DNA of 64,000 nucleotides. Source: Mycoplasmataceae bacterium (GTDB lineage Bacteria; Bacillota_I; Bacilli_A; Mycoplasmatales; Mycoplasmoidaceae). Position 1 is the first letter of the stretch. Each line of letters starts with the position of its first letter. Of this stretch, positions 1 to 64,000 are shown piece after piece. The translations under genes and the position numbers were made by a program. Below the pieces are notes generated by a model. It made no database searches. It worked only from the letters and a program-made list of their open reading frames with translations, and was not told where the DNA came from. Where the stretch lies: contig JAITDP010000001.1 of assembly GCA_031282505.1 (NCBI GenBank), positions 1-64,000 on the forward strand, written 5' to 3'.

Positions 1-1960
1 TAGACCTGGTATGTACATTGGTGACACTAACGTTAAGGGTCTGCACCACATGATTTGAGAAATCGTTGATAACTCAATCGATGAAGCAATGGCTGGATTC
101 GCTACAAGAATTATTGTTAAAATTACAAAGCAAGGAACTATTGTTGTAGATGACGATGGACGTGGTATTCCAACTGAAAAGCAAAAAAAAACTGGATTAT
201 CTGGTGTTGAAACAGCTTTATGTAAACTACACGCTGGTGGTAAGTTTGGTGATGGAGCTTATAAAGTTTCTGGTGGTTTACACGGTGTTGGTGCTTCAGT
301 TGTTAATGCATTGAGTAAATGAATGAAAGCTTGAGTTAATCGTAATGGTGAAGTTCATTATATGGAATTTGATAATGAAGATATTTATCACGATCCTGAT
401 AACGGACACGCTATTGAACCACTAAAATCAATAGGTAAAATACCAGCTGGTGAAAAAGAACAAGGTACAACAATTGAATTCTACCCCGATTACAACATTA
501 TGGAAAAAAGCGATTGAGATCACGAAATAATTTTAGCTCGTTTAAAACAATTAGCTTATTTAAATAAAGGAATCAAAATTGTCTTTATTGATGAAATACT
601 CGGATCAACAGAAGAATGAATGTATGAAGGTGGAATTAAACAATATGTCGAAGATTTAAATAAAGATAAAGAAGTTTTAATCAAAGATGTTATTTATGGT
701 GAAAAAACTGCTGAGTTAAAAGTTCCTAACCAATCTAATGCAAAACCATATGAAGTTACAGCTGAAATTGCTTTCCAATACAATAAATCTTATATTTCTT
801 CTGTATATTCTTTCTGTAACAACATTAATACAACAGAAGGTGGAACTCATGAAGAAGGTTTTAAATTAGCGCTTGTTCGTTTAATAAATAAATTTGCAAT
901 TGAGAAAAAGTTCATGAAAGAAATTGATGAAAAAATTACTAAAGATGATATTCTTGAAGGATTAACTGCAATTATTTCTATTAAACATGAAAATCCACAA
1001 TATAAAGGTCAAACAAAAGGTGAACTAGGAAATACAGAAGTTCGTCCATTTACAAACGATGTAACGAGTTTAATTTTTGAAAAATATATGCTTGAAAATC
1101 CTGCTGAATGTGAAATAATTCTTAAAAAAATTATTTTTGCAAAAGAAGCAAGAATTAAATCTCAAGAAGCAAGAGAAGCTACAAGAAGAAAATCTCCATT
1201 CGATACAGCTTCATTGCCTGGAAAATTAGCTGATTGTTCAAGTAAAGAATCATCAATTTGTGAAGTTTATTTAGTAGAGGGTGATTCAGCTGGTGGTAGT
1301 GCAAAAATGGGACGTAATAGTTTTTTCCAAGCAATCTTGCCATTACGTGGTAAAATTCTTAACGTTGAAAAAGCTAAAACAGATAAAATATTTGAAAACG
1401 AGGAAATCAATGCAATGATTACCGCTTTTGGTATTGGAGTTTTCCCTGAATACAAATTTCACGAAGAAACTGTAACTAATGAAGATGGTACTGTAACTAC
1501 TACTAAAAAATTAAAGCCTCGTTATGATAAAATAATCATTATGACAGATGCTGATGTTGATGGAGCACATATTAGAATCCTTCTATTAACTTTCTTATTC
1601 CGTTACCTTCGTCCATTGTTAGATAATGGTCATGTTTATTCAGCAGTTCCACCGCTTTATAAAGTTTTTGGAAATAAATCTGTAGCTTATGCATATTCTG
1701 ATGAAGAATTAGAAAAAATCAAAGAAGAATACAAAGACCAAAAATATACAATTCAACGTTATAAAGGTTTAGGAGAAATGGATCCAGAACAACTTTGAGA
1801 AACTACAATGGATCCAACTACTCGTTTATTAAAGAAAGTTACTATTGAAGAAGCTTCATACGCTGACCAACAATTCTCATTCTTAATGGGAGATGATGTA
1901 TTACCACGTAAAGATTTCATTGCTAAAAACGCAAAGTTTGTTAAAAATCTAGATATTTAA
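1..1960 (+). CDS. gyrB: DNA gyrase subunit B (5' partial)
   Basis: GyrB is the ATPase subunit of gyrase and introduces negative supercoils together with GyrA. The reading frame starts at base 2 inside the GHKL ATPase domain (RPGMYIG, then [13 protein letters not shown]), so only about ten to twenty N-terminal residues are missing. It contains the ATP-lid glycines ([18 protein letters not shown]), the Toprim metal site [21 protein letters not shown], the [11 protein letters not shown] motif and the C-terminal [20 protein letters not shown] block, ending in [14 protein letters not shown] and the VKNLDI end favour GyrB over ParE. Several in-frame TGA codons are read as Trp. The stop overlaps the next start (TAATG), so the downstream membrane protein is probably co-transcribed. 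gyrA does not follow, although it often sits next to gyrB. Confidence 0.95.
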
Positions 1961-2715
1961 TGGATCATACTAATATTGCTTTTCTTGTGACAGGCATATT
2001 ATCTTTTATTTTTGGTTTGTCTAATTCAATCCCGGCTTTTTTAAGAGTGTGACACACAAAGAAATCAAGTTCGTTATCACTTTATACTCAAATCCTGCGT
2101 GTTATCGTTGGAATCATCGTTATTGCAACTCTTGTAGGTAAATTACTTAAATATTGAAATACCGGTTCACAGAAAATACATATAGAACCTTGAAGAATCT
2201 GTTCCACTTTAGATGTTATTTGTAATGTGTTTGGATTTTTTTGTGCTTCTTATATTTTGATTCATCGGTTCATTACATATAAACCAGGCGATGAAAGTTT
2301 TAAAAAATATTTCAAGTTCGAAGGCAAATATATTGTAATCTACATAATATTTGCAATAGTTGTGATTAGTGATATTGCAACAGTTATTCATTACAAAATG
2401 CACACTAACATAACTGTTCAATGAATTTTTTGATGTGGTTGTGTCTCATCGGTTTTAGGAATTTTTACCATGTTACCATTGACAATAAGAGTTATTATCA
2501 CAAAAGATACATATTCAATTTCACTTATTGCTGAAATTTCTTTAGTAATAGCAATGATTTTTTGAACTTCATATGATGCAATAGGTCTGCATAATGATGT
2601 CCATGAAAATTTACCTTACTTCATTGCAGATATTTATACTTCAATATGAGTGGCAATAATATTTGCTTACAAGTTATCAGATACTATTAAACAAAAGAAG
2701 AATATAGTTTTATAA
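1960..2715 (+). CDS. multipass membrane protein, PQ-loop/SWEET-like
   Basis: This 251-residue protein has about seven hydrophobic segments. Two stretches resemble the PQ-loop repeat of SWEET-type and lysosomal amino-acid transporters: near residues 10-45 (SIPAFLRVWHTKKSSSLSL) and near residues 165-205 (MLPLTIRVIITKDTYSISL). In each, a Pro inside a helix is followed by a cytoplasmic TK(K/D)..S(L/I)SL turn. The duplicated arrangement, separated by three to four helices, matches how such carriers are built. The start codon overlaps the gyrB stop, and a GNAT gene follows 14 nt downstream, so the three probably form one transcript. The proline lacks the usual adjacent glutamine, so the family call is an inference. 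A sugar or small-metabolite carrier role is possible but not shown. Confidence 0.5.
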
Positions 2716-2729
2716 TTTAATTACATTAA

Positions 2730-3281
2730 ATGATTAAATTAGTAATGTTTCAAACTGAATTATTCGAAATTTATGGTAATGAATTAAAGAAGGGTGCAGA
2801 ATCATTAAAAAATGATGACGTAGCATTTTATTCTGCAATGACAGAAGAATTAATTTCATTGTCTAATGATATTAAAAAATATATCCAACTTAAAACTGAT
2901 GCTCGTGATCCAAACAAACTTATGAAAGGATATGTTGCTGCTAATTATTATTTTATTGTTAATAGTGAAAACAATAGTGTTGTTGGGTTGTGCAACATTC
3001 GTTTATCACTAGATGCACCAAATTTAAAAAACTATGGTGGCCATATCGGATATCTTATTTTTAAACAATATCGTGGACACGGTTATGCTTCAACTGCGTG
3101 TTTGTTATCAATTGAAGAATGTAAGAAGCTTAATATAAATCCAATTATGATATCTTGTTTTGAAAATAATTTAGCTTCAAAAAAAATTATTGAAAAAAAT
3201 GGTTTTATTTTTAGTCATACATATCCATATAAAGATGAATATGTTAGTGGCAATATGTTAATATATTACTTAAATTATTAA
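2730..3281 (+). CDS. GNAT family N-acetyltransferase
   Basis: A 183-residue acetyl-CoA-dependent acyltransferase. The acetyl-CoA binding motif A is seen as YLIFKQYRGHGYAST (R/Q-x-x-G-x-G/A), following a beta strand with GGHIGY. A typical motif B follows (ISCFENNLASKKIIEKNGF), where the Asn and the KNGF end are characteristic of the fold. The N-terminal 90 residues are less conserved and carry substrate specificity, so the substrate cannot be named. The gene is 14 nt after the PQ-loop-like gene on the same strand and converges with the next gene, whose stop codon begins one base after this stop. Confidence 0.8.
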   Translation: MIKLVMFQTELFEIYGNELKKGAESLKNDDVAFYSAMTEELISLSNDIKKYIQLKTDARDPNKLMKGYVAANYYFIVNSENNSVVGLCNIRLSLDAPNLKNYGGHIGYLIFKQYRGHGYASTACLLSIEECKKLNINPIMISCFENNLASKKIIEKNGFIFSHTYPYKDEYVSGNMLIYYLNY

Positions 3282-4472
3282 CTAATTGTGCTTATTATTT
3301 TCTTCATGATAAATAATATTTATTTTATTTCTTTCTTGTTCGTTTTTTAAATCATATAAACGAATTCTAATAAATTGTTTTGAATCTCTGATTAAAAAAT
3401 CATCAACATTTTTAAATCAGAAATTATTAAGTCGACATACAAAGTAAGATGTTCCTTCGTTAATAACTTTTTCATAAAAAGATTTTTGTATGTTTGACAT
3501 AAAAACATTATTAGATTGATTCCAACTAGTTTTAACATCCATGTAGAATTTTTTCCCATTTGAAGTATGGATAATAAAGTCAAATGGATCACTTGTTTCC
3601 ACTCCTTTATTGATTCATTCAATTCTTTCAATCTTCTCTCCATAAGCATCTAGTTTAAGTTGAAGATTAGAATATAAAACTTTTGCTTTTTTTGCATTTA
3701 AGAATTCAACGAAACATTCTCCTAACAGTCCACGTTGTATAGCGTTCAAATTTTTCTTTTCAAAATTATCATAGTTAAATATTTTTTTAAGCTTAATATA
3801 TATTGGAGCATTAGATTTAAATGAAAGTTTAGGATTATCATTATTAGTTTTTAAATCTTCGCCATTAACCATATAAGATGCTATCTTTCTATTTTTAAGA
3901 AGTTTAAGTAAAACTATTTCATTTCCTATTAAAACAAAAATAGAAGCAACAAATATAAATAAAGGAAATATTCATACAAGTAACTTGTTAATTGGCGGTA
4001 TTAATAAACAACATAAAAATAAAATTAATGTAGCTATAGCTACACAACAAATAATGATTCTGTTTTTTTTGAAAGTTTTCTTGTATTTATAATTTAAATC
4101 TATTCGACTATTTTTTTCACTGGCTTTTGAAAAAATTTCAACAATTTTATTTTGATAATCAACAAAATTGTACCCTAAGTTATTTCCGATTTTGCATCAT
4201 TTTACACCAAGTCTAAAACACATTGAAATTTGAGCATAACGTTTATTTTCCTTAATTAAATATTCCATGTATTTTATGTACAGCTGGATTAATAATTCAA
4301 TAGCTTTCTTTTGGTGCTTTTCAGCAGCCATCCTTAGATATTTTTCAGCACGTGAAAAATTACTATTGCTATTAATAGGAGCATTTAGATAATACTCACC
4401 CAATGTTATTTGAGCCTCATGATCATGAAGCATTGCTTTTTTAATCAAAGCATCGATTTCGATTTTTTCCAT
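3282..4472 (-). CDS. Sel1-like / two-TM / PD-(D/E)XK nuclease-like fusion protein
   Basis: This 396-residue protein appears only when several TGA codons are read as Trp. Residues 1-80 look like Sel1/TPR helices (LGEYYLNA, then AEKYLRMAAEKHQKKAIELL). Two adjacent membrane segments lie near residues 145-190 (CCVAIATLILFLCCLLI and VWIFPLFIFVASIFVLI). The C-terminal domain reads GLLGECFVEFL, then about 50 residues later DPFDFIIHTSNGKKFYMDVKTS. This E...D...(D)VK pattern is that of restriction-endonuclease-like folds such as DUF3883 or Mrr. The gene starts 8 nt after the rpsB stop on the same transcript. Membrane tethering of a nuclease-like domain is unusual. Function is unknown; nuclease activity is an inference from the motif spacing only. 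Confidence 0.6.
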
Positions 4473-4480
4473 TTAAATTT

Positions 4481-5299
4481 CTATTTATTTGTAGAAAGAG
4501 GAACAACTATATCACTATCTTTTTTTCCAACAACTAAAATTGGATTCTTCTTGATAGAAGAAATTGCATCAAACAATACGGCTAAAATTAATCAGCATGT
4601 ACGTTTAGATTTTGTATTACACGGTATGTTGTAATCAACATCTTTTGGATTAGCATCACTATTACTTAATGCAATAATAGTTGCATTAACTTTTTTTGCT
4701 TCTGCAATAGCATTTTTTTCGTTAACTGAATCTAACACAACAACAACACGTGGTGGACGAGTCATATTTTTTATTCCGCCAATGAAACCATTTAATTTGT
4801 TGCATTCTTTTGCTAATTGAATTTGTTCCTTTTTGCTATATTTTTTTATCTCACCACTAGCTTGCAATTCAATTAAACGGTTAAGTTTATTAATTGACTG
4901 TTTTATAGTTTTGAAATTGGTTAGAATACCTCCTAACCATCTTTTAGTAACATAAAATAAACCATTGATTTCACATTGTTGTTTAACAAAAGAAGAAATT
5001 TCAGTATTTTTAGTAGCAACAAATAAAATATCTTCAAGATTTATAGCTGCGTCTTGTAATGCCTTATATGAAGTAGTTATGGCATAAATAATTCTTCTTA
5101 AATCAAAAAATTTAGAACCATTAGCTGATTTGCTACTTAAATATATAGTGTTTTTAGGATTTCATTTACGACCAATAACTAAATTTTGTGCACCAACTTC
5201 GTCAAGTTTTTCAGAAGAAATTAAATGAGGAACACCAGCTTGCTCATATAACTTTTTTGTGAACAAATCAATGGCAGTAAAATCTTGATTATTATTCAT
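4481..5299 (-). CDS. rpsB: 30S ribosomal protein S2
   Basis: uS2 binds the small-subunit head/body junction late in assembly. The 272-residue product shows family landmarks in order: GRKWNPKNTIYL, DILFVATKNTEISSFV, the RWLGGILTNFKTIKQSI signature, KKEQIQLAKECNKLNGFIGGIKNM, VVVLDSVNEKNAIAEA and NPKDVDYNIPCN. In-frame TGA codons encode the tryptophans. The ATG was chosen because it gives a start 13 nt downstream of the nusA stop; an upstream in-frame ATG would overlap nusA. In many Firmicutes rpsB is followed by tsf; here it follows nusA and precedes the nuclease-like fusion. The N-terminus is about 25 residues longer than usual. Confidence 0.92.
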
Positions 5300-5312
5300 T
5301 TTTATATTATAA

Positions 5313-6563
5313 TTACTCACCCTCATTAGCAAAATCATCAAATGATCCAATGCCTAAATCTACAACACGTTTCTTTTGTTGAGTTTTAGAACCATTAGAT
5401 TCGTTATTACCTCTATAAGTTCCGTTTTTGTTTCCAATGTTACTATTAGTGTAGTCAAATGGCTCATAAGCAACTTCGATTTCTTCTGCATCACTAGGAG
5501 TTATAACTTCAACTGTTCTTTCAAGAATTTTTGAAATCAATTTAATGTTATTACCAGAATTACCTAATAAATAAACAGCGTTATTTGTAACTCCACCTCA
5601 TTTAGTACTGTGGTTAGTATCATCAACAACTAATGAAATCATTTTATCAGTAATACGAGCACCAATTAATTGAATAGGTGCACAAAGATTCATAATTAAA
5701 GTTTTAATATCATCACTTCATAAAATAACATCTATTCTTTCTCCACTTAATTCATTTTTAATAGCATTAATTCTACTTCCGCCAGGTCCTATGATAGTTC
5801 CAACAGGATTAATGTTTTCTGCGCCACTGCCACTCTTAACTAAAAGTTTAGAACGTTCACCTGGAATACGAGCAAGTTTTTTAACTTCAATCAAACCTTC
5901 ATTAATTTCAGGAACATTTTTATATAAAAGATACATAAATAATAAATCGCTTGTTCTTGAAAGGATAATAGGTCAATCACGAGAGTTTTCTAAAACATCA
6001 ACGATAACAAAGTGGTATTTTTTACCAGAGATTAAGTTTTCACCACGAATTTGTTCAGAAGGAAGTAAAATACCAAATATTTCATTAGAAATCTTAATGA
6101 TGTATTTATTTCCGTCAATTTGGTGAACTTCGTAATATCCAATAGTATCTTTTTTGTTTTTTCAACCACTATAAATAGATTTATTAACTTCGCTATTAAG
6201 GTTATGTCGGAAATTTCCTCAAATGTTTTGAATTAATTTTTTACTTAAACTACTGAATTCGATTGGTTTTCTTATAGTTGAACCAACAGCAGCTGAAGGA
6301 TCAAGTTTTTTAGCATCATTGATACCAATCTCAATGTAATCATCAAAATCATCATTATCAACATTGTCAACAACAACATAAACACGGTATAATTTAAAAC
6401 TATTGTTTTCAAAGACTACATCAATTTGAGAATCAACGAATTCATGAGTATATTCAGAAACAATTGCTTGTTCAAAAGCTTTAATAACAAAATCTTCAGA
6501 TAATTTCTTATCTTCAGCTATTTCTTTGATGGTATTTATGATTTGTTCTTGTTGAGTAGACAT
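5313..6563 (-). CDS. nusA: transcription termination/antitermination factor NusA
   Basis: NusA binds RNA polymerase and nascent RNA to control pausing, termination and antitermination. The 416-residue protein has the N-terminal polymerase-binding domain (SEDFVIKAFEQAI), an S1-like segment (GYYEVHQIDGNKYIIKIS) and the KH1 hallmark (ARIPGERSKLLVKS, then NPVGTIIGPGGSRINAIKNELSGERIDVILW). KH2 follows (IQLIGARITDKM and LLGNSGNNIKLISKILERTVEVI). The tail after residue 355 is Asn/Gly/Lys-rich and low in complexity. It is the first gene of the nusA-rpsB-nuclease transcript and is divergent from rplN across a long dyad at 6581-6615. Confidence 0.92.
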
Positions 6564-6580
6564 TAATTGTATTCAATAAA

Positions 6581-6615
6581 TAAGGGTGGATGGTATAAAT
6601 ACCATACACCCCTTA
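6581..6615. promoter_or_regulatory. long inverted repeat between divergent nusA and rplN
   Basis: The left arm TAAGGGTGGATGGTAT (6581-6596) pairs with the right arm at 6599-6615, whose complement reads TAAGGGGTGTATGGTAT. There is one bulge, one mismatch and a two-base centre. It lies about 18 nt upstream of the nusA start and just upstream of the rplN -10 box (6634-6639), covering the expected -35 of rplN. Because the rplN mRNA is predicted to start at its ATG, this dyad would act as DNA (an operator) rather than as an rplN leader hairpin. It could instead lie in a short nusA leader. Confidence 0.55.
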
Positions 6616-6633
6616 CCTAATGTATTTATATTA

Positions 6634-6639
6634 TATAAT
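6634..6639 (+). promoter_or_regulatory. -10 box TATAAT of rplN (leaderless spacing)
   Basis: A perfect TATAAT ends 6 nt before the rplN ATG, so transcription would start at or next to the A of the start codon. Confidence 0.6.
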
Positions 6640-6645
6640 AAAAAT

Positions 6646-7014
6646 ATGATACAGGTACAAACTAGAATGGTTGTTACAGATAATACAGGAGCTAAAATTG
6701 CTCAAGTAATTAAGATTCCTGGTGCTTATAATCCGCACTATGCCCATATTGGACAAATTGTTAAAGTTGCTATTAAAGATTCTACTCCAGACGCAAAAGC
6801 AAAAAAAGGTACAATGGCTCTTGCTGTAATTGTTAGAAGTGTAAAAGGTGTTTGTCGAGAAAATGGACTAAAAGTTTCTTTTAGTGATAACGCATGTGTT
6901 TTAGTTAAAGCTGATAAAACTCCAGTAGGAACACGTGTTTTTGGTCCAATCGCTCGTGAAGTTAAAGAAAAAGGATTTAACAAAATCGCTTCATTAGCAG
7001 CTGAGGTTTTATAG
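6646..7014 (+). CDS. rplN: 50S ribosomal protein L14
   Basis: uL14 sits at the subunit interface near the factor-binding region. The 122-residue product has the usual family length and landmarks: RMVVTDNTGAK near the N-terminus, the glycine-lysine segment KAKKGTMALAVIVRS, SFSDNACVLVKADKTPVGTRVFGPIAREV and the end FNKIASLAAEVL. The start at MIQVQTR matches the family; a longer frame opening at 6586 begins inside the dyad and adds non-homologous residues. L14 is normally in the middle of the spc ribosomal operon (after rpsQ, before rplX). Here it stands alone with its own promoter, divergent from nusA and convergent with the CNNM gene. Confidence 0.95.
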   Translation: MIQVQTRMVVTDNTGAKIAQVIKIPGAYNPHYAHIGQIVKVAIKDSTPDAKAKKGTMALAVIVRSVKGVCRENGLKVSFSDNACVLVKADKTPVGTRVFGPIAREVKEKGFNKIASLAAEVL

Positions 7015-7033
7015 TATTAAACTATTTGTTACC

Positions 7034-8278
7034 TTATTTTTTGATTAATTCAAAAATTGGATTATCATTTTCATAACGTGTTAAAGTTATTTTAAAAAAT
7101 GTACATTCGTATTCACTATATAAAGTAAATTTTTTTGTTTTAAAAACTGACTCAAAGTATTCAATAAATAATAACTTTTGTTGTTTTATATTTCTTTTAA
7201 AATATCTTTTCATAAAAGTATGGCATTTATAGTTTCCATTTATTAATCATGTAAAACTATTAATTCTTCGGTATTTATTAACTTTATCAAATTCATCATA
7301 GATTTCACCAACAATTTGTTCTACAACATTCTCTGTTGTAATTATTCCAATTGATGCTGAAGAATTAGAATTTTCAACACAAAACATATTTATTCCTGAA
7401 CGTTGCATAATTCTTAAAACAACATTTAATTTTGTTGATGGATGAACAACCGGCATGGCATGAATAAATTGTTTCCAATTAATTTTCTTGCCATTATTTA
7501 AGAATTTATATTTATATATTTCATCAGAAATAATGTAACCAATAATTTTTTTACTTTTGCTTTTTATTACTGGTATTCTTGTTTTGTTTTGCATTAAACA
7601 GAATTCTAAAACACTTGCATCATCCATATCTTGTGATACTTTATTAATTTTGTCAAATGGAACATATATGTCACCAACTTCCATTTCATCAAAATTTAAT
7701 GAGTGTTTTACTAACAGAGCTTCTTCTCTTTCTAGCACCCCTTCATTTTGCATATCTAAAACTAATCCGTTTATTTCACGTTCACTTGTGGTTACACCTT
7801 TCTTTTTGCCAAACATTTTATTTAATACATAATTTAATGGGAAAAATAAAATATAAAAAACATAAACTGCAACCCCAAATGTCTTTAATCATTTTACCCC
7901 ATGTCTTCTAGCAATTGATTTAGGAAGATATTCACAAAAAATCAAAACTATCAAGGCTAATATGAATGAAACAATTCCACTCACAAGGTGCGAATATGAA
8001 TCACCTTCAGTTAATCCTTCAACCACTAATGTAACTAATGATGAACATACAATAGAAAATACTGTGTTTCCTATTAGTACACATCCAAGTGTTAAGTTAA
8101 AGTTCTTTAATAGTTTAGTAACGTATTTATAATTTTTACTTTTCTTATTGTTATTTGCTGCGTCCCATTGGTAAGTATGAACAGATGTTATAGCTGTTTC
8201 ACTACCAGCAAAAAACAAACACATAATAAGGAATATTAGCGAGACTATTGAATAAATAATTACCTGGACAAGGTCCAT
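7034..8278 (-). CDS. CNNM/CorC-family transporter (DUF21 + CBS pair)
   Basis: A 414-residue protein of the CNNM/CorC (HlyC, TlyC) family, whose members export magnesium or cobalt ions. The N-terminal DUF21 membrane domain has four hydrophobic segments with the family motif FFAGSETAITSV near residue 20 and CEYLPKSIARRHG near residue 120. A tandem CBS domain follows (VGDIYVPFDKINKVSQDM, then NKTRIPVIKSKSKKIIGYI and PVVHPSTKLNVVLRIMQRSGINMFCVEN). The last 70 residues correspond to a short CorC_HlyC-type tail. The ATG at 8278 is 17 nt from the divergent tmk start; the longer open frame upstream overlaps tmk and was not used. It converges with rplN. Confidence 0.85.
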
Positions 8279-8294
8279 ATAATTATTATTATAT

Positions 8295-8939
8295 ATGTCA
8301 TTATTTATCACTTTTGAAGGTCCTGACGGAAGTGGGAAATCTTCAATACTTGAGAAAGTCTTCAAACAACTTAAAAATGATTTCCCAAATAATAATTTTG
8401 TTTTAACACGTGAGCCAGGTGGAACAAACAATAAAATTGCAGAAGATATAAGAAATATTTTATTAAATAAAACTGAATATAAAATTAATTATCAAGCAGA
8501 AGCGTTGCTATTTGCCGCAAGCCGAGCACAACATGTTCATGATTTTATCAAACCAAATCTTGAACAAGGCAATTTTGTTTTATGTGATCGATACATTGAT
8601 TCGTCAATTGTTTATCAAGGTTTTGGAAGAAAACTAGGGGTTGATAATATTTGAACAATTAATAACTTTGCTATGAATGGTGTCATTCCTAATGTAACTT
8701 TTGTTTTAATGGTTACTCCCGAGATTGGAATGCAAAGAATTAATGCAAATAAGAACCGTGAAGTTAATCGCTTAGATAAAGAAAAAATTGAATTACACAA
8801 ACAAGTTTATGATGCATATCGTTTCATCATTGATAATGATAAAACTAATCGTATTGTTGAAATTGATGCATCTAAATCATTTGATGAAGTTTTTGAAAGT
8901 GTTTATTCAAAACTTAAAAATTTAATACAAAATGAATAA
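8295..8939 (+). CDS. tmk: thymidylate kinase
   Basis: Phosphorylates dTMP to dTDP in the cytoplasm. The 214-residue enzyme has the P-loop FEGPDGSGKSS at residues 6-16, the dTMP-binding TREPGGT, the LLFAASRAQHV stretch and the DRY motif in LCDRYIDSSIVYQG. The lid lies near NKNREVNRLDKEK. One TGA codon (Trp) lies after VDNI. It overlaps recR by 8 nt, and the tmk-recR order is common in Firmicutes and mollicutes. Together with thyA at 59840 it gives a route from dUMP to dTTP. Confidence 0.93.
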
Positions 8940-9517
8940 AACCTTTGACTATTTAATTGACGCTCTCAAATCACTACCTGGTGTTGGTACAAAACAAGCA
9001 AAAACAATAGCACAACACTTAATTAAAAAAGATGATATATATGTTAATGAATTAATTGTTAGAATAAAAAATGCGAAAGATAATATTAAATTTTGTAGCC
9101 AATGCAACAACATTTGTGAGAATGAATTATGTGATATATGTCGAGATTTCGGACGTGATGTGACAAAATTATGCATTGTTACTACAAATGAAGATCTAAC
9201 TAAAATTAATGAAACAAAAGAATACAATGGTTTATATTTTGTTACCAACGATGAGTATGATGGAAAAAAAGCAAAAGAACTTCCAGCTAAAACTGTTACA
9301 AAATTTATTAAACTTTTAAATTTGTATAAATTCCATGAAATAATTATTGCAACCAATTGAACCAACAATGGTGAACTTACTGCTGTGTTTTTAAAAAAAA
9401 TAATTAATAATTATTTACCAAATTGCAAAACGTTCCGTTTAGCTATTGGATTACCTGTCAATTCAGCACTTGATTACGCTGACAGTCTTACATTGAAACA
9501 CGCGCTTAAAAATAAAA

Positions 9518-9528
<11 letters not shown>
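8932..9528 (+). CDS. recR: recombination mediator protein RecR
   Basis: RecR helps load RecA on gapped DNA, in complex with RecO (RecF pathway). The 198-residue protein begins with the helix-hairpin-helix LPGVGTKQAKTIAQHL. A four-cysteine zinc site follows (CSQCNNICENELCDIC, near residues 57-72), then a Toprim domain (LCIVTTNEDLTKINET, with a central Trp from TGA). The usual C-terminal glycine-rich segment is seen as RLAIGLPVNSALDYADSLTL; the canonical form is GLPVGGDLEYAD, so two glycines are replaced. The start overlaps tmk. The last 11 nt overlap the convergent ileS stop region. Confidence 0.92.
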
Positions 9529-12229
<2,701 letters not shown>

Positions 12230-12256
12230 AATTGAATAATATTATAATTAATAGAG

Positions 12257-14047
12257 ATGTTTAAGTTATTGAAGCTAGTTAAGCCTATTGATAAAGTATT
12301 AATAACTTTATTAATTTTTATACTTTCTGCTCAAGTTTACTTCGATTTATTTTTACCAGATCGAATTCAGGACATATTGTCTTTATGGAAAAGTGGAGTA
12401 CCTAATGCATATCAAATTTGAATAAACTTTCTTTATGCATTAGGTTTTGTTTTTGGAAGTTTTTTCTGTTTGTGTGCAACTATGAAACTTAGTTCATCTA
12501 TTTCAAATGATTTAGCATATGAAATGAGAAGAAAAATCTTTTCACATGTTAACTCATTAAGTACAAAAGAAATTGATTCAATTGGTGTACCAAGTTTAAT
12601 CAATCGTAATACTGGTGATGTTATGAAAGTTGCACGTGGATTGGAATTTACACTTAAATTAGGTATTGCAGCACCTGGTATGATGATTGGTGGAATTATT
12701 AAAGCTGTTGTTGATAGTTCTAATACTTTTGCATCAACTTTTGCTGTTGCATCATTTAGTTTAGCAATAGTATTTACATTAATAATACTACTTATTTTTT
12801 TATCAGTGATAGGGCCAATCGTTATTTCCCGAATGAAAAAATTAGCTTTTTTTTCTGATGATTTAAATGAAAAAGCACGTGAAAATATTACAGGTGTTCG
12901 TGTAATTAGAGCATTTGATGCTCAAAAATTACACATTGCTTCAACTGATAAAATTAGTGAAAAAATTTATCGAAATAATTTTGCTTTTTGTTTTTGAGAT
13001 ATGGCATTTTCATTTATTGCTTCGCTTGTTAATTATGTAACAATTACAATTTATTGAATTGGTGCATATTTCATATTTAAAGGCGAAGCCATTACCATCC
13101 CTGTTTTAATTAAATTTACACTATTGTCTAATATTATTATTTATGCATTTGTGCGTTCAACAATGCTTATCTTCTTTTTACCTTCAGCAATTGTTTCAGC
13201 TAAACGTATCAACCAAGTATTAAAACTTAGTTCTTCTATTGTTTCTGGAAAAACTAAAAAAATCAATCTTAAAAATAAGTATGCTATTGAATTTACTAAT
13301 GTAAACTTTAAAGTTAATTCTACATCTGAAAACATTCTTAGCAACATTGATTTTAAAATTAAACCTGGTAAAACATTAGCAATAATTGGTGCAACCGGTT
13401 CTGGTAAAAGTATGATTGCAAAATTAACGGCACGTTTATTTGATTCTTCTAAAGGAACGATTAAAATCTATGGTAGAAATATTAAAGAATACGATCTTAA
13501 TTTTTTGCATGAAACAATTGGATTTGCTCCGCAAAAAGCATTTTTGTTTAATACAACAATTCACAATAATGTATTAGCTAATATTGCTGATCGAGGATAT
13601 TCTGCTTATTTACAAGATCAAATAGTTAAAAAAGCATGTGATATAGCGTGTGCAAGTGAATTTATTAATAAATATGAAGATAAATACAATCACATAGTTA
13701 GCCAAAACTCTACCAATTTATCTGGTGGCCAAAGACAAAGAATTGCAATTGCCCGGGCAATTGCAAAAGAACCTAATATTTTAATTTTTGATGATAGTTT
13801 TAGTGCTTTAGATATGCTTACTGACAAAAAAATTAGAAAAAACATTTCTAATAATTATCGCAAAACTACAAAAATTATTATTGCTCAACGTATAAATACA
13901 ATTATTAATGCTGACAATATCATAGTGCTTGATTCTGGGAAAATTGTTGGACATGGTACACACAAATCATTAATGAAAAGTTGCAAAGTTTACCAAGAAT
14001 TTGCACACAGCCAATTATCCAGAAAGGAACTAAACAATGGAAAATAA
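12257..14047 (+). CDS. heterodimeric ABC exporter, degenerate-site half (YheI/TM287 type)
   Basis: A 596-residue fused TMD-NBD exporter half. Six membrane helices fill residues 1-320. The NBD has Walker A GATGSGKS near residue 378, Q-loop GFAPQKAF, signature LSGGQRQR near 488 and Walker B ILIFDDSFSALD near 508. The catalytic Glu after Walker B is Asp, and the switch His is Gln (IIIAQRINTI). The same two substitutions define the degenerate half of TM287/288-like heterodimers. The partner overlaps by 11 nt. Probable substrates of the family include drugs and lipids; none is indicated here. TATAAT at 12243-12248 ends 8 nt before the ATG. Confidence 0.85.
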
Positions 14048-15800
14048 AAAAATAAAAGTTGGATTGTGACATTTAATTAAGTTTTATTCATCGCACAAAT
14101 GACCATTCATTTTTTTAATTATTACAAACATCATTTATGTAAGTGCTGCTTGTATATTTCCGGTATTCTTAAAATGAATTATGGATGATGTTGTAAAACT
14201 TCAATTACTCCCAGATGATGGCGATCTATTTAATAAAATTAGTTATTTTTCAATTTCAGCTCTTGGTATTGCTTTCATTTCTGTACTAGCAAGCATTACA
14301 GCATCAATTTTAGGTGTTTATTGTGATGTAAGTTCTTCACGTAAAATTCGTTTACAAATTAGTCAAAAATTCAACAGTATCCCATTGAAAACATATGATA
14401 ATAACACAACAGGAAATATGTTAAGTTATATGACTAATGATGCAACAAGTGTAGAAGAAAATCTAACAGCATCAATTTTTGGTTTATTTTCAGCTGTGAT
14501 CATGGTTTTAGGTATTGTTGTATCTATGTTTATTGTTTCATGACAATTAGCATTAAGTTGTTTGGCGTGTATTCCTGTAACATTTGGTATTATGTTTTTT
14601 ATTTTGTTCAAAACACAAAAATATTTCAAAGCTCAACAAGAAGATTTAGCAAGAGTAAATGGAAAAGTTGAAGAAATATTTTCTGGTAATGAAATAGTTA
14701 CACTATTTAATTTACAAAAACACGAAAGCGAAAACTTTATTCATTCTAATAGAAAATTAAAAGAATCAAACCAAAATTCTTCATTCTATGGAGGCTTACT
14801 AATTAGTTTATTTAGTTTTGCTTCAAACTTTAGTTATTGTATTGTTGTTTTAGTTTGCGCATTCTTAATGCTTTATGGAAGCGATCCTACAAGCTGATTA
14901 GTACTATTCCCTACATTTGTTCTTTTTGTCTCATTACTAAATGTTCCATTATCTAAATTTGGACAAGGTATGTCCTCATTACAAATTGCAGTTGCTTCAT
15001 ATGAGCGTATACAAACTTTTTTAAGCTCAGAAGAATTGACTGAAGACATTCATGGTATTAAAATCAAAAAAATCTCTGGAAGGGTTAATTTTAATAATGT
15101 TAGCTTTTCTTATGCTCCTGATCGTCAAATTATTAATAATTTTTCAATTAAAATACCAAGTGGAGCAAAAGTTGCTATTGTCGGTCCAACTGGTGCCGGT
15201 AAAACAACAATCGTTAATTTATTAATGAGGTTCTATGATATTGAAAAAGGGGCAATTGAAATTGATGGTGTTGATACAAAATTAATGACTCGTGATTATT
15301 TATCATCATTGTTTAGTATGGTTTTACAAGATCCGTGGTTATACAAAACAACCATTATGGAAAATATTCGTTATACAACAAAAAATGTTGATGACAATAA
15401 AGTTAAAAGCATTTGTAAATTAATTAATTTAGATCACATTGTAAAATCATTGCCAAATGGCTATGATACAATTGTTGATGATAAAATTAGTTTAAGTTCT
15501 GGCGAAAAGCAATTAATAACAATCGCTCGTGCATTGGTTCACGATGCACCAATTGTAATTTTAGATGAAGCAACAAGTAATGTGGACACTAAAACAGAAC
15601 AAGTTATTCAAAACGCAATGGTTGAATTAGTTAATAATAAAACTGCATTCATTATTGCTCATAGATTGAGTACAATTAAAAATTCTGATATTATTATTGT
15701 AATGAATAATGGTAGCATTGTTGAGTATGGAAATCATTATGAACTACTTGAACGTAAACAATTTTATGCCAATTTATACAATTCACAATTTAGTGAATAG
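14037..15800 (+). CDS. heterodimeric ABC exporter, catalytic half (YheH/TM288 type)
   Basis: A 587-residue partner of the preceding exporter half. About six membrane helices lie in residues 15-300. The NBD has Walker A GPTGAGKT near residue 382, Q-loop MVLQDPWLYKTTI, Walker B IVILDEATSNVD with the catalytic Glu, and switch His in IIAHRLSTI. The signature is LSSGEKQ rather than LSGGQ. This is complementary to the degenerate residues in the partner, so one ATP site is canonical and one is not, as known for TM287/288-type pairs. An SD-like AGAAAGGA precedes the ATG, as expected for an internal operon gene. The TMD contains several TGA-Trp codons. Confidence 0.87.
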
Positions 15801-15830
15801 TTTTCTCTATATATATGTATAGTATAAATA

Positions 15831-15836
15831 TATAAT
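15831..15836 (+). promoter_or_regulatory. -10 box TATAAT of the VirB4-like operon
   Basis: TATAAT ends 9 nt before the ATG of the VirB4-like gene; no SD is visible in the gap. Confidence 0.5.
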
Positions 15837-15845
15837 ATTTCAATA

Positions 15846-18761
15846 ATGGCTGATACTGTCAACGATAATAGCCCTACTGAAATTAATCCCCGTCCAATCC
15901 GAGTTGTTCAAACTATGGGTGACATCACTTTTACTGATTGAATTTGGTTCGGAGCGTTTGCTTTTATTGTATTTCCAATAATCCTATGATGCCCTGTTCC
16001 TGCTGTAATTGGAGCCGGAATCCCAACATATGCTGTACGTGCTGCTATTGCGTCACCGTTTATTATTATTGGTTGTCTTTTAGCATTTGCACAATCAAAA
16101 ACAAATGGAAAATTTAGATGACGATTCTGACGAGGAATAAAATTTATGTTTAGTCGTAAGTTTTTTTCCCCACTTGAACTTAAACAAATATATGAGATTA
16201 AAGAAATAAAAGATAATCACCTGCATTACAACTCTTTACTTAATGAAGGAGTTATATCTGTATATCGTATTGAAGGTTTTGACCCTACATTACTTTCTAA
16301 TTCTCAATTATCAAGTATTGTCAATGACTTAGGTCAATTTTTCTCTGTTAATCTACGATTTAAAATTGTTGCAACGAGAATTAATTATGTTATTCCACCA
16401 AAAGATATTCCATTAAAAACCGATCATTATGGAATAAATTTTGCTCGTAATCGATATTTAGACAGAATTGACCAATTAAATAAAAATGTAAGTCTTAAAC
16501 AACAAGCTTACTTTTTGATTATTGAAGGACCATCTATTGCAAAAAACGAAGATAATAGTAATCTAATAACTTCTCCGTTGACTGACGCACACTTATCAGT
16601 TCGTCCAGCTGTTGCAGAAGAAGTAGCACAAGTTTTTAATGAAATTTGAGGAGATGGTTTTAATTTTGCAGATCCTGCACATAGCAAAGTAGCTGCTATA
16701 GCTTTCGATAAAAAAATTATTAAGTTTACTAAAAATGATGGTAAACATAAATATATGTCAATCTTATCATATAACTCAATTCCAGAAGTTGCAACTCTTG
16801 GATGATTAGGTCATATTTTTAACACTGACCACTTTTCTTTAATTATGGATGTATCTCCAATGTCTCCACAAGATGCAAGTAAGTATATTTCTAAATTAGA
16901 TACAGCAACTGAATCTTTGATGCAAACAAATTGATTCAGAAAACGTGCTGCTGATCAAGAACGTAAAAGAATTAGACACGTTCGTGAATTAACTTCAGCA
17001 GTTAATAATGAAATGGTAGAAGGCAACATTGGATTAAAAGAAGTACAATTTTATTTAATATTCTCTGATGACACAAGAAGAGGATTGCAAAAAAGAGTTG
17101 ACGAATTCAAACGACAATTATCTGCATTTAATGATGGCTGAGTATTGTTTGATTGTACATATCTGCAAAAAGATGCAATATTTAATACACGTCTTCATGA
17201 TATTCCAGTTCTTCAATACAAGAGTGGTGTTTCTTCTACTAAAAACAACTATTACGCTGGACATGAGAAAAAACACCAAATGCACTCTTCTATTAATAAG
17301 CTAACTCTTACAAATGCAATTGATCACAAAATTTTAACAACATCATTGGGATTATCTTATCCATTCTATTCTCGTGCTTCTATTGCTGATGCATCTAGTT
17401 GGTTTCGTGGTTTCCAATTAGATCAAGCATCTGGTGATTTAAGTCCATTCTTTGCTTCTTATTGAAAAAAGAATGAACTATATAACTCATTTAACCGTTT
17501 CTATCAAGGTCGTAACGGTTCTGGTAAATCATATACTGCTGATTTAGATGTAGTATGTGATCGTTTGGATGATAAGTTTATTATTTCTGTTGACCCAAAA
17601 CCTGAGCGTGTATTTTTAACAAAAAACTTAGGAGGTGAAAACCTTTTGATTGGTTCAACAGAAAAAGGTGCTTCATTCATTAATATCTTTGATATATTAG
17701 TTGTACCTAATAGTGATTCAGAAAGACAAAACCCACTAACATCTCAATATCAAGCAAATCTAACTTCTATTTCAATACTTTTATCATTAGATGTTAACAA
17801 CCCTAACGACAAAGTAGTTCTTTCGTGTTTTAATGATGTTCAAGTTCACGTTTATGAAAAAATTAAAAAAATTACACAAAAAACTAACTTCACAAAACTT
17901 TCTCCACATCACTTCCCATTAATGAAAGATTTTTATGAAATTGCACAAAAATTCTATCGTAGTGAAAAAAACCCTGAAACAAAATCTTCATATAACAAAC
18001 TAATTATTTTGATGAAAGAACATGCTGTTGGTATTTCAGCACCACTATTTAATAATTACACAAATGTTGACTGATCAAAAAACAGAATGTGAAACCTTAT
18101 CGTTAGAGATATTGCATTAAATTTTGGTAATAAAAACATTCTTGCCTGTTGAACAATTAACATTATTCGTGTTGCAAGTGCCTTTTTATATGCAAATCAA
18201 AAAGTTGCGCTATATATCGATGAGTTGCACTTGATTCACAACATTAATGGTGTTCTTCAACGTCTTGATGAATTTGCACGTGTTGACCGTTCATTCAATG
18301 GAGCACTATGTTTAATCAACCAAAACTTTAATTCAATTCGTGGTGACTCTGATCCTAAGAAAAAAGAATATTATGAATCTATATTTACAATGTCACAATA
18401 TAACATGTTCTTTACAACGGGCGAAGAAGATGTAGATTTCCTTGTACAAATGCTTGAGGGTTCAGGAGAACCATTAAGTCAAAGTGAACGTAACTTTGTT
18501 ACAAAAGCTGGTATGGGTAAAGCATTGATGGTTATGAATGCTTATGATAGATACCGTATTCAATTCGATATTTCCTTTTGGCGTGAATTGTGAGAAGAAG
18601 ATTTAGAACAAATCTATAAAGATTCAATTGCTGCTGAAGAAAAAGCAACTAAACCAACTTATACCAAAACAAAAACTGTTAAGAAGACTAAAAAGACAGT
18701 GAAACATGTTGCAAAAAAATCTATTAAAAAGCCTACTACTCACAAAAAGAAAGGTAAATAA
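15846..18761 (+). CDS. VirB4/TraE-type conjugation ATPase with fused two-TM N-terminus
   Basis: A 971-residue protein assembled over about 15 TGA-Trp codons. Residues 1-100 hold two membrane helices (WIWFGAFAFIVFPIILW and ASPFIIIGCLLAFA) and an Arg/Trp-rich loop, like VirB3/PrgI-type subunits fused to VirB4. Residues 100-520 form the N-terminal VirB4 domain. The motor domain has Walker A GRNGSGKS near residue 555, ISVDPKPE, and Walker B VALYIDELHLI near 787, with LINQNF sensor region. The last 60 residues are Lys/Thr-rich. VirB4 ATPases power type IV secretion and conjugation at the membrane; mycoplasma ICE elements carry a relative. It leads an operon with a VirD4-like gene 2 nt downstream. 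No relaxase or integrase is nearby. Confidence 0.85.
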
Positions 18762-18763
18762 AA

Positions 18764-20725
18764 ATGGACACTACATCAGAAAAACAAAATAAAGGTAGAT
18801 ATTTAGAAAATCCAGTAGTATACTGATTAAAAGTTATTGGTAATGTCTTAAAATGAATCTTGTTTCCATTTGTATTAGGAAGCATTATTTCTACACAATT
18901 ACTTAAACTAATTTATGTATCACTTGCACACGTTTCTAAATATGCAAAAGAACCAAAACATATTCACTTAATAATCTTTTACTCATTTCTTTTAGCGATC
19001 TTTTTGTGTCTTGGATTAATCGCTATAAATACCTATCTTCAAATTGTTGCTATCCATGTCCATATTTGATTGGACAGCCATTTGCCATTAACACCAGAAT
19101 GAGTCGATGAGCTTATTGAATGATTATTCTTTCACATTTTATTGCTTGGTACATTATATGTAGTAACTTTAACTTTGATTGCAAAGATTACTTTATTTAT
19201 TGTATTTAATGAACGTATTGAAAAAGAAATCATTAAATATACTTATAAAACTAAAGAACTTAATGCTTTAGGGATTAAAACAGATATGGATGATTTAACA
19301 TCTGAACATAGATATAAAACAATTTATAAATTTATTTCTTATGATTTCTTTAGAAAGGTTTTGCTTCACTATGAATTAGCAACTGTTAATAAAAAAATCC
19401 ATGATAAAAACACTGTTGGATATCTAGTATCAAAAAATGATAAAATCTTTTACTTATATGATTATTGAATTTATCATACTGTTTTTATTGGCTCGCATAA
19501 TTCTGGTTTAACAAACCACGTTTTAGATTTTATAAATTCTGTTGTTAAAAATGATGCTCAATTAGTATTAATCGACAATAACGCTGATGCATTAACTTTA
19601 AATTCTTTAAGCATCGTTGCTAACAACAATGAAAAAGAATTTAACATCATTGATTTTTCTTTACCAGCAAAAGCTAATTTAATTTATAACCCTTTTAAAA
19701 ATAAAACTGCTGAACAAATAGCAAGTGCATTAGTATGTCTTGTTTTACAAGAGCTGGATAACAATGATAAACAATTACTTCGTTATACAATTACATCAAT
19801 AATGAACCTAATGATAGATAATGGTGTACAAATGAATTTTAATACCATTTTGAAACATATGAATGTCTCATATATAAAAACTACTTATAAAGAAAAGATT
19901 AATCAATCACTTTCTTTGATTTTATTAGATAAAAATTCAACACGAGTAATTGCAATATTAAAAAAAGTAATTAGTGGTTTCTTGGTTGAATTTAAAAATT
20001 ATTTTATTGCCGAAGATTACAACGATGATAAAACTTTTAATTTTATTGATGTTTTACAACAACAAAATGCTATATATTATTTTAATATTTTTAATAAACT
20101 TTCAAGTGAAGACTATGCAAGTTCTTTGCAAAGATTAATACTTAATGATTTATCATCATCAAGCCATATTAATGAAAACGAACGTCTAAGTAAAAAACAA
20201 CCACATGTTATTACTTATGTAAAACTAACTAAATCATTATTTTTAGAGCGTTACGAAATACCTGCGCTACTTAACCTATTATCTGTTAAAAACATTGGAG
20301 TTGTATTTGAAATATCTGATTCGATTAACTTCACAAATAATGAAATTATTCCTGAATTGTTGCTTGTTTGTAAATCGTTATTTGTTCATAGAATTCTTAA
20401 TAATGAAATATTAGCTACATTCAAAAATAATGTCTTATCTAAATTATTGCCAGTTAATACAAATTATGAAGAATATGATATATTCTATAAACGATTTAAA
20501 CATTATGATGACGATGATTCTAACACAGCTTTTGCTGATAAAGCTCGTGACAAAATAATCGATCAACTATATAGATTGCAAACATCACTTTCATTTTTCT
20601 CTACTGTTCATTATGACTTCCATGCAAAAAATATAAATATTTTTGAAGCTAAAAACATCATTTATAACACACCTTTTGCAATTCCACACTTCTCTTCTGT
20701 TTTAATTGGCAATGAAAAAAAATAA
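18764..20725 (+). CDS. degenerate VirD4/TraG-like coupling protein
   Basis: A 653-residue protein with four membrane segments in residues 20-150 (two pairs), then a soluble domain. Near residue 238 it reads VFIGSHNSGLTNHVLDFI, followed by QLVLIDNNADAL and FNIIDFSLPAKANLIYNPF. This reproduces the spacing of VirD4/TraG proteins (P-loop, then DPKGEL, then a strand ending in NP(F/L)). However, the P-loop GxxGxGK(S/T) is GSHNSGLT, lacking the lysine, and the DPK is DNN. ATP hydrolysis therefore seems unlikely. The start is 2 nt after the VirB4-like stop. Family assignment is an inference from domain order and context; it could be a structural relative that has kept docking but not motor function. 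Confidence 0.6.
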
Positions 20726-21077
20726 TAAAAAAAATAACCGTGTAATCGGTGATAAAAGAACTCACAATTCAAAAGATATACCATTATTTTGAAATTCAAA
20801 ACGTTATTTCAATGAGAATGTGTACCATGCAATAGCTACTTCTTGTGTTATTGCTTTTATTTTAATTGCAGCAGCGTGCGTTATAGCTTCAGCAACAGGC
20901 TTTATTGATTCTAACAATAAAAACTCTTATATGCAAGATAGATGACTAGGCTTTGCTATTCCTGGGTTTTTATGTATATTTGCAACTATTATTTGTAAAA
21001 TAAACGAAAGAAAGATTAGAAAACAAAGAATATATGATCTTGCTGCAAGCAATGGAAGAACAATTGAAATAGAATAA
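20712..21077 (+). CDS. small two-TM protein of the conjugation-like operon
   Basis: A 121-residue protein starting inside the end of the VirD4-like gene (14-nt overlap). A Lys/Asn-rich N-terminus (about 45 residues) precedes two hydrophobic helices (TSCVIAFILIAAACVIASA and FAIPGFLCIFATIIC) and a basic tail. Two TGA-Trp codons are present. Size and two-helix topology are like VirB2/pilin-like or VirB3 subunits of type IV systems, but no sequence signature supports either. It is the last gene of the operon and converges with the basic-protein gene, whose stop codon begins at the next base. Confidence 0.6.
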
Positions 21078-21479
21078 CTATCGTTTTTTAAAAATTGAAG
21101 GATCAATTTTTTTAGTCTCAACAATTTTTTTAGGTAAAGATATTTCTTTTTGCACAACCACACTTCTCTCATCTTTTTCTATTCCATATCTTGCAACATT
21201 TTTTTTGCCACCCTTTACAAACTCATTGTCATGAGTAGGAGTGAACTTGGTTGGATCGCCTCTTGTTAAATCTTGTACTTCATTAAAATGTTCACTTCGC
21301 ATGAAATTAGTTATCTTTTCACGATCATTAGGTGTTTTCATCATAGCGTGAAGAGATTGAATATTAGATTTGTGATCAGACGATTTGGTTGCTCCAACTC
21401 GATGAAACTTTGCAGTTGCTTTTATATTTGGCTTAGCAATACCACCAAGTTTTTTTAATTTTCTATTAATTAGAGCCAT
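21078..21479 (-). CDS. basic hypothetical protein downstream of ftsZ
   Basis: A 133-residue Lys/Arg-rich protein (MALINRKLKKLGGIAKPN...) with no membrane segment and no recognised domain. The ATG at 21479 overlaps the end of the EIIB-like gene by 14 nt, so it is translationally linked to the division cluster. An earlier in-frame start (21509) lies deeper in that gene and is less likely. The middle contains polar, probably disordered stretches (DLTRGDPTKFTPTHDNEF). Function unknown. Confidence 0.55.
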   Translation of the reverse strand: MALINRKLKKLGGIAKPNIKATAKFHRVGATKSSDHKSNIQSLHAMMKTPNDREKITNFMRSEHFNEVQDLTRGDPTKFTPTHDNEFVKGGKKNVARYGIEKDERSVVVQKEISLPKKIVETKKIDPSIFKKR

Positions 21480-21834
21480 GTTTAATTCTATTATTAATTT
21501 CATTAGCAATTAGTGAAGAGTTATCACCAAAAACAAATGTGATTTTATTATAAGAACGTGAAATTCCATGTATATGGAACTCTTTTATTGAAGTTTTATC
21601 AACTTCAGGAGCTGACTTAAAAATAATACTAACACTTGATAATGTAGAAGTAACACTAACTATATTATTTATTCCTCCAATTAAATCAATAAATTTATTT
21701 AAATTTATACCAATTTCATTAGCACAAGATAAACTAGAAGAAACTTGTGTTTTTTTTATTTTATTTTTTGCGACTAAATAATATATTCCAAAAGTAAAAA
21801 TAATTAAAAAAAGTGTTTTACTCTTTATTTTCAT
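21466..21834 (-). CDS. membrane-anchored PTS EIIB-like protein lacking the catalytic Cys
   Basis: A 122-residue protein with one N-terminal membrane helix (FLIIFTFGIYYLV) and a glucose-type EIIB-like domain. The fold is recognised from FIDLIGGINNIVSV, then a short strand region, then VDKTSIKEFHIHGISR and ITFVFGDNSSLIANEIN. In active EIIB the phosphorylated Cys lies in the NI..V..C.TRLR segment; here that segment is VTSTLSSVSIIF, with Ser/Thr and no Cys. Anchored EIIB-like proteins of this size are known in mycoplasmas (for example the MG129 type in M. genitalium). It starts 17 nt inside the ftsZ end. Phosphotransfer is unlikely, so a regulatory or structural role is inferred. Confidence 0.6.
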   Translation of the reverse strand: MKIKSKTLFLIIFTFGIYYLVAKNKIKKTQVSSSLSCANEIGINLNKFIDLIGGINNIVSVTSTLSSVSIIFKSAPEVDKTSIKEFHIHGISRSYNKITFVFGDNSSLIANEINNRIKHGSN

Positions 21835-23116
21835 TTAATAATTGAGTAAGAAGCGGTTGCTCATCTTCTTCATCATTACCTCATGAGAATAATTTTTTAG
21901 TAATTTTTTTTGTTTGACTATTTTTGTGCATTTGCTGTAATAATTCATCTGTAGAATTAACAATGTATTCATTTCTGCTATCATGGTTAGATTTATCATG
22001 ATCGTTCTTTTTATAAGTATCAGATGCTTGTTGAGAATTCGAAATAAACAATGAAATGATTGCATTGTCAGCGTTAGGAATATTTTGAATACCATAGGTA
22101 AACTTTATATTATGAGTTTGAGAAATCTCTTCTAACAATCGTCTTGTATCACTTACTAAGTTAGTAGGTGTATCCTTGTTAATCTTAAAATCACAAATTA
22201 CATCGATTTCATTTAATTCAAAATTAATGTTAGAGTAACTATTACTAATAGCATCTTTTAAAATAACTGACAATTCTTCATATGTAGAATCAGTTTTAAC
22301 TTTAACCATAATGTGAAAAAAATGCTTATTAGCTTGAATAAATGATTTTAAATCATTAAAATCAATATTAAATTCTCCAGCATCACTAATGATCTCAACA
22401 AAGTCATTTACAATTGCCCCAATTTCACTGTTGCCTTGTTCTAATTGACTAATGAAAGTAGTCTTATTGTTTGACAAAATTATTTTATCATTAGAAATTG
22501 CACACAATGAATCACACACAGCTTGTAATTCATCATAACTATTCATTGCATTCTCATATACCTTATTTCCTTCAACATTTACTGAAGGGAGTGTAATGAT
22601 ACCAACTGTTATAATTCCCTTTGCCTTAGCGATTTTTGCGATTTCAGGGCTTACACCAGAACCAGTTCCTTTTCCAAGTCCCGCAATTATAAAAAGAATA
22701 TTAGTGTCATCACCTAAGATTTTTTCAGCATCAAGTTTATTTTCTTCAAAAGCGGTTTTTCCAACAATTGGATCACCACCACTACCAAAACCATTTAGTT
22801 TTTTCTCACCAACTAAAAATAAAGATGAATTAATTTGTGTTTTTGCTAAACGAATTAATGTTTTCTTATCTGTGTTAAATGCTCAAAATTTTACATTCTT
22901 TGGTCATGACCTTATTTTTTCTAAATAAGAAATGATATTATTTCCTGCGCCACCAACACCAAATATTTTTACATTAGGAAGTCCAATTGATTCATCACCA
23001 ATATCAAAGTTACAAGAAACTGTTTCTTTTTTTTCAAAAGAAGTTTCACTAACTATATCTTTTTTTGCATCTTGTTCATTTAAATGAACAGAATTTAGTA
23101 TATCATCAATTGCCAT
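21818..23116 (-). CDS. ftsZ: cell division protein FtsZ
   Basis: A tubulin-like GTPase of the division ring, 432 residues. A 45-residue acidic/polar N-terminal extension precedes KIFGVGGAGNNII. The tubulin signature is AGLGKGTGSGVSPEIA, where bacteria normally have AGMGGGTGTGAAP: the first Gly of GGGTGTG is Lys and a Thr is Ser. The T7 synergy-loop acid is kept (EFNIDFNDLKSFI). The C-terminus is polar and ends in an acidic tail. It starts at a TAATG overlap with the ftsA-like gene. The GTP-loop change is read from clean surrounding sequence, so it is probably real; its effect on GTPase rate is unknown. Confidence 0.92.
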
Positions 23117-24321
23117 TATCCTAATTTAGCGGCTCAGTTTGTTGAAATAACACCAAATTTTAACAATGTATTGTTAATCATTTGGTTCGTACTATAATTA
23201 TCATTCAAATATGGGTTTATTGAATAAATCAAATCTTTGCTATAAGTTTTTAACTTAGCATAAACATGGTTATAGGCCAACATTATTGAGCCAATGTTGT
23301 GGTAAGAAATCATTTTTGAGTCAATATTCACAAAATCATGTGGTTTTGTGAATAAAAATTTAACATTAGATTCTAACAATCTATAAAAATTATCGCTACC
23401 ATTAATAATTATATTATTAAAGTCAGAAACTTCTTTCTCTATAGTTTCAACAAGCTGTGCAGCGTATTTATTAACAGCACAAAGAAGTTGCTTTTGTGTT
23501 AGTTCTTGTATCTCCATATATTTTGATGTATAAATACTTAAAATAGGAACAGGGAATTTGATGTTATATGTATTACATAGTGAATCAATTGTTCCATCGA
23601 CATTTAAATTTATACTAGCATTCATATCGTTTTTTATTTGTTCAAAAATTCAGTTTAAACCTAAGTTAATTTTTTGTTCTTTGTAGTTTTTATAAATAAC
23701 TATGTCATTATCACTAATATCTATGTAAGCAGTTATTTCATTATCTTCTGCTAAGCATGCATTGCAGGTAAATGAAATAACATCAATATGATTTTTTTGT
23801 AACAAATTTCTTATGTTTTCATAAATTAATTGATCACATCAAAAAGTAGAACATAAAAAACTTATATTTTTTCCTGGTCTATCCAAAGGATATCTTTCAA
23901 ATAGTTGTCCATCAACTATTCATTTTGTAATGTTTGTAGAAAAAACGGCCATGTTGCTTTTAGCGTTTAATAAAGAGGTTTTTTCCATCAAACTATATTT
24001 TACATCTTCATTGCAATATCCATCTAATAAGTTGAACTTAGGACTTTCGTAGTTAGTTATTTCAACATTTAAAAAAGGAATGTTTACAATATATCTAACT
24101 ATATGTAAGCCAATAAAAGAACTGGCCTTACTAATCAGTGTGCATATTGCTTCATTAACTTTATCAAGATTAATAATATTTGAAAAATCATAAGAGTATT
24201 CAAGTTTTATTTTGTCAAAAAATAAAAAAATTGGTTCTTTTTCTTCGCTGTCTAATATCAATAGCTTAATGCAGCCTTTTTCAAATGATATTATTGCGAA
24301 TACTTGGTTTAGTTTATACAT
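23116..24321 (-). CDS. FtsA-like divergent actin-fold protein
   Basis: A 401-residue protein between rsmH and ftsZ, where FtsA is encoded in other bacteria. The N-terminus (VFAIISFEKGCIKLLILDSEE) resembles the phosphate-1 strand pair of actin-fold proteins such as FtsA. Later segments (VDGTIDSLCNTY; DFNNIIINGSDNFYRLLES) could match phosphate-2 and adenosine regions, but none is a strict motif. Mycoplasmas keep a poorly conserved gene at this place (MG223 in M. genitalium). It overlaps rsmH by 8 nt and ftsZ by 1 nt. Assignment rests mainly on gene order and is tentative. Cysteines and aromatic residues are frequent and no membrane helix is evident. Confidence 0.55.
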
Positions 24322-25243
24322 TTTTTATAATCCCTCTCAATTTTGCGGAGCGGGCACGCTTGTTAGAATCTAATTCAGATATTGAAGCGGTGATGGGTTT
24401 TTTATTCAATAAAGAGAATAATGGCTTTGCAATAATCGGTATTTCCTTTGGAAGATTATTGTTTGTTAGTTTTATAAACCCATCTTTAACTATTCTGTCT
24501 TCAAGAGAATGAAATGATATGATAGCACACACACCATTCTTTTTAAGAATTAACGGTAACGAGTTAATCAATCTTTCAAGATTATTTAATTCATCATTAA
24601 CCTCAATTCTTAAAGCTTGGAAGTATTGTTTTGCTGGGTGCTTAATTAAGCTTAAATTTTTTTTACTAATAGAAGACTTAATTATTTCAACTAGCTCATT
24701 TGTAGTTATAATGGGATGATCCTTACGGGTTTGTGTTATTTTTTTACTAACACAAATCGCATCGTGTGCTTCTCCATATGTTTTAAACACATTAATTAGT
24801 TGGCCCAGTGTGTAATTGTTAATAACATACTGGGCAGTAATTTTTTGTGTTTGATCCATGCGCATGTCCAGGTTTGCATTATTGTGATAAGAGAATCCTC
24901 TTTCCACATTATCAAACATTGGACTGCTAACTCCGATATCAGCAATCACTCCATCAACACCATTTAGATTTAATGAATTAAGCAACTCAACTATATCTTT
25001 AAAGTTACATTTATGAACTTCAACATTAGTTTTGTTTTTAAATTTTGCTTTTAAAAACTTTATTGCATCATCATCAATATCTAAACAAATTAACCTTCCT
25101 TTTGAAGAAAGTTTGTTAAGAATCGCTTCACTATGTCCTCCACGTCCACTTGTACAATCAAGATAAACACCATTTGATTTTATATTAAGCAAATCAATTG
25201 TCTCATTTAAAAGAACAGGTATGTGTGTATTAGTTGCCATCAC
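24314..25243 (-). CDS. rsmH: 16S rRNA (cytosine1402-N4)-methyltransferase RsmH
   Basis: An S-adenosylmethionine-dependent enzyme that methylates N4 of C1402 in the ribosomal P site. The 309-residue protein has HIPVLLNETIDLL at the start, SAM motif I YLDCTSGRGGHSEAIL, GVDGVIADIGVSSPMFD, RGFSYHNNANLDMRMD, the catalytic-region YFQALRIEVNDEL and ISFHSLEDRIVKDGF. Its 5' end overlaps mraZ by 14 nt; either of two consecutive ATGs may be used. The mraZ-rsmH order is almost universal and is the standard start of the division cluster. Confidence 0.95.
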   Translation of the reverse strand: MMATNTHIPVLLNETIDLLNIKSNGVYLDCTSGRGGHSEAILNKLSSKGRLICLDIDDDAIKFLKAKFKNKTNVEVHKCNFKDIVELLNSLNLNGVDGVIADIGVSSPMFDNVERGFSYHNNANLDMRMDQTQKITAQYVINNYTLGQLINVFKTYGEAHDAICVSKKITQTRKDHPIITTNELVEIIKSSISKKNLSLIKHPAKQYFQALRIEVNDELNNLERLINSLPLILKKNGVCAIISFHSLEDRIVKDGFIKLTNNNLPKEIPIIAKPLFSLLNKKPITASISELDSNKRARSAKLRGIIKNV

Positions 25244-25661
25244 TTATTGATTCAGCAGCTGACTCATAATGAGATTCAGCTTCTTTTTCATAAGCATCGA
25301 AACTTGACATATCTCAAATTTCAATCTTGTTACCAACTCCTATGACATAGACATCTTTAGTAATATTTGCTTTTTCTAATAAATTAGAAGAAAGCAATAT
25401 TCTTTTTACTGAGTCAATTCCGACCTTAGTAGTAAGACTTAGAAACACCCTTTGTACTTGACGTACATTTTGTTTTGTGTTTGAGTGAGACAAGATTGCG
25501 GATGAATAGTCCTTAAATTCTTTTTCTGAACGTAGTTCTAAACATCCATCAAAACCTTTGCTGATATAAACTTCGCTTGAAAGTTTATCAACAAATTTTG
25601 TTGGCAATGTAAGTCTATTTTTTGTGTCAATACTATGTTTATACTTTCCTAAAAATAACAT
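25230..25661 (-). CDS. mraZ: transcriptional regulator MraZ
   Basis: An AbrB-fold DNA-binding protein that controls the division and cell wall cluster. The 143-residue protein has two SpoVT/AbrB-like repeats: MLFLGKYKHSIDTKNRLTLP with EVYISKGFDGCLELRSE, and a second LSSNLLEKANITKDVYVIGVGNKIEIWD. The family start is aligned at MLFLGKYKHS, so the ATG at 25661 was chosen over an in-frame GTG two codons upstream. The GTG would lie inside the operator. MraZ boxes lie immediately before the start codon, suggesting autoregulation as described for mycoplasmas and E. coli. Confidence 0.93.
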
Positions 25662-25681
25662 TCCCACTTATTCCCACTTTC
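25662..25681 (-). promoter_or_regulatory. MraZ operator (two MraZ boxes) in the mraZ leader
   Basis: On the minus strand the sequence just before the ATG is AAAGTGGGAA followed by TAAGTGGGAA: two direct repeats with a 10-nt period. This matches both the mollicute MraZ consensus AAAGTGK-N3 and the TGGGN-N5-TGGGN pattern of E. coli. The boxes are downstream of the -10 box, in a leader of about 24 nt, so binding would block initiation or escape. Confidence 0.75.
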
Positions 25682-25691
25682 TTACACCTAT

Positions 25692-25697
25692 ATTATA
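25692..25697 (-). promoter_or_regulatory. -10 box TATAAT of the mraZ division operon
   Basis: A perfect TATAAT on the minus strand, 30 nt before the mraZ ATG. Unlike most promoters in this window it leaves a real leader, which holds the MraZ boxes. No clear -35 is seen. Confidence 0.6.
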
Positions 25698-25708
25698 TGC
25701 ATATTAAT

Positions 25709-25745
25709 AAAAGCAATGTGTTGAACACATATCATAGGCTTTTTG
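25709..25745 (-). terminator. probable terminator of the BspA-like gene cluster
   Basis: A hairpin ATGTGT-TGA-ACACAT (25716-25730) is flanked by AAAAGC and GGCTTTTT, giving T-rich ends in both directions. It separates the end of the last BspA-like gene (25803) from the mraZ promoter (25692). Confidence 0.5.
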
Positions 25746-25802
25746 AATGTTTAAAAAGTTGTTATATAAGAACTTTATTTAATTAACAAGTACTAATTAT
25801 GG

Positions 25803-27804
25803 TTATGAACTTGAAACAGTTCAGCCAGTACTAGTAATACCACAATTTACAAACAACGTTAATGTCAGATCTGCACTATAATCACCAGTAAAATTAACCA
25901 ATCTAATAGTACCATTAGAACTAGTAGAAGAAAATTTTGTTGAGACAGTAGCACTATCAGTGGCCGCTTGTTTATCTCAATTTGGCAAACTACTAAATCC
26001 ATTCAAAACTATATCACTTAAATTTGTACAATTTAAAAAGCATTTAAAATCAATAGAAGATTGATCAGACAAAGAACCTTGTAGCGTCACGCCACCTAAT
26101 AATGTACAATTAGAAAATGCACCTTCACCAATTTTTTTTACCTTATAAGGAAACTCTATTTTTCCTTTTAGATTAGAACAACCATAAAACGCATCTTTAT
26201 TAATAATTAATGATGAACTACCGGTTGAAGAACCAATAGTAAGTCCTTCGATGTAATCACCATAAAATGCTCCTTTGCCAATCATTCGGCAATTATTTGG
26301 TATTGTAAGAGAGAGTATTTTCGTTGTTGAAGAAAAAACACTATCAAAAGCATAGTCGCAAATAGTCGTAGTATTAACATTTAAAGAACAACTAGCAGGA
26401 TAAGTTCCGCTAGTTTGAACTTTAATATATGATCCTATGCAATAATAATAAATACCACAATGAAGATAGTATATATTATCTGATGAGTATGAAATTTTAT
26501 TTACTGGATATTCGCTATTATAACTTGTTACTATACCAGTACAACCATAAAATGCACGGTTGCCAATGCTTGGGGCTTCCGTACCAGTAGTTGTAATATT
26601 TACACCGGTTAGATTAGTACAACGAGTAAAAGCATATTCACCAATAGTTACATTTGAAGTTGAACAAAAAGTCAGCACACCAGGTAGACTACTACAACCA
26701 GCAAAAGAACTATTACCAAAATTCGTAATTTTTCCAAAATTAGTTATACTTGTAAGGCTACTACATCCATAAAAAGTTCCTTCTTCTACAGAAGAAAAAC
26801 CACTACTTGGAAAGCTTAAAGAGGTTAAACTACTGCATCCCTCAAAAGTGTTTCTCTTAACAACTCAACTAGAACCTATAGTCAATTCTCCAGTAATTCT
26901 ATAGCAATCTTTAAAAGCACGATCACCAATTGTTACTGCTGTACTAGGAATAGTCAAAGTTCCAGTTAGATTCTGACAACTACAAAATGCTTCATTATTG
27001 ATATTTGTAACAGTAACTGGAATACTTAAGCTAGTTAAGCTCGAACATTTGCAAAAAGCAGTACTTCCAATACTTGTTACTCCACTAGGAATTGTCAAAC
27101 TACCAGTTAGACCAGACGAATTAGAAAAAAAAGCCCCATCCCCAATTGAAACCAAATTATAATAAGTGCCATCTGAAGATGATCATATTTGTGATGGTAT
27201 TGATAAATTATTAGCTACAAGTGAACTACTACTTGTGATAGAACAAGTACGAACATCACCAGCGTTACTTCAATTACCAACTGTAATTGTACCATTATTA
27301 ACACCAAATCAATTAGAACCATCTGGTAAACCATACAATAAAGCATTTCCATAGTAAATATATCCGGTAGTAGATGTAGTGTAATTTACGCTACTTGAAT
27401 CAACGATGTTTGCTGTAATTTTATACGAAAAAGAAGAACCTGCATCAGAAAATTGATTAATTTTGTAACTTGATGGATCGAATGTCAAAACTCCACTAGA
27501 TGTTTCTAAAGTAATAGTACTAGATTGTAAACCTTCTGAATAATCAGAAATTGTATATGAAATGGTATAATCTGGAGAGGAAATTGGTTGACCGTTTAAT
27601 AAAACTTGAAGTGTTTCTGATGATATTTCTGTATTATTAGGAATATCAATATCAAAATTACCTAGAGTAAAAACTTTCTCATCCGATGGATCATCACCAC
27701 CATTACTACCACCACATTGATTTAAAAATAAAAGTGGACTTAAGACCCCCCCCAATCATAAGTGGAGTTGATAATAAAGCTAAGAGTTTTGTTTTATGTT
27801 TCAT
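25803..27804 (-). CDS. BspA-like LRR lipoprotein 1, phase-variable (frameshifted/OFF here)
   Basis: The ATG at 27804 opens a signal peptide MKHKTKLLALLSTPLMIG. A run of eight G (27746-27753) then shifts the frame to an early stop. With seven or ten G, the frame would continue as GGVLSPLLFLNQCGGS (a lipoprotein-like LNQC) into a 666-residue protein (seven-G version). The body has an N-terminal beta-rich region (residues 30-170) and about ten BspA-type leucine-rich repeats (patterns like SLTIPSGVTSIGSTAFCKCSSLT). A YYLHCGIYYYCIGSYI module interrupts the repeats. BspA-like repeats mediate adhesion in oral bacteria and Trichomonas. The promoter carries a poly-A spacer of 15. Confidence 0.7.
27746..27753 (-). 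repeat. poly-G tract (8 G) in signal peptide of BspA-like gene 1
   Basis: Eight C on the plus strand. Seven or ten G would restore the lipoprotein frame; eight puts it out of frame, with a stop about 15 codons later. Confidence 0.85.
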
Positions 27805-27811
27805 TATCTAT

Positions 27812-27840
27812 GTTATATGTTTTTTTTTTTTTTTGTGGCA
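27812..27840 (-). promoter_or_regulatory. BspA-like gene 1 promoter with 15-A spacer
   Basis: On the minus strand: TTGCCA, then C-A15-CA, then TATAAC, then 7 nt and the ATG. The 15 A put the -35-like and -10-like hexamers 18 nt apart, close to optimal. The poly-T on the plus strand is 27820-27834. Confidence 0.55.
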
Positions 27841-27853
27841 AAAACATTAAAAA

Positions 27854-29277
27854 TTAAGAAGCAAGTTGCCAATTTGTTCCTTGACCACTTGGTAAACCTA
27901 AATTGTATAAGAAATCCAAAGTTGGTGGTTGTCACCCACCTGTAACACTTACAGTTCCTGAAGCACTTATGCCTGTAAATACGTTCACTGCATTTCATGA
28001 TGGCTGTGAAGAAAAATTATTCAAATTAATTTGGGAAAAGTTTGAACAATATCTAAAAGCATAATTCCCAATATTTGCCACTTCATTTCCAATAGTAAGT
28101 CCAGTAATATTTTGGCACCCTTCAAAAGAAGAAGCCCCAATACTTGTAACACTATTTGGAATAGTTAAACTTCCAGTTATGCCTACACAAGATTGAAAAG
28201 CATAATTCCCAACTCATTCAACACTATTAGGAATATTCAAACTTCCTGTCAAACCAACAAAATATCTAAAAGCTGCTGCGCCAATTCCTAGCACACTATT
28301 AGGAATGATCAAATCCCACATTAAACCGCTACAATCATTCGAATAATTATCAAAAGCCTGAGTTCCAATTGATATAGTATTAGAATTTATACTTAATGTC
28401 CCACTAGGATTGATACCACTTGACATGACATTACTATACTTTCCTAAACAATAGTAATACTTATTGTTTCTAATGTAATACACATTATCTGATGAACATG
28501 ATATTTTATGATTATGATACTCATTATTCTTATATTCTCCCATTAAGTTTTGACAACCTTTAAATATATCAGTTCCCAAACGTGCCACCTTATTTCCAAG
28601 ATATAATTCAGTGATGCCAACACAATTTAAAAAAGCATAACTATTTATTATTGTTACACTATTAGGAATAGTTAAACTACCAGTCAGTCCAATACAACCA
28701 TCAAACGCCCTCACCCCAATACTTGTCACATTATTAGGAATATTCCAATCGCCAGTCAAACCACTACAAGATCTAAATGCATAATCCCCAACAATTGTTA
28801 CGTTATTAGGAATTATTAACTTTCCAGTCAAACCACTACACCATGTAAATGCATAATTACCAATACTTGTCACACTATCAGGAATGGTCAAACTTCCAGT
28901 CAAGCAAACTTGATCAACCGCAACACCACTCAATTGAGAAAAACTACTAGTATCTAAGTATGTCAATGGTAAAATAATACCACCTAAACTAGAAAATTGT
29001 ATTTTTTTAGGAATAATTAAATCTTTTGCAAAGTATAAAGTGCTACTAACGACATGGCAACCTATATATTTCTCGTCAACATCTTGATCAGCAACAATAG
29101 ACACCACACCAGTATCATCGTTTGCATGTCCCTTTCAATTAGTTCCATTTTCGTTTCCGACATAGTTGCAAGGATCGGATTCTTTACCACATTGATTTAA
29201 AAATAAAAGAGGAGCAAACCCCCCCCAATCATAAGTGGAGTTGATAATAAAGCTAAGAGTTTTGTTTTATGTTTCAT
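27854..29277 (-). CDS. BspA-like LRR lipoprotein 2, phase-variable (frameshifted/OFF here)
   Basis: Same signal peptide start as gene 1 (MKHKTKLLALLSTPLMIG), followed by eight G (29219-29226). The long frame needs six or nine G (FAPLLFLNQCGKESD...); with nine the product would be 474 residues. The body has about 12 BspA-type repeats (for example SLTIPDSVTSIGNYAFTWCS) and one YYIRNNKYYYCLGKYSNV module near the middle. The C-terminus (SGQGTNWQLAS) and the preceding 60 residues are nearly identical to gene 3. TGA encodes Trp in the tail. The promoter is the same as for gene 1 but with only seven A, predicting weak transcription. Confidence 0.7.
29219..29226 (-). repeat. poly-G tract (8 G) in signal peptide of BspA-like gene 2
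   Basis: Eight C on the plus strand; six or nine would be in frame with the lipoprotein body. Confidence 0.85.
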
Positions 29278-29284
29278 TATCTAT

Positions 29285-29305
29285 GTTATATGTTTTTTTG
29301 TGGCA
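29285..29305 (-). promoter_or_regulatory. BspA-like gene 2 promoter with 7-A spacer
   Basis: The same TTGCCA and TATAAC elements as the gene 1 promoter, but with seven A between them (29293-29299), so the spacing is only 10 nt. This is predicted to be inactive or very weak. Confidence 0.5.
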
Positions 29306-29318
29306 AAAACATTAAAAA

Positions 29319-31399
29319 TTAAGAAGCAAGTTGCCAATTTGTTCCTTCACCACTTGGTAAACCTAAATTGTATAAGAAATCCAAAGTTTGTGGTTGTCAC
29401 CCACCTGTAACACTTACAGTTCCTGAAGCACTTATGCCTGTAAATACGCTCATTGCATTTCATGATGGCTGTGAAGAAAAATTATTCAAATTAATTTGGG
29501 AAATGTTTGAACAACTATAAAACGCATAGCTTCCCATGATTTCCACTTTATTTCCGATAGAAAGCCCACTAACACTATAGCAACTCAAAAAAGCAAAACT
29601 TCCAATACTCACTACATTATTTCCAATAGTAAGTCCAGTAATTTTGTTGCACCCTTCAAAAGAAGAAGCCCCAATACTTGTAACACTATCGGGAATGTGT
29701 AAACTACCACTCAATCCAGAACAACTACTAAAAGCCGCATCTCTGATATTTGTGACATTATTTCCAATAGTAAGTCCAGTAATATTTTTGCACTGTTCAA
29801 AAGAAGAAACCCCAATACTTGTAACACTATCTGGAATCGTTAAATTATTGGAAATGTTAGAACAACCTTTAAAAGCATAATTTTCTATACGTGGCACGTG
29901 ATTTCCAATAGTAAGTCCAGTAATTCCTGTACACGAGCAGAATGCTGAAGCTCCAATTTTTGTAGTGGTATTAGGAATAGTTAAATTTCCCCCTAAATTT
30001 TGACAATATACAAACGAACTCACACCAATACTTATAACACTATCAGGGATATGTAGAGTTCCACTTAGATCATAGCAGTCATAAAAAGCCCGATCGGCAA
30101 TCACTTTAGTACTAGAATTTATACTTAATGTCCCACTAGGATTAAACCCAGATGAAGTAACATTTTTATACTTTCCTAAACAATAGTAATTGTTATCGCT
30201 TTTAATGTAATATACATTATCTGATGAAAATGATATTTTATAATTAGGATATCCAGATGACTCACTTCACTCTTCTAGTAAACTAGTGCAACTTAAAAAT
30301 GCATATTGACCAATAATATCTACTCCTGTCCCTATATGAAGTGTAGTAATGTTACTACAATTTCGAAAAGCATAATCTCCAATACTTGTAACACTATTAG
30401 GAATGGTTAAACACTCGGTTACACTATTGCAGTTATCAAAAGCATAACTTCCAATACTTACCACTTTATTTCCAATAGATAATCCGATAATGTTGGAACA
30501 ACTTTGAAATGCATAATTTCCAATAGTTTTAACACTATCAGGAATAGTTAAATTTCCTGTCAAATTATTACAGCCTTTAAAAGCACTTGGGCCAATTCCT
30601 AGCACACTATTAGGAATAATCAAATCCCCTACTAGTAAACTACATCCAGAAAAAGCGGCACCTCCAATCGCTTTGGTATTAGAATTCAAAGTTAATGTTC
30701 CACTAGGGGGTTCACCCGTATCGACAACGTTACTATACATTCCTAAACAATAGTAATAGTCATCATTTCTAATGTAATACACATTATCTGATGAATATGA
30801 TATTTTATGATTAGGATACTCATCATTTTCTTGTTCTCCTATTAAGTTTTGACAGCCTTTAAATACATAAGTTCCAATAACTTCCACCTTATTTCCAATA
30901 GATAATTCGGCAATATTAGTACATTTTAAAAAAGCATTACTATCTATAATTGTTACATTGTTTCCAATAGTCAAAGTCCCACTTAATTTATTACATCCAC
31001 TAAATGAACTAGTCCCAATGCTTGTCACACTATTAGGAATAGTTAAACTACCACCTAGTCCAATACAATTAAAAAAAGCAAGTGCAGAAATATTTGTCAA
31101 CGGAACAATCCTTCCATCACTAGTTCGAATGTGTTTTGGAATTATTAAGTCATCAGCTACATATGTTCTACCACTAGCAATAGAAGCTTTACCATCACTT
31201 ATTGAAATCGTAAGCAAGCTTGTTGAGTCACTAGGGTGCCCCTTTCAATCACTACCTGTATCGTCCCCAACATAATTAGATGGGCTATTGTCATCATCTG
31301 GTGAATTGCCACATTGATTTAAAAATAAAAGTGGAGTTAAGCCCCCCCAAGTAAGATAGGAGATGACAATAATGCCAAAAGTTTAGTTTTATGTTTCAT
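29319..31399 (-). CDS. BspA-like LRR lipoprotein 3, phase-variable (frameshifted/OFF here)
   Basis: The start MKHKTKLLALLSSPILLG is followed by seven G (31342-31348), which bring an immediate stop. Eight (or five) would give GGLTPLLFLNQCGNSPDDD and a 693-residue protein. It is the largest of the three, with about 18 BspA-type repeats (for example SLTIPNSVTSIGTSSFSGCN) and two YYxxYYCLGxY modules near residues 190 and 390, suggesting an internal duplication. TATAAT lies 7 nt before the ATG. The gene begins 32 bp downstream of the clpB stop on the same strand. Its 3' end is nearly identical to gene 2. Confidence 0.7.
31342..31348 (-). repeat. poly-G tract (7 G) in signal peptide of BspA-like gene 3
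   Basis: Seven C on the plus strand; five or eight would be in frame. With seven, GGA is followed directly by TAA. Confidence 0.85.
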
Positions 31400-31430
31400 T
31401 ATTTTTATTATAATTGCAAAAAAACCTTAC

Positions 31431-33560
31431 TTAATCAATTTTGAATGCTTCAATTGTTAGACTACCATTGCCATCTAATTTTAAATAATATGGATGATTT
31501 TTTTTAAGTTCGTTTTTAAGAATTTGGCTGGCTAAAAAGTTTTCAATTTCTTTTTGTATGTAACGTTTTACCGGACGTGCACCATACGTTACATCATAAG
31601 CATTTGCAATGATTTTGTTTATAAGTTTTTCATTGCTCATTTTCACATCATAGCCGTCTTTCATTAAACGATCAGATAGTTCATCAAGTATTTTGATAAC
31701 GATTTCTTTTACAATTTCTTGACTGATTGAATTAAACGTAATGATTTCGTCAATACGATTGATTAATTCAGGTTTTAAATATTTTTTAAGTTCAATAATA
31801 GCTTCATTTGGTTTATTTTCAATAATTTCATGAGCACCAATATTCGAAGTCATAATAATGATTGTGTTTTTAAAGTTAACATTATTGCCTTTTGCATCGT
31901 GTAAAACACCTTCGTCTAAAATTTGTAGCAATAAATTAAGAACTTTTGGATGAGCTTTTTCAATCTCGTCAAATAAAACAATAGAATAAGGACGACGACG
32001 AACAGGCTCAGCCAACATATTTGTATCACCATAACCAATATATCCTGCAGGTGATCCAATTAGTTTACTAACTGAATGTTCTTCCATTAATTCACTGCAA
32101 TCAATTTTAATAATTGCTTTTTCACTATCAAACAAACTAAATGCAAGTGCTTTAGCTAGTTCGGTTTTTCCAACACCGGTAGGACCTAAAAAAATAAATG
32201 AACCGATTGGACGTTTTGGATCATTTATTCCAGCTTTACTACGTAATACTGCATCAGCAACAACTTGTGTTGCTTCATCTTGCCCCCTGACTCTAAGTTT
32301 TAAAACAGAAGCAAGATTTAATAGTTTTTCTTTTTCTGTCTCTAAAAGTTTAGTAAGTTTAATTCCAGTAGCTTTAGATATTACTTCAGCAATTTCATTG
32401 TTAGTAACCGAATCGCGAAAAGAAGAATTAGCAGAAATAATCTTGTTTTCAAGTGCTGTGATTTCTTTTTCTAATCTAGGTATTTCAATATACATAAGTT
32501 TACTAGCCTTTTCATATTGTCCATCGGCTTGTAAACGATCAAATTTATTTTTACTTTCATCCAACTCACCTTTTAAATCAATTAATTTTGTGTGTTCTTT
32601 CTTGTGTGCAGCTCATTTTGCTTCCTCTGTGTCACGTTTTTCTTTTAAAAGATTTAATTCATTGTCGATGTCAATAAGTTTAAGCTTTGACTGTTCATCT
32701 GTTTCGTTTAATAATGAAGCACGTTCAGTTTCTTTGTGAACAATGTCACGATTGATTTTATCGAGTTCAGCAGGCATTGAATGTAATTCGGTATTTACTT
32801 TTGCAGCAGCTTCATCGATTAAATCAATTGCCTTATCTGGCAAGAATTTATTTGTAATATATCGATCACTTAATAATACAGCAGACAATAATGCAGAATC
32901 ATGTATTTTAACTTTATGAAATAATTCTCATTTTTCTTTTAACCCACGCATAATAGTTAATGTTTCTTGAATTGTAGGTTCTGCAACATATATTTTTTGC
33001 ATTCTTCTTTCTAACGCCCCATCTTTTTCAATATACTCGCGATACTCATTCAATGTGGTTGCACCAATAATTTTAATATCACCACGGGCCATGGCGGGTT
33101 TTAAAATATTTGCTGCATCCATTGCCCCTTGTCCCTTACCCATACCAACAAGTTGGTGAATCTCATCAATAAATAAAATTATTTTACCATTTGATTTTTG
33201 TACTTGTTTAATAACAGATTCTAATCTTTTTTCAAATTCTCCTTGATAACTTGCACCTGCAATAAGACTTGATAAAGATAATTCATAAACTTCCATATCT
33301 TTTAGATTGCTAGGAACATCATTGTTAACAATTCTTCATGCAAAGCCTTCAACAATTGCTGTTTTGCCAACACCTGGTTCACCAATCAATACAGGGTTAT
33401 TCTTAGTCTTACGACTGATAATTTCGGTCAATCGTCTAATTTCTTCATCACGTCCTATAACTGGATCAATCTTGTGTTTTAAGATGTCGTCAATAAGATT
33501 ACGTCCATATGTTTGTAGGGCATTGTTTTCATTAACGTTTGGTTTTTGTGTAAATTCCAT
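31431..33560 (-). CDS. clpB: ATP-dependent chaperone ClpB (no N-terminal domain)
   Basis: An AAA+ disaggregase that works with DnaK on heat-damaged proteins. The 709-residue protein starts directly before AAA-1 and lacks the usual 140-residue N domain, as in other mycoplasma ClpB. AAA-1 has Walker A GEPGVGKT and [11 protein letters not shown] coiled-coil middle domain spans about residues 250-370. AAA-2 has [15 protein letters not shown], pore loop [10 protein letters not shown] and [11 protein letters not shown], then the C-terminal small domain ([21 protein letters not shown]). TATAAT at 33567-33572 ends 6 nt before the ATG, and a degenerate CIRCE lies just upstream, so HrcA control is likely. 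Confidence 0.93.
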
Positions 33561-33566
33561 GTCTAT

Positions 33567-33572
33567 ATTATA
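33567..33572 (-). promoter_or_regulatory. -10 box TATAAT of clpB (leaderless spacing)
   Basis: TATAAT on the minus strand ends 6 nt before the clpB ATG. Confidence 0.6.
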
Positions 33573-33580
33573 TCAAAAAA

Positions 33581-33607
33581 TTAGCAGTCTAACATATTGT
33601 TTGCTAA
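33581..33607. promoter_or_regulatory. degenerate CIRCE (HrcA operator) between clpB and glycosyltransferase
   Basis: TTAGCAGTC-N9-GTTTGCTAA, against the CIRCE consensus TTAGCACTC-N9-GAGTGCTAA: three mismatches in 18 positions, exact N9 spacing. It lies directly upstream of the clpB -10 and also 11 nt upstream of the glycosyltransferase -10 (33619-33624), so one operator could affect both directions. Confidence 0.75.
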
Positions 33608-33618
33608 CTATCATTTAA

Positions 33619-33624
33619 TATAAT
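33619..33624 (+). promoter_or_regulatory. -10 box TATAAT of the glycosyltransferase gene
   Basis: TATAAT ends 6 nt before the ATG at 33631. Confidence 0.6.
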
Positions 33625-33630
33625 ATTTTA

Positions 33631-34674
33631 ATGAAAAAACTAAACCAATCATATGATGTAGTTATTTGCTCACACAATGATCCTTATTGTAATTTTGGGG
33701 GGGTCGAAGTTTACAACAAAAGACTTGTTGAACTTTTTTTAAAAAACAATCTTAAAGTTCTTTATTTTGTGATTGTTCCAGCAATTTCACAAGAAAACAA
33801 ACAAAAAAGTTTATGTGATATTACTTATGACTGAAATTTTGCTTTTCTTATGGCAAAAAAAGCAAAACTTTGTATATATTCAGGTTCACTTAATAACAAA
33901 ACCTTTATAAAGATGTTTTCTGGATTAAAAAATTCTGTCAATATTCAACATTCAGATGCTTCATACTATAACCGTAGAAATGAAAAATGGAAATTAAATC
34001 TATCTAAAACCATTGTTTGTTATACAAACAACGACAACACATTCATATCCAATGTGATTAAAAAAAAGAAACTGCATGGTTTTAACATTGTTCCAATTAT
34101 TATTCCACTTGATCTTAAACCACTGCCAAAAAAACAAAACAAAATTTGTAAATTAATTTATTTTGGTAGAATTGTCAAAGGTAAAGGTATATACTTTTTA
34201 TTGAAAATGTTATCTCACCTTAATTATGATATCCATTTTTATGGCTTTATACCTAACTATTTTAAATTCCCAAAAAAATATGAAAAATATAAATCGCTTT
34301 TCTTTGGAAAATATAACAATAAAGACTTGCCTAACATTATTAAACAATACAACTATACAATAACCGCTACTAATGCTGAAGGTTTTTGCATTGCATTAGC
34401 TGAAAGCATGGCATGTTCCACACCAATTATTTTAAAGAACACATTTCAAAATGCTGATTTTCTTATAGATAAAGGAAAAAATGGTTTTTTTTATGATAAA
34501 AAAGCATCACCTAAAAAAGCGGCCAAACAAATTAATGCCTATATAGAAAACAATGATTGGCAAAAAACTAGCAAAAATTGCTATGAGTTTGCCAAAAAAT
34601 GATTTCCCAAAGAAAATTGAGAAAAAAAGTGAATGGATTTATACAAAAGTTTTAGCAATTCAAAACAAAAGTAA
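33631..34674 (+). CDS. GT4-type glycosyltransferase with poly-G tract (ON here)
   Basis: A 347-residue GT-B fold enzyme. The N-terminal domain begins with YDVVICSHNDPYCNFGGVEVYNKRLVELF, where GGVE is the acceptor-side glycine motif of GT4 enzymes. The C-terminal donor domain has LIYFGRIVKGKGIYFLLKML and the EX7E motif EGFCIALAESMACSTPII. The glycines of FGGV are encoded by a run of seven G (33697-33703), and the frame is intact here; loss or gain of one G would truncate the protein within about 30 codons. Probable role: glycolipid or surface polysaccharide synthesis; donor and acceptor unknown. It is divergent from clpB and followed by recU. Confidence 0.82.
33697..33703 (+). repeat. poly-G tract (7 G) in glycosyltransferase
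   Basis: Seven G at codons 23-25, in frame. One of only five G/C runs of seven or more in this window. Confidence 0.85.
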
Positions 34675-34714
34675 TTTGAGACTTTAATATTTATTTCTCA
34701 CATATATTTTATAT

Positions 34715-35203
34715 ATGGTATACAACAACCGAGGAATGTTTGCTGAAGAGATTATTAATCGTTCAATATCATATTTCCAAGGAAAAGTATACATTGAAAA
34801 ACGTGAATTAAAAATCAAAATTATTAAATCACAAAATAATGACTTGATTGTTGGAAAATTATTAGGAAAATCATTTGTAGATTATTTTGGTTTTTATAAC
34901 CAAATACATTTTGAGTTTGAAGTAAAACAAACCGAAAAAGAATACTTTGATATTAATTTAATAAAAAAACACCAGCTTGAACATTTAAAAAACATTAGTG
35001 CATTAGGAGTTAAGTCTTTCATTATTGTTTACATGTATAAATATGATAAATTTTATGTAATACCTTATCTATTGTTACAACAATACATTGATGATGCTAA
35101 TAGACAAAAAATACCAGTTGAAGTGTTAAACAAAATATCAAAAACACATGAAATTATTTATCCAGGTGTAATAAATTTTGTAGATATATGTAAATCACTA
35201 TAA
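34715..35203 (+). CDS. recU: Holliday junction resolvase RecU
   Basis: A restriction-endonuclease-fold resolvase of Firmicutes and mollicutes. The 162-residue protein has NNRGMFAEEIINRSISYF near the N-terminus, then SFVDYFGFYNQIHFEFEVKQTE. This last block holds the catalytic D...E.K triad (D of VDYFG, E and K of FEVKQT). HQLEHLKNISALGVKSFIIVYM follows. It is shorter than B. subtilis RecU (206) because the stalk and termini are reduced. The -10-like TATATT ends 6 nt before the ATG. With recR in this window it indicates an active homologous recombination pathway. Confidence 0.88.
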   Translation: MVYNNRGMFAEEIINRSISYFQGKVYIEKRELKIKIIKSQNNDLIVGKLLGKSFVDYFGFYNQIHFEFEVKQTEKEYFDINLIKKHQLEHLKNISALGVKSFIIVYMYKYDKFYVIPYLLLQQYIDDANRQKIPVEVLNKISKTHEIIYPGVINFVDICKSL

Positions 35204-35224
35204 ATAATATAATGAATATTAAGC

Positions 35225-38200
35225 ATGTTCAATTTTTTCAAAAACTCATTACGTGGGTTGCTAAAAAACAAAATTTTAGTTATTGGGTTGTCGTTTTTGA
35301 TTTTTTTGTCATCTTCCATCTATACAATTTTATCTTCTACCACAACTAATATATCTTCTCAATACACAAGTATTTCTCAAAAATCTGTATTACATGATCT
35401 TACCATAAATGAAAAATATGATATTGGTACAATTAAATATTCATTTATTGGTACTAACAAAAATGAACAACGAAATTGGTTCGAACAAAGTGATGACTTA
35501 GTTGGATACAGTACTGAAACTGATGGAACCAACAATTTAGTTTCTTGGGGAAAATATGATGAGCAAGATGATGGCACATATTTAACCACATACCGTATGG
35601 AACTTGATATAACTCAGCTTAATTCTAATTCAATTGCTTACCAAGCATATGCAAACATAATTAATCAAGCAACACCATGAACAGATCCGTTCTATCAATA
35701 TATTTTTCCAAAGATTTCAATTATTACTACATATGATTCATCTAATCCTAAACCAACATATGAAGACTCTGATTCTTTTTATTCAACAAAAGAATTGTCA
35801 GCTATCTTAACTGAATTAGATGTTGACAAAGATAAAGTAACTAAAGCACTTAATGGCACTGTATCATATCTTAACTCTAACATTCTTGATTATTATTCTC
35901 CTCTTAAAAAAATTTTAGATGATCCGGATGGAAAATATTATGGTCGTATACAATATAGAAACTTTAAGTCTATAAACATTGATAATGCAGATCCTAATCA
36001 ATATTACAAAATGGTTGTTTCTCATAATGATTCAGTTGTTACACAACAAAAAGGTGATTTGGTTGATAAAATGAATATCTTTAGTGGTATGACTAATTTT
36101 TCTGACAACGATTGACAAATCGATGTTCAAAAAATTAACAATGTTACTCCTACAATTAATGATATATTATCATATGAAGTTCCACAAACACAACCAGCTC
36201 CAAATACAAATGAATATCTAAAAGCACAAAATAAATTTAAAGTTTTAAGTGTTGGTCACCTTGATTTCGATCAAAAACTAAATATAAACTTTGCTTCATT
36301 AGCAGTGGCAACAGATGGGTTCCCTGCTACTGATTACAATAATTATTTTAATTTGCAAAAATCTGAAGTATTTTATAACAAAGGTTATAGATATACATTA
36401 AATTGAATTTTTGGTTCATTACCATACGATTTTTATATTGATGATTGAACAAGTAAGTTTACAGTGATTGCTCCACAATATGCATCTCAACACAATATAG
36501 TTCCAGCTACAAATGATATTTATATTAAATATTCTGGTTATCATGGCCCAAGCAATCCTAAAAAAATTGATATTGCCAATTGATTCAATAGCATGACACA
36601 AGATGAATTTGAAGCATGATTTTTGTGGGTACAAAATAATTTTTCAAACAATGTAATTAATATTGCACATGGAACTCCTTACATTGTTGTTGGTACTGGA
36701 ATTACCGCTGATTTTTTATATCCAATTGTTTCAATAGAAAGACCAACACCAAATTTTTCTATTGAGTCAATAAACTATATTAGTGAGTCAGGATACAATA
36801 GAATCTATGATTCATTTAGAAGCAATGCTACTGAAAAATACATCGTATGTAAATCAATTGATTATTCTTCTGTTCAATCATTAATCAATGATTTACAAAA
36901 AACTTGTAATCAAATCATGAATTGACCACCTGATACAAAATGTGTATACGCAGCTAATGATACAAATAATCATTTGAGTGCTGCAGCATTTCGTATTGTA
37001 TTCATTCCTAAATTGATTAGTTCAATCCAATTAATAGACACTATATTGACATTGTTTGTTTTAATTCTATGTGTAATAATATGTGGTACTTTTATTAGAC
37101 GTGATATAGAAGCAAACCGTTCTAATATTGGAATAATGCAAGCAAACGGAATTGGAAGAAAAACAATCATTTTAATTTCTTTACCATTTGTTATTATTTC
37201 AACAATCATTGGAACAATATCTGGATATATCTTTGGTTTGTTTATGCAAGTGCCTACACTTTCATTGTTTTCAAATTATTGAACAATTCCTACAAGTGTT
37301 CTTGCATTTAACTGAGTTACATTTTGTTTAGTATTATTTGTTCCAATGATAGTTTTAGTAATTGTTTCAATATGTTCAGTATACATTGTGTTACGTATAA
37401 AAACAACATATTTAATGAAAAGTGGTAGTGAATATAGAGTCAATGTGATTAATAAATTTATTAAAATGCCATTTAGTAAATTTGATATCATCACACGGTT
37501 TAGAGTTTCATTAGCGTTTAACTCATGATGAAAATTAATTGTATTTTCTGTAATTACTTGCTTAATAATGTCATCAGTTACTTTTGCAATCACAATTAGT
37601 GGAAAGTTTGATCAATCAATTACCACAACAAATAATGCAAAACATTATGATTATGCTATTGATTTATTCACACCAACTGAACAATCTGGACAATATATTC
37701 CAGTTGATAAAAATGAATTTGCACAAAGTGGGTGAATAAACACAAGCGAAGGCATTAATTTCATGCCCAATATATATTTCCAAGATGAAATATCTAATTT
37801 ACGTACAAAGAATACTGGTCAAATAATCGATCAAACTTATACTGAAATCTTAAAAAATAGTTCTTATGGTGGAACCCAAATTGCTAAAAGTTATTATGAT
37901 GTAGCTGCAAGTCAAGGTGGTTTTGGAAACATGGGAGTACAAAATCACACACAAGTTGAAATAATGCAAGCAATGGGACAAAACACAAATACAGTATTCC
38001 CGACTGGCGCTGATTCTGTTGGACAAAAATACGATTTACAATATATGAAAAATCGTACAATTACAAAAACTGTTTTAGATCATGATGTTGGTTCAACAAA
38101 AACAGGATATACAAATGCATGAGACTATTCTGCATCATTAATGCCTGAAAACCAACTTAATCGTATTAATGCAATCACTGATGAATTATTACAATTAGCA

Positions 38201-40297
38201 TTTATGAAAGCAAACCCAGGTGCTTACAATGCGTCTAACAAGCATCCATCAATTAATTTGCCTGGTTATGATCATAATTCTAGTGCTACATATGAAAACC
38301 CATACTCATCTGATGCTAGCAAAAATAATTGAATCAATAAAAATTATGGTCAGTTCTTTTCTAATAATGCACTTCCTGAAACTGCAAAACCTGATTACCA
38401 ATTAAATCCTGATACAACAGTTGATACATTCAAAGTTCCATTGGTTGGTATAACTGGAAAAACTAATCTTACTCCTGAATATATGAAATTTATTGCAACT
38501 ATGTATTCTGAACTTGAATGACCTAATTCAAATGGTGAAATTACATCTGATTCACCAATGGCTATAACCGAAGATTATCAAGTAAAATATAATCAAGTTC
38601 CGTTAAGTGAATCAGATGAAACTTATACATATTTGGATATAACTAATGACACTATATTTAATAAACAAGTTAGTAATGATGCAAAAATTGTAGGAATAAA
38701 ACAAAATAGCCAATATATATCATTATTAAATAATAAAAAAGATATTAGTCCATTGATTTATAATTATCCATCACAAATTTCATCTGATTCTTATTTTCCA
38801 ATAATAATAAACAAATTTGCACAAAAGAAATATGGTCTAAAAGTTGATAGCAAATTCTCTATGAATATTAATAACACAACTGACCGTTATTACAAAACTA
38901 TTCATGATGTGTCACCCTCTAGTGTATTTAATTTCAAAGTTGTTGGTATATGTGATACATATATAGGGGAAGAGTATTATGTTGCACAAGATGTTGCAAA
39001 CTATATTTTAGGTCTAAAAACACATTTATTAGACCAACAAACACAAATTCAAAATGGTCCACATTCTTATTATTTTGATTCAACAAAAGCAATTCAAATA
39101 AGTGGAGAAAACCTTGATCGTGCTAGAACTAGTACACCAAGCGATAATACTGGATTAGGTGATGGCGCACGTATATTAAATGACGTTTCATATTTTCCAA
39201 CCACCACTTACTCCTCAATGGATTCCGATCATTTTATTCAACGTAAACCTGATGGATTACCTAACTACACTCAAGACTCTGAAGGCAACTTTGATCCAAA
39301 CCCAGGAGTTAAATATGATGTTAACAATCTATATGACCTTAATGATAATAGCGATAACAAAATAACTAATGATAATTTAACTGGTAATGTCACTCCATAT
39401 GGATTTAATGGAGTGTTCACTGATAGTAAACACGGAGACTACTTAGTAAATAATTGTGCATACATATATGCACCATCTGGCATATATCCAGCTAATGATA
39501 AATTCTCAAATGATACATTAACAACATTATTTAAATATGGTGCTAATGCGCAAATTGTTAGTCAAATATTAGGATTGTGAATTTCGCCAAATAATCCAAA
39601 TAACACAGATTTAGGAAATAAAATATATAACTCATGAAGACAATGAATGTATGATGGAGATGAAACAACAGGATGAACTATCAAAACTGATTTCGGCTAT
39701 GACATTCCATATACTGATGATCAAGGTGTATCGCACCCTAATGGAGATTTAAATTATGTAGAATACGCAAGTTATATACCACAACTAATAAGTTTGTTAA
39801 TTAATGTATTTGGAAACTCATCTGTAGTTTCTTTAATAGAAACAGTTAATAACAAAACCGCTTCTCAAGCTGTGTTCAAACACTTTGTTTTAACAGTAAA
39901 TGAAATTTTAACAGTTATTTTATGTGTAATATTGCTTATGACAATTATTGTTACAATGCTTTTATCTTCTTTAATAATCAATTCTACAAAACGTCTAGCC
40001 GCTATCCTTAAAGCACTTGGATATCGTGACCATATAAATATAGTTTCAATACTTTCTATTTACTTCCCCACGCTGCTATTAGGCTTTGTTGTCTCAATAC
40101 CAATATCGTTTATATTGTTAACTTTCTTTAATTCACTCATATTTAACCTATTAGGATTGTTATTAATTACAAATCCTTTATTAATGACTTTCATAACTTC
40201 ATTAGTATTTGTTACAGCTATGTATTTCGTATTTATGACAATAGGATATATAACTCTTAAAAAAGAAAAATTAAATGTTGCAATTAAATGGATATAG
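35225..40297 (+). CDS. giant FtsX-like ABC permease
   Basis: A 1690-residue membrane protein reconstructed across some 20 TGA-Trp codons. An N-terminal helix (KILVIGLSFLIFLSSSIYTIL) is followed by a 570-residue extracytoplasmic region, then a first FtsX core near residues 585-720 (LIDTILTLFVLILCVIICG, GIMQANGIGRKTIILISL). A second helix near residue 770 leads into another 600-residue extracytoplasmic region, and a C-terminal FtsX core (VILCVILLMTIIVTMLLSS, LKALGYRDHINIVSI). This two-core layout is that of MacB/LolE-like permeases enlarged in mycoplasmas. The cognate ATPase is not adjacent. The external domains are Asn/Tyr/Ser-rich with no known fold seen. It overlaps rsmA by 10 nt. Confidence 0.8.
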
Positions 40298-41088
40298 AAG
40301 TTAGCGCTAAACAATTTATCAAGTCAAACAACTTTAATCCTTCCAAAAAGATGGGTCAAAACTTTTTGATCAACGAGAAGATATGTAAAAATCTTGTTGA
40401 CTCAATAAATTTTACAAATGTAGATTTAATTATTGAAATAGGTCCAGGCCTTGGAGCAATCACAAAGTATTTAAATATGCACAATGTTCCAATAACAGCA
40501 ATAGAACTAGATAAAAGATTAAGTGAGTTTGTTCACACTAAGTTTACAAACATTAATTTAATTAATAATGATGTATTGAAAGTTGATTTTAATGAACTAA
40601 CAGCAAAATATTCAAGTCCAATAATTGTTTCAAATTTACCATATTCAATTAGCTCTATTGTTGTAATTAAATTTGTTAAATCTAACATTAAAACAATGTA
40701 TTGTATGTTGCAAAAAGAAATGGTTTTACGATTACTTGCAAAAAAGAGTACACACGAATATAACGCATTCACAGTGCTTTTGCAAACTTATGCAAATATT
40801 AAAAAAATTACCGATGTATCTAAAAGTAATTTTTTACCTCCACCTAATGTTGATTCTATTTTTATTGTAATAGAAAAAAATAATCTTACGTATGATGAAA
40901 AATATGATAAATTTGTTCGTCAATGTTTCTTGTCAAAACGTAGAACACTTGTTAATAATCTAAAAGACATAGTAGACAAAAACAAACTTATTAATTTTTT
41001 AAATGATAACAAATTATCCTTAAGTGTTCGTGCTGAGGAACTTGATATAAAACAATTCCAAAATTTGTTTAATGCAATTACAGAATAG
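40288..41088 (+). CDS. rsmA: 16S rRNA (adenine1518/1519-N6)-dimethyltransferase
   Basis: Dimethylates two adjacent adenines near the 3' end of 16S rRNA in a late assembly step. The 266-residue protein has KKMGQNFLIN, SAM motif I IIEIGPGLGAITKYL, the acidic loop AIELDKRL and the catalytic motif IV NLPYSISS (N-L-P-Y). FLPPPNVDSIFIVIE and LSKRRTLVNNL in the C-terminal helical domain are characteristic. It starts inside the permease gene. Its last codons and stop lie in the left arm and loop of a perfect 11-bp inverted repeat. Confidence 0.94.
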   Translation: MDIEVSAKQFIKSNNFNPSKKMGQNFLINEKICKNLVDSINFTNVDLIIEIGPGLGAITKYLNMHNVPITAIELDKRLSEFVHTKFTNINLINNDVLKVDFNELTAKYSSPIIVSNLPYSISSIVVIKFVKSNIKTMYCMLQKEMVLRLLAKKSTHEYNAFTVLLQTYANIKKITDVSKSNFLPPPNVDSIFIVIEKNNLTYDEKYDKFVRQCFLSKRRTLVNNLKDIVDKNKLINFLNDNKLSLSVRAEELDIKQFQNLFNAITE

Positions 41089-41099
41089 GTAATTGCATT
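41071..41099 (+). repeat. perfect 11-bp inverted repeat at the rsmA stop
   Basis: AATGCAATTAC, a 7-nt loop containing the rsmA stop, then GTAATTGCATT. No T run follows, so it is not a typical intrinsic terminator. The next gene starts 7 nt later, so the hairpin could regulate it. Confidence 0.7.
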
Positions 41100-41106
41100 A
41101 AACATA

Positions 41107-41751
41107 ATGAGACTATTAATGACGAATGTGTGTGATAATATCCACATGGACGTAAGGGAAGCATTGGTTAAATATCGTTTAACAAAAGATCAAAAAAGTT
41201 TATTATTTCTTTTCTATAAATTCAAGGGTGATTTAGAAATACAATTTGCAAGATACGCACGTTTGTATGGAATAAAAGTAGATTTTTCTGATTACACTAG
41301 TTTGATTTTTAATACGATTAAAAAATGTTGTGAATTATTCAAACTTGCCAATACAGAAAATGAATTTAAAAGTTGGATGTTTTCTATGAATAATTTTGCA
41401 GTTAAAAATTATTTTAGATCAATCTTGAATCACAAAAGCAAACAAACTCCATTGACTTCAAAAATTGGTTATATAGATTTTGATAAAGACTTTGGTTATG
41501 ATCTTAAAATTTGTGATGAAGTTGAACACAATTTAAAAGAAAGAAAATTTATTGAGTTTCTAGATTTGTTAGATTTAACAAAAGCCCAAAAACAAATGTT
41601 TCTATTAAAATATCACGGAGTTCATTCTTCAATTATTAAAAAGAAAACACGAATGAGTCCTACTAAACAACAAAATGAATTTAGACGTCTAAGACAACTT
41701 TTCCAAGAAAACATGAATAAAATTAGTGAAACAAAAGTATCTGATGTATAA
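41107..41751 (+). CDS. sigma-factor-like regulatory protein
   Basis: A 214-residue protein that resembles small alternative sigma factors. Residues 15-105 (EALVKYRLTKDQKSLLFLFY to FKSWMFSMNNFAVKNYFRSIL) fit region 2: a helical block ending in a conserved W-motif and NY-FRS where sigma factors have RN...D..R. Residues 150-210 (LLDLTKAQKQMFLLKYHGV, then IIKKKTRMSPTKQQNEFRRLRQLF) fit region 4 with a helix-turn-helix. An alternative sigma factor of this kind controls recombination genes in M. genitalium (MG428), which sets a precedent. It follows rsmA after the hairpin. Similarity is by pattern only and the target promoters are unknown. Confidence 0.5.
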   Translation: MRLLMTNVCDNIHMDVREALVKYRLTKDQKSLLFLFYKFKGDLEIQFARYARLYGIKVDFSDYTSLIFNTIKKCCELFKLANTENEFKSWMFSMNNFAVKNYFRSILNHKSKQTPLTSKIGYIDFDKDFGYDLKICDEVEHNLKERKFIEFLDLLDLTKAQKQMFLLKYHGVHSSIIKKKTRMSPTKQQNEFRRLRQLFQENMNKISETKVSDV

Positions 41752-41760
41752 TTCACTTAT

Positions 41761-42411
41761 ATGAAATCAGTGAAAAAATTTAAAGATACCTGGCTTTCTG
41801 TTTTAGCATTAATTTATTCTATTACATTAATTCTTGTATTAATTGATAGTTATTTTGCTTCAGGAGCACATTTTATTGAATTTTTTACATATCTTTCAAA
41901 TATTTTTTGTGCAATTTGACTTTTAATTTATGCGTTAACGGGTTTTTTTAAAGCTAATAAATTTAGTATTTTCATAAGGAACAAAATTTTAGTATTAACA
42001 CTTAATATGGCTATCACTATAACTTTTTTAATTGTTGCATTATGATTATTTCCAATTTGAAAAGGTGATTGAATAAAAAATGGAATTTCTGGGGGACTTT
42101 TTTACACTCACTTTTTAACAGCAGTTGTTATGTGATTAGTTTTCTTTTACTATCAATCAACTGGAAAGTTTAATTGAAAACTTAATTTTTTTGTTTTAAT
42201 ATATCCATTAGTTTATTTTGTTGCAATCATTGTAAGACAATTAATAGTAAAAGATAAATGATATCCATATAACTTTGTTGATCCGTCTTTTTACAATAAT
42301 AATTACTTTATATTTGCAGCAGTTGTTGTTGTCTTAGCTGGAGTATTTTATGGTGTATCTTATTTATTGTGAGTAATTAAATCTAAATTAAACAAAAAAA
42401 CTGTTATTTAA
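41761..42411 (+). CDS. Pr6Pr/FAR-17a-like six-TM membrane protein
   Basis: A 216-residue protein with six helices. Family-like features are FFTYLSNIFCAIW in helix 2, YTHFLTAVVMW in helix 4 and the block KWYPYNFVDPSFYNNNYFIFAAVVVVLAGVFYG at the end; YPY-F-D followed by the last helix is the mark of Pr6Pr-type proteins. TATAAT overlaps the stop of the upstream gene and ends 8 nt before the ATG. Its 3' end overlaps convergent uvrC by 8 nt. Biochemical role unknown; distant relatives include eukaryotic ADTRP/AIG1 lipid hydrolases. Confidence 0.6.
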
Positions 42412-43993
42412 TTTCTCTCTTTTTTCTATTAAAGTTAATAGCAAAACGATGTACTTCTTCTTGAATTGAAAATAAATAACTATACAAACCACTTTTTTTA
42501 TCCAATGTAATTTTATTTAATTCATCAATGACAATTTTTTCAGTAACATGTTGCTTATTCTTGCTTAAACCAATTATTGGAATAATATTGTGGAGATTTA
42601 ATTCCGTTAAAGCCCTTTTAGCGGCATTAATTTGAGGAATTCCACCATCAACAATGATAAGATTAGGGAAAGATACTTTTTCATCAAGCATACGTGTGTA
42701 TTGTCGTTTAATTACCTCATACATATATTGAACATCACTATTTGACTTTTGGTCTTTAATAATAAATTTCCTATAAAGCTTTTTGTTAAAGTAACCGTTC
42801 TCTAAAGCAACCATAACCCCTATTTTTGCATCATTGAATAAATTAGACATATCAAATGCATGAATTAAGTTTAGGGTATCAATTTTTAGAGTTGCTTTAA
42901 GTAATTCAAAAGCATCACGAGTTTGATTTTTGTGATGCAAATGCAAAAGTAAGTTAGTCTCATAAAAATGTTTAGCATTTAAATTAGCATTATTAACAAT
43001 CTCTTTAAATTTCCCCTTTGTAGGAACGTTTAACTTTAAATCGTAAGGCAAAATTATTTTCCTATCCATATAAATTTTATTTGAAACTCTTTGTGAATTT
43101 GTATAAAACTGTGATAAATAAGAACTTATGGTTTCATCGACATCATCATAAAGTTCATGTATTTGTTTATTGACAGTCAAAAGTTTTCCTTGAGTATATG
43201 AATGTATCACTATTGACAAATATTCCTTGTTTTCATAGTGACCTATTATGTCAACAGCTTCATTCTTTTTTAATACCACATTAACTCTATTTTCAACAAT
43301 GTGTTTTAATGAGTTAGCAATTGCTAAGTATTGTTTAGCCATCTCATAATTAGTTTTTTTAGACTCCTCATTTTCTTTGTTTTTTATATAGTTAATCAGT
43401 TGTTTATGTTTGCCATTAAAAAAATCAAAAATCTGAGTTTTAATTTTTTTATATACTTCGGGTTGGATTTTGTTTATGCAAGGACCGAGACACAAACCCA
43501 TATCATAATACAAACATTTTGTCTTTGGCACTTTATGGCATTTGTGAAGAGGAAAAATGCGTTGTAGTAACTTATAAATGTCATATTTTTTAATTTCTTC
43601 ATCAGCGAATGGGCCAAAATAATCACCATGTATTTTTTGATAATTTCTAGAATAAATTAATTGAGGATTTTTTTCATCAGTCAAAATAATGTAAGGATAA
43701 TTGTTATTATCTCTCAACAATACATTAAAACGAGGCTTGTGCTTGTCAATTAAATTCGCTTCAAGAATTAAAGCATCATTTGCGTTTTTTGTGATGATAA
43801 AATCTATATCATGAATATTAGCAACCAATTCGTTGGTTTTAACAGAATTATTAGCATTAAAATATTGATGTACACGGTTGTAGAGATTTTTTGCCTTCCC
43901 AATGTAGATTATCTCACTATTTATATTTTTTCACATATAAATACCTGGGAGTTTTGGGATATTTTTTAATTTGTTTTTTAGATCATTAGCCAT
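42404..43993 (-). CDS. uvrC: excinuclease ABC subunit C, lacking the C-terminal HhH domain
   Basis: UvrC makes both incisions in nucleotide excision repair. The 529-residue protein has the GIY-YIG nuclease (KLPGIYMWKNINSEIIYIGKAKNLYNR), the Cys-rich segment KCLYYDMGLCLGPCINKI, a UVR-like helix pair, and the RNase H-like 5' nuclease domain (IHAFDMSNLFND, then LIIVDGGIPQINAAKRAL and EEVHRFAINFNRKKREIK). The stop follows directly after this last motif. In most UvrC the (HhH)2 DNA-binding domain (about 60 residues, IPGIG) comes next; it is absent. No frameshifted remnant is seen downstream because the overlapping convergent gene occupies the DNA. Confidence 0.9.
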
Positions 43994-44919
43994 TATCGAT
44001 AATGCATGATTTTTTCTTCAAAATCCTTAATGTTTTCTTTTTTTCTAACCCAATAGAAAAGTGTAAAAGAAGAATTAAGATTGTCATTTTCATTATACAA
44101 AAGCATATAAACACGCGCAATCATTACAAAGTGATATTTACAAAATTCTTCATAACTTGTAACATTTTTATCAGAAAAAATATATTCAAGACTTTTTGCT
44201 GTAATCTCTCTATTTGTGATAATGTGTTTTTTTCATCTGTCATTACGAAAATCAAACTTTAAAAAATTTAATATTTTTGTTTTGACACTTATATATTTAT
44301 TTTTGTCATATAAGTTTTTGTTATACTTATCAACTCATTGATCAAAACGTGAAATAATGTATGTTTCATATTTGCTTACGTTATTCATAGTAAAATCAGC
44401 AAAATATTGAATTTTTTTCATATAAGATTTTTCAATTTTTGTATCTGTATAAGAGATGAATCATCCTCAATAAGCAAAAATTAAAATTGTTTGTAATGTA
44501 AAGCCAAATATGTATATTTTTGTATCAGAAATACTTTTAATAACAAAAGTCGAAATTACAGCAATAAAAATAGAAACAGATGTATTAAAAACTGTAATAA
44601 TAAAAGTAACTTTTTTTAATACATTGCTTGAACGAGGCAATGGTATATTACCAGATGAATTTGAATAACAATTTCAGAATCAAAGAATTGAAAATGTCAC
44701 AGTCAAAGCGTCAAGTGATGTAAAAATTAAAAAATAAATTCAAACATGGGAAACCAATTCGTTTTGAGAAAAAACAAAATATACAAGAATTGAAAAAACG
44801 AAGTTAATTAATAGGCCTAAACATGTAAAAAAAAGTAAAACATACTCAAAAAATGACATACGAATGTTGTTTCGTTTGATTTTTTTAATTTCTTGAGCAA
44901 TCTCAGAAGGTTTTATCAT
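43993..44919 (-). CDS. four-TM hypothetical protein upstream of uvrC
   Basis: A 308-residue protein with four helices in residues 22-160 (for example YVLLFFTCLGLLINFVFSILVYFVF and FIITVFNTSVSIFIAVISTFV) and a 150-residue soluble C-terminal part. The latter is rich in Lys, Tyr and Asn. The ATG at 44919 was chosen because a longer frame overlaps the divergent lipoprotein. The stop overlaps the uvrC start (TAATG), so the two are co-expressed. No family is recognised. Confidence 0.65.
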
Positions 44920-44950
44920 ATGAATTAATATATAATAAATTATATATAGT

Positions 44951-45856
44951 ATGAAAAAACAACATTCTAAGTTTTTAATATTGTTAGCACCGATTCTGGT
45001 TTCTCCAGTTATTTTGTTTTCTACAAGTTGTAATGGGTTCAATTCTGTAACTCTTAAATATTTAGGCAATGGTACAAAATCATTTGGAAGTTATGCTAAT
45101 TGTAGACAATACGGAGACAAATTTTACAAATTTTATTATGGTAATAAGACTATAAATAAAGGTAACTACGTTGTATTTTTAGGATGTAGTGGTACTACAA
45201 CTGTTACAGCAGCTGTAGATGCACACGGTACAACTAACGATTACGTTGTTGTTAATCCTGGTTTGACTTTATTTGACGATAGTACCTCTACTTGAGGAAA
45301 AGATGAAACATCTAATGTTGGATTATTACAAAACAATGAAGACAGTCTATTCGTTCAAAGCAACGATGAATGAAGAGATGCAGTTGAGTCAAATTATAAC
45401 ATCAACTATTTCTCTTACTTTGCCTCTACAAAACAAACAAATTACCTAAATGGTTATAAACCTAAAGCTACTGAAACACAATCTTATAATTTTTGTGCTG
45501 ATCCTTTCTACAAATGAACAGAAGACGATTTCTTAAACAGACAATGAAATCCAACATCTAGTAAAAATGATGAAACATTAGAATATAAAAAACAAAATTC
45601 TTGAGAGCAACACCACCAAATTGGCCATTATGCAAGAAATGATGAATCAGCAAAAACATACCGTTCATTATTTTTGTTTTTGCAACAATTATCTCCTGCA
45701 ACATTTTCTTCTGATAATATAGGAACATCAAGCGTTATAGCTTTGTATTATGTAAATGGAAAAGCTACTATTGCTACAAAATACGGTTCTTCTGACAACC
45801 CTGTAACTAATTTTAAGAGTGATTTGTTATCTACATATCCTAATCCAAAATTGTAA
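44951..45856 (+). CDS. lipoprotein of the VirB6-like locus
   Basis: A 301-residue protein with a lipoprotein signal peptide: MKKQHSKFLILLAPILVSPVILFSTSC, with Cys-27 as the acylated residue. The mature part is Asn/Ser/Thr/Tyr-rich, with an N-terminal beta-rich region (VVFLGCSGTTTVTAAVDAHG) and a helical segment (KTYRSLFLFLQQLSPATF). No domain is recognised. TATAAT (44931-44936) lies 14 nt before the ATG. The stop overlaps the next ATG, so it is in the same transcript as the DUF3137-like and perhaps VirB6-like genes. Confidence 0.75.
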
Positions 45857-47364
45857 TGGAAACTTACGATTCAAGTCTCAATGAATTAATTGATCCAATT
45901 AAATATGAGAGCGTTGTTCAAGATACAACAGAAAAAGTTATCAATAAAAAACTTGAATATATTGATAAAAATGTAAAATTAGATAAAGAAGAAAATCGTA
46001 AAAATTCTAATAAAATTCATAAAATTGACCATTCTATTACAACAAATAGACTTCTTATTTCTTTGTTTTCTTCTCTTTGTGCAATTTCACTTTTAGTTTT
46101 TGGATTTTCATTCTTATTCGATGATAAAAAAATAACTATAACTTCTAGTGTTGCGTGTGCAGTAATTGGTGTTATTTCTATTGTCTGCATCTTTGTTTTT
46201 TTAAAAAGAAATAAAGTAAATAAAACAGAAAAAAAAGAACTAATTAAAATTGGTTATGAACAAATGAAAGATGTAAATGCATATATCTTAAAAATCGATA
46301 TGATTTCTGATATATATAGTAACATATTTTCATGACTGAAAATTGATTCATATTTAAAAGAAGATAAACAAGTAATTTGAAATAAATTTCTTGAATACAA
46401 CAATACTAATACTTGTGAAACCTACTTATCTGGAACGTTTAATAATTTTAATTTTTTAATTGTTAATTTTCTTAAAATGGAAATGATTATGGAAACATAT
46501 AGTGGAACAAAAGAATTTCGTTCAAATTCTTCTAATTCATCATTCAAAACCGAATATTATGCACACCCAGCTCCACTTTATTATTACGAAGATAAATTAT
46601 TTTTTGAAAGCGACATAGCTGAAAAATTAAGTTTTAATTCTAAAGTTTTGAATAAAAAAAATATTTCAATGGAAAATGTAGAGTTCGATAAGTATTTTGG
46701 AAAAGTTAAAAGAAACGATGAAACACAATTTAGATTTTTATTTACAATTTTAACACAAGAAAATATTGTAAAATTATTTAAAAAATATGGACAATTCAAA
46801 TACGAAAAAAACAGTAGCATAAATATCATTTCTAATAAAAACTTCAAAAATCAAATTGCACGTTTTTCTAAAGTTTTTATTGATTATGATTATGAAAATT
46901 TTCAAGAAAATTTCAAAGATAAAATTAAAGAAACAGCTGATTTAATATATGTTTTATTTTCTATGATTTTGTCAATCCCTGCTTTTGTTCATACACAAAA
47001 ACAAATTGCAAAAAAAAATATGAAAAATATTCCATCAGAAACACACGTTTTATCTGTATTGTATACATACTTTGACAAGAATATGCTGTGTCATTCATCT
47101 ACAACAACAGATTACATTTTAGAAATTAAAAATACAACAACTTCTAAAAATCAAACAGTTATAACTGTTGTTGCTTATTCTTTTAATGGTGTTAGTCGAA
47201 CAAAACATGTCAATGGAGTTGAAATACAATATATTGATTACATTAGCCTTAACAAGACAACAAAAGTTTCAATTTCTGCAAGTAAAACCGCAAGCGACGA
47301 TTTTAAAAACACTAAATCAAACAATGTTTGTGTTGTTGGTGATTTTGTCTATTCCATTAAATAG
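45856..47364 (+). CDS. DUF3137-like membrane protein
   Basis: A 502-residue protein. A helical, charged N-terminus is followed by two membrane helices near residues 70-120 (LISLFSSLCAISLLVFGF and SSVACAVIGVISIVCIFVF), and a C-terminal soluble domain. That domain follows the DUF3137 pattern: a YN-TN block (WNKFLEYNNTN), ETYSGTKE, ENVEFDKYFGKVKRNDETQFRFLFTILTQENIV and a later IDYDYENFQENF. DUF3137 proteins of unknown role are frequent in mollicutes. The last 90 residues (after the SILSIPAF-type helix) are unrelated to the family core. Start overlaps the lipoprotein stop. The VirB6-like gene starts 35 nt downstream with its own -10. Confidence 0.6.
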
Positions 47365-47384
47365 GCGCATTACATGTACCAATA

Positions 47385-47390
47385 TATAAT
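47385..47390 (+). promoter_or_regulatory. -10 box TATAAT of the VirB6-like gene
   Basis: TATAAT ends 8 nt before the in-frame ATG at 47399. Two nearer ATGs (47395, 47409) are out of frame. Confidence 0.55.
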
Positions 47391-47398
47391 GTTTATGT

Positions 47399-50041
47399 AT
47401 GTATAAGTATGGGCAAGCCATAATTAATGGTGTACTTGATGAAATAATTTCCGGCTTAATGCATGCCGTTACTTGAATATTTCAAAAACTATTATTTTGG
47501 ATATTAGATTTCGTTTATGAATGTGTAATTTATGTTCCATTAGTCATCATAAACACTATTGCTATTATCTTCCGTTTTTTTGCTGGTGGTTTTATGAACT
47601 ATATTTTTGGTGATGGTTCACCAATATTCGACCCCAGCACAGGAAAAATTAATCTTAATTTCACCTTTGATAGCCAATTAGGACAAATTGTTTTTTATAC
47701 ATTTGTTGTGTCAGTTGTTTTATTTTTTTTCCTATATATGTTGACATTTGCAACTGGCGGTCTTAAAGACGATGATGGCAACCCTGCAAAGGGACCATTT
47801 GCTCATTTTAAAGCAATGCGTTGACCAGCTTACATGCTTATGGCTCTTTTTCTATTGCCATACTTGTTTGTATTCGGGGATTATTTAATGCAGCAGGTGT
47901 TAATGTATTTTAATGATTCCGTCTCAACAGCATTCACCAGCGATGACATAAATAACTTGCGTAATAATTTTTTACCATTATTTTATGGTTTCTCTAACAA
48001 TTTCCAAATGGCAACCATTAATATTAATGGATCAAATTTTGCAACTATTACTGTACTTACTAACTTACAAGCAAATCTTAAAACAATTCAAGATTATTTA
48101 GCTAATAATCCAACTGACTCTTGACAATTTGAAAATCAAATTGATGTATTGCAAAATAATATTACAAATATTTTGTTATATTTAAACTCAACATCATCAA
48201 CTGATTATGCCACTGTTTCTACAATAATTAACGGTCTTCAACCTAATGATTATTTGTCAAGCGATAATGCCGCTGCTATCTTAACTGTAAAAACTCACCT
48301 AAGTGATTTCTACAACATTTTTGAATCTAGTTTAGGTTCATCATATTCAAGCTTAAATGATAGTTTTTATAACTCTCAATGAGATATTATTTTATCAGGA
48401 ACTGATTTATCAAAAGCAACAATCCTTGCTCCTGTTAAAGCACTTACTGATAGTTGAAATGATACAACAGATTTAGCAACATTGCATACTTTTGGTTATG
48501 ATACAATCAATCAATTAGCCAATGGTTATAATCCTGATGGTTCAGCTACTAGATTTCTTTCACTAAGTTCAATTTATTATAAAGTTCCTGGATACCAAAA
48601 TTTTCCAATGGTTGGAATAATCTATTCAGCTGCTACTGGTGATCCTAACCCATACAACTGAACAGATCCATTTGGTTCTGGTTTTGCAAAAAAAGCAGAT
48701 GTATTACGTTGAGTTTTAACAACTTTTGCTGTTTGAGGTATGGTAATAATCGTTTACACATATTGTTATGACACTGTTAAACGTATATTCTATTTGATTG
48801 GTTATTGAATTATTGGTTTCTTGCAATTAGCAAACGGTCTTAATAATTCTCGTAGTGTTGATAAATGATATAAAGATATGTTCAACCGTTGATTAGGAGT
48901 TATTGTAGTAATGGTATGTTTTGAAATTGCATCAATTTTAGTTGCAATATTACAACCATATATTGTTAGTGGACTAAGTGTTTATTCACAATATAATCTT
49001 AGTGATACAAAAATTCTTGTTAACATAGGAGTTATTCTATCTTTAGAAGCAGGATATCAAGTTGGATTCATGGTGTATGACAAATTCATGAATGAAAAAG
49101 GAAGTGGTAGAAAATCTAATTCATATTCTTCTGGCCCACAACTTGTTAGTAGTGGTAGTGGATTGTTTAGTTCTGCTTTATCAACAGCTGAATATTATGG
49201 AACAGGTGGTGTTGTTAAAGATGCGTATAAAAAAGTTAATGATGAATACATTGAATATTGAAAAGGAAAAAAGGATACTAAATTGGCAAGGGAAAATGCA
49301 GCATGAGGACAAGGCATAAGAATTGCTGATGCTAAAACAACACAACAAAAATTAAATTTATTTGGTTATGATTTAGAAAAAGGTGTACATATTAGACGTG
49401 GTGCTAAAAGAGATGCTGATCTACACCCAAGTATTAGAAATATTCGTCACCATGTTGGTGATATACCTACTCGTGGAGCTGGTGCTGTAAATATGAGAGT
49501 ATTACAAGCTGGTGTTGCTGAAGGATTAATACCTCCACCAGCACATATTACACCTCCTGCTGGTGGTTGAGTTCTTCCCGCAAACAATCAAGCGGCTGCT
49601 GCACCAGCACCTGCTAATGCACAACAACCAGTTCCAGCAGCACCTGTTCCATTCGTGGCACCGAATAATGCACCGTTAATACCAAACCCAATAAATGTCA
49701 ATAGAAGAAATTCTACAGGCAATATAAATATCAATGCTCCTGTTAACCCAGCATTTGCACATCCAAGACCAGCAGGCGCTGCTGTACCACCACCTGGAGG
49801 GGTTGTTCCACCACCAATTGCCCCAATTCGTCCTCTTGGACAACCACAAAGAGCAAGACGTAACTCATTTGGAAGCCCAAATCCAAACGCTAGTGTTAGA
49901 GCTGTTGCTGGTAATCCAATGCCACCAAGAGTTAATCGTGCTGCACCAGCCCCAGGTTCTCCATTATCAGCACCACGTCGTCCTAGAGCTGGTGGTGGTC
50001 GTAGAATGTCTAGTTCATCAGACTCAGGATCTGGAGATTAA
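47399..50041 (+). CDS. VirB6/TrbL-like conjugation channel protein with Pro/Ala-rich tail
   Basis: An 880-residue protein. Three N-terminal helices (LLFWILDFVYECVIYVPLVI onwards) and a fourth (IVFYTFVVSVVLFFFLYML) are followed by a 250-residue extracytoplasmic region, then three to four helices (RWVLTTFAVWGMVIIVYTY, IFYLIGYWIIGFLQLA, VIVVMVCFEIASILVAIL, ILVNIGVILSLEAGYQVGF). This order matches the ICE transmembrane protein of mycoplasmas (Mbov_0396 type) and VirB6/TrbL. The last 250 residues are cytoplasmic, with a Pro/Ala/Arg-rich end (for example VVPPPIAPIRPLGQPQRARR) and repeated RRNS(T/F)G. It lies 26 kb from the VirB4-like gene. The assignment is from topology and context. Confidence 0.6.
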
Positions 50042-50060
50042 TAAATAATAATATTATTTA
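50042..50060. promoter_or_regulatory. 19-bp 9-1-9 dyad upstream of rubrerythrin
   Basis: TAAATAATA-A-TATTATTTA is a perfect 9-1-9 inverted repeat placed over the expected -35 of the rubrerythrin promoter. Its geometry is like Fur/PerR-family operators. It is all A/T, so chance or a weak terminator for the preceding gene must be considered. Confidence 0.35.
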
Positions 50061-50065
50061 GTAGC

Positions 50066-50071
50066 TATAAT
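50066..50071 (+). promoter_or_regulatory. -10 box TATAAT of rubrerythrin (leaderless spacing)
   Basis: TATAAT ends 6 nt before the ATG at 50078. Confidence 0.6.
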
Positions 50072-50077
50072 ATACTA

Positions 50078-50701
50078 ATGGGGAGCACCCTTTCTTGCTT
50101 CTCAACATATTATCACATACAATATAAAGTGTCTACAAAATCAACTAAAACAAAAATATTGGATAAAAATTCCAAAACTTATAAAAATTTAATTACTGCA
50201 TTTGAGGGTGAATCTGCTGCTCGTGTTCGATATCAATTATTTTCTTCACAAGCAAAAAAAGATGGATATTTTCACATTAGTCAAATTTTTTCTGAAAGTA
50301 GTGATAATGAAAAAGAACATGCTGAAATTTGATTCAAATTAATTTATGATAAAAAAGTTCCACAAACTACAGAAGACTTACTTATCTCTATGAAAAATGA
50401 AAAATATGAATGACATGATATGTATGCAAAATTTTCAAAAGAAGCTAAAAAAGAAGGATATGACAATATTGCAAAACTTTTTGAAGGTGTTGCAAATATA
50501 GAAAAATTCCACGAATCTCGTTATTCTTCTTTATTAAAACAAATTAAAGACAAGTCAATGTTTTCAAATTCAAAAGAAGTTTACTGATGGTGCTTAAATT
50601 GTGGTTCTTTTATAAAAGGTAAGAATGCTCCACTATTATGTCCTGTATGTTCTCATCCTCAAGCATATTTTGTTAGAAAGGATACAAAAATTTTTGAATA
50701 A
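50078..50701 (+). CDS. rubrerythrin
   Basis: A diiron peroxide reductase typical of anaerobes, 207 residues. After an unusual 28-residue N-terminus, the ferritin-like domain has FEGESAARVRYQLF (first iron ligand Glu), EKEHAE (ExxH) and IEKFHESRY (second ExxH). A C-terminal rubredoxin-like Fe(SCys)4 site is formed by CLNCG and CPVC. All expected ligands are present, so it should be active in reducing H2O2, given an electron donor. It shares a TAATG overlap with pepD. Rubrerythrin is rare in mollicutes and suggests acquisition from an anaerobe. The N-terminal start is supported by the promoter spacing only. Confidence 0.9.
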
Positions 50702-52104
50702 TGAACAAAGCCTTAGAATATTTTTACGAATTATCAAAAATCCCTCGTGTATCTGGTAATGAAAGTAATGTTGTTAAATACATTAATAATTTATTAACAA
50801 AAAATGGTGTTAAAACATTTATAGATAAAAAAGGAAATTTATATGCTTACAAAAATCCTTCATCTAATAAAAAACCAATTTTATTACAAGCACATGTTGA
50901 TATGGTTGGTGTTAAAACAGATAATTCATCACACAACTTTGATAAAGATCCTATTGCTATCGTTGAAAAAGATGGATGAATCAGTGCTAAAAACACAACA
51001 CTAGGTTCAGATGATGGGTCTGGTGTTGCAATCATATTAGCAATTCTATTAGATAAAACATTAGATGCAAATGTTGAAGCTTTGTTTACAGTAGAAGAAG
51101 AAACTTCACTTTCTGGTGCAAATGCTGTATTACCAAATAAATTTAAATCTAAACATTTAATTAATATTGATACTGAAAATGATAAAGAAATAATAATTGG
51201 TAGTGCAAGTACTGCAAGTTATGAAATAACATGTCCAGTTGTTAAAACAGCTAATAAAGATCAATGCTATTGTTTAAACGTATTTGGTGGTGTTTCTGGA
51301 CACTCTGGGGCAAGTATTCACCATACTATTTCCAATGTAATTGTTGATGTGTCCTCTATCTTATTAACTTTATTAAAAAAATATCAATTCAATTTAGTTT
51401 CAATTAATGCAGGTACTGCTAAAAATGCAATACCTAGTTCTATTGAAGTTAAGTTTTCAACAAAAGAAAATATAAATGAATTTAAAAAATCTTTCACTAA
51501 CTTATTCCAAGAATACAAAAATACATATGCAATATATGAGAAAAATTTAGACTTCTCAATATCTAAAATTAAAAACATTCCCCAATCATTTAATAAATCT
51601 TCAACATTTAAAGTTCTTAATTTAATTTGTTCTATTTTTAATGGAATGAGTCAATATGATTTTGATCTTAAATTAACTCTTTCATCAAGCAATATTGGAG
51701 TAGTTAAGACAGAAAACAAAGCTGTTATCATGTCAGTTCTTGCAAGAAGTAGTTTCGCTTTTTCTGATAAATTATTACAAAATAGAATTGAGTCAGTTGT
51801 AAGACTAGCAAATGCTAGTGTTAAACAAGCTATGTATTTTCCTGGTGCTCCAGCAATTAAAGATAATGCAGTTGCTAAACTAATTGCCAACGTTGCTAAA
51901 ACTAAATTTAAACATCACATGGAAATAAATGCAATTCATGCTGGATTAGAATTTGGTATTATCTCTACAAAATATCCTGGTTTATCTTATGCTTCAATTG
52001 GACCAAATATTACTGGTGAACACACAGTTAAAGAACGTATGGAACTTAAATCATTCGAATTTATCTATAAATTAATTAGAGAAACAATTAAAAATTTTAA
52101 TTAA
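50701..52104 (+). CDS. pepD: aminoacyl-histidine dipeptidase (PepD, M20C)
   Basis: A dizinc metallopeptidase that hydrolyses Xaa-His and other dipeptides in the cytoplasm. The 467-residue protein has the first metal site LLQAHVDMVG (H-x-D), TTLGSDDGSGVAI, the catalytic/metal pair FTVEEETSLSGA and HLINIDTEN. A lid domain (FGGVSGHSGASIH) and the last metal ligand region (INAIHAGLEFGII, with His-Ala-Gly-x-Glu) follow. Length and order match PepD. It suits an organism that lives on imported peptides. It ends convergent with the ABC ATPase, overlapping by 8 nt. Confidence 0.9.
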
Positions 52105-52840
52105 TATTTAATTCAATAAATTTTTCTAATTCATTAATGTTTTTAAAATCTTTTGTTTTAACTTCTTTAACAATAGACCCGTTTTTCAAAATTATGATTT
52201 TATCTGTTAAAGACATAATTTCTCCACTATCGTGACTAATCAAAACAATTGTTATGTTGTTTTTAATTGCATAATCCTTAATAAATTTTTTAAAATCATT
52301 TCTTGTTGTAATATCTAAACCAGTTGAAAGTTCATCTAAGAAAACTAATTTTGGTTTATGTAAAAAAGCAAGTAAAATATTTAAACGTTGAGATTGACCA
52401 CCGCTCAATGAATTAGCACGGTGAGTGTAAAAATTATCAACTTTAAATGCTTTTACAAGTCCTTCAAGAGTTTTTTCATCAATAGAAATGTTGTAGGCAT
52501 TAATAATAAAATTTACAATATCTTTAACATAAATATATTGAGGATAAATAGAGTCTTGGAATTGAATACCTAAATCAAGGTTATGTTTTCTTTTACTTGA
52601 TTTTTCAGATAATGAATAAATAACTCTACCTTGTGTAGGTTTATTAATTCCCATAATCATTTCAACGGTTGTAGTTTTGCCAGCGCCATTGGCTCCAATT
52701 AACGCAACATTCTCTCCTTCATAAAGTTTGAATGATAAGTTATTGATAGCAATAACTTGTTTATGTTTTTTACCAAAAACTTTTTTTACACATTTAAGTT
52801 CAACAAGAACTTTTTTATTTTTTCTTATCTTCCTGTTCAT
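52097..52840 (-). CDS. ABC-2 type transporter, ATP-binding subunit
   Basis: A 247-residue ABC ATPase with Walker A LIGANGAGKTTT near residue 45, Q-loop GIQFQDSIYP, signature NSLSGGQSQRL, Walker B LVFLDELSTGLD and switch His in VLISHDSGEI. The start MNRKIRKNKK was chosen because it leaves only a short overlap with the permease gene; a longer frame begins 14 codons earlier. It pairs with the permease whose stop is inside its 5' end (TAA at 52825-52827). Closest general type: multidrug/lipid exporters of the CcmA/NatA group. Substrate unknown. Confidence 0.88.
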   Translation of the reverse strand: MNRKIRKNKKVLVELKCVKKVFGKKHKQVIAINNLSFKLYEGENVALIGANGAGKTTTVEMIMGINKPTQGRVIYSLSEKSSKRKHNLDLGIQFQDSIYPQYIYVKDIVNFIINAYNISIDEKTLEGLVKAFKVDNFYTHRANSLSGGQSQRLNILLAFLHKPKLVFLDELSTGLDITTRNDFKKFIKDYAIKNNITIVLISHDSGEIMSLTDKIIILKNGSIVKEVKTKDFKNINELEKFIELNIN

Positions 52841-53832
52841 CTGAATTTTTTTGCAATAACAATGATTAAAACAGATAATCAAGCATAAGGAACTGAAATG
52901 TTAACATATTTTTCCGATGTAGTTAAGATTTGAATAGGACCCATTTTACTTCCAGGCAAAACAATAGTAGAATAAACAGCATAAGTTTTTTTGAAATCAA
53001 AAATACTTGAACCATATAAATTTGTAAAATTTCTTCAATCCGGGTTTCAGTCAAAACCATCAAGTCCATTTTGTTTATAAGTACCATTTCATGCCTCGTA
53101 TGTGCAATTAATGATTGGTTTAAATGGTGTTATGTATCCACCAAATCAAATCACCTTATTTGATACACTTATTTGATTTGGAACAGCAAGCCCACTTGAT
53201 AAAATAACAATTATCATTAGCATTACAGAAACGCTTTGAATAGTTGTTGGTGTTCTGAAAATCGATGCAAATGCAAGCCCAGTAGAAATACTTAGAATGA
53301 TACAAATAAATATATTGTAGCAATATCCACCTCAATCAACGTTTGTAAGAATTGTTTTAATTGATGGCAAATTTATTGATATACTTGTTTCACCCTCTCC
53401 AACAGTTATCAAACTACCAACATTTCAATATTGTGTGAAAAATAATAATGAAATACATGTAACAACAACGGTTGATAAAATCATTATTAATAAATAAAAA
53501 AAACAAATACTTAATAAAATACGTCTTGAAGAAATTGGTGTAACTCCAATTCTTTTCAATAAAGATGATTGTTTAAAATCTAAAATTGTAGAAGGCAAAA
53601 CATTTAAACCAATAACAATTATCCCTAATAAAAAAGCACCAGGAAGTGCTGTATTGTATCCGATAGTATATCCTAAAATAAGAATAATAATTAATGGAAA
53701 AACAAAAGATAAAAAAGGTCCAGAAAGTGAACGTCAAAAATATCCATTAATTAATTTTAATATTGCATTAGAACTATTTAATTTTGGATGTTTGTTGTGA
53801 AAGTTTCTTTGTTTTTTTGCTAAATATTGCAT
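52825..53832 (-). CDS. ABC-2 type transporter, permease subunit
   Basis: A 335-residue ABC-2 permease with six helices (PFLSFVFPLIIILILGYTIGY; AFLLGIIVIGLNVLP; ILLSICFFYLLIMILSTVVVT; YCYNIFICIILSISTGLAFA; SVSVMLMIIVILSSGLAVP; YAWLSVLIIVIA) and a large loop of about 95 residues before the last one. The LKRIGVTPISSRR coupling helix is characteristic. The ATG is only 7 nt after the CCA end of tRNA-Asp on the same strand, so the transporter may be read from the tRNA promoter. Several TGA-Trp codons. It overlaps the ATPase gene by 16 nt. Confidence 0.85.
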
Positions 53833-53839
53833 ATAAAAA

Positions 53840-53915
53840 TGGCGGTCCCAACGGGAGTCAAACCCGTATCACCCGCGTGACAGGCGGGTATAATAAGTCG
53901 CTATACCATGGAACC
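53840..53915 (-). tRNA. tRNA-Asp (GTC)
   Basis: Acceptor GGTTCCA pairs with TGGGACC, discriminator G and encoded CCA. The anticodon loop CTGTCAC gives anticodon GTC, and the T loop is TTTGACT. It is the last of three tRNA genes in a minus-strand cluster. Confidence 0.95.
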
Positions 53916-53916
53916 A

Positions 53917-53991
<75 letters not shown>

Positions 53992-53994
53992 GTA

Positions 53995-54085
53995 TGGCGG
54001 ATGCTGAGAGATTCGAACTCCCGCGCGGGTTTCCCCGCCTCTCGGTTTTCAAGACCGAACCCTTCAACCACTTGGGTAAGCATCC
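53995..54085 (-). tRNA. tRNA-Ser (TGA)
   Basis: Class II tRNA of 91 nt. Acceptor GGATGCT pairs with AGCATCC, anticodon loop CTTGAAA gives TGA, and a long variable arm (GAGGCGGGGAAACCCGCGC region) is present, with encoded CCA. It is first in the cluster. Confidence 0.95.
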
Positions 54086-54141
54086 ACTTTTTACAATATA
54101 AGTAATAAAAATAAGTAGTATTACTTATATAGGTATTATTA

Positions 54142-54147
54142 TATAAT
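54142..54147 (+). promoter_or_regulatory. -10 box TATAAT of the NtdP-like gene
   Basis: TATAAT ends 6 nt before the ATG at 54154, supporting that start over the out-of-frame ATG at 54150. Confidence 0.55.
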
Positions 54148-54153
54148 AAATGT

Positions 54154-54690
54154 ATGGCATCAACAAAAAAAATTGTTGTGCATGCATATAAATTTAACGG
54201 CTTGTTATACCGTAGCTGAGAATTTCCTGCAATCCTTGAAAATTCAAAAGATTATATATGTATTGATATGCACAATTCAAAAGTGATTTTCTGAAAAAAT
54301 ATTGAAAAAAAATATGTTTTCAGTAGGATAACAAAAAAATCTATATGATATTTTTTTGACAATGAATGATTTAATTTAATTGTTAGCTATAAATACAAAA
54401 AATTTTATATGTATATTAATGTTGCATCACCATTTATTTTTGAAGAAGGAGCAATTAAATATATTGATCTTGATATTGACTTTGTCACTAATGATGTTTT
54501 TTCAATTCCTTGAAAAGAACTTGATGTTGATGAATTTAATGAACACAAAGTGGAAATGAAATATCCACAAGAGTTAATAGATAAAATTGGTGTTGTTGTA
54601 GCAGATCTTAAGCAAAAGATTGAAAATAAAGTCTTTGATAAATATGCTAAAAACGCATATTTTAATTTTGTGGAAAAATGACAAAAATAA
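54154..54690 (+). CDS. DUF402 nucleoside tri-/diphosphate phosphatase-like protein
   Basis: A 178-residue protein of the DUF402 type (NtdP/SA1684 group), which hydrolyses nucleoside di- and triphosphates. Family landmarks are a beta-barrel with WYFFDNEWFNLIVSYKY, FYMYINVASPFIFEEG, and the acidic metal-binding stretch YIDLDIDFVTND, followed by LDVDEFNEH and YPQELIDKI. Tryptophans are often TGA-coded. A second gene starts 13 nt before its stop in another frame, so both are co-translated. Enzyme activity is inferred from the family. Confidence 0.75.
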
Positions 54691-55400
54691 AATCAAATTC
54701 ACATTGAGACGACGTTATTGAACACGCACATACATTAGCATATGCTAATATAGATGATGCAATTAAATATCTTAAAAGTGAAATGGAAGGAGATTATATT
54801 CCATTAGAAAAATTAGATGCATTGAATAATTTTTTAGATTATCTTATTAAAAACAAGGAAGAAAAAGATAATTTAGAAAAATATGATAAAATAAATAAAA
54901 CTGATTTATTAAAATTATGTTTTTCTCATAATGACAAAATTAGGCTTGAACCGCTTTTGGTATTTTTTGATAGATTCTCTGATGAAATTGAAAAATCTGA
55001 TGTTGCTTATATAGAACGTTTCACTATGTCCCCTTATGTTGAAAACAGAGAAAAAATGTTCTTTTACGATTTAATTGTCACACATGACCAACTTAGTTAT
55101 TTCAATATTAATTTTTTTAACAACAAAATTAAACGTAAATTTAACATAAGTAATTTTGACTCTGAATTTTATGATCAACTTAGAAAGTATGTAAAAAATC
55201 TATTACATAAAGAACCATCGCTAATTGAAAATGCAACATTAGTCATTGAAAGCATCGAAACATACTATTTTGGCTTTTCTCCAAAGATAGAAGTCAAAAC
55301 ATTAAGTGAAGCAATAATTGATTTTATCAAAGGTAATAAAACATCAAGTGATCAAGAAATAATATTGCGTGCATTTAATGATTCAGATTTTAATGACTAA
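54678..55400 (+). CDS. helical hypothetical protein, DUF3196/TPR-like
   Basis: A 240-residue acidic, mostly helical protein. It starts with MTKIKSNSHWDDVIEHAHTLAYANIDDAIKYLK, which looks like a TPR-type helix pair, then EGDYIPLEKLDALNNFLDYLI. The pattern resembles mycoplasma DUF3196 proteins, whose structure is a TPR-like superhelix, but I cannot confirm this. It overlaps the NtdP-like gene by 13 nt and its stop overlaps convergently with the alanine-dehydrogenase-like gene by 4 nt. No catalytic motif is visible. Confidence 0.55.
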
Positions 55401-56518
55401 ATCTCTTTGTATTTTAAATTCAAAGATTCACCAATTGTTTTAGAAACAATGTTTCCACCAAATGTTTGCATTGAATTTTTAATTGCATAATCACTCTTGA
55501 TTGTATCTAATGTATTGTCTTCAAAGTGTTTCAATAAATTAAGAATGAAATCACATGTAAAGTCACTTGCATCTTTAGGATAAAACTTTGAAGGAATATT
55601 GTTAAGTGCAAGACATACAGTATTTTTAACCATTGTATAAGGATAGCGTTTATCATTTGGATAATTAATTGCCTCACAACACAAACCATTCTCTGCACTC
55701 AAATCTACAAACACACCATTTTTTTTGACGCTAACAATCATATCATATGTAATTCTTGTGTGTGCTATGCCACCAGGAGTGGTTGTGGTATAAACTAATA
55801 CATCACATTTCTTGCATTCATCATTTAGCAAGTCAAAGCCATAAGACTTAATTGTCAATTTCCCCTTGTGAACAGTTAGCAATTCATTTATAACTTTATT
55901 ATTTTTTAAAACATCAACATAAAATTGATTAGATTCAAGTAATGTAATCTCGTGACCATTAACTAATAAATTTTTGATTAATTCAACACTTGCATATGAA
56001 TAATTAACTATTAAATATTTCAGAACAGGACGTTCTAACAACTCCAATGTCTTTGTTAATTTGTCTTTTTTATTGTGTTCTGATAAATATTTAATCAAAT
56101 CATTAGAAACAAAATTACTTTTAAGTGTTTCATTTTTTATTAATCATGGAAAAACATTATCCTCATGAAATAACTCTATTCCTAAACTTGCAATTTTTTC
56201 ATTTAATAAACGTTTTAAATAAACGGCATTATTAACAAGAAAACAATTACTTATTACCAATTGCTTAGGATCAGAAACCAATCTTAATTCAGACTTCGAT
56301 AGTGGAGAAAGTTTAACAATAATATCAGCTGTTTTAATATCTGATTTTTTAATAGGTTTAAAACCTGACACTAAATATGATTCATCATCATATCCAATAG
56401 ATTTTCCTATATTTGGTTGAAAAAAAATTTCAACATTTTTAGGAATAGAATCAAACGATCTAGGAACAAGACTAACACGATTTTCTTTCTTACTCTCTTT
56501 TAAAAAAACAACTTTCAT
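55397..56518 (-). CDS. alanine dehydrogenase/transhydrogenase-like protein, probably inactive
   Basis: A 373-residue protein. The N-terminus (FLKESKKENRVSLVPRSF, then IIVKLSPLSKSEL) and the later block (VFVDLSAENGLCCEA and LALNNIPSKFYP) follow alanine dehydrogenase, where they are KE..EyRVal.P, VK.P...E, D...D.GGC.E and V.N.PG. But the Rossmann GxGxxG is LIVNYSYASVELI (no glycines) and the catalytic His segment YLHLA is SNCFLVN. NAD binding and pyruvate amination are therefore doubtful. It may be a pseudoenzyme or a divergent family member. It overlaps a 64-residue membrane protein gene by 1 nt at its start. Confidence 0.6.
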
Positions 56519-56712
56519 TAATGAACAAGGAAATTAATTAAATAAAAAAAACAAATTCCAACGCCTACACAAAATGTTAATATAGATAGAACTAATGCAA
56601 TCTTTCTTCCATCATTATTTTTTGGTTTTGTATTAACATAATCAATTGTTTTTGGTAAATCATCAAAATTAACTGATTCAATTTTCCCAACTTTTTTGTT
56701 TTTATCAATCAT
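56518..56712 (-). CDS. small single-TM protein
   Basis: A 64-residue protein with a polar N-terminus of about 38 residues and one helix, IALVLSILTFCVGVGICFFYLI, near the end. Its stop overlaps the start of the alanine-dehydrogenase-like gene and it begins 2 nt after the rpmF stop, so all three form one transcript. Function unknown; the overlap supports it being real. Confidence 0.6.
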   Translation of the reverse strand: MIDKNKKVGKIESVNFDDLPKTIDYVNTKPKNNDGRKIALVLSILTFCVGVGICFFYLINFLVH

Positions 56713-56714
56713 TA

Positions 56715-56891
56715 TTATTTAACGTTAATAACTTTTCGATTTTTATAGTATCCACAGTAAGGACAAACACGATGAGGTTTTATTTGTTTTCCACATTTAG
56801 AACAAGATAAAGTGGTAGGGGCAACTAATGCGTGGTGACTACGTCGCATTCCCTTTCTGCTTTTACTTACACGTCTTTGTTGAACTATCAT
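56715..56891 (-). CDS. rpmF: 50S ribosomal protein L32
   Basis: A 58-residue bL32. The typical start (MIVQQRRVSKSRKGMRRSHH), ALVAPTTLSCSKCGK and CPYCGYYKNRKVI are present, with a complete four-Cys zinc site (CSKCG...CPYCG). It is too short for many ORF finders but unambiguous. A TATAAT on the minus strand ends about 9 nt before the ATG. It leads the transcript with the small TM protein. Confidence 0.93.
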   Translation of the reverse strand: MIVQQRRVSKSRKGMRRSHHALVAPTTLSCSKCGKQIKPHRVCPYCGYYKNRKVINVK

Positions 56892-56940
56892 ATATTAATT
56901 ATTATATGTATATAGGTGTTGTTATAATAAATATTAAATT

Positions 56941-58086
56941 ATGGCTATTAAATGTAATAAGACTTACGCAGAAATAGTCAAAATACTTATATATGTTGTA
57001 GCCACCTTAATACCAATTACTTGGATAACTACTCGTATATTGTTTGCTATTTCAGTTCATGATTACCAAGGAAATATTGACTTTATTACTTTTACAGTGG
57101 AATCAAACATAGTTGCATGTGTTTGAGCAATCTGTGTATTATTTAAGATTAATAAAAAAGCTATTACTTTGTTGGGAAACGCAGCCATCACAAACCTTTT
57201 AATCACAAATATTATTGGCTGAATAATTTTTAATGGAGTTAATGGATTATTTGATAATAAATATTACCTAGCAATTGACATTATGCACCACGTTGTGACG
57301 TTTTTATTAACATTTACTTTATTTTTGTTAATACGATCTGACAATGTATTCAATGAATATATAACACCTATTAACTTTAAAAGTGCATTATTAATTGAAA
57401 CAGTGATAATTTCTACTTTTTTTATTGGTGCAATATGTGTTAATTTCATTCCTCATAAGTGAACTTATGGAAGTAATACAGACTATTACACATTTTATGG
57501 ATTTTTAACTAATTACAATCCTAAAAATGGTGGAAGTTATTTAGTGCTTTTAACTATCCCTGCATTTTACTTGATAGCATATTTCTTTGATTATTTTTTC
57601 TATGCAATCAACCGTAACTTTATTTTAAAAAACTTTGCTGATAAAAAACAATTTTTTATATATTTTTGACACAATTATTTAATTACTACATTAGTTGTTT
57701 CAATATTGATGTTTCAACTTCTAGTTCAAACAGTAACAAACGAAGTTATATTTAATGTTTTGTCTTATATTTTGTTTGGATTATGTGCGTTAGGAATTGG
57801 TCAATGCTCTTACACCATCATTAAAACAAGAAAAAATAAAATTAGTAATTTTTATACAAAAGTTTCAGCAATTATCTTGTGTTTTCTTTGCATAATTTGT
57901 GTTGGAGCGATATTAGAAGTAATTGTAAGTTCTAATTTATTAAGTGCATTTTATGGTGATAAACAACTTAACAATCTTAGATATCACATCGGATTTAGTT
58001 GTGTTGGATACGCAATCTGTGCTACATTATGTTCTTTTTTCTCATCATTAACATTAAGAAATGAACAAATAAGTAAAAAATTATAG
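56941..58086 (+). CDS. Pr6Pr-like multipass membrane protein, enlarged
   Basis: A 381-residue protein with about ten helices. The first 250 residues resemble Pr6Pr-type proteins (ITFTVESNIVACVWAICVLF in helix 2, DIMHHVVTFLLTFTLFLL in helix 4), but the YPY-F-D end is replaced by a longer loop (HKWTYGSNTDYYTFYGFL). Three to four additional helices follow (FQLLVQTV, ICLFGLCALGIGQCS-like, KVSAIILCFLCIICVGAIL). TATAAT ends 12 nt before the ATG. It is followed by another membrane protein 3 nt downstream. Function unknown. Confidence 0.55.
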
Positions 58087-58089
58087 AAT

Positions 58090-59043
58090 ATGAAATTGCA
58101 AAGTATTAAAAAAAAATCTAAACTTGCATATTTAAAAAACGTTTGACCTACACTTCTTTTATTTGTTGGTTTTTTCATTTTTGAAATTGCATACATGGTA
58201 ATTATTTATAAATTCCATACACAAATGTATAAATTTTCTTTCCTTGGAAATAAAACGAGTTTATGAGTTGTTTATGGTACAGGTCTTATTATTTCATTAG
58301 GACTTTTAGGCTTTTATTTTTTTGTTCGTAAAAACCCAGAAGAAAAAAGTCTTTTCATAAAATTATTTTGTTTATTGCCATTATTAAATAGTTTCCCATT
58401 GGTTTATATTGATATATGAGATAGTTTAAAAAACAATAAATATGAACTATTCCAAATACCTCAAATTTTTTTCGTTCCTTCACTATGTAACATTAATATG
58501 TATTTAATTATTTACTTGTGCTTTGGCAAAAAGAAAAATGCTATCTATGGATCATTAGCATATTTTTTTATTTTTACAGGAATTGCGGGGGGGTTAATAA
58601 ATAGTATAGGTTTCCCATTTACTAACACACTTAACCCAGATGATTCACATCCTGCAATACTCTATAAATTATTTGCTAACGAATATACACACATATCACT
58701 ATGATGTATAGCAATAATTGCAATTAAAGAAAAATGAGCTAAATTTAATCTTGTTAATGTATTGTGATTTACTTTTTATTTGTTTTTAACTTTTTTATGA
58801 GGATTCTGAGAACTAAAAGTATTTGGCGATAGTGATGGTACTGTATTCGGCGGAAATCCAGGTATGTATATAGCGTATGGAATGCTTGGTCAAGATGATA
58901 AAATTTTTAGAATATACACCATATATTCTATTGGCATAGTTGCTTGCTTCTTTATTTCATTAACATACGAGCTTACTCTTATGCCTAAAAAAGAAAGATT
59001 TTATAGCAAAAAATTTAACATACTTGATACATATTGAAAATAA
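58090..59043 (+). CDS. multipass membrane protein with poly-G tract (ON here)
   Basis: A 317-residue protein with seven to eight helices, possibly of the YwaF/TMEM164 or mycoplasma DUF5378 type (FVPSLCNINMYLIIYLCFG; NPDDSHPAILYKLFANEYTHISL). A run of seven G (58587-58593) encodes Gly-Gly in helix 5 (FTGIAGGLINSIGFPF) and is in frame. A one-base change would cut the protein near its middle. Its start is 3 nt after the preceding stop. It converges with the next membrane protein, which has a similar size and topology. Substrate and role unknown. Confidence 0.6.
58587..58593 (+). repeat. poly-G tract (7 G) in membrane protein gene
   Basis: Seven G in frame. It resembles the tracts in the BspA-like and glycosyltransferase genes. 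Confidence 0.8.
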
Positions 59044-59835
59044 TTAAATTTTATTTTCCGACTCAACAACCTTATATCATTTAATTTTTTGTAATAAATA
59101 ATAAAAACACATAGCAAGTACAATAAAAACTGTTACAAGTAAAAAACTTACAATTGTAATTCAAGGGAATGGCAATTTAATAATCGTTGATACGTTTTCA
59201 TATTCACCACCATCTTGTCAATCAGCTGGTACTAAGCCAGTTGCATTACTGTTTACATCAAGCACGTGTACAACAATTAGTACATATGCAAAATAACAGC
59301 AAATAAATATTAATGCTGATAAAAAATCCTTTAGAATATTTCTTTTTGAATTTAATAAAACCCAACCACCAAATACAACCTGTAGAAAGTGCATCATAAA
59401 ATACATTCTATTGTCACTATCGCCAACAAATATTCATTTGAAATCTCATTTAGCGTTAACACTATCGAAATTTTCAAAACATATTCCACCAATTAATGTT
59501 ATCATACCCCCAAAAATAGAAAAATAACTAATAATTGATGCAAGTTTTCTTGTTGGATCAATTATTAAAACAACAGGTAATACAAAAGCACAAAAAGGAC
59601 ATAAATCTAAAAGAAAAGCTCTTGATTTTGCAATATCACTTGTATTAAACGAAAAATCAACAAAGTTTCAATAAAATCTTCCGCACATTACATAGATAAA
59701 TAATAAAATGCCTACTGGCAACCAAAACATATATGATTTAGTTATTTTTTTCATTAATGGATGTAAAGCCAATATTAACAAACATATAAAAAAAGTAATA
59801 CATGTAAGGTATACACCTGTATAGTTAACTACCAT
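59044..59835 (-). CDS. seven-TM membrane protein, YwaF-like
   Basis: A 263-residue protein with about seven helices (for example YLTCITFFICLLILALHPL, LLDLCPFCAFVLPVVLI and ILKDFLSALIFICCYFAYVLIVV). LLDLCPF resembles the QLC-type helix of YwaF/TMEM164 proteins. There are charged loops with WKFKWIF-like aromatic residues and a basic C-terminus. Its 5' end is 4 nt from the thyA stop, so it is read behind thyA. Function unknown. Confidence 0.55.
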
Positions 59836-59839
59836 CAAA

Positions 59840-60721
59840 CTAAACCGCTACCTCTCCTTTTATAGCTTCTTGTGGCTCATAACCAATAAGCTCAAAGTCT
59901 TCTACTTTAAAGTCTTCAATTTTTTCAGGAATACGTTTAATTTTAAGAACAGGTAAAACTCCTGGGGTTCTAGATAACTGAGTTTTAACTTGTTGTAAAT
60001 GATTTGTATAAATGTGTAGGTCACCAAATGTGTGAATAAACTCTTTTGGTTTAAGTCCTGTCATTGCAGCAATCATATATGTTAAAGCAGCATAACTTGC
60101 AATATTAAATGGAACACCTAAAAAAGAATCCGCACTACGTTGATACAATTGACAACTCAAAGTTTTTTCTTCTGTATCAACATAAAATTGGAATAAAGAA
60201 TGGCAAGGAGGCAAACCGCGTTTTGCCATTTCTTCAACTTCGATAGGATTTCATGCAGAAACAATGATACGACGACTATCAGGAGAAGATTTTATTGTAT
60301 CAATTGCTTTTTGCAACTGATCAACACCTAAAAAATTTCTTCATTGTTTTCCATACACAGGACCAAGATCGCCAAATTTTTGGGCAAAATCTTCATCTTC
60401 AATGATTTTTTTAATAAATTCATCTTGTGTTTCACCTTTAAAATGTTCTGAATTTTTATATGCTTTGTATGGCCACTCATTTCAAATATTACATTTATCT
60501 TTAACAAGATTACGTATATTTGTCTCACCACGAACAAATCAAAGCAGTTCTCTTAAAACAGTTTTAAAACCTACACGTTTAGTTGTCAATAAAGGAAAAT
60601 GCGATGATATGTCATATCTATTTTGATAACCAAAAGTTGAAATAGTATCAATTCCAGTACGATTTTTTCGTATCTTTCCAGTTGCTACAACATGATTTAA
60701 TAATTCGAGATATTCCTTCAT
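59840..60721 (-). CDS. thyA: thymidylate synthase
   Basis: Methylates dUMP to dTMP with methylenetetrahydrofolate. The 293-residue enzyme has [59 protein letters not shown], the nucleophile [10 protein letters not shown] and folate/dUMP-binding [20 protein letters not shown], then [12 protein letters not shown]. All catalytic residues are present. TATAAT ends 7 nt before the ATG on the minus strand, divergent from a lipoprotein gene. No adjacent dihydrofolate reductase is seen. Confidence 0.95.
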
Positions 60722-60746
60722 TTAATATATTATAAAAATATATTTA

Positions 60747-60752
60747 TATAAT
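60747..60752 (+). promoter_or_regulatory. -10 box TATAAT of lipoprotein gene (leaderless spacing)
   Basis: TATAAT ends 6 nt before the ATG at 60759. Confidence 0.55.
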
Positions 60753-60758
60753 ATTCCT

Positions 60759-62579
60759 ATGAAAAAAATCCAAAAAAATATCCTTATTTTATCGGGATTA
60801 TCTTTTGGAGTATTAATACCATTTTTTACAACTTCTTGTGCGAGTGCAACATATTATGTACGTCCATTCTTTGTTGGTGCTAACACCAATCCGTGAGCAA
60901 ATGTTTTATCAGCAAAAAGTAATAATAATTTTGATCTTTCATTCGATCCAGCGTCACCTGCTGATGATCAAAAAACAATAGATCAATATATCCCAAAAAA
61001 CTATATCATGAATTCGTCAAATTATGCCGCTTATTCTTATTGTCAACCCCAAAAGATTCTAGATGACACTGATGCAGTTGTGGATAGTGACTATAATTGG
61101 AATTTGCCATTATTACAATATACGAGTAAAAAAAACTCAAACAAAATTGCTAGTTATCGAAATATTAATTTAATTGCTGCAATGAACTCAACTGTGAATT
61201 CTGCTGAAATTATCAAATCTTATTACAATCTATTTCTTAGTTATTTATCTCAACCTGGCATTGCATTAAATCCAGATACAGCAAAAAGAGATGCATGGTT
61301 AAATGCTTTGTTTGGAGAAAATGGGTTTGACTTAACAAATGATGATGAAAAAAAATTATTTTATAATTTTATTTTTTCTAAAGCTAATGTTCTTCCTGAC
61401 AGTGGTAAATCAATAGACTTTGGTCCAAGTAATGTTGATTTTTCCTTTTTTCAATCTAATCTTTTTGGTCCTAGTCCATTGCTAGCAAATAATCTTGTAT
61501 ATTACACAGATGGTGAGTTTGATAATTTAGTTGAAACACCAAGAGTAAACTATTTATTTTCTAATGCTGAATTAGAAAAAATTTTAACTGATTCAGATGG
61601 ATATTACAGTAACGGACATAGCTTATATATTGGTGCTGGTACGGCTAATAAAATAGTTAGTTTTCAAAATTATTCATCTAGCACTGATAATGAATACCCT
61701 GTTGGTGGAATTTCAAGCTATCCAAATACCTCAAACGATTCATTAGATACAGGATATGTTTCTCCTTATACTTCTTATTTTACAAAAAGTGGTGATGATG
61801 TAAAAGGACAAATATCATCTATATATTTTTCTCAAGTGCCAGTGTTGATTCAACCAAATGGTATTGATTACACATTTTACAATTTCAAACAAGGAAACAC
61901 ATTCAACCCTAAAGAATGAGATACTCCACTAAAAGATGTACAATCTGCTATTAAAAAATCTAAATCTTGAAAAAAGTATAACACTTTTGCATCTGATACA
62001 CCAACACTTAATAATTCAGTGTTTTACGTTGGCAAAAAAAGTCGTACAAGCAGTTCTACTTTTGATAACATTAATGATACTTACACAAAAGATGGAATAC
62101 CATACAAAGTAGATCCAGAAACATACAACTTATTATCAAATGTAAATCATTTCTCTCCTGACTCTTGTATAGGATTTGCAAATTACTCATGTTATGTTGA
62201 TAATGATGATAATGGCGACACACACCTTTATCCATTTTGCACAGGTATAACTAGTGTTTACCCTACTTTAATTTTTCAAAAATTAAATGATAATGGTGAA
62301 TTTTCATTTGATGATAGTTTACTTTCATATACTCAAAATCAAAAAATTCCTGATATTGGTGGATATGGTTCTGATTACAAAAACTATTGTACATTAGATA
62401 CAAGTAAAATTGATAAAAAAATATCTAAAGTCTTAGGTTTTTATCAAAAATATGTTGGTGCCAACTCTTCACCAGGAACAGATTTAGATAGTTTATATGA
62501 CTTTTTATTTGTTCAATACTTTCTTGGAAATCTTGGTGAACAACAAAAAACTAAACCATCTGATTTCATCTATAATTAA
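60759..62579 (+). CDS. large surface lipoprotein
   Basis: A 606-residue lipoprotein. The signal peptide KKIQKNILILSGLSFGVLIPFFTTSC predicts acylation at Cys-27. The mature protein is rich in Asn, Ser, Tyr and Asp, with a repetitive SSYPNTSNDSLDTGYVSPYTSYF-type low-complexity region near residue 325. No known domain is seen. Two TGA-Trp codons. It is convergent with uvrA, 30 nt away. Probable role: surface antigen or solute binding; not determined. It carries no long poly-G tract, unlike the BspA-like lipoproteins. Confidence 0.8.
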
Positions 62580-62609
62580 TAAAACTAGTGTTTTGTTAAC
62601 ACACAGGAC

Positions 62610-64000
62610 CTATATTTTTAAAACTTTTTTTAAGAATTTTCCTGTATACGATATATCACTTTTTTTAGTGATTTGTTCTGGTGTACCTGTGGCAATTATT
62701 TTTCCACCATATTTTCCACCGTCAGGTCCCAAATCTATAACATAATCACAGCATTTAATTAAATCAAGATTGTGTTCTATAACCACAACTGTTGCGCCAT
62801 TATCAACAATACGATTGATTATAGAAATCAATTTTTTAATGTCATCAATATGTAAACCTGTTGTTGGTTCATCTAAAATTATTAGTGTATCTTTAGTTGT
62901 AGGTTTTTGTAAAAATTTAGCAAGCTTAATCCTTTGTGCTTCCCCACCGCTTAAATAAGTGCTATTTAAACCTAATTTAATATATCCAAGTCCAACATCA
63001 TTCATAATATCAAGCTTACGTTTGATATTTGGAATATTTTTAAAGAATTCAAGCGCATCACTTACATCCATTTCTAAAACATCATAAATACTTTTATTTT
63101 TATAAGTAACACTCAAAACCTCATTATTGTATTTTTTTCCATCACATTCATCACACTTAACATATACATTAGGTAAAAAATGCATTTCTATTTTAATTTC
63201 TCCATCACCTTGACATTTTTCACATCTTCCACCAGGAACATTAAAACTGAAGGTAGATTTAGTGTATCCTTTGCTTTTTGATTCAGGTAAAGATGCAAAC
63301 AAATCTCTAATATCATCAAACACACCTACATAAGTTGCTGGATTACTTTTTGGAGTACGTCCAATTGGATCTTGACTAATAATAATTAATTTATCTAAAT
63401 GACTTACTCCTACTATGCTTCTTAATTTTGGAGCATCAATAAACGGACTAGTCAAAAGTTTCCTTATATTGTTTGCCAACACATCATTGATTAATGTAGA
63501 CTTACCAGACCCACTAACTCCTGTAACGCAAATAAATTGACCTAATGGAATTGTTAAATCAACATTTTTAAGATTGTTTTGACTAATTCCTTTTAAAATA
63601 ATTTTTTTACCATTTCCAGTTCTTCTTTTTAAAGGTGTTTCGATTTTTTCTTTTCCAGATAAATATTTTCCAGTAATAGAATTAGGATCACATTTTATTT
63701 CATTTGGTGTGCCTGTAGCTATTATTTTTCCACCATATTTACCAGCTCCTGGTCCAACATCAATAACATAGTCAGACTCTTCGATTGTTTCTAAATCATG
63801 TTCAACAACTAATAAAGTGTTGCCTAGATCTCGCATTTCTTTTAATGTTTTAATCAATTGAACATTATCTTTTTGATGTAAACCAATGCTTGGTTCATCT
63901 AATACATACAATACACCAGTTAATTTACTACCAATTTGCGTAGCTAATCTAATCCTTTGTGCTTCTCCACCACTTAATGTTCCAGCTGTTCTACTTAGTG
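62610..64000 (-). CDS. uvrA: excinuclease ABC subunit A (C-terminal part; 5' end outside window)
   Basis: UvrA recognises DNA damage for nucleotide excision repair. The visible 463 residues start at the first signature motif ([19 protein letters not shown]) and Walker B ([15 protein letters not shown]). The second ATPase follows, with Walker [14 protein letters not shown], a zinc module [17 protein letters not shown] then [10 protein letters not shown], signature [16 protein letters not shown] and [12 protein letters not shown]. It ends in [10 protein letters not shown]. Zinc and nucleotide residues look intact. With uvrC in the window, the NER system is present apart from the unusual UvrC end. 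Confidence 0.95.

What the first reader, a model, noticed from the sequence alone, without database searches (positions are those of the whole stretch)
18764..20725. Coupling-protein-like ATPase without a P-loop lysine
The soluble domain keeps the VirD4/TraG layout (VFIG....GLT, then QLVLIDNN, then a strand and YNPF), but the P-loop is GSHNSGLT and the DPK is DNN. It cannot bind ATP in the usual way. It is co-translated with an intact VirB4-like ATPase, so it may have become a structural or substrate-docking subunit.
Basis: partly seen in the sequence, partly recalled or inferred. Interest (0 to 1): 0.75.

Follow-up and report, generated by a model that had tools for sequence, protein, structure and literature searches.

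The report
Dead coupling ATPase in symbiotic mycoplasma
A tiny wall-less bacterium, probably living with protists in termite guts, keeps a fast-changing relative of the VirD4 secretion motor that has lost the parts needed to use ATP, next to a well-preserved partner motor, which suggests the old motor now serves as a dock or scaffold in a cut-down secretion machine.

Summary
Observation confirmed. With TGA read as Trp, 18764-20725 is one intact 653-aa ORF two bases after a VirB4-like ATPase with intact motifs. The model (pLDDT 77.8) has a TrwB/DotL-type RecA-like domain (TrwB Z 24.7).

It is not an isolated decay. Nine genomes of one subclade of the genus carry this protein, in most directly after VirB4. 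All nine lost Walker B; four, including this one, lost the lysine and a fifth the whole P-loop. Intact T4CPs of related mobile-type elements, and every other T4CP readable at these motifs in the order, keep GK[T/S] and DE. The ORFs stay open, but the protein evolves far faster (15-41% identity) than VirB4 (41-68%).

VirB4, VirB6-like, a two-TM protein and VirB2-like genes largely co-occur, scattered over the chromosome. Best reading: a T4CP-derived pseudo-ATPase kept as receptor or scaffold of a domesticated, VirB4-powered type IV machine, in likely flagellate symbionts. Loss of catalysis is strongly supported; the receptor role and the substrate are inferred.

The parts
15846..18761 (+). VirB4-like ATPase (971 aa), intact Walker A GRNGSGKS and Walker B LYIDELH; presumed only motor of the system
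   Evidence: NCBIfam VirB4_plasma 1.5e-60, below the model's cut-off; motifs conserved in all core relatives where readable
18764..20725 (+). VirD4/TraG-derived pseudo-ATPase (653 aa, TGA=W)
   Evidence: profile of the family matches DotL/IcmO (E 2.9e-9); model matches TrwB Z 24.7
18824..19219 (+). N-terminal hydrophobic segments (residues 21-152), membrane anchor
   Evidence: hydropathy; long helices 17-58, 65-104, 111-168 in the model
19490..19513 (+). degenerate P-loop GSHNSGLT (Lys to Leu249)
19559..19582 (+). strand QLVLIDNN; Asp271 kept (DPK/DGK motif position)
   Evidence: conserved column; motif table
19685..19696 (+). YNPF motif kept
19709..20059 (+). helical insert (residues 316-432) in the place of the TrwB all-alpha domain
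   Evidence: secondary structure of the model
20204..20230 (+). former Walker B strand HVITYVKLT (DE to K487 L488)
   Evidence: model strand 481-488
20315..20317 (+). former motif-III Gln position (Ser518)
   Evidence: alignment with mobile-type T4CPs...GIQEKAG...
20712..21077 (+). small two-TM protein (ATG 20712; TTG 20706 also possible), overlapping the 3' end of the pseudo-ATPase gene
   Evidence: found in 10 of 11 core genomes
47399..50041 (+). VirB6-like polytopic membrane protein (880 aa), presumed channel part encoded apart; second copy at G000:C7:47016
   Evidence: found in exactly the 15 genus genomes that have a VirB4 hit; homologues adjacent to or near VirB4 in L036, L037, L044 and the mobile-type sets

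Best explanation
The gene encodes a former type IV coupling protein (VirD4/TraG/TrwB type) that has become a pseudo-ATPase. It most likely sits in the membrane as a (probably hexameric) ring or platform beside the VirB4 motor. It would recruit or gate substrates through its helical domain while VirB4 supplies the ATP hydrolysis for a reduced, chromosomally fixed type IV machine (VirB2-like, VirB4, VirB6-like, two-TM protein). The ancestor was probably a T4CP of a mycoplasma conjugative element. Catalysis decayed stepwise: hydrolysis (Walker B, motif III) was lost first, in the ancestor of the clade; nucleotide binding (P-loop) was lost later, at least twice. Shown: fold (as a model), motif losses, intact ORFs, operon, co-occurrence, rate difference. 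Inferred: oligomer, docking role, partner contact with VirB4, and the substrate (perhaps effector proteins or surface structures aimed at a protist host).
For: Fold: AF2 pLDDT 77.8, pTM 0.69; Foldseek HerA/TrwB/DotL; VIA TrwB Z 24.7, 350 residues, rmsd 3.4; DotL Z 23.8. Family homology: profile to DotL E 2.9e-9; members match TrwB_AAD_bind and TraG-D_C. Catalytic loss across the clade: Walker B DE absent in 9 of 9 core members, P-loop Lys absent in 5 of 9, motif-III Gln absent in 9 of 9; all kept in the mobile-type T4CPs, and Walker A and B kept in every order-level T4CP readable at these motifs. Two or more P-loop losses: G048 groups with G051, which has the lysine (98/100 in the VirB4 tree), away from the W/G043/G054/G039 group. 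Open frame: chance of 653 open codons about 10^-18. Rates: identity 15-41% for this protein against 41-68% for VirB4 in the core clade, 49-79% against 56-74% in the mobile-type sets; pN/pS 0.61-0.86 against 0.18 for an active pair. System: VirB4, VirB6-like, two-TM and VirB2-like genes largely co-occur. No other T4CP detected in the genome. Vertical descent: VirB4 identities broadly follow IleS. Precedents: T4SSs lacking VirD4 (PMC12857230); TrwB K136T loses ATPase and transfer (PMC7431656); degenerate ATPase domains in EccC (PMC11154593).
Against: Two core genomes (G035, G049) show no copy, and in G039 the gene sits elsewhere, so it may be dispensable; completeness of 74-93% leaves this open. 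pN/pS near 0.8 for W pairs, although synonymous sites are saturated, shows weak constraint, compatible with slow decay. No interaction, substrate or oligomer was tested. The genome is about 83% complete, so an intact T4CP could be missing from the assembly. The model rests on 8 sequences, and alignment at about 20% identity could misplace Walker B by a residue or two.
Confidence: 0.62

Rival explanations
1. Gene in decay: the system no longer needs a coupling protein (as in ComB or Ptl), and the VirD4 gene is a slowly dying remnant that happens to have stayed open.
For: Fast evolution, high pN/pS (0.81-0.86 for W pairs); gene not found in G035 and G049, absent from the syntenic spot in G049; T4SSs without VirD4 exist (PMC12857230).
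Against: 653 open codons at synonymous saturation (10^-18 by chance); full-length ORFs in nine genomes with fold columns (Asp271, Tyr308, Lys314) kept while catalytic ones go; gene order VirB4 - this gene - two-TM gene kept in most core genomes.
Confidence: 0.18
2. An active ATPase or nucleotide-binding protein with a deviant P-loop: another residue replaces the lysine, or VirB4 completes the site in trans in a mixed ring.
For: Three lysine-less relatives carry Lys at P-loop position 4 (GxxK[TS]G[VI]T), and four core members keep GK[T/S]; RecA-like rings use trans residues (PMC11154593).
Against: W has Asn at position 4 and no lysine in the loop; Walker B Asp/Glu are lost in all nine, so hydrolysis is unlikely whatever binds; G048 has no P-loop at all.
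Confidence: 0.12
3. Part of a still mobile conjugative element (mycoplasma ICE) in which the coupling protein is being replaced by one encoded elsewhere.
For: VirB4, VirB6 and VirD4 relatives are ICE-type genes (PMC12857230, PMC6030558); the genus also holds mobile-type sets.
Against: Core genes are scattered on the chromosome among different housekeeping neighbours in each genome; VirB4 divergence broadly follows IleS; no second T4CP in G000.
Confidence: 0.05

Closest known systems
TrwB/TraG/VirD4 type IV coupling proteins (and DotL/IcmO)
   Same: N-terminal membrane segments, RecA-like NBD with a helical insert, DPK- and YNPF-region motifs, gene beside VirB4; structural match Z 24.7 (TrwB) and 23.8 (DotL)
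   Different: Walker A Lys, Walker B Asp/Glu and motif-III Gln are missing; in TrwB the K136T change alone removes ATPase activity and transfer (PMC7431656)
Mycoplasma ICE CDS5 (TraG/VirD4) with CDS17 (VirB4) and CDS16 (VirB6-like)
   Same: same set of parts and probable ancestry (PMC12857230, PMC6030558)
   Different: here fixed in the chromosome, scattered, apparently vertical, with a catalytically dead coupling subunit; mobile-type T4CPs in the same genus keep all motifs
T4SSs lacking VirD4 (H. pylori ComB, Bordetella Ptl, Brucella VirB, Bartonella Trw)
   Same: VirB4 present, no functional VirD4 motor (PMC12857230)
   Different: those have no VirD4 gene; here the protein is retained as a pseudo-ATPase, in a wall-less monoderm
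Degenerate ATPase domains of EccC/EssC (type VII secretion)
   Same: FtsK/HerA-type domains that lost Walker motifs yet take part in secretion, with proposed regulatory or gating roles (PMC11154593)
   Different: there the dead domains are fused to an active one in a single chain; here the whole protein is dead and the presumed active partner is a separate VirB4

Membership tests
Type IV coupling protein (VirD4/TraG/TrwB) | RecA-like (HerA/FtsK) nucleotide-binding-domain fold | tested here: met
   family profile matches DotL
Type IV coupling protein (VirD4/TraG/TrwB) | Walker A lysine in the P-loop | tested here: not met
   GSHNSGLT; no second P-loop
Type IV coupling protein (VirD4/TraG/TrwB) | Walker B Asp-Glu | tested here: not met
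   HVITYVKLT, DE to KL
Type IV coupling protein (VirD4/TraG/TrwB) | N-terminal transmembrane segments | tested here: met
   hydrophobic segments within residues 21-152
Type IV coupling protein (VirD4/TraG/TrwB) | all-alpha domain inserted in the NBD | tested here: inconclusive
   helical insert 316-432 in the model; the domain was not compared on its own
Type IV coupling protein (VirD4/TraG/TrwB) | ATP-driven substrate or DNA coupling; hexamer | not testable with these tools
   needs purified protein
Mycoplasma ICE module | one contiguous mobile element holding VirB4, VirD4 and VirB6 | tested here: not met
   parts scattered on several contigs, flanks are varied housekeeping genes
Mycoplasma ICE module | DDE recombinase and element ends | not tested
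   not searched for
VirB4 ATPase (neighbour gene) | VirB4 sequence family with intact Walker A and B | tested here: met
   NCBIfam VirB4_plasma E 1.5e-60 but 205 bits against a cut-off of 590; motifs intact

The most novel reading that the evidence does not exclude
A previously undescribed class of T4SS coupling subunit: an ATP-independent, rapidly evolving pseudo-coupling protein that acts as substrate receptor for a VirB4-only machine, which flagellate-associated mycoplasmas fixed from a conjugative element and use for delivery into, or contact with, their protist host.
Probability: 0.3. Interest if true: 0.82.

Novelty: new variant of a known kind. Interest (0 to 1): 0.63.

Why it matters
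T4CPs are treated as ATPases by definition, and whether substrate reception can be separated from the VirD4 motor is an open question in type IV secretion. A clade that kept the VirD4 body but discarded its catalysis in ordered steps (hydrolysis first, binding later) beside an intact VirB4 is a natural separation-of-function series. It also points to a minimal T4SS-like machine fixed in wall-less bacteria that probably live with termite gut flagellates.

Tried and rejected
Reading the frame with table 11 (six TGA stops) was rejected: the neighbours need TGA=W too. P0001 alone finds nothing significant in Pfam, NCBIfam or PDB sequences, and Pfam PF02534 finds nothing in the genome; only the family alignment and the fold show the relationship. 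A sequencing error behind K to L was rejected: it needs two or more base changes, and relatives have V or I. Rescue by a lysine at P-loop position 4 was considered: present in three sisters, absent in W. Viral contigs gave no relatives, and the first genome-contig scan with P0001 none. Whether G049's copy had moved with G039's was tested: the syntenic spot in G049 has no copy. The promoter/terminator scan was at or below chance. PADLOC gave no match for the three operon proteins. A relaxase was not searched for; mycoplasma ICEs do not use a standard one (own knowledge), so absence would say little. A paper search for a degenerate VirD4-type T4CP found nothing, but most subscription papers are not held.

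Full report
WHAT IS THERE. The window belongs to a small (about 0.5 Mb assembled, 83% complete) TGA=Trp mollicute whose division genes resemble the pneumoniae group (MPN316-type FtsA). The finding's frame is closed by six TGA under table 11 and is a single 653-aa ORF under table 4. It lies in a tight set: VirB4-like gene 15846-18761, then two bases, then 18764-20725, then a small two-TM gene 20712-21077 that overlaps the end. It is followed by convergent genes on the other strand, including ftsZ, ftsA, rsmH and mraZ.

IS IT A VIRD4 BODY? Sequence searches with the protein alone fail. With 14 relatives as a profile it matches DotL/IcmO (E 2.9e-9), and other family members match TrwB_AAD_bind, TraG-D_C and SXT_TraD. 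The AlphaFold2 model from eight sequences (pLDDT 77.8, pTM 0.69) matches HerA, TrwB and DotL in Foldseek and TrwB with Z 24.7 over 350 residues in VIA-align. HerA, VirB4 and DndH score similarly, so the fold alone says HerA/FtsK superfamily; it is the sequence profile and the gene context that say VirD4. The protein keeps N-terminal membrane segments and a helical insert where TrwB has its all-alpha domain.

WHAT IS LOST. The P-loop is GSHNSGLT (Lys to Leu249, TTA), Walker B is YVKL instead of hhDE, and the motif-III Gln is Ser. In the nine core-clade members, Walker B and the Gln are missing in all. The P-loop lysine is missing in W, G043, G054 and G039, and G048 has no P-loop. G040, G046, G047 and G051 keep GK[T/S]. 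Mobile-type T4CPs of the same genus (G037, G038, G045, G055, G064) and G083 of another genus keep GK[T/S], DE and Gln, and every other T4CP in the order search that is readable at these motifs keeps Walker A and B. The lysine-less group W/G043/G054/G039 is one clade of the VirD4-like tree (97/99), while G048 is sister to G051 in the VirB4 tree (98/100), so binding was lost at least twice, after hydrolysis (some deep branches are open).

IS IT KEPT? The ORF is full length in nine genomes although synonymous sites are saturated; 653 open codons would arise by chance about once in 10^18. Yet the protein changes fast: 15-41% identity in the core clade against 41-68% for VirB4, whereas in the mobile-type sets the two genes are alike (49-79% and 56-74%). 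pN/pS is 0.61-0.86 here and 0.18 in an active pair (crude because of saturation).

THE SYSTEM. Homologues of the VirB6-like protein at 47399-50041 occur in exactly the 15 genomes of the genus that have a VirB4 hit, with several paralogues and very long forms (up to 2953 aa). The two-TM protein occurs in 10 of 11 core genomes and a VirB2-like small protein in 9 of 11, including this genome on another contig. The genes are scattered among different housekeeping neighbours in each genome, and VirB4 identity broadly follows IleS identity, so the set looks domesticated and vertical rather than mobile. No other T4CP was detected in this genome. The relatives found in the genome collection carry accessions inside the range of the termite gut MAG set of PMC11257099, which lists Mycoplasmatales among symbionts of protists; relatives of 'Ca. 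M. girerdii' include one from the cytoplasm of a termite parabasalid (PMC10557491). That this window's organism is such a symbiont is inference.

HOW IT PROBABLY WORKS. In TrwB the single change K136T abolishes ATPase activity and transfer (PMC7431656), so this protein is unlikely to be a normal coupling motor. Systems without VirD4 run with VirB4 (PMC12857230), and degenerate FtsK-type domains in EccC have proposed regulatory or gating roles (PMC11154593). The simplest fit is a receptor or scaffold ring beside a VirB4 motor. Its speed of change would suit a surface that follows changing substrates, but relaxed constraint explains the speed as well; the data do not separate these.

LIMITS. Alignment at about 20% identity, an eight-sequence model, incomplete MAGs, no biochemical data. 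Absence in G035 and G049 (one syntenic spot checked and empty) may mean dispensability or assembly gaps.

Noticed in passing
L044 2-8863, L119 6397-14000, L118 4760-9733, L120: VirB6-like proteins are multiplied (seven match pieces in G048) and greatly extended (up to 2953 aa) in the core genomes, which recalls the several extended VirB6 proteins of Rickettsiales (own knowledge).
   Followed up: partly
window 12257-15800; L118 10286-13865: A MsbA-like ABC transporter pair sits directly upstream of VirB4 here; in G040 the matching pair lies next to the VirB2-like and a VirB6-like gene instead, a recurring link with the type IV genes.
   Followed up: no
L035, L038, L034, L039, L043 (P-loop of the VirD4-like protein): A lysine at P-loop position 4 (GxxK[TS]G) is shared by lysine-less and lysine-keeping core members but is Asn in the window protein.
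   Followed up: partly
L040 8008-8174: The VirB4 gene of G051 is interrupted by a TAG stop into two ORFs, a possible broken copy or assembly error.
   Followed up: no
window 25803-31217: Three neighbouring genes resemble leucine-rich-repeat adhesins (HupY/LrrG-like).
   Followed up: no
L045-L048, L049, L112, L113: Other genomes of the genus carry mobile-type conjugative gene sets, mostly with intact T4CPs (two different kinds in G055).
   Followed up: partly

Follow-up and report, generated by a model that had tools for sequence, protein, structure and literature searches.

Does the length of an A tract decide whether a surface lipoprotein gene of this mycoplasma-like bacterium is transcribed? 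The question is raised by two neighboring promoters in the stretch of DNA analyzed here (64 kb, referred to as the window), which share their core elements and differ in the A run between them. Both belong to a minus-strand cluster of three genes, which run gene 3, gene 2, gene 1, with a clpB gene directly upstream. The products of genes 1–3 are BspA-type LRR_5 proteins with a lipobox, TGA being read as Trp. The relevant features are the following.

25803..27804, minus strand: gene 1, LRR_5 (BspA-type) lipoprotein; ATG at 27804; G8 tract in the signal peptide at 27753-27746
27812..27841, minus strand: gene 1 promoter, TTGCCA (27841-27836), C, A15, CA, TATAAC (27817-27812); read directly and found by whole-genome pattern search
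27820..27834, minus strand: A15 tract, the variable element of the gene 1 promoter
27854..29277, minus strand: gene 2, LRR_5 lipoprotein; ATG at 29277; G8 tract at 29226-29219
29285..29306, minus strand: gene 2 promoter, TTGCCA, C, A7, CA, TATAAC; read directly
29319..31399, minus strand: gene 3, LRR_5 lipoprotein, first of the cluster; ATG at 31399; G7 tract at 31348-31342

The original prediction stated that genes 1 and 2 have the same TTGCCA and TATAAC elements, separated by A runs of 15 and 7, and that the spacing thereby becomes 18 and 10 nt. Direct reading of both promoters on the minus strand agreed with this to the base: TTGCCAC-A15-CATATAAC was found for gene 1 and TTGCCAC-A7-CATATAAC for gene 2, giving spacers between TTGCCA and TATAAC of 18 nt and 10 nt, respectively. 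In each case a homopolymeric A tract lies within the promoter and adjoins the -10 box, and TATAAC is 7 nt away from the ATG. No better -35 element was found for gene 2, as hexamers located 14-22 nt from its -10 box scored at most 3/6 against TTGACA or TTGCCA. The consensus promoter scanner demands a TATAAT-type final T and consequently did not list the promoters of genes 1 and 2. Gene 3 carries TATAAT 7 nt ahead of its ATG and has no poly-A spacer. RNA structure predicted around the A tract was no better than that of shuffled sequences.

The two promoters are part of a duplicated block of about 297 nt preceding the poly-G, which comprises the end of the upstream gene, the intergenic region, the promoter and the start of the signal peptide. 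The copies differ by 5 substitutions and 1 indel, and this indel is the A tract. A comparable pair was found in two sister assemblies of the same genus, G011 and G029, at a locus that adjoins a gene read by eye as phosphoglycerate kinase: over 2,352 aligned nt, 11 substitutions and a single indel, A8 versus A15, were counted. Given this high identity, one of the contigs may belong to a strain of the other species; whichever species assignment holds, one locus is represented in two assemblies by unequal tract lengths. Judged from both alignments, tract length changes far faster than the flanks, while within the species studied here one consensus tract length per locus was seen. It is extremely unlikely that near-identical blocks were mixed during assembly or that a tract length is wrong. 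The assembly is indeed a draft of 10 contigs with near-identical repeats, but the difference amounts to 8 bases rather than 1-2, the tract fits within a single read, and other assemblies contain these length classes too. In Mycoplasma hominis, vaa alternates between A8 and A7 at about 1e-3 to 1e-4 (PMC2831843), and by analogy the A7 of gene 2 is not necessarily frozen. Since the path from A7 to A15 takes many steps, gene 2 is more aptly assigned to a short allelic class than taken for the other end of an active switch, and its A7 may change length only rarely.

Long A runs are rare in this genome and their placement is not random. The A15 tract is the only A/T run longer than 9 in the 64-kb window, where about 0.05 such runs are expected from run-length decay. 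In the 501 kb genome, 2 A runs of at least 14 were observed (about 1 expected), and each ends 2-3 nt short of the TATAA box that precedes a lipoprotein gene. The second one, an A16 on contig C2 (25473), is followed by CGA-TATAAT and, 11 nt further, by the ATG of a lipoprotein without Pfam match (MQRKLFRY...LSLTQC). Among ordinary A runs of at least 6 in the window, TATAA occupies that position in 16 of 344; against this background, computed from the 64-kb window, finding it at two of two long runs has a p of about 0.002. Thus, the placement of poly-A is beyond chance. The promoters of genes 1 and 2 drive surface lipoprotein genes, as identified by the lipobox and the LRR_5 domain.

A pattern search within the same genus, known here from draft assemblies, revealed 13 A-CGAG-TATAA sites in G035 and 10 in G029, further sites in G032 and G011, and looser versions of the module in G002, G033 and G026. 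The sister promoters have the form A(7-20)-CGAG-TATAAA. Where enough sequence was available, 18 of the 23 distinct CGAG sites drive genes with a clear lipobox, and both products tested (2/2) were LRR_5 proteins. At the CGAG sites, the short tracts measure 7, 7, 8 and 8, the long ones 15 to 20, and no tract of 9-14 occurs; because paralogues within one genome are not independent, this division into a short (7-8) and a long (15-20) class can be taken only as a suggestion. Of the 14 A tracts of at least 14 among the matches listed for G035, 12 sit at this promoter position. The element ahead of the tract is loosely defined in the sister species (TTGTTGC, TTTTTTC and others). To judge from these searches, lipoprotein genes of sister species share a conserved upstream module made up of an A tract, C(G)A(G) and TATAA. 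Taken together with the A-tract indel amid near-identical flanks, this points to a hypermutable element within a genus-conserved promoter module. A DNA search of 60 relatives with the promoter block gave convincing matches in its own genome alone. In an order-wide pattern search, 23 of 320 genomes had poly-A promoters, a few of these lying at lipoprotein genes. Two other arrangements were encountered along the way. On contig C8 of G004 (L243, L269), genes starting with MKKS, at least one of which has a lipobox, are preceded by a poly-A promoter of another design, in which GACTAAAAATTGAAATATAAAA follows A16-A18. Contigs C1 and C3 of G023 contain many A tracts of at least 14, followed by CGCAAG..GTAGTAAAAAAATAGGG...CCCTATTTTT, a pattern suggestive of an intergenic repeat that includes a hairpin resembling a terminator.

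How could tract length act? We consider it probable that slippage makes the A tract a promoter spacer of variable length, which switches transcription of a surface LRR lipoprotein gene through the distance between the -35 and -10 elements. Slippage within the tract would shift TTGCCA relative to the -10 box. With the 18-nt spacer of the A15 allele (gene 1), RNA polymerase would be able to use both elements, whereas with the 10-nt spacer of the A7 allele (gene 2) it would not, and transcription would be heritably higher or lower in different cells. The effect of tract length on RNA is inferred by analogy with the vlp genes of M. hyorhinis. In detail, the model is plausible. Productive promoters of Mycoplasma pneumoniae show a -35 bias toward TTGCCA at -37 to -32 (PMC5573727), which corresponds to a spacer of about 19 nt, within one base of that of gene 1. 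In Mycoplasma gallisepticum, RNA synthesis begins at a purine 6 nt past the -10 box (PMC4245973). Applied to genes 1 and 2, this rule places the start at the A just before the ATG, and hence their mRNAs should be practically leaderless. In the window, a TATAAT-like box lies 4-11 nt ahead of the ATG in 15 of 49 called genes, and a Shine-Dalgarno-like sequence was found in 5 of 49. Against the spacer model stand the mycoplasma -35 boxes, which are generally weak and are weak or absent in most promoters (PMC5573727, PMC4245973), the loosely defined elements of the sister promoters, possible read-through, and the single length seen per locus. No -35 box is visible in the other promoters of the window.

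Some of these points speak for the main rival, in which tract length sets transcription otherwise, through an A-rich upstream element, a bend or a length-dependent activator site. Weak -35 boxes would suit such a mechanism, and in the sister promoters it is the A tract and CGAG-TATAAA that stay constant while the preceding element varies. An activator recognizing 12 GAA repeats has been proposed for the vlhA genes (PMC6258824), and in G004 about 15 nt separate the poly-A of 16-18 from a downstream TATAAA, although a nearer TAAAAA could be the -10 box. In the window, however, the tract is preceded by an exact TTGCCA, the -35 sequence preferred in M. pneumoniae, set at 18 nt in the long allele. 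We regard a length-sensing activator or A-tract effect as unlikely and retain spacing as the preferred explanation.

A second homopolymer lies within the coding sequences. In the assembly, the ATG of gene 1 is out of frame with the lipobox frame owing to G8, and genes 2 and 3 are likewise out of frame at their poly-G tracts (G8 and G7). In total, 10 genes of the LRR_5 lipoprotein family in this genome carry G7-G8 in the signal peptide, 6 of them open and 4 closed, the closed ones including all three genes of the window. An early poly-G that sets the frame, present in both open and closed copies, is what a coding frame switch looks like, and this poly-G switching is a layer separate from the poly-A promoter tract. 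A long poly-A promoter tract and a poly-G were found together in gene 1 alone, and the sister CGAG-type genes examined have no G run of at least 6 near the start. In gene 1, the G8 would open or close the reading frame independently, so that the protein would be made only with poly-A and poly-G both at a permissive length. We tentatively propose, at somewhat less than even confidence, that gene 1 is such a two-lock gene in a genus that uses A(n)-C(G)A(G)-TATAA as a switch module dedicated to LRR lipoproteins, the short class switching rarely and the long class often. A promoter homopolymer and a coding homopolymer are also combined in one gene in porA of Neisseria meningitidis, which differs in that it belongs to another organism, has poly-G as promoter spacer and does not encode a lipoprotein.

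Could the poly-G do all the switching, with the A tract being neutral, slippage-prone and of little effect on expression? Poly-G tracts alone can switch these genes, and 9 of the 11 lipoprotein genes of the LRR_5 family in this genome have no long poly-A. Moreover, no terminators were found between the genes of the cluster, all hits falling on the poly-G tracts themselves or in coding sequence; read-through is thus possible and could bypass the promoter or blur the switch. A neutral tract would sit poorly with its position 2-4 nt ahead of the -10 box, which is kept in several species, and with the concentration of long A tracts at surface-protein promoters, as in G035. We give control by poly-G, read-through or an element elsewhere only a slim chance compared with a tract that acts on transcription.

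Other repeats were noted in this genome, whose GC content of 29% is the context of the G7 tracts. Another lipoprotein gene with poly-G has a (TA)8 repeat about 130 nt ahead of its start (G000:C6, L091:172-187). Possible switch tracts with an open frame are a G7 at 33697-33703 of the window, inside a glycosyltransferase gene (33631-34674), and a G7 at 58587-58593, in an ORF without Pfam match (58090-59043). A sugar-nucleotide pyrophosphorylase-like gene is interrupted in frame at a G8 tract (G000:C7:4304-4311).

The vlp genes of M. hyorhinis are switched by indels in the promoter poly-A (PMC10502178). As in vlp, where such indels accompany ON/OFF switching, genes 1 and 2 encode surface lipoproteins and have their own promoters, each with an A tract. 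Unlike vlp, the products are of the LRR_5/BspA type, the ATG lies 7 nt from the -10 box, and most family members use the signal-peptide poly-G instead. The likeness is one of mechanism, known here from sequence, and homology to vlp is not claimed. The original prediction had drawn this parallel and had seen in poly-A a second, transcriptional switch on top of poly-G. A length-variable promoter element did emerge, from the gene copies, the sister module and the A8/A15 pair, and poly-A is indeed layered on a coding poly-G, whereas the transcriptional action of the tract is argued from analogy. The poly-A of gene 1 is very probably a mutational on/off switch of the kind already known from M. hyorhinis. 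In the vmm gene of Mycoplasma mycoides, transcription is likewise switched by a change in promoter-spacer length (PMC10502178), but the spacer there contains dinucleotide TA repeats. The vlhA genes of M. gallisepticum also form a large surface-lipoprotein family with length-sensitive repeats upstream of the promoter core (PMC6258824); unlike here, these are trinucleotide GAA repeats located farther upstream and thought to need an activator. Translational on/off switching by homopolymer length, as for the poly-G described above, is known from M. hominis vaa and M. fermentans p78 (PMC2831843), although the tract there is a coding poly-A and not a promoter tract.

LRR surface proteins across a genus would thereby join the targets of poly-A switching at promoters, which is best known from a single swine mycoplasma. 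Across these loci, naturally occurring tracts of 7 to 20 are combined with promoter cores that hardly vary, so that spacer-length control of transcription under weak -35 boxes becomes directly testable, and combined switching can be examined simply in a gene with one homopolymer that would act on transcription and another that would act on translation. Homopolymers were also observed in genes of another kind. In the cas9 gene of this genome (G000:C1, about 3800-3990; Pfam Cas9_REC, E 1e-46), an A10 and a G7 occur in an open frame. In G034 (C3 near 120650, minus strand, L268), an A16 lies two codons after an ATG that does not share the frame of the downstream IHIAFDVGVASVGWAV; by eye, IHIAFDVGVASVGWAV resembles the start of Cas9 RuvC-I, making this gene a candidate phase-variable cas9.
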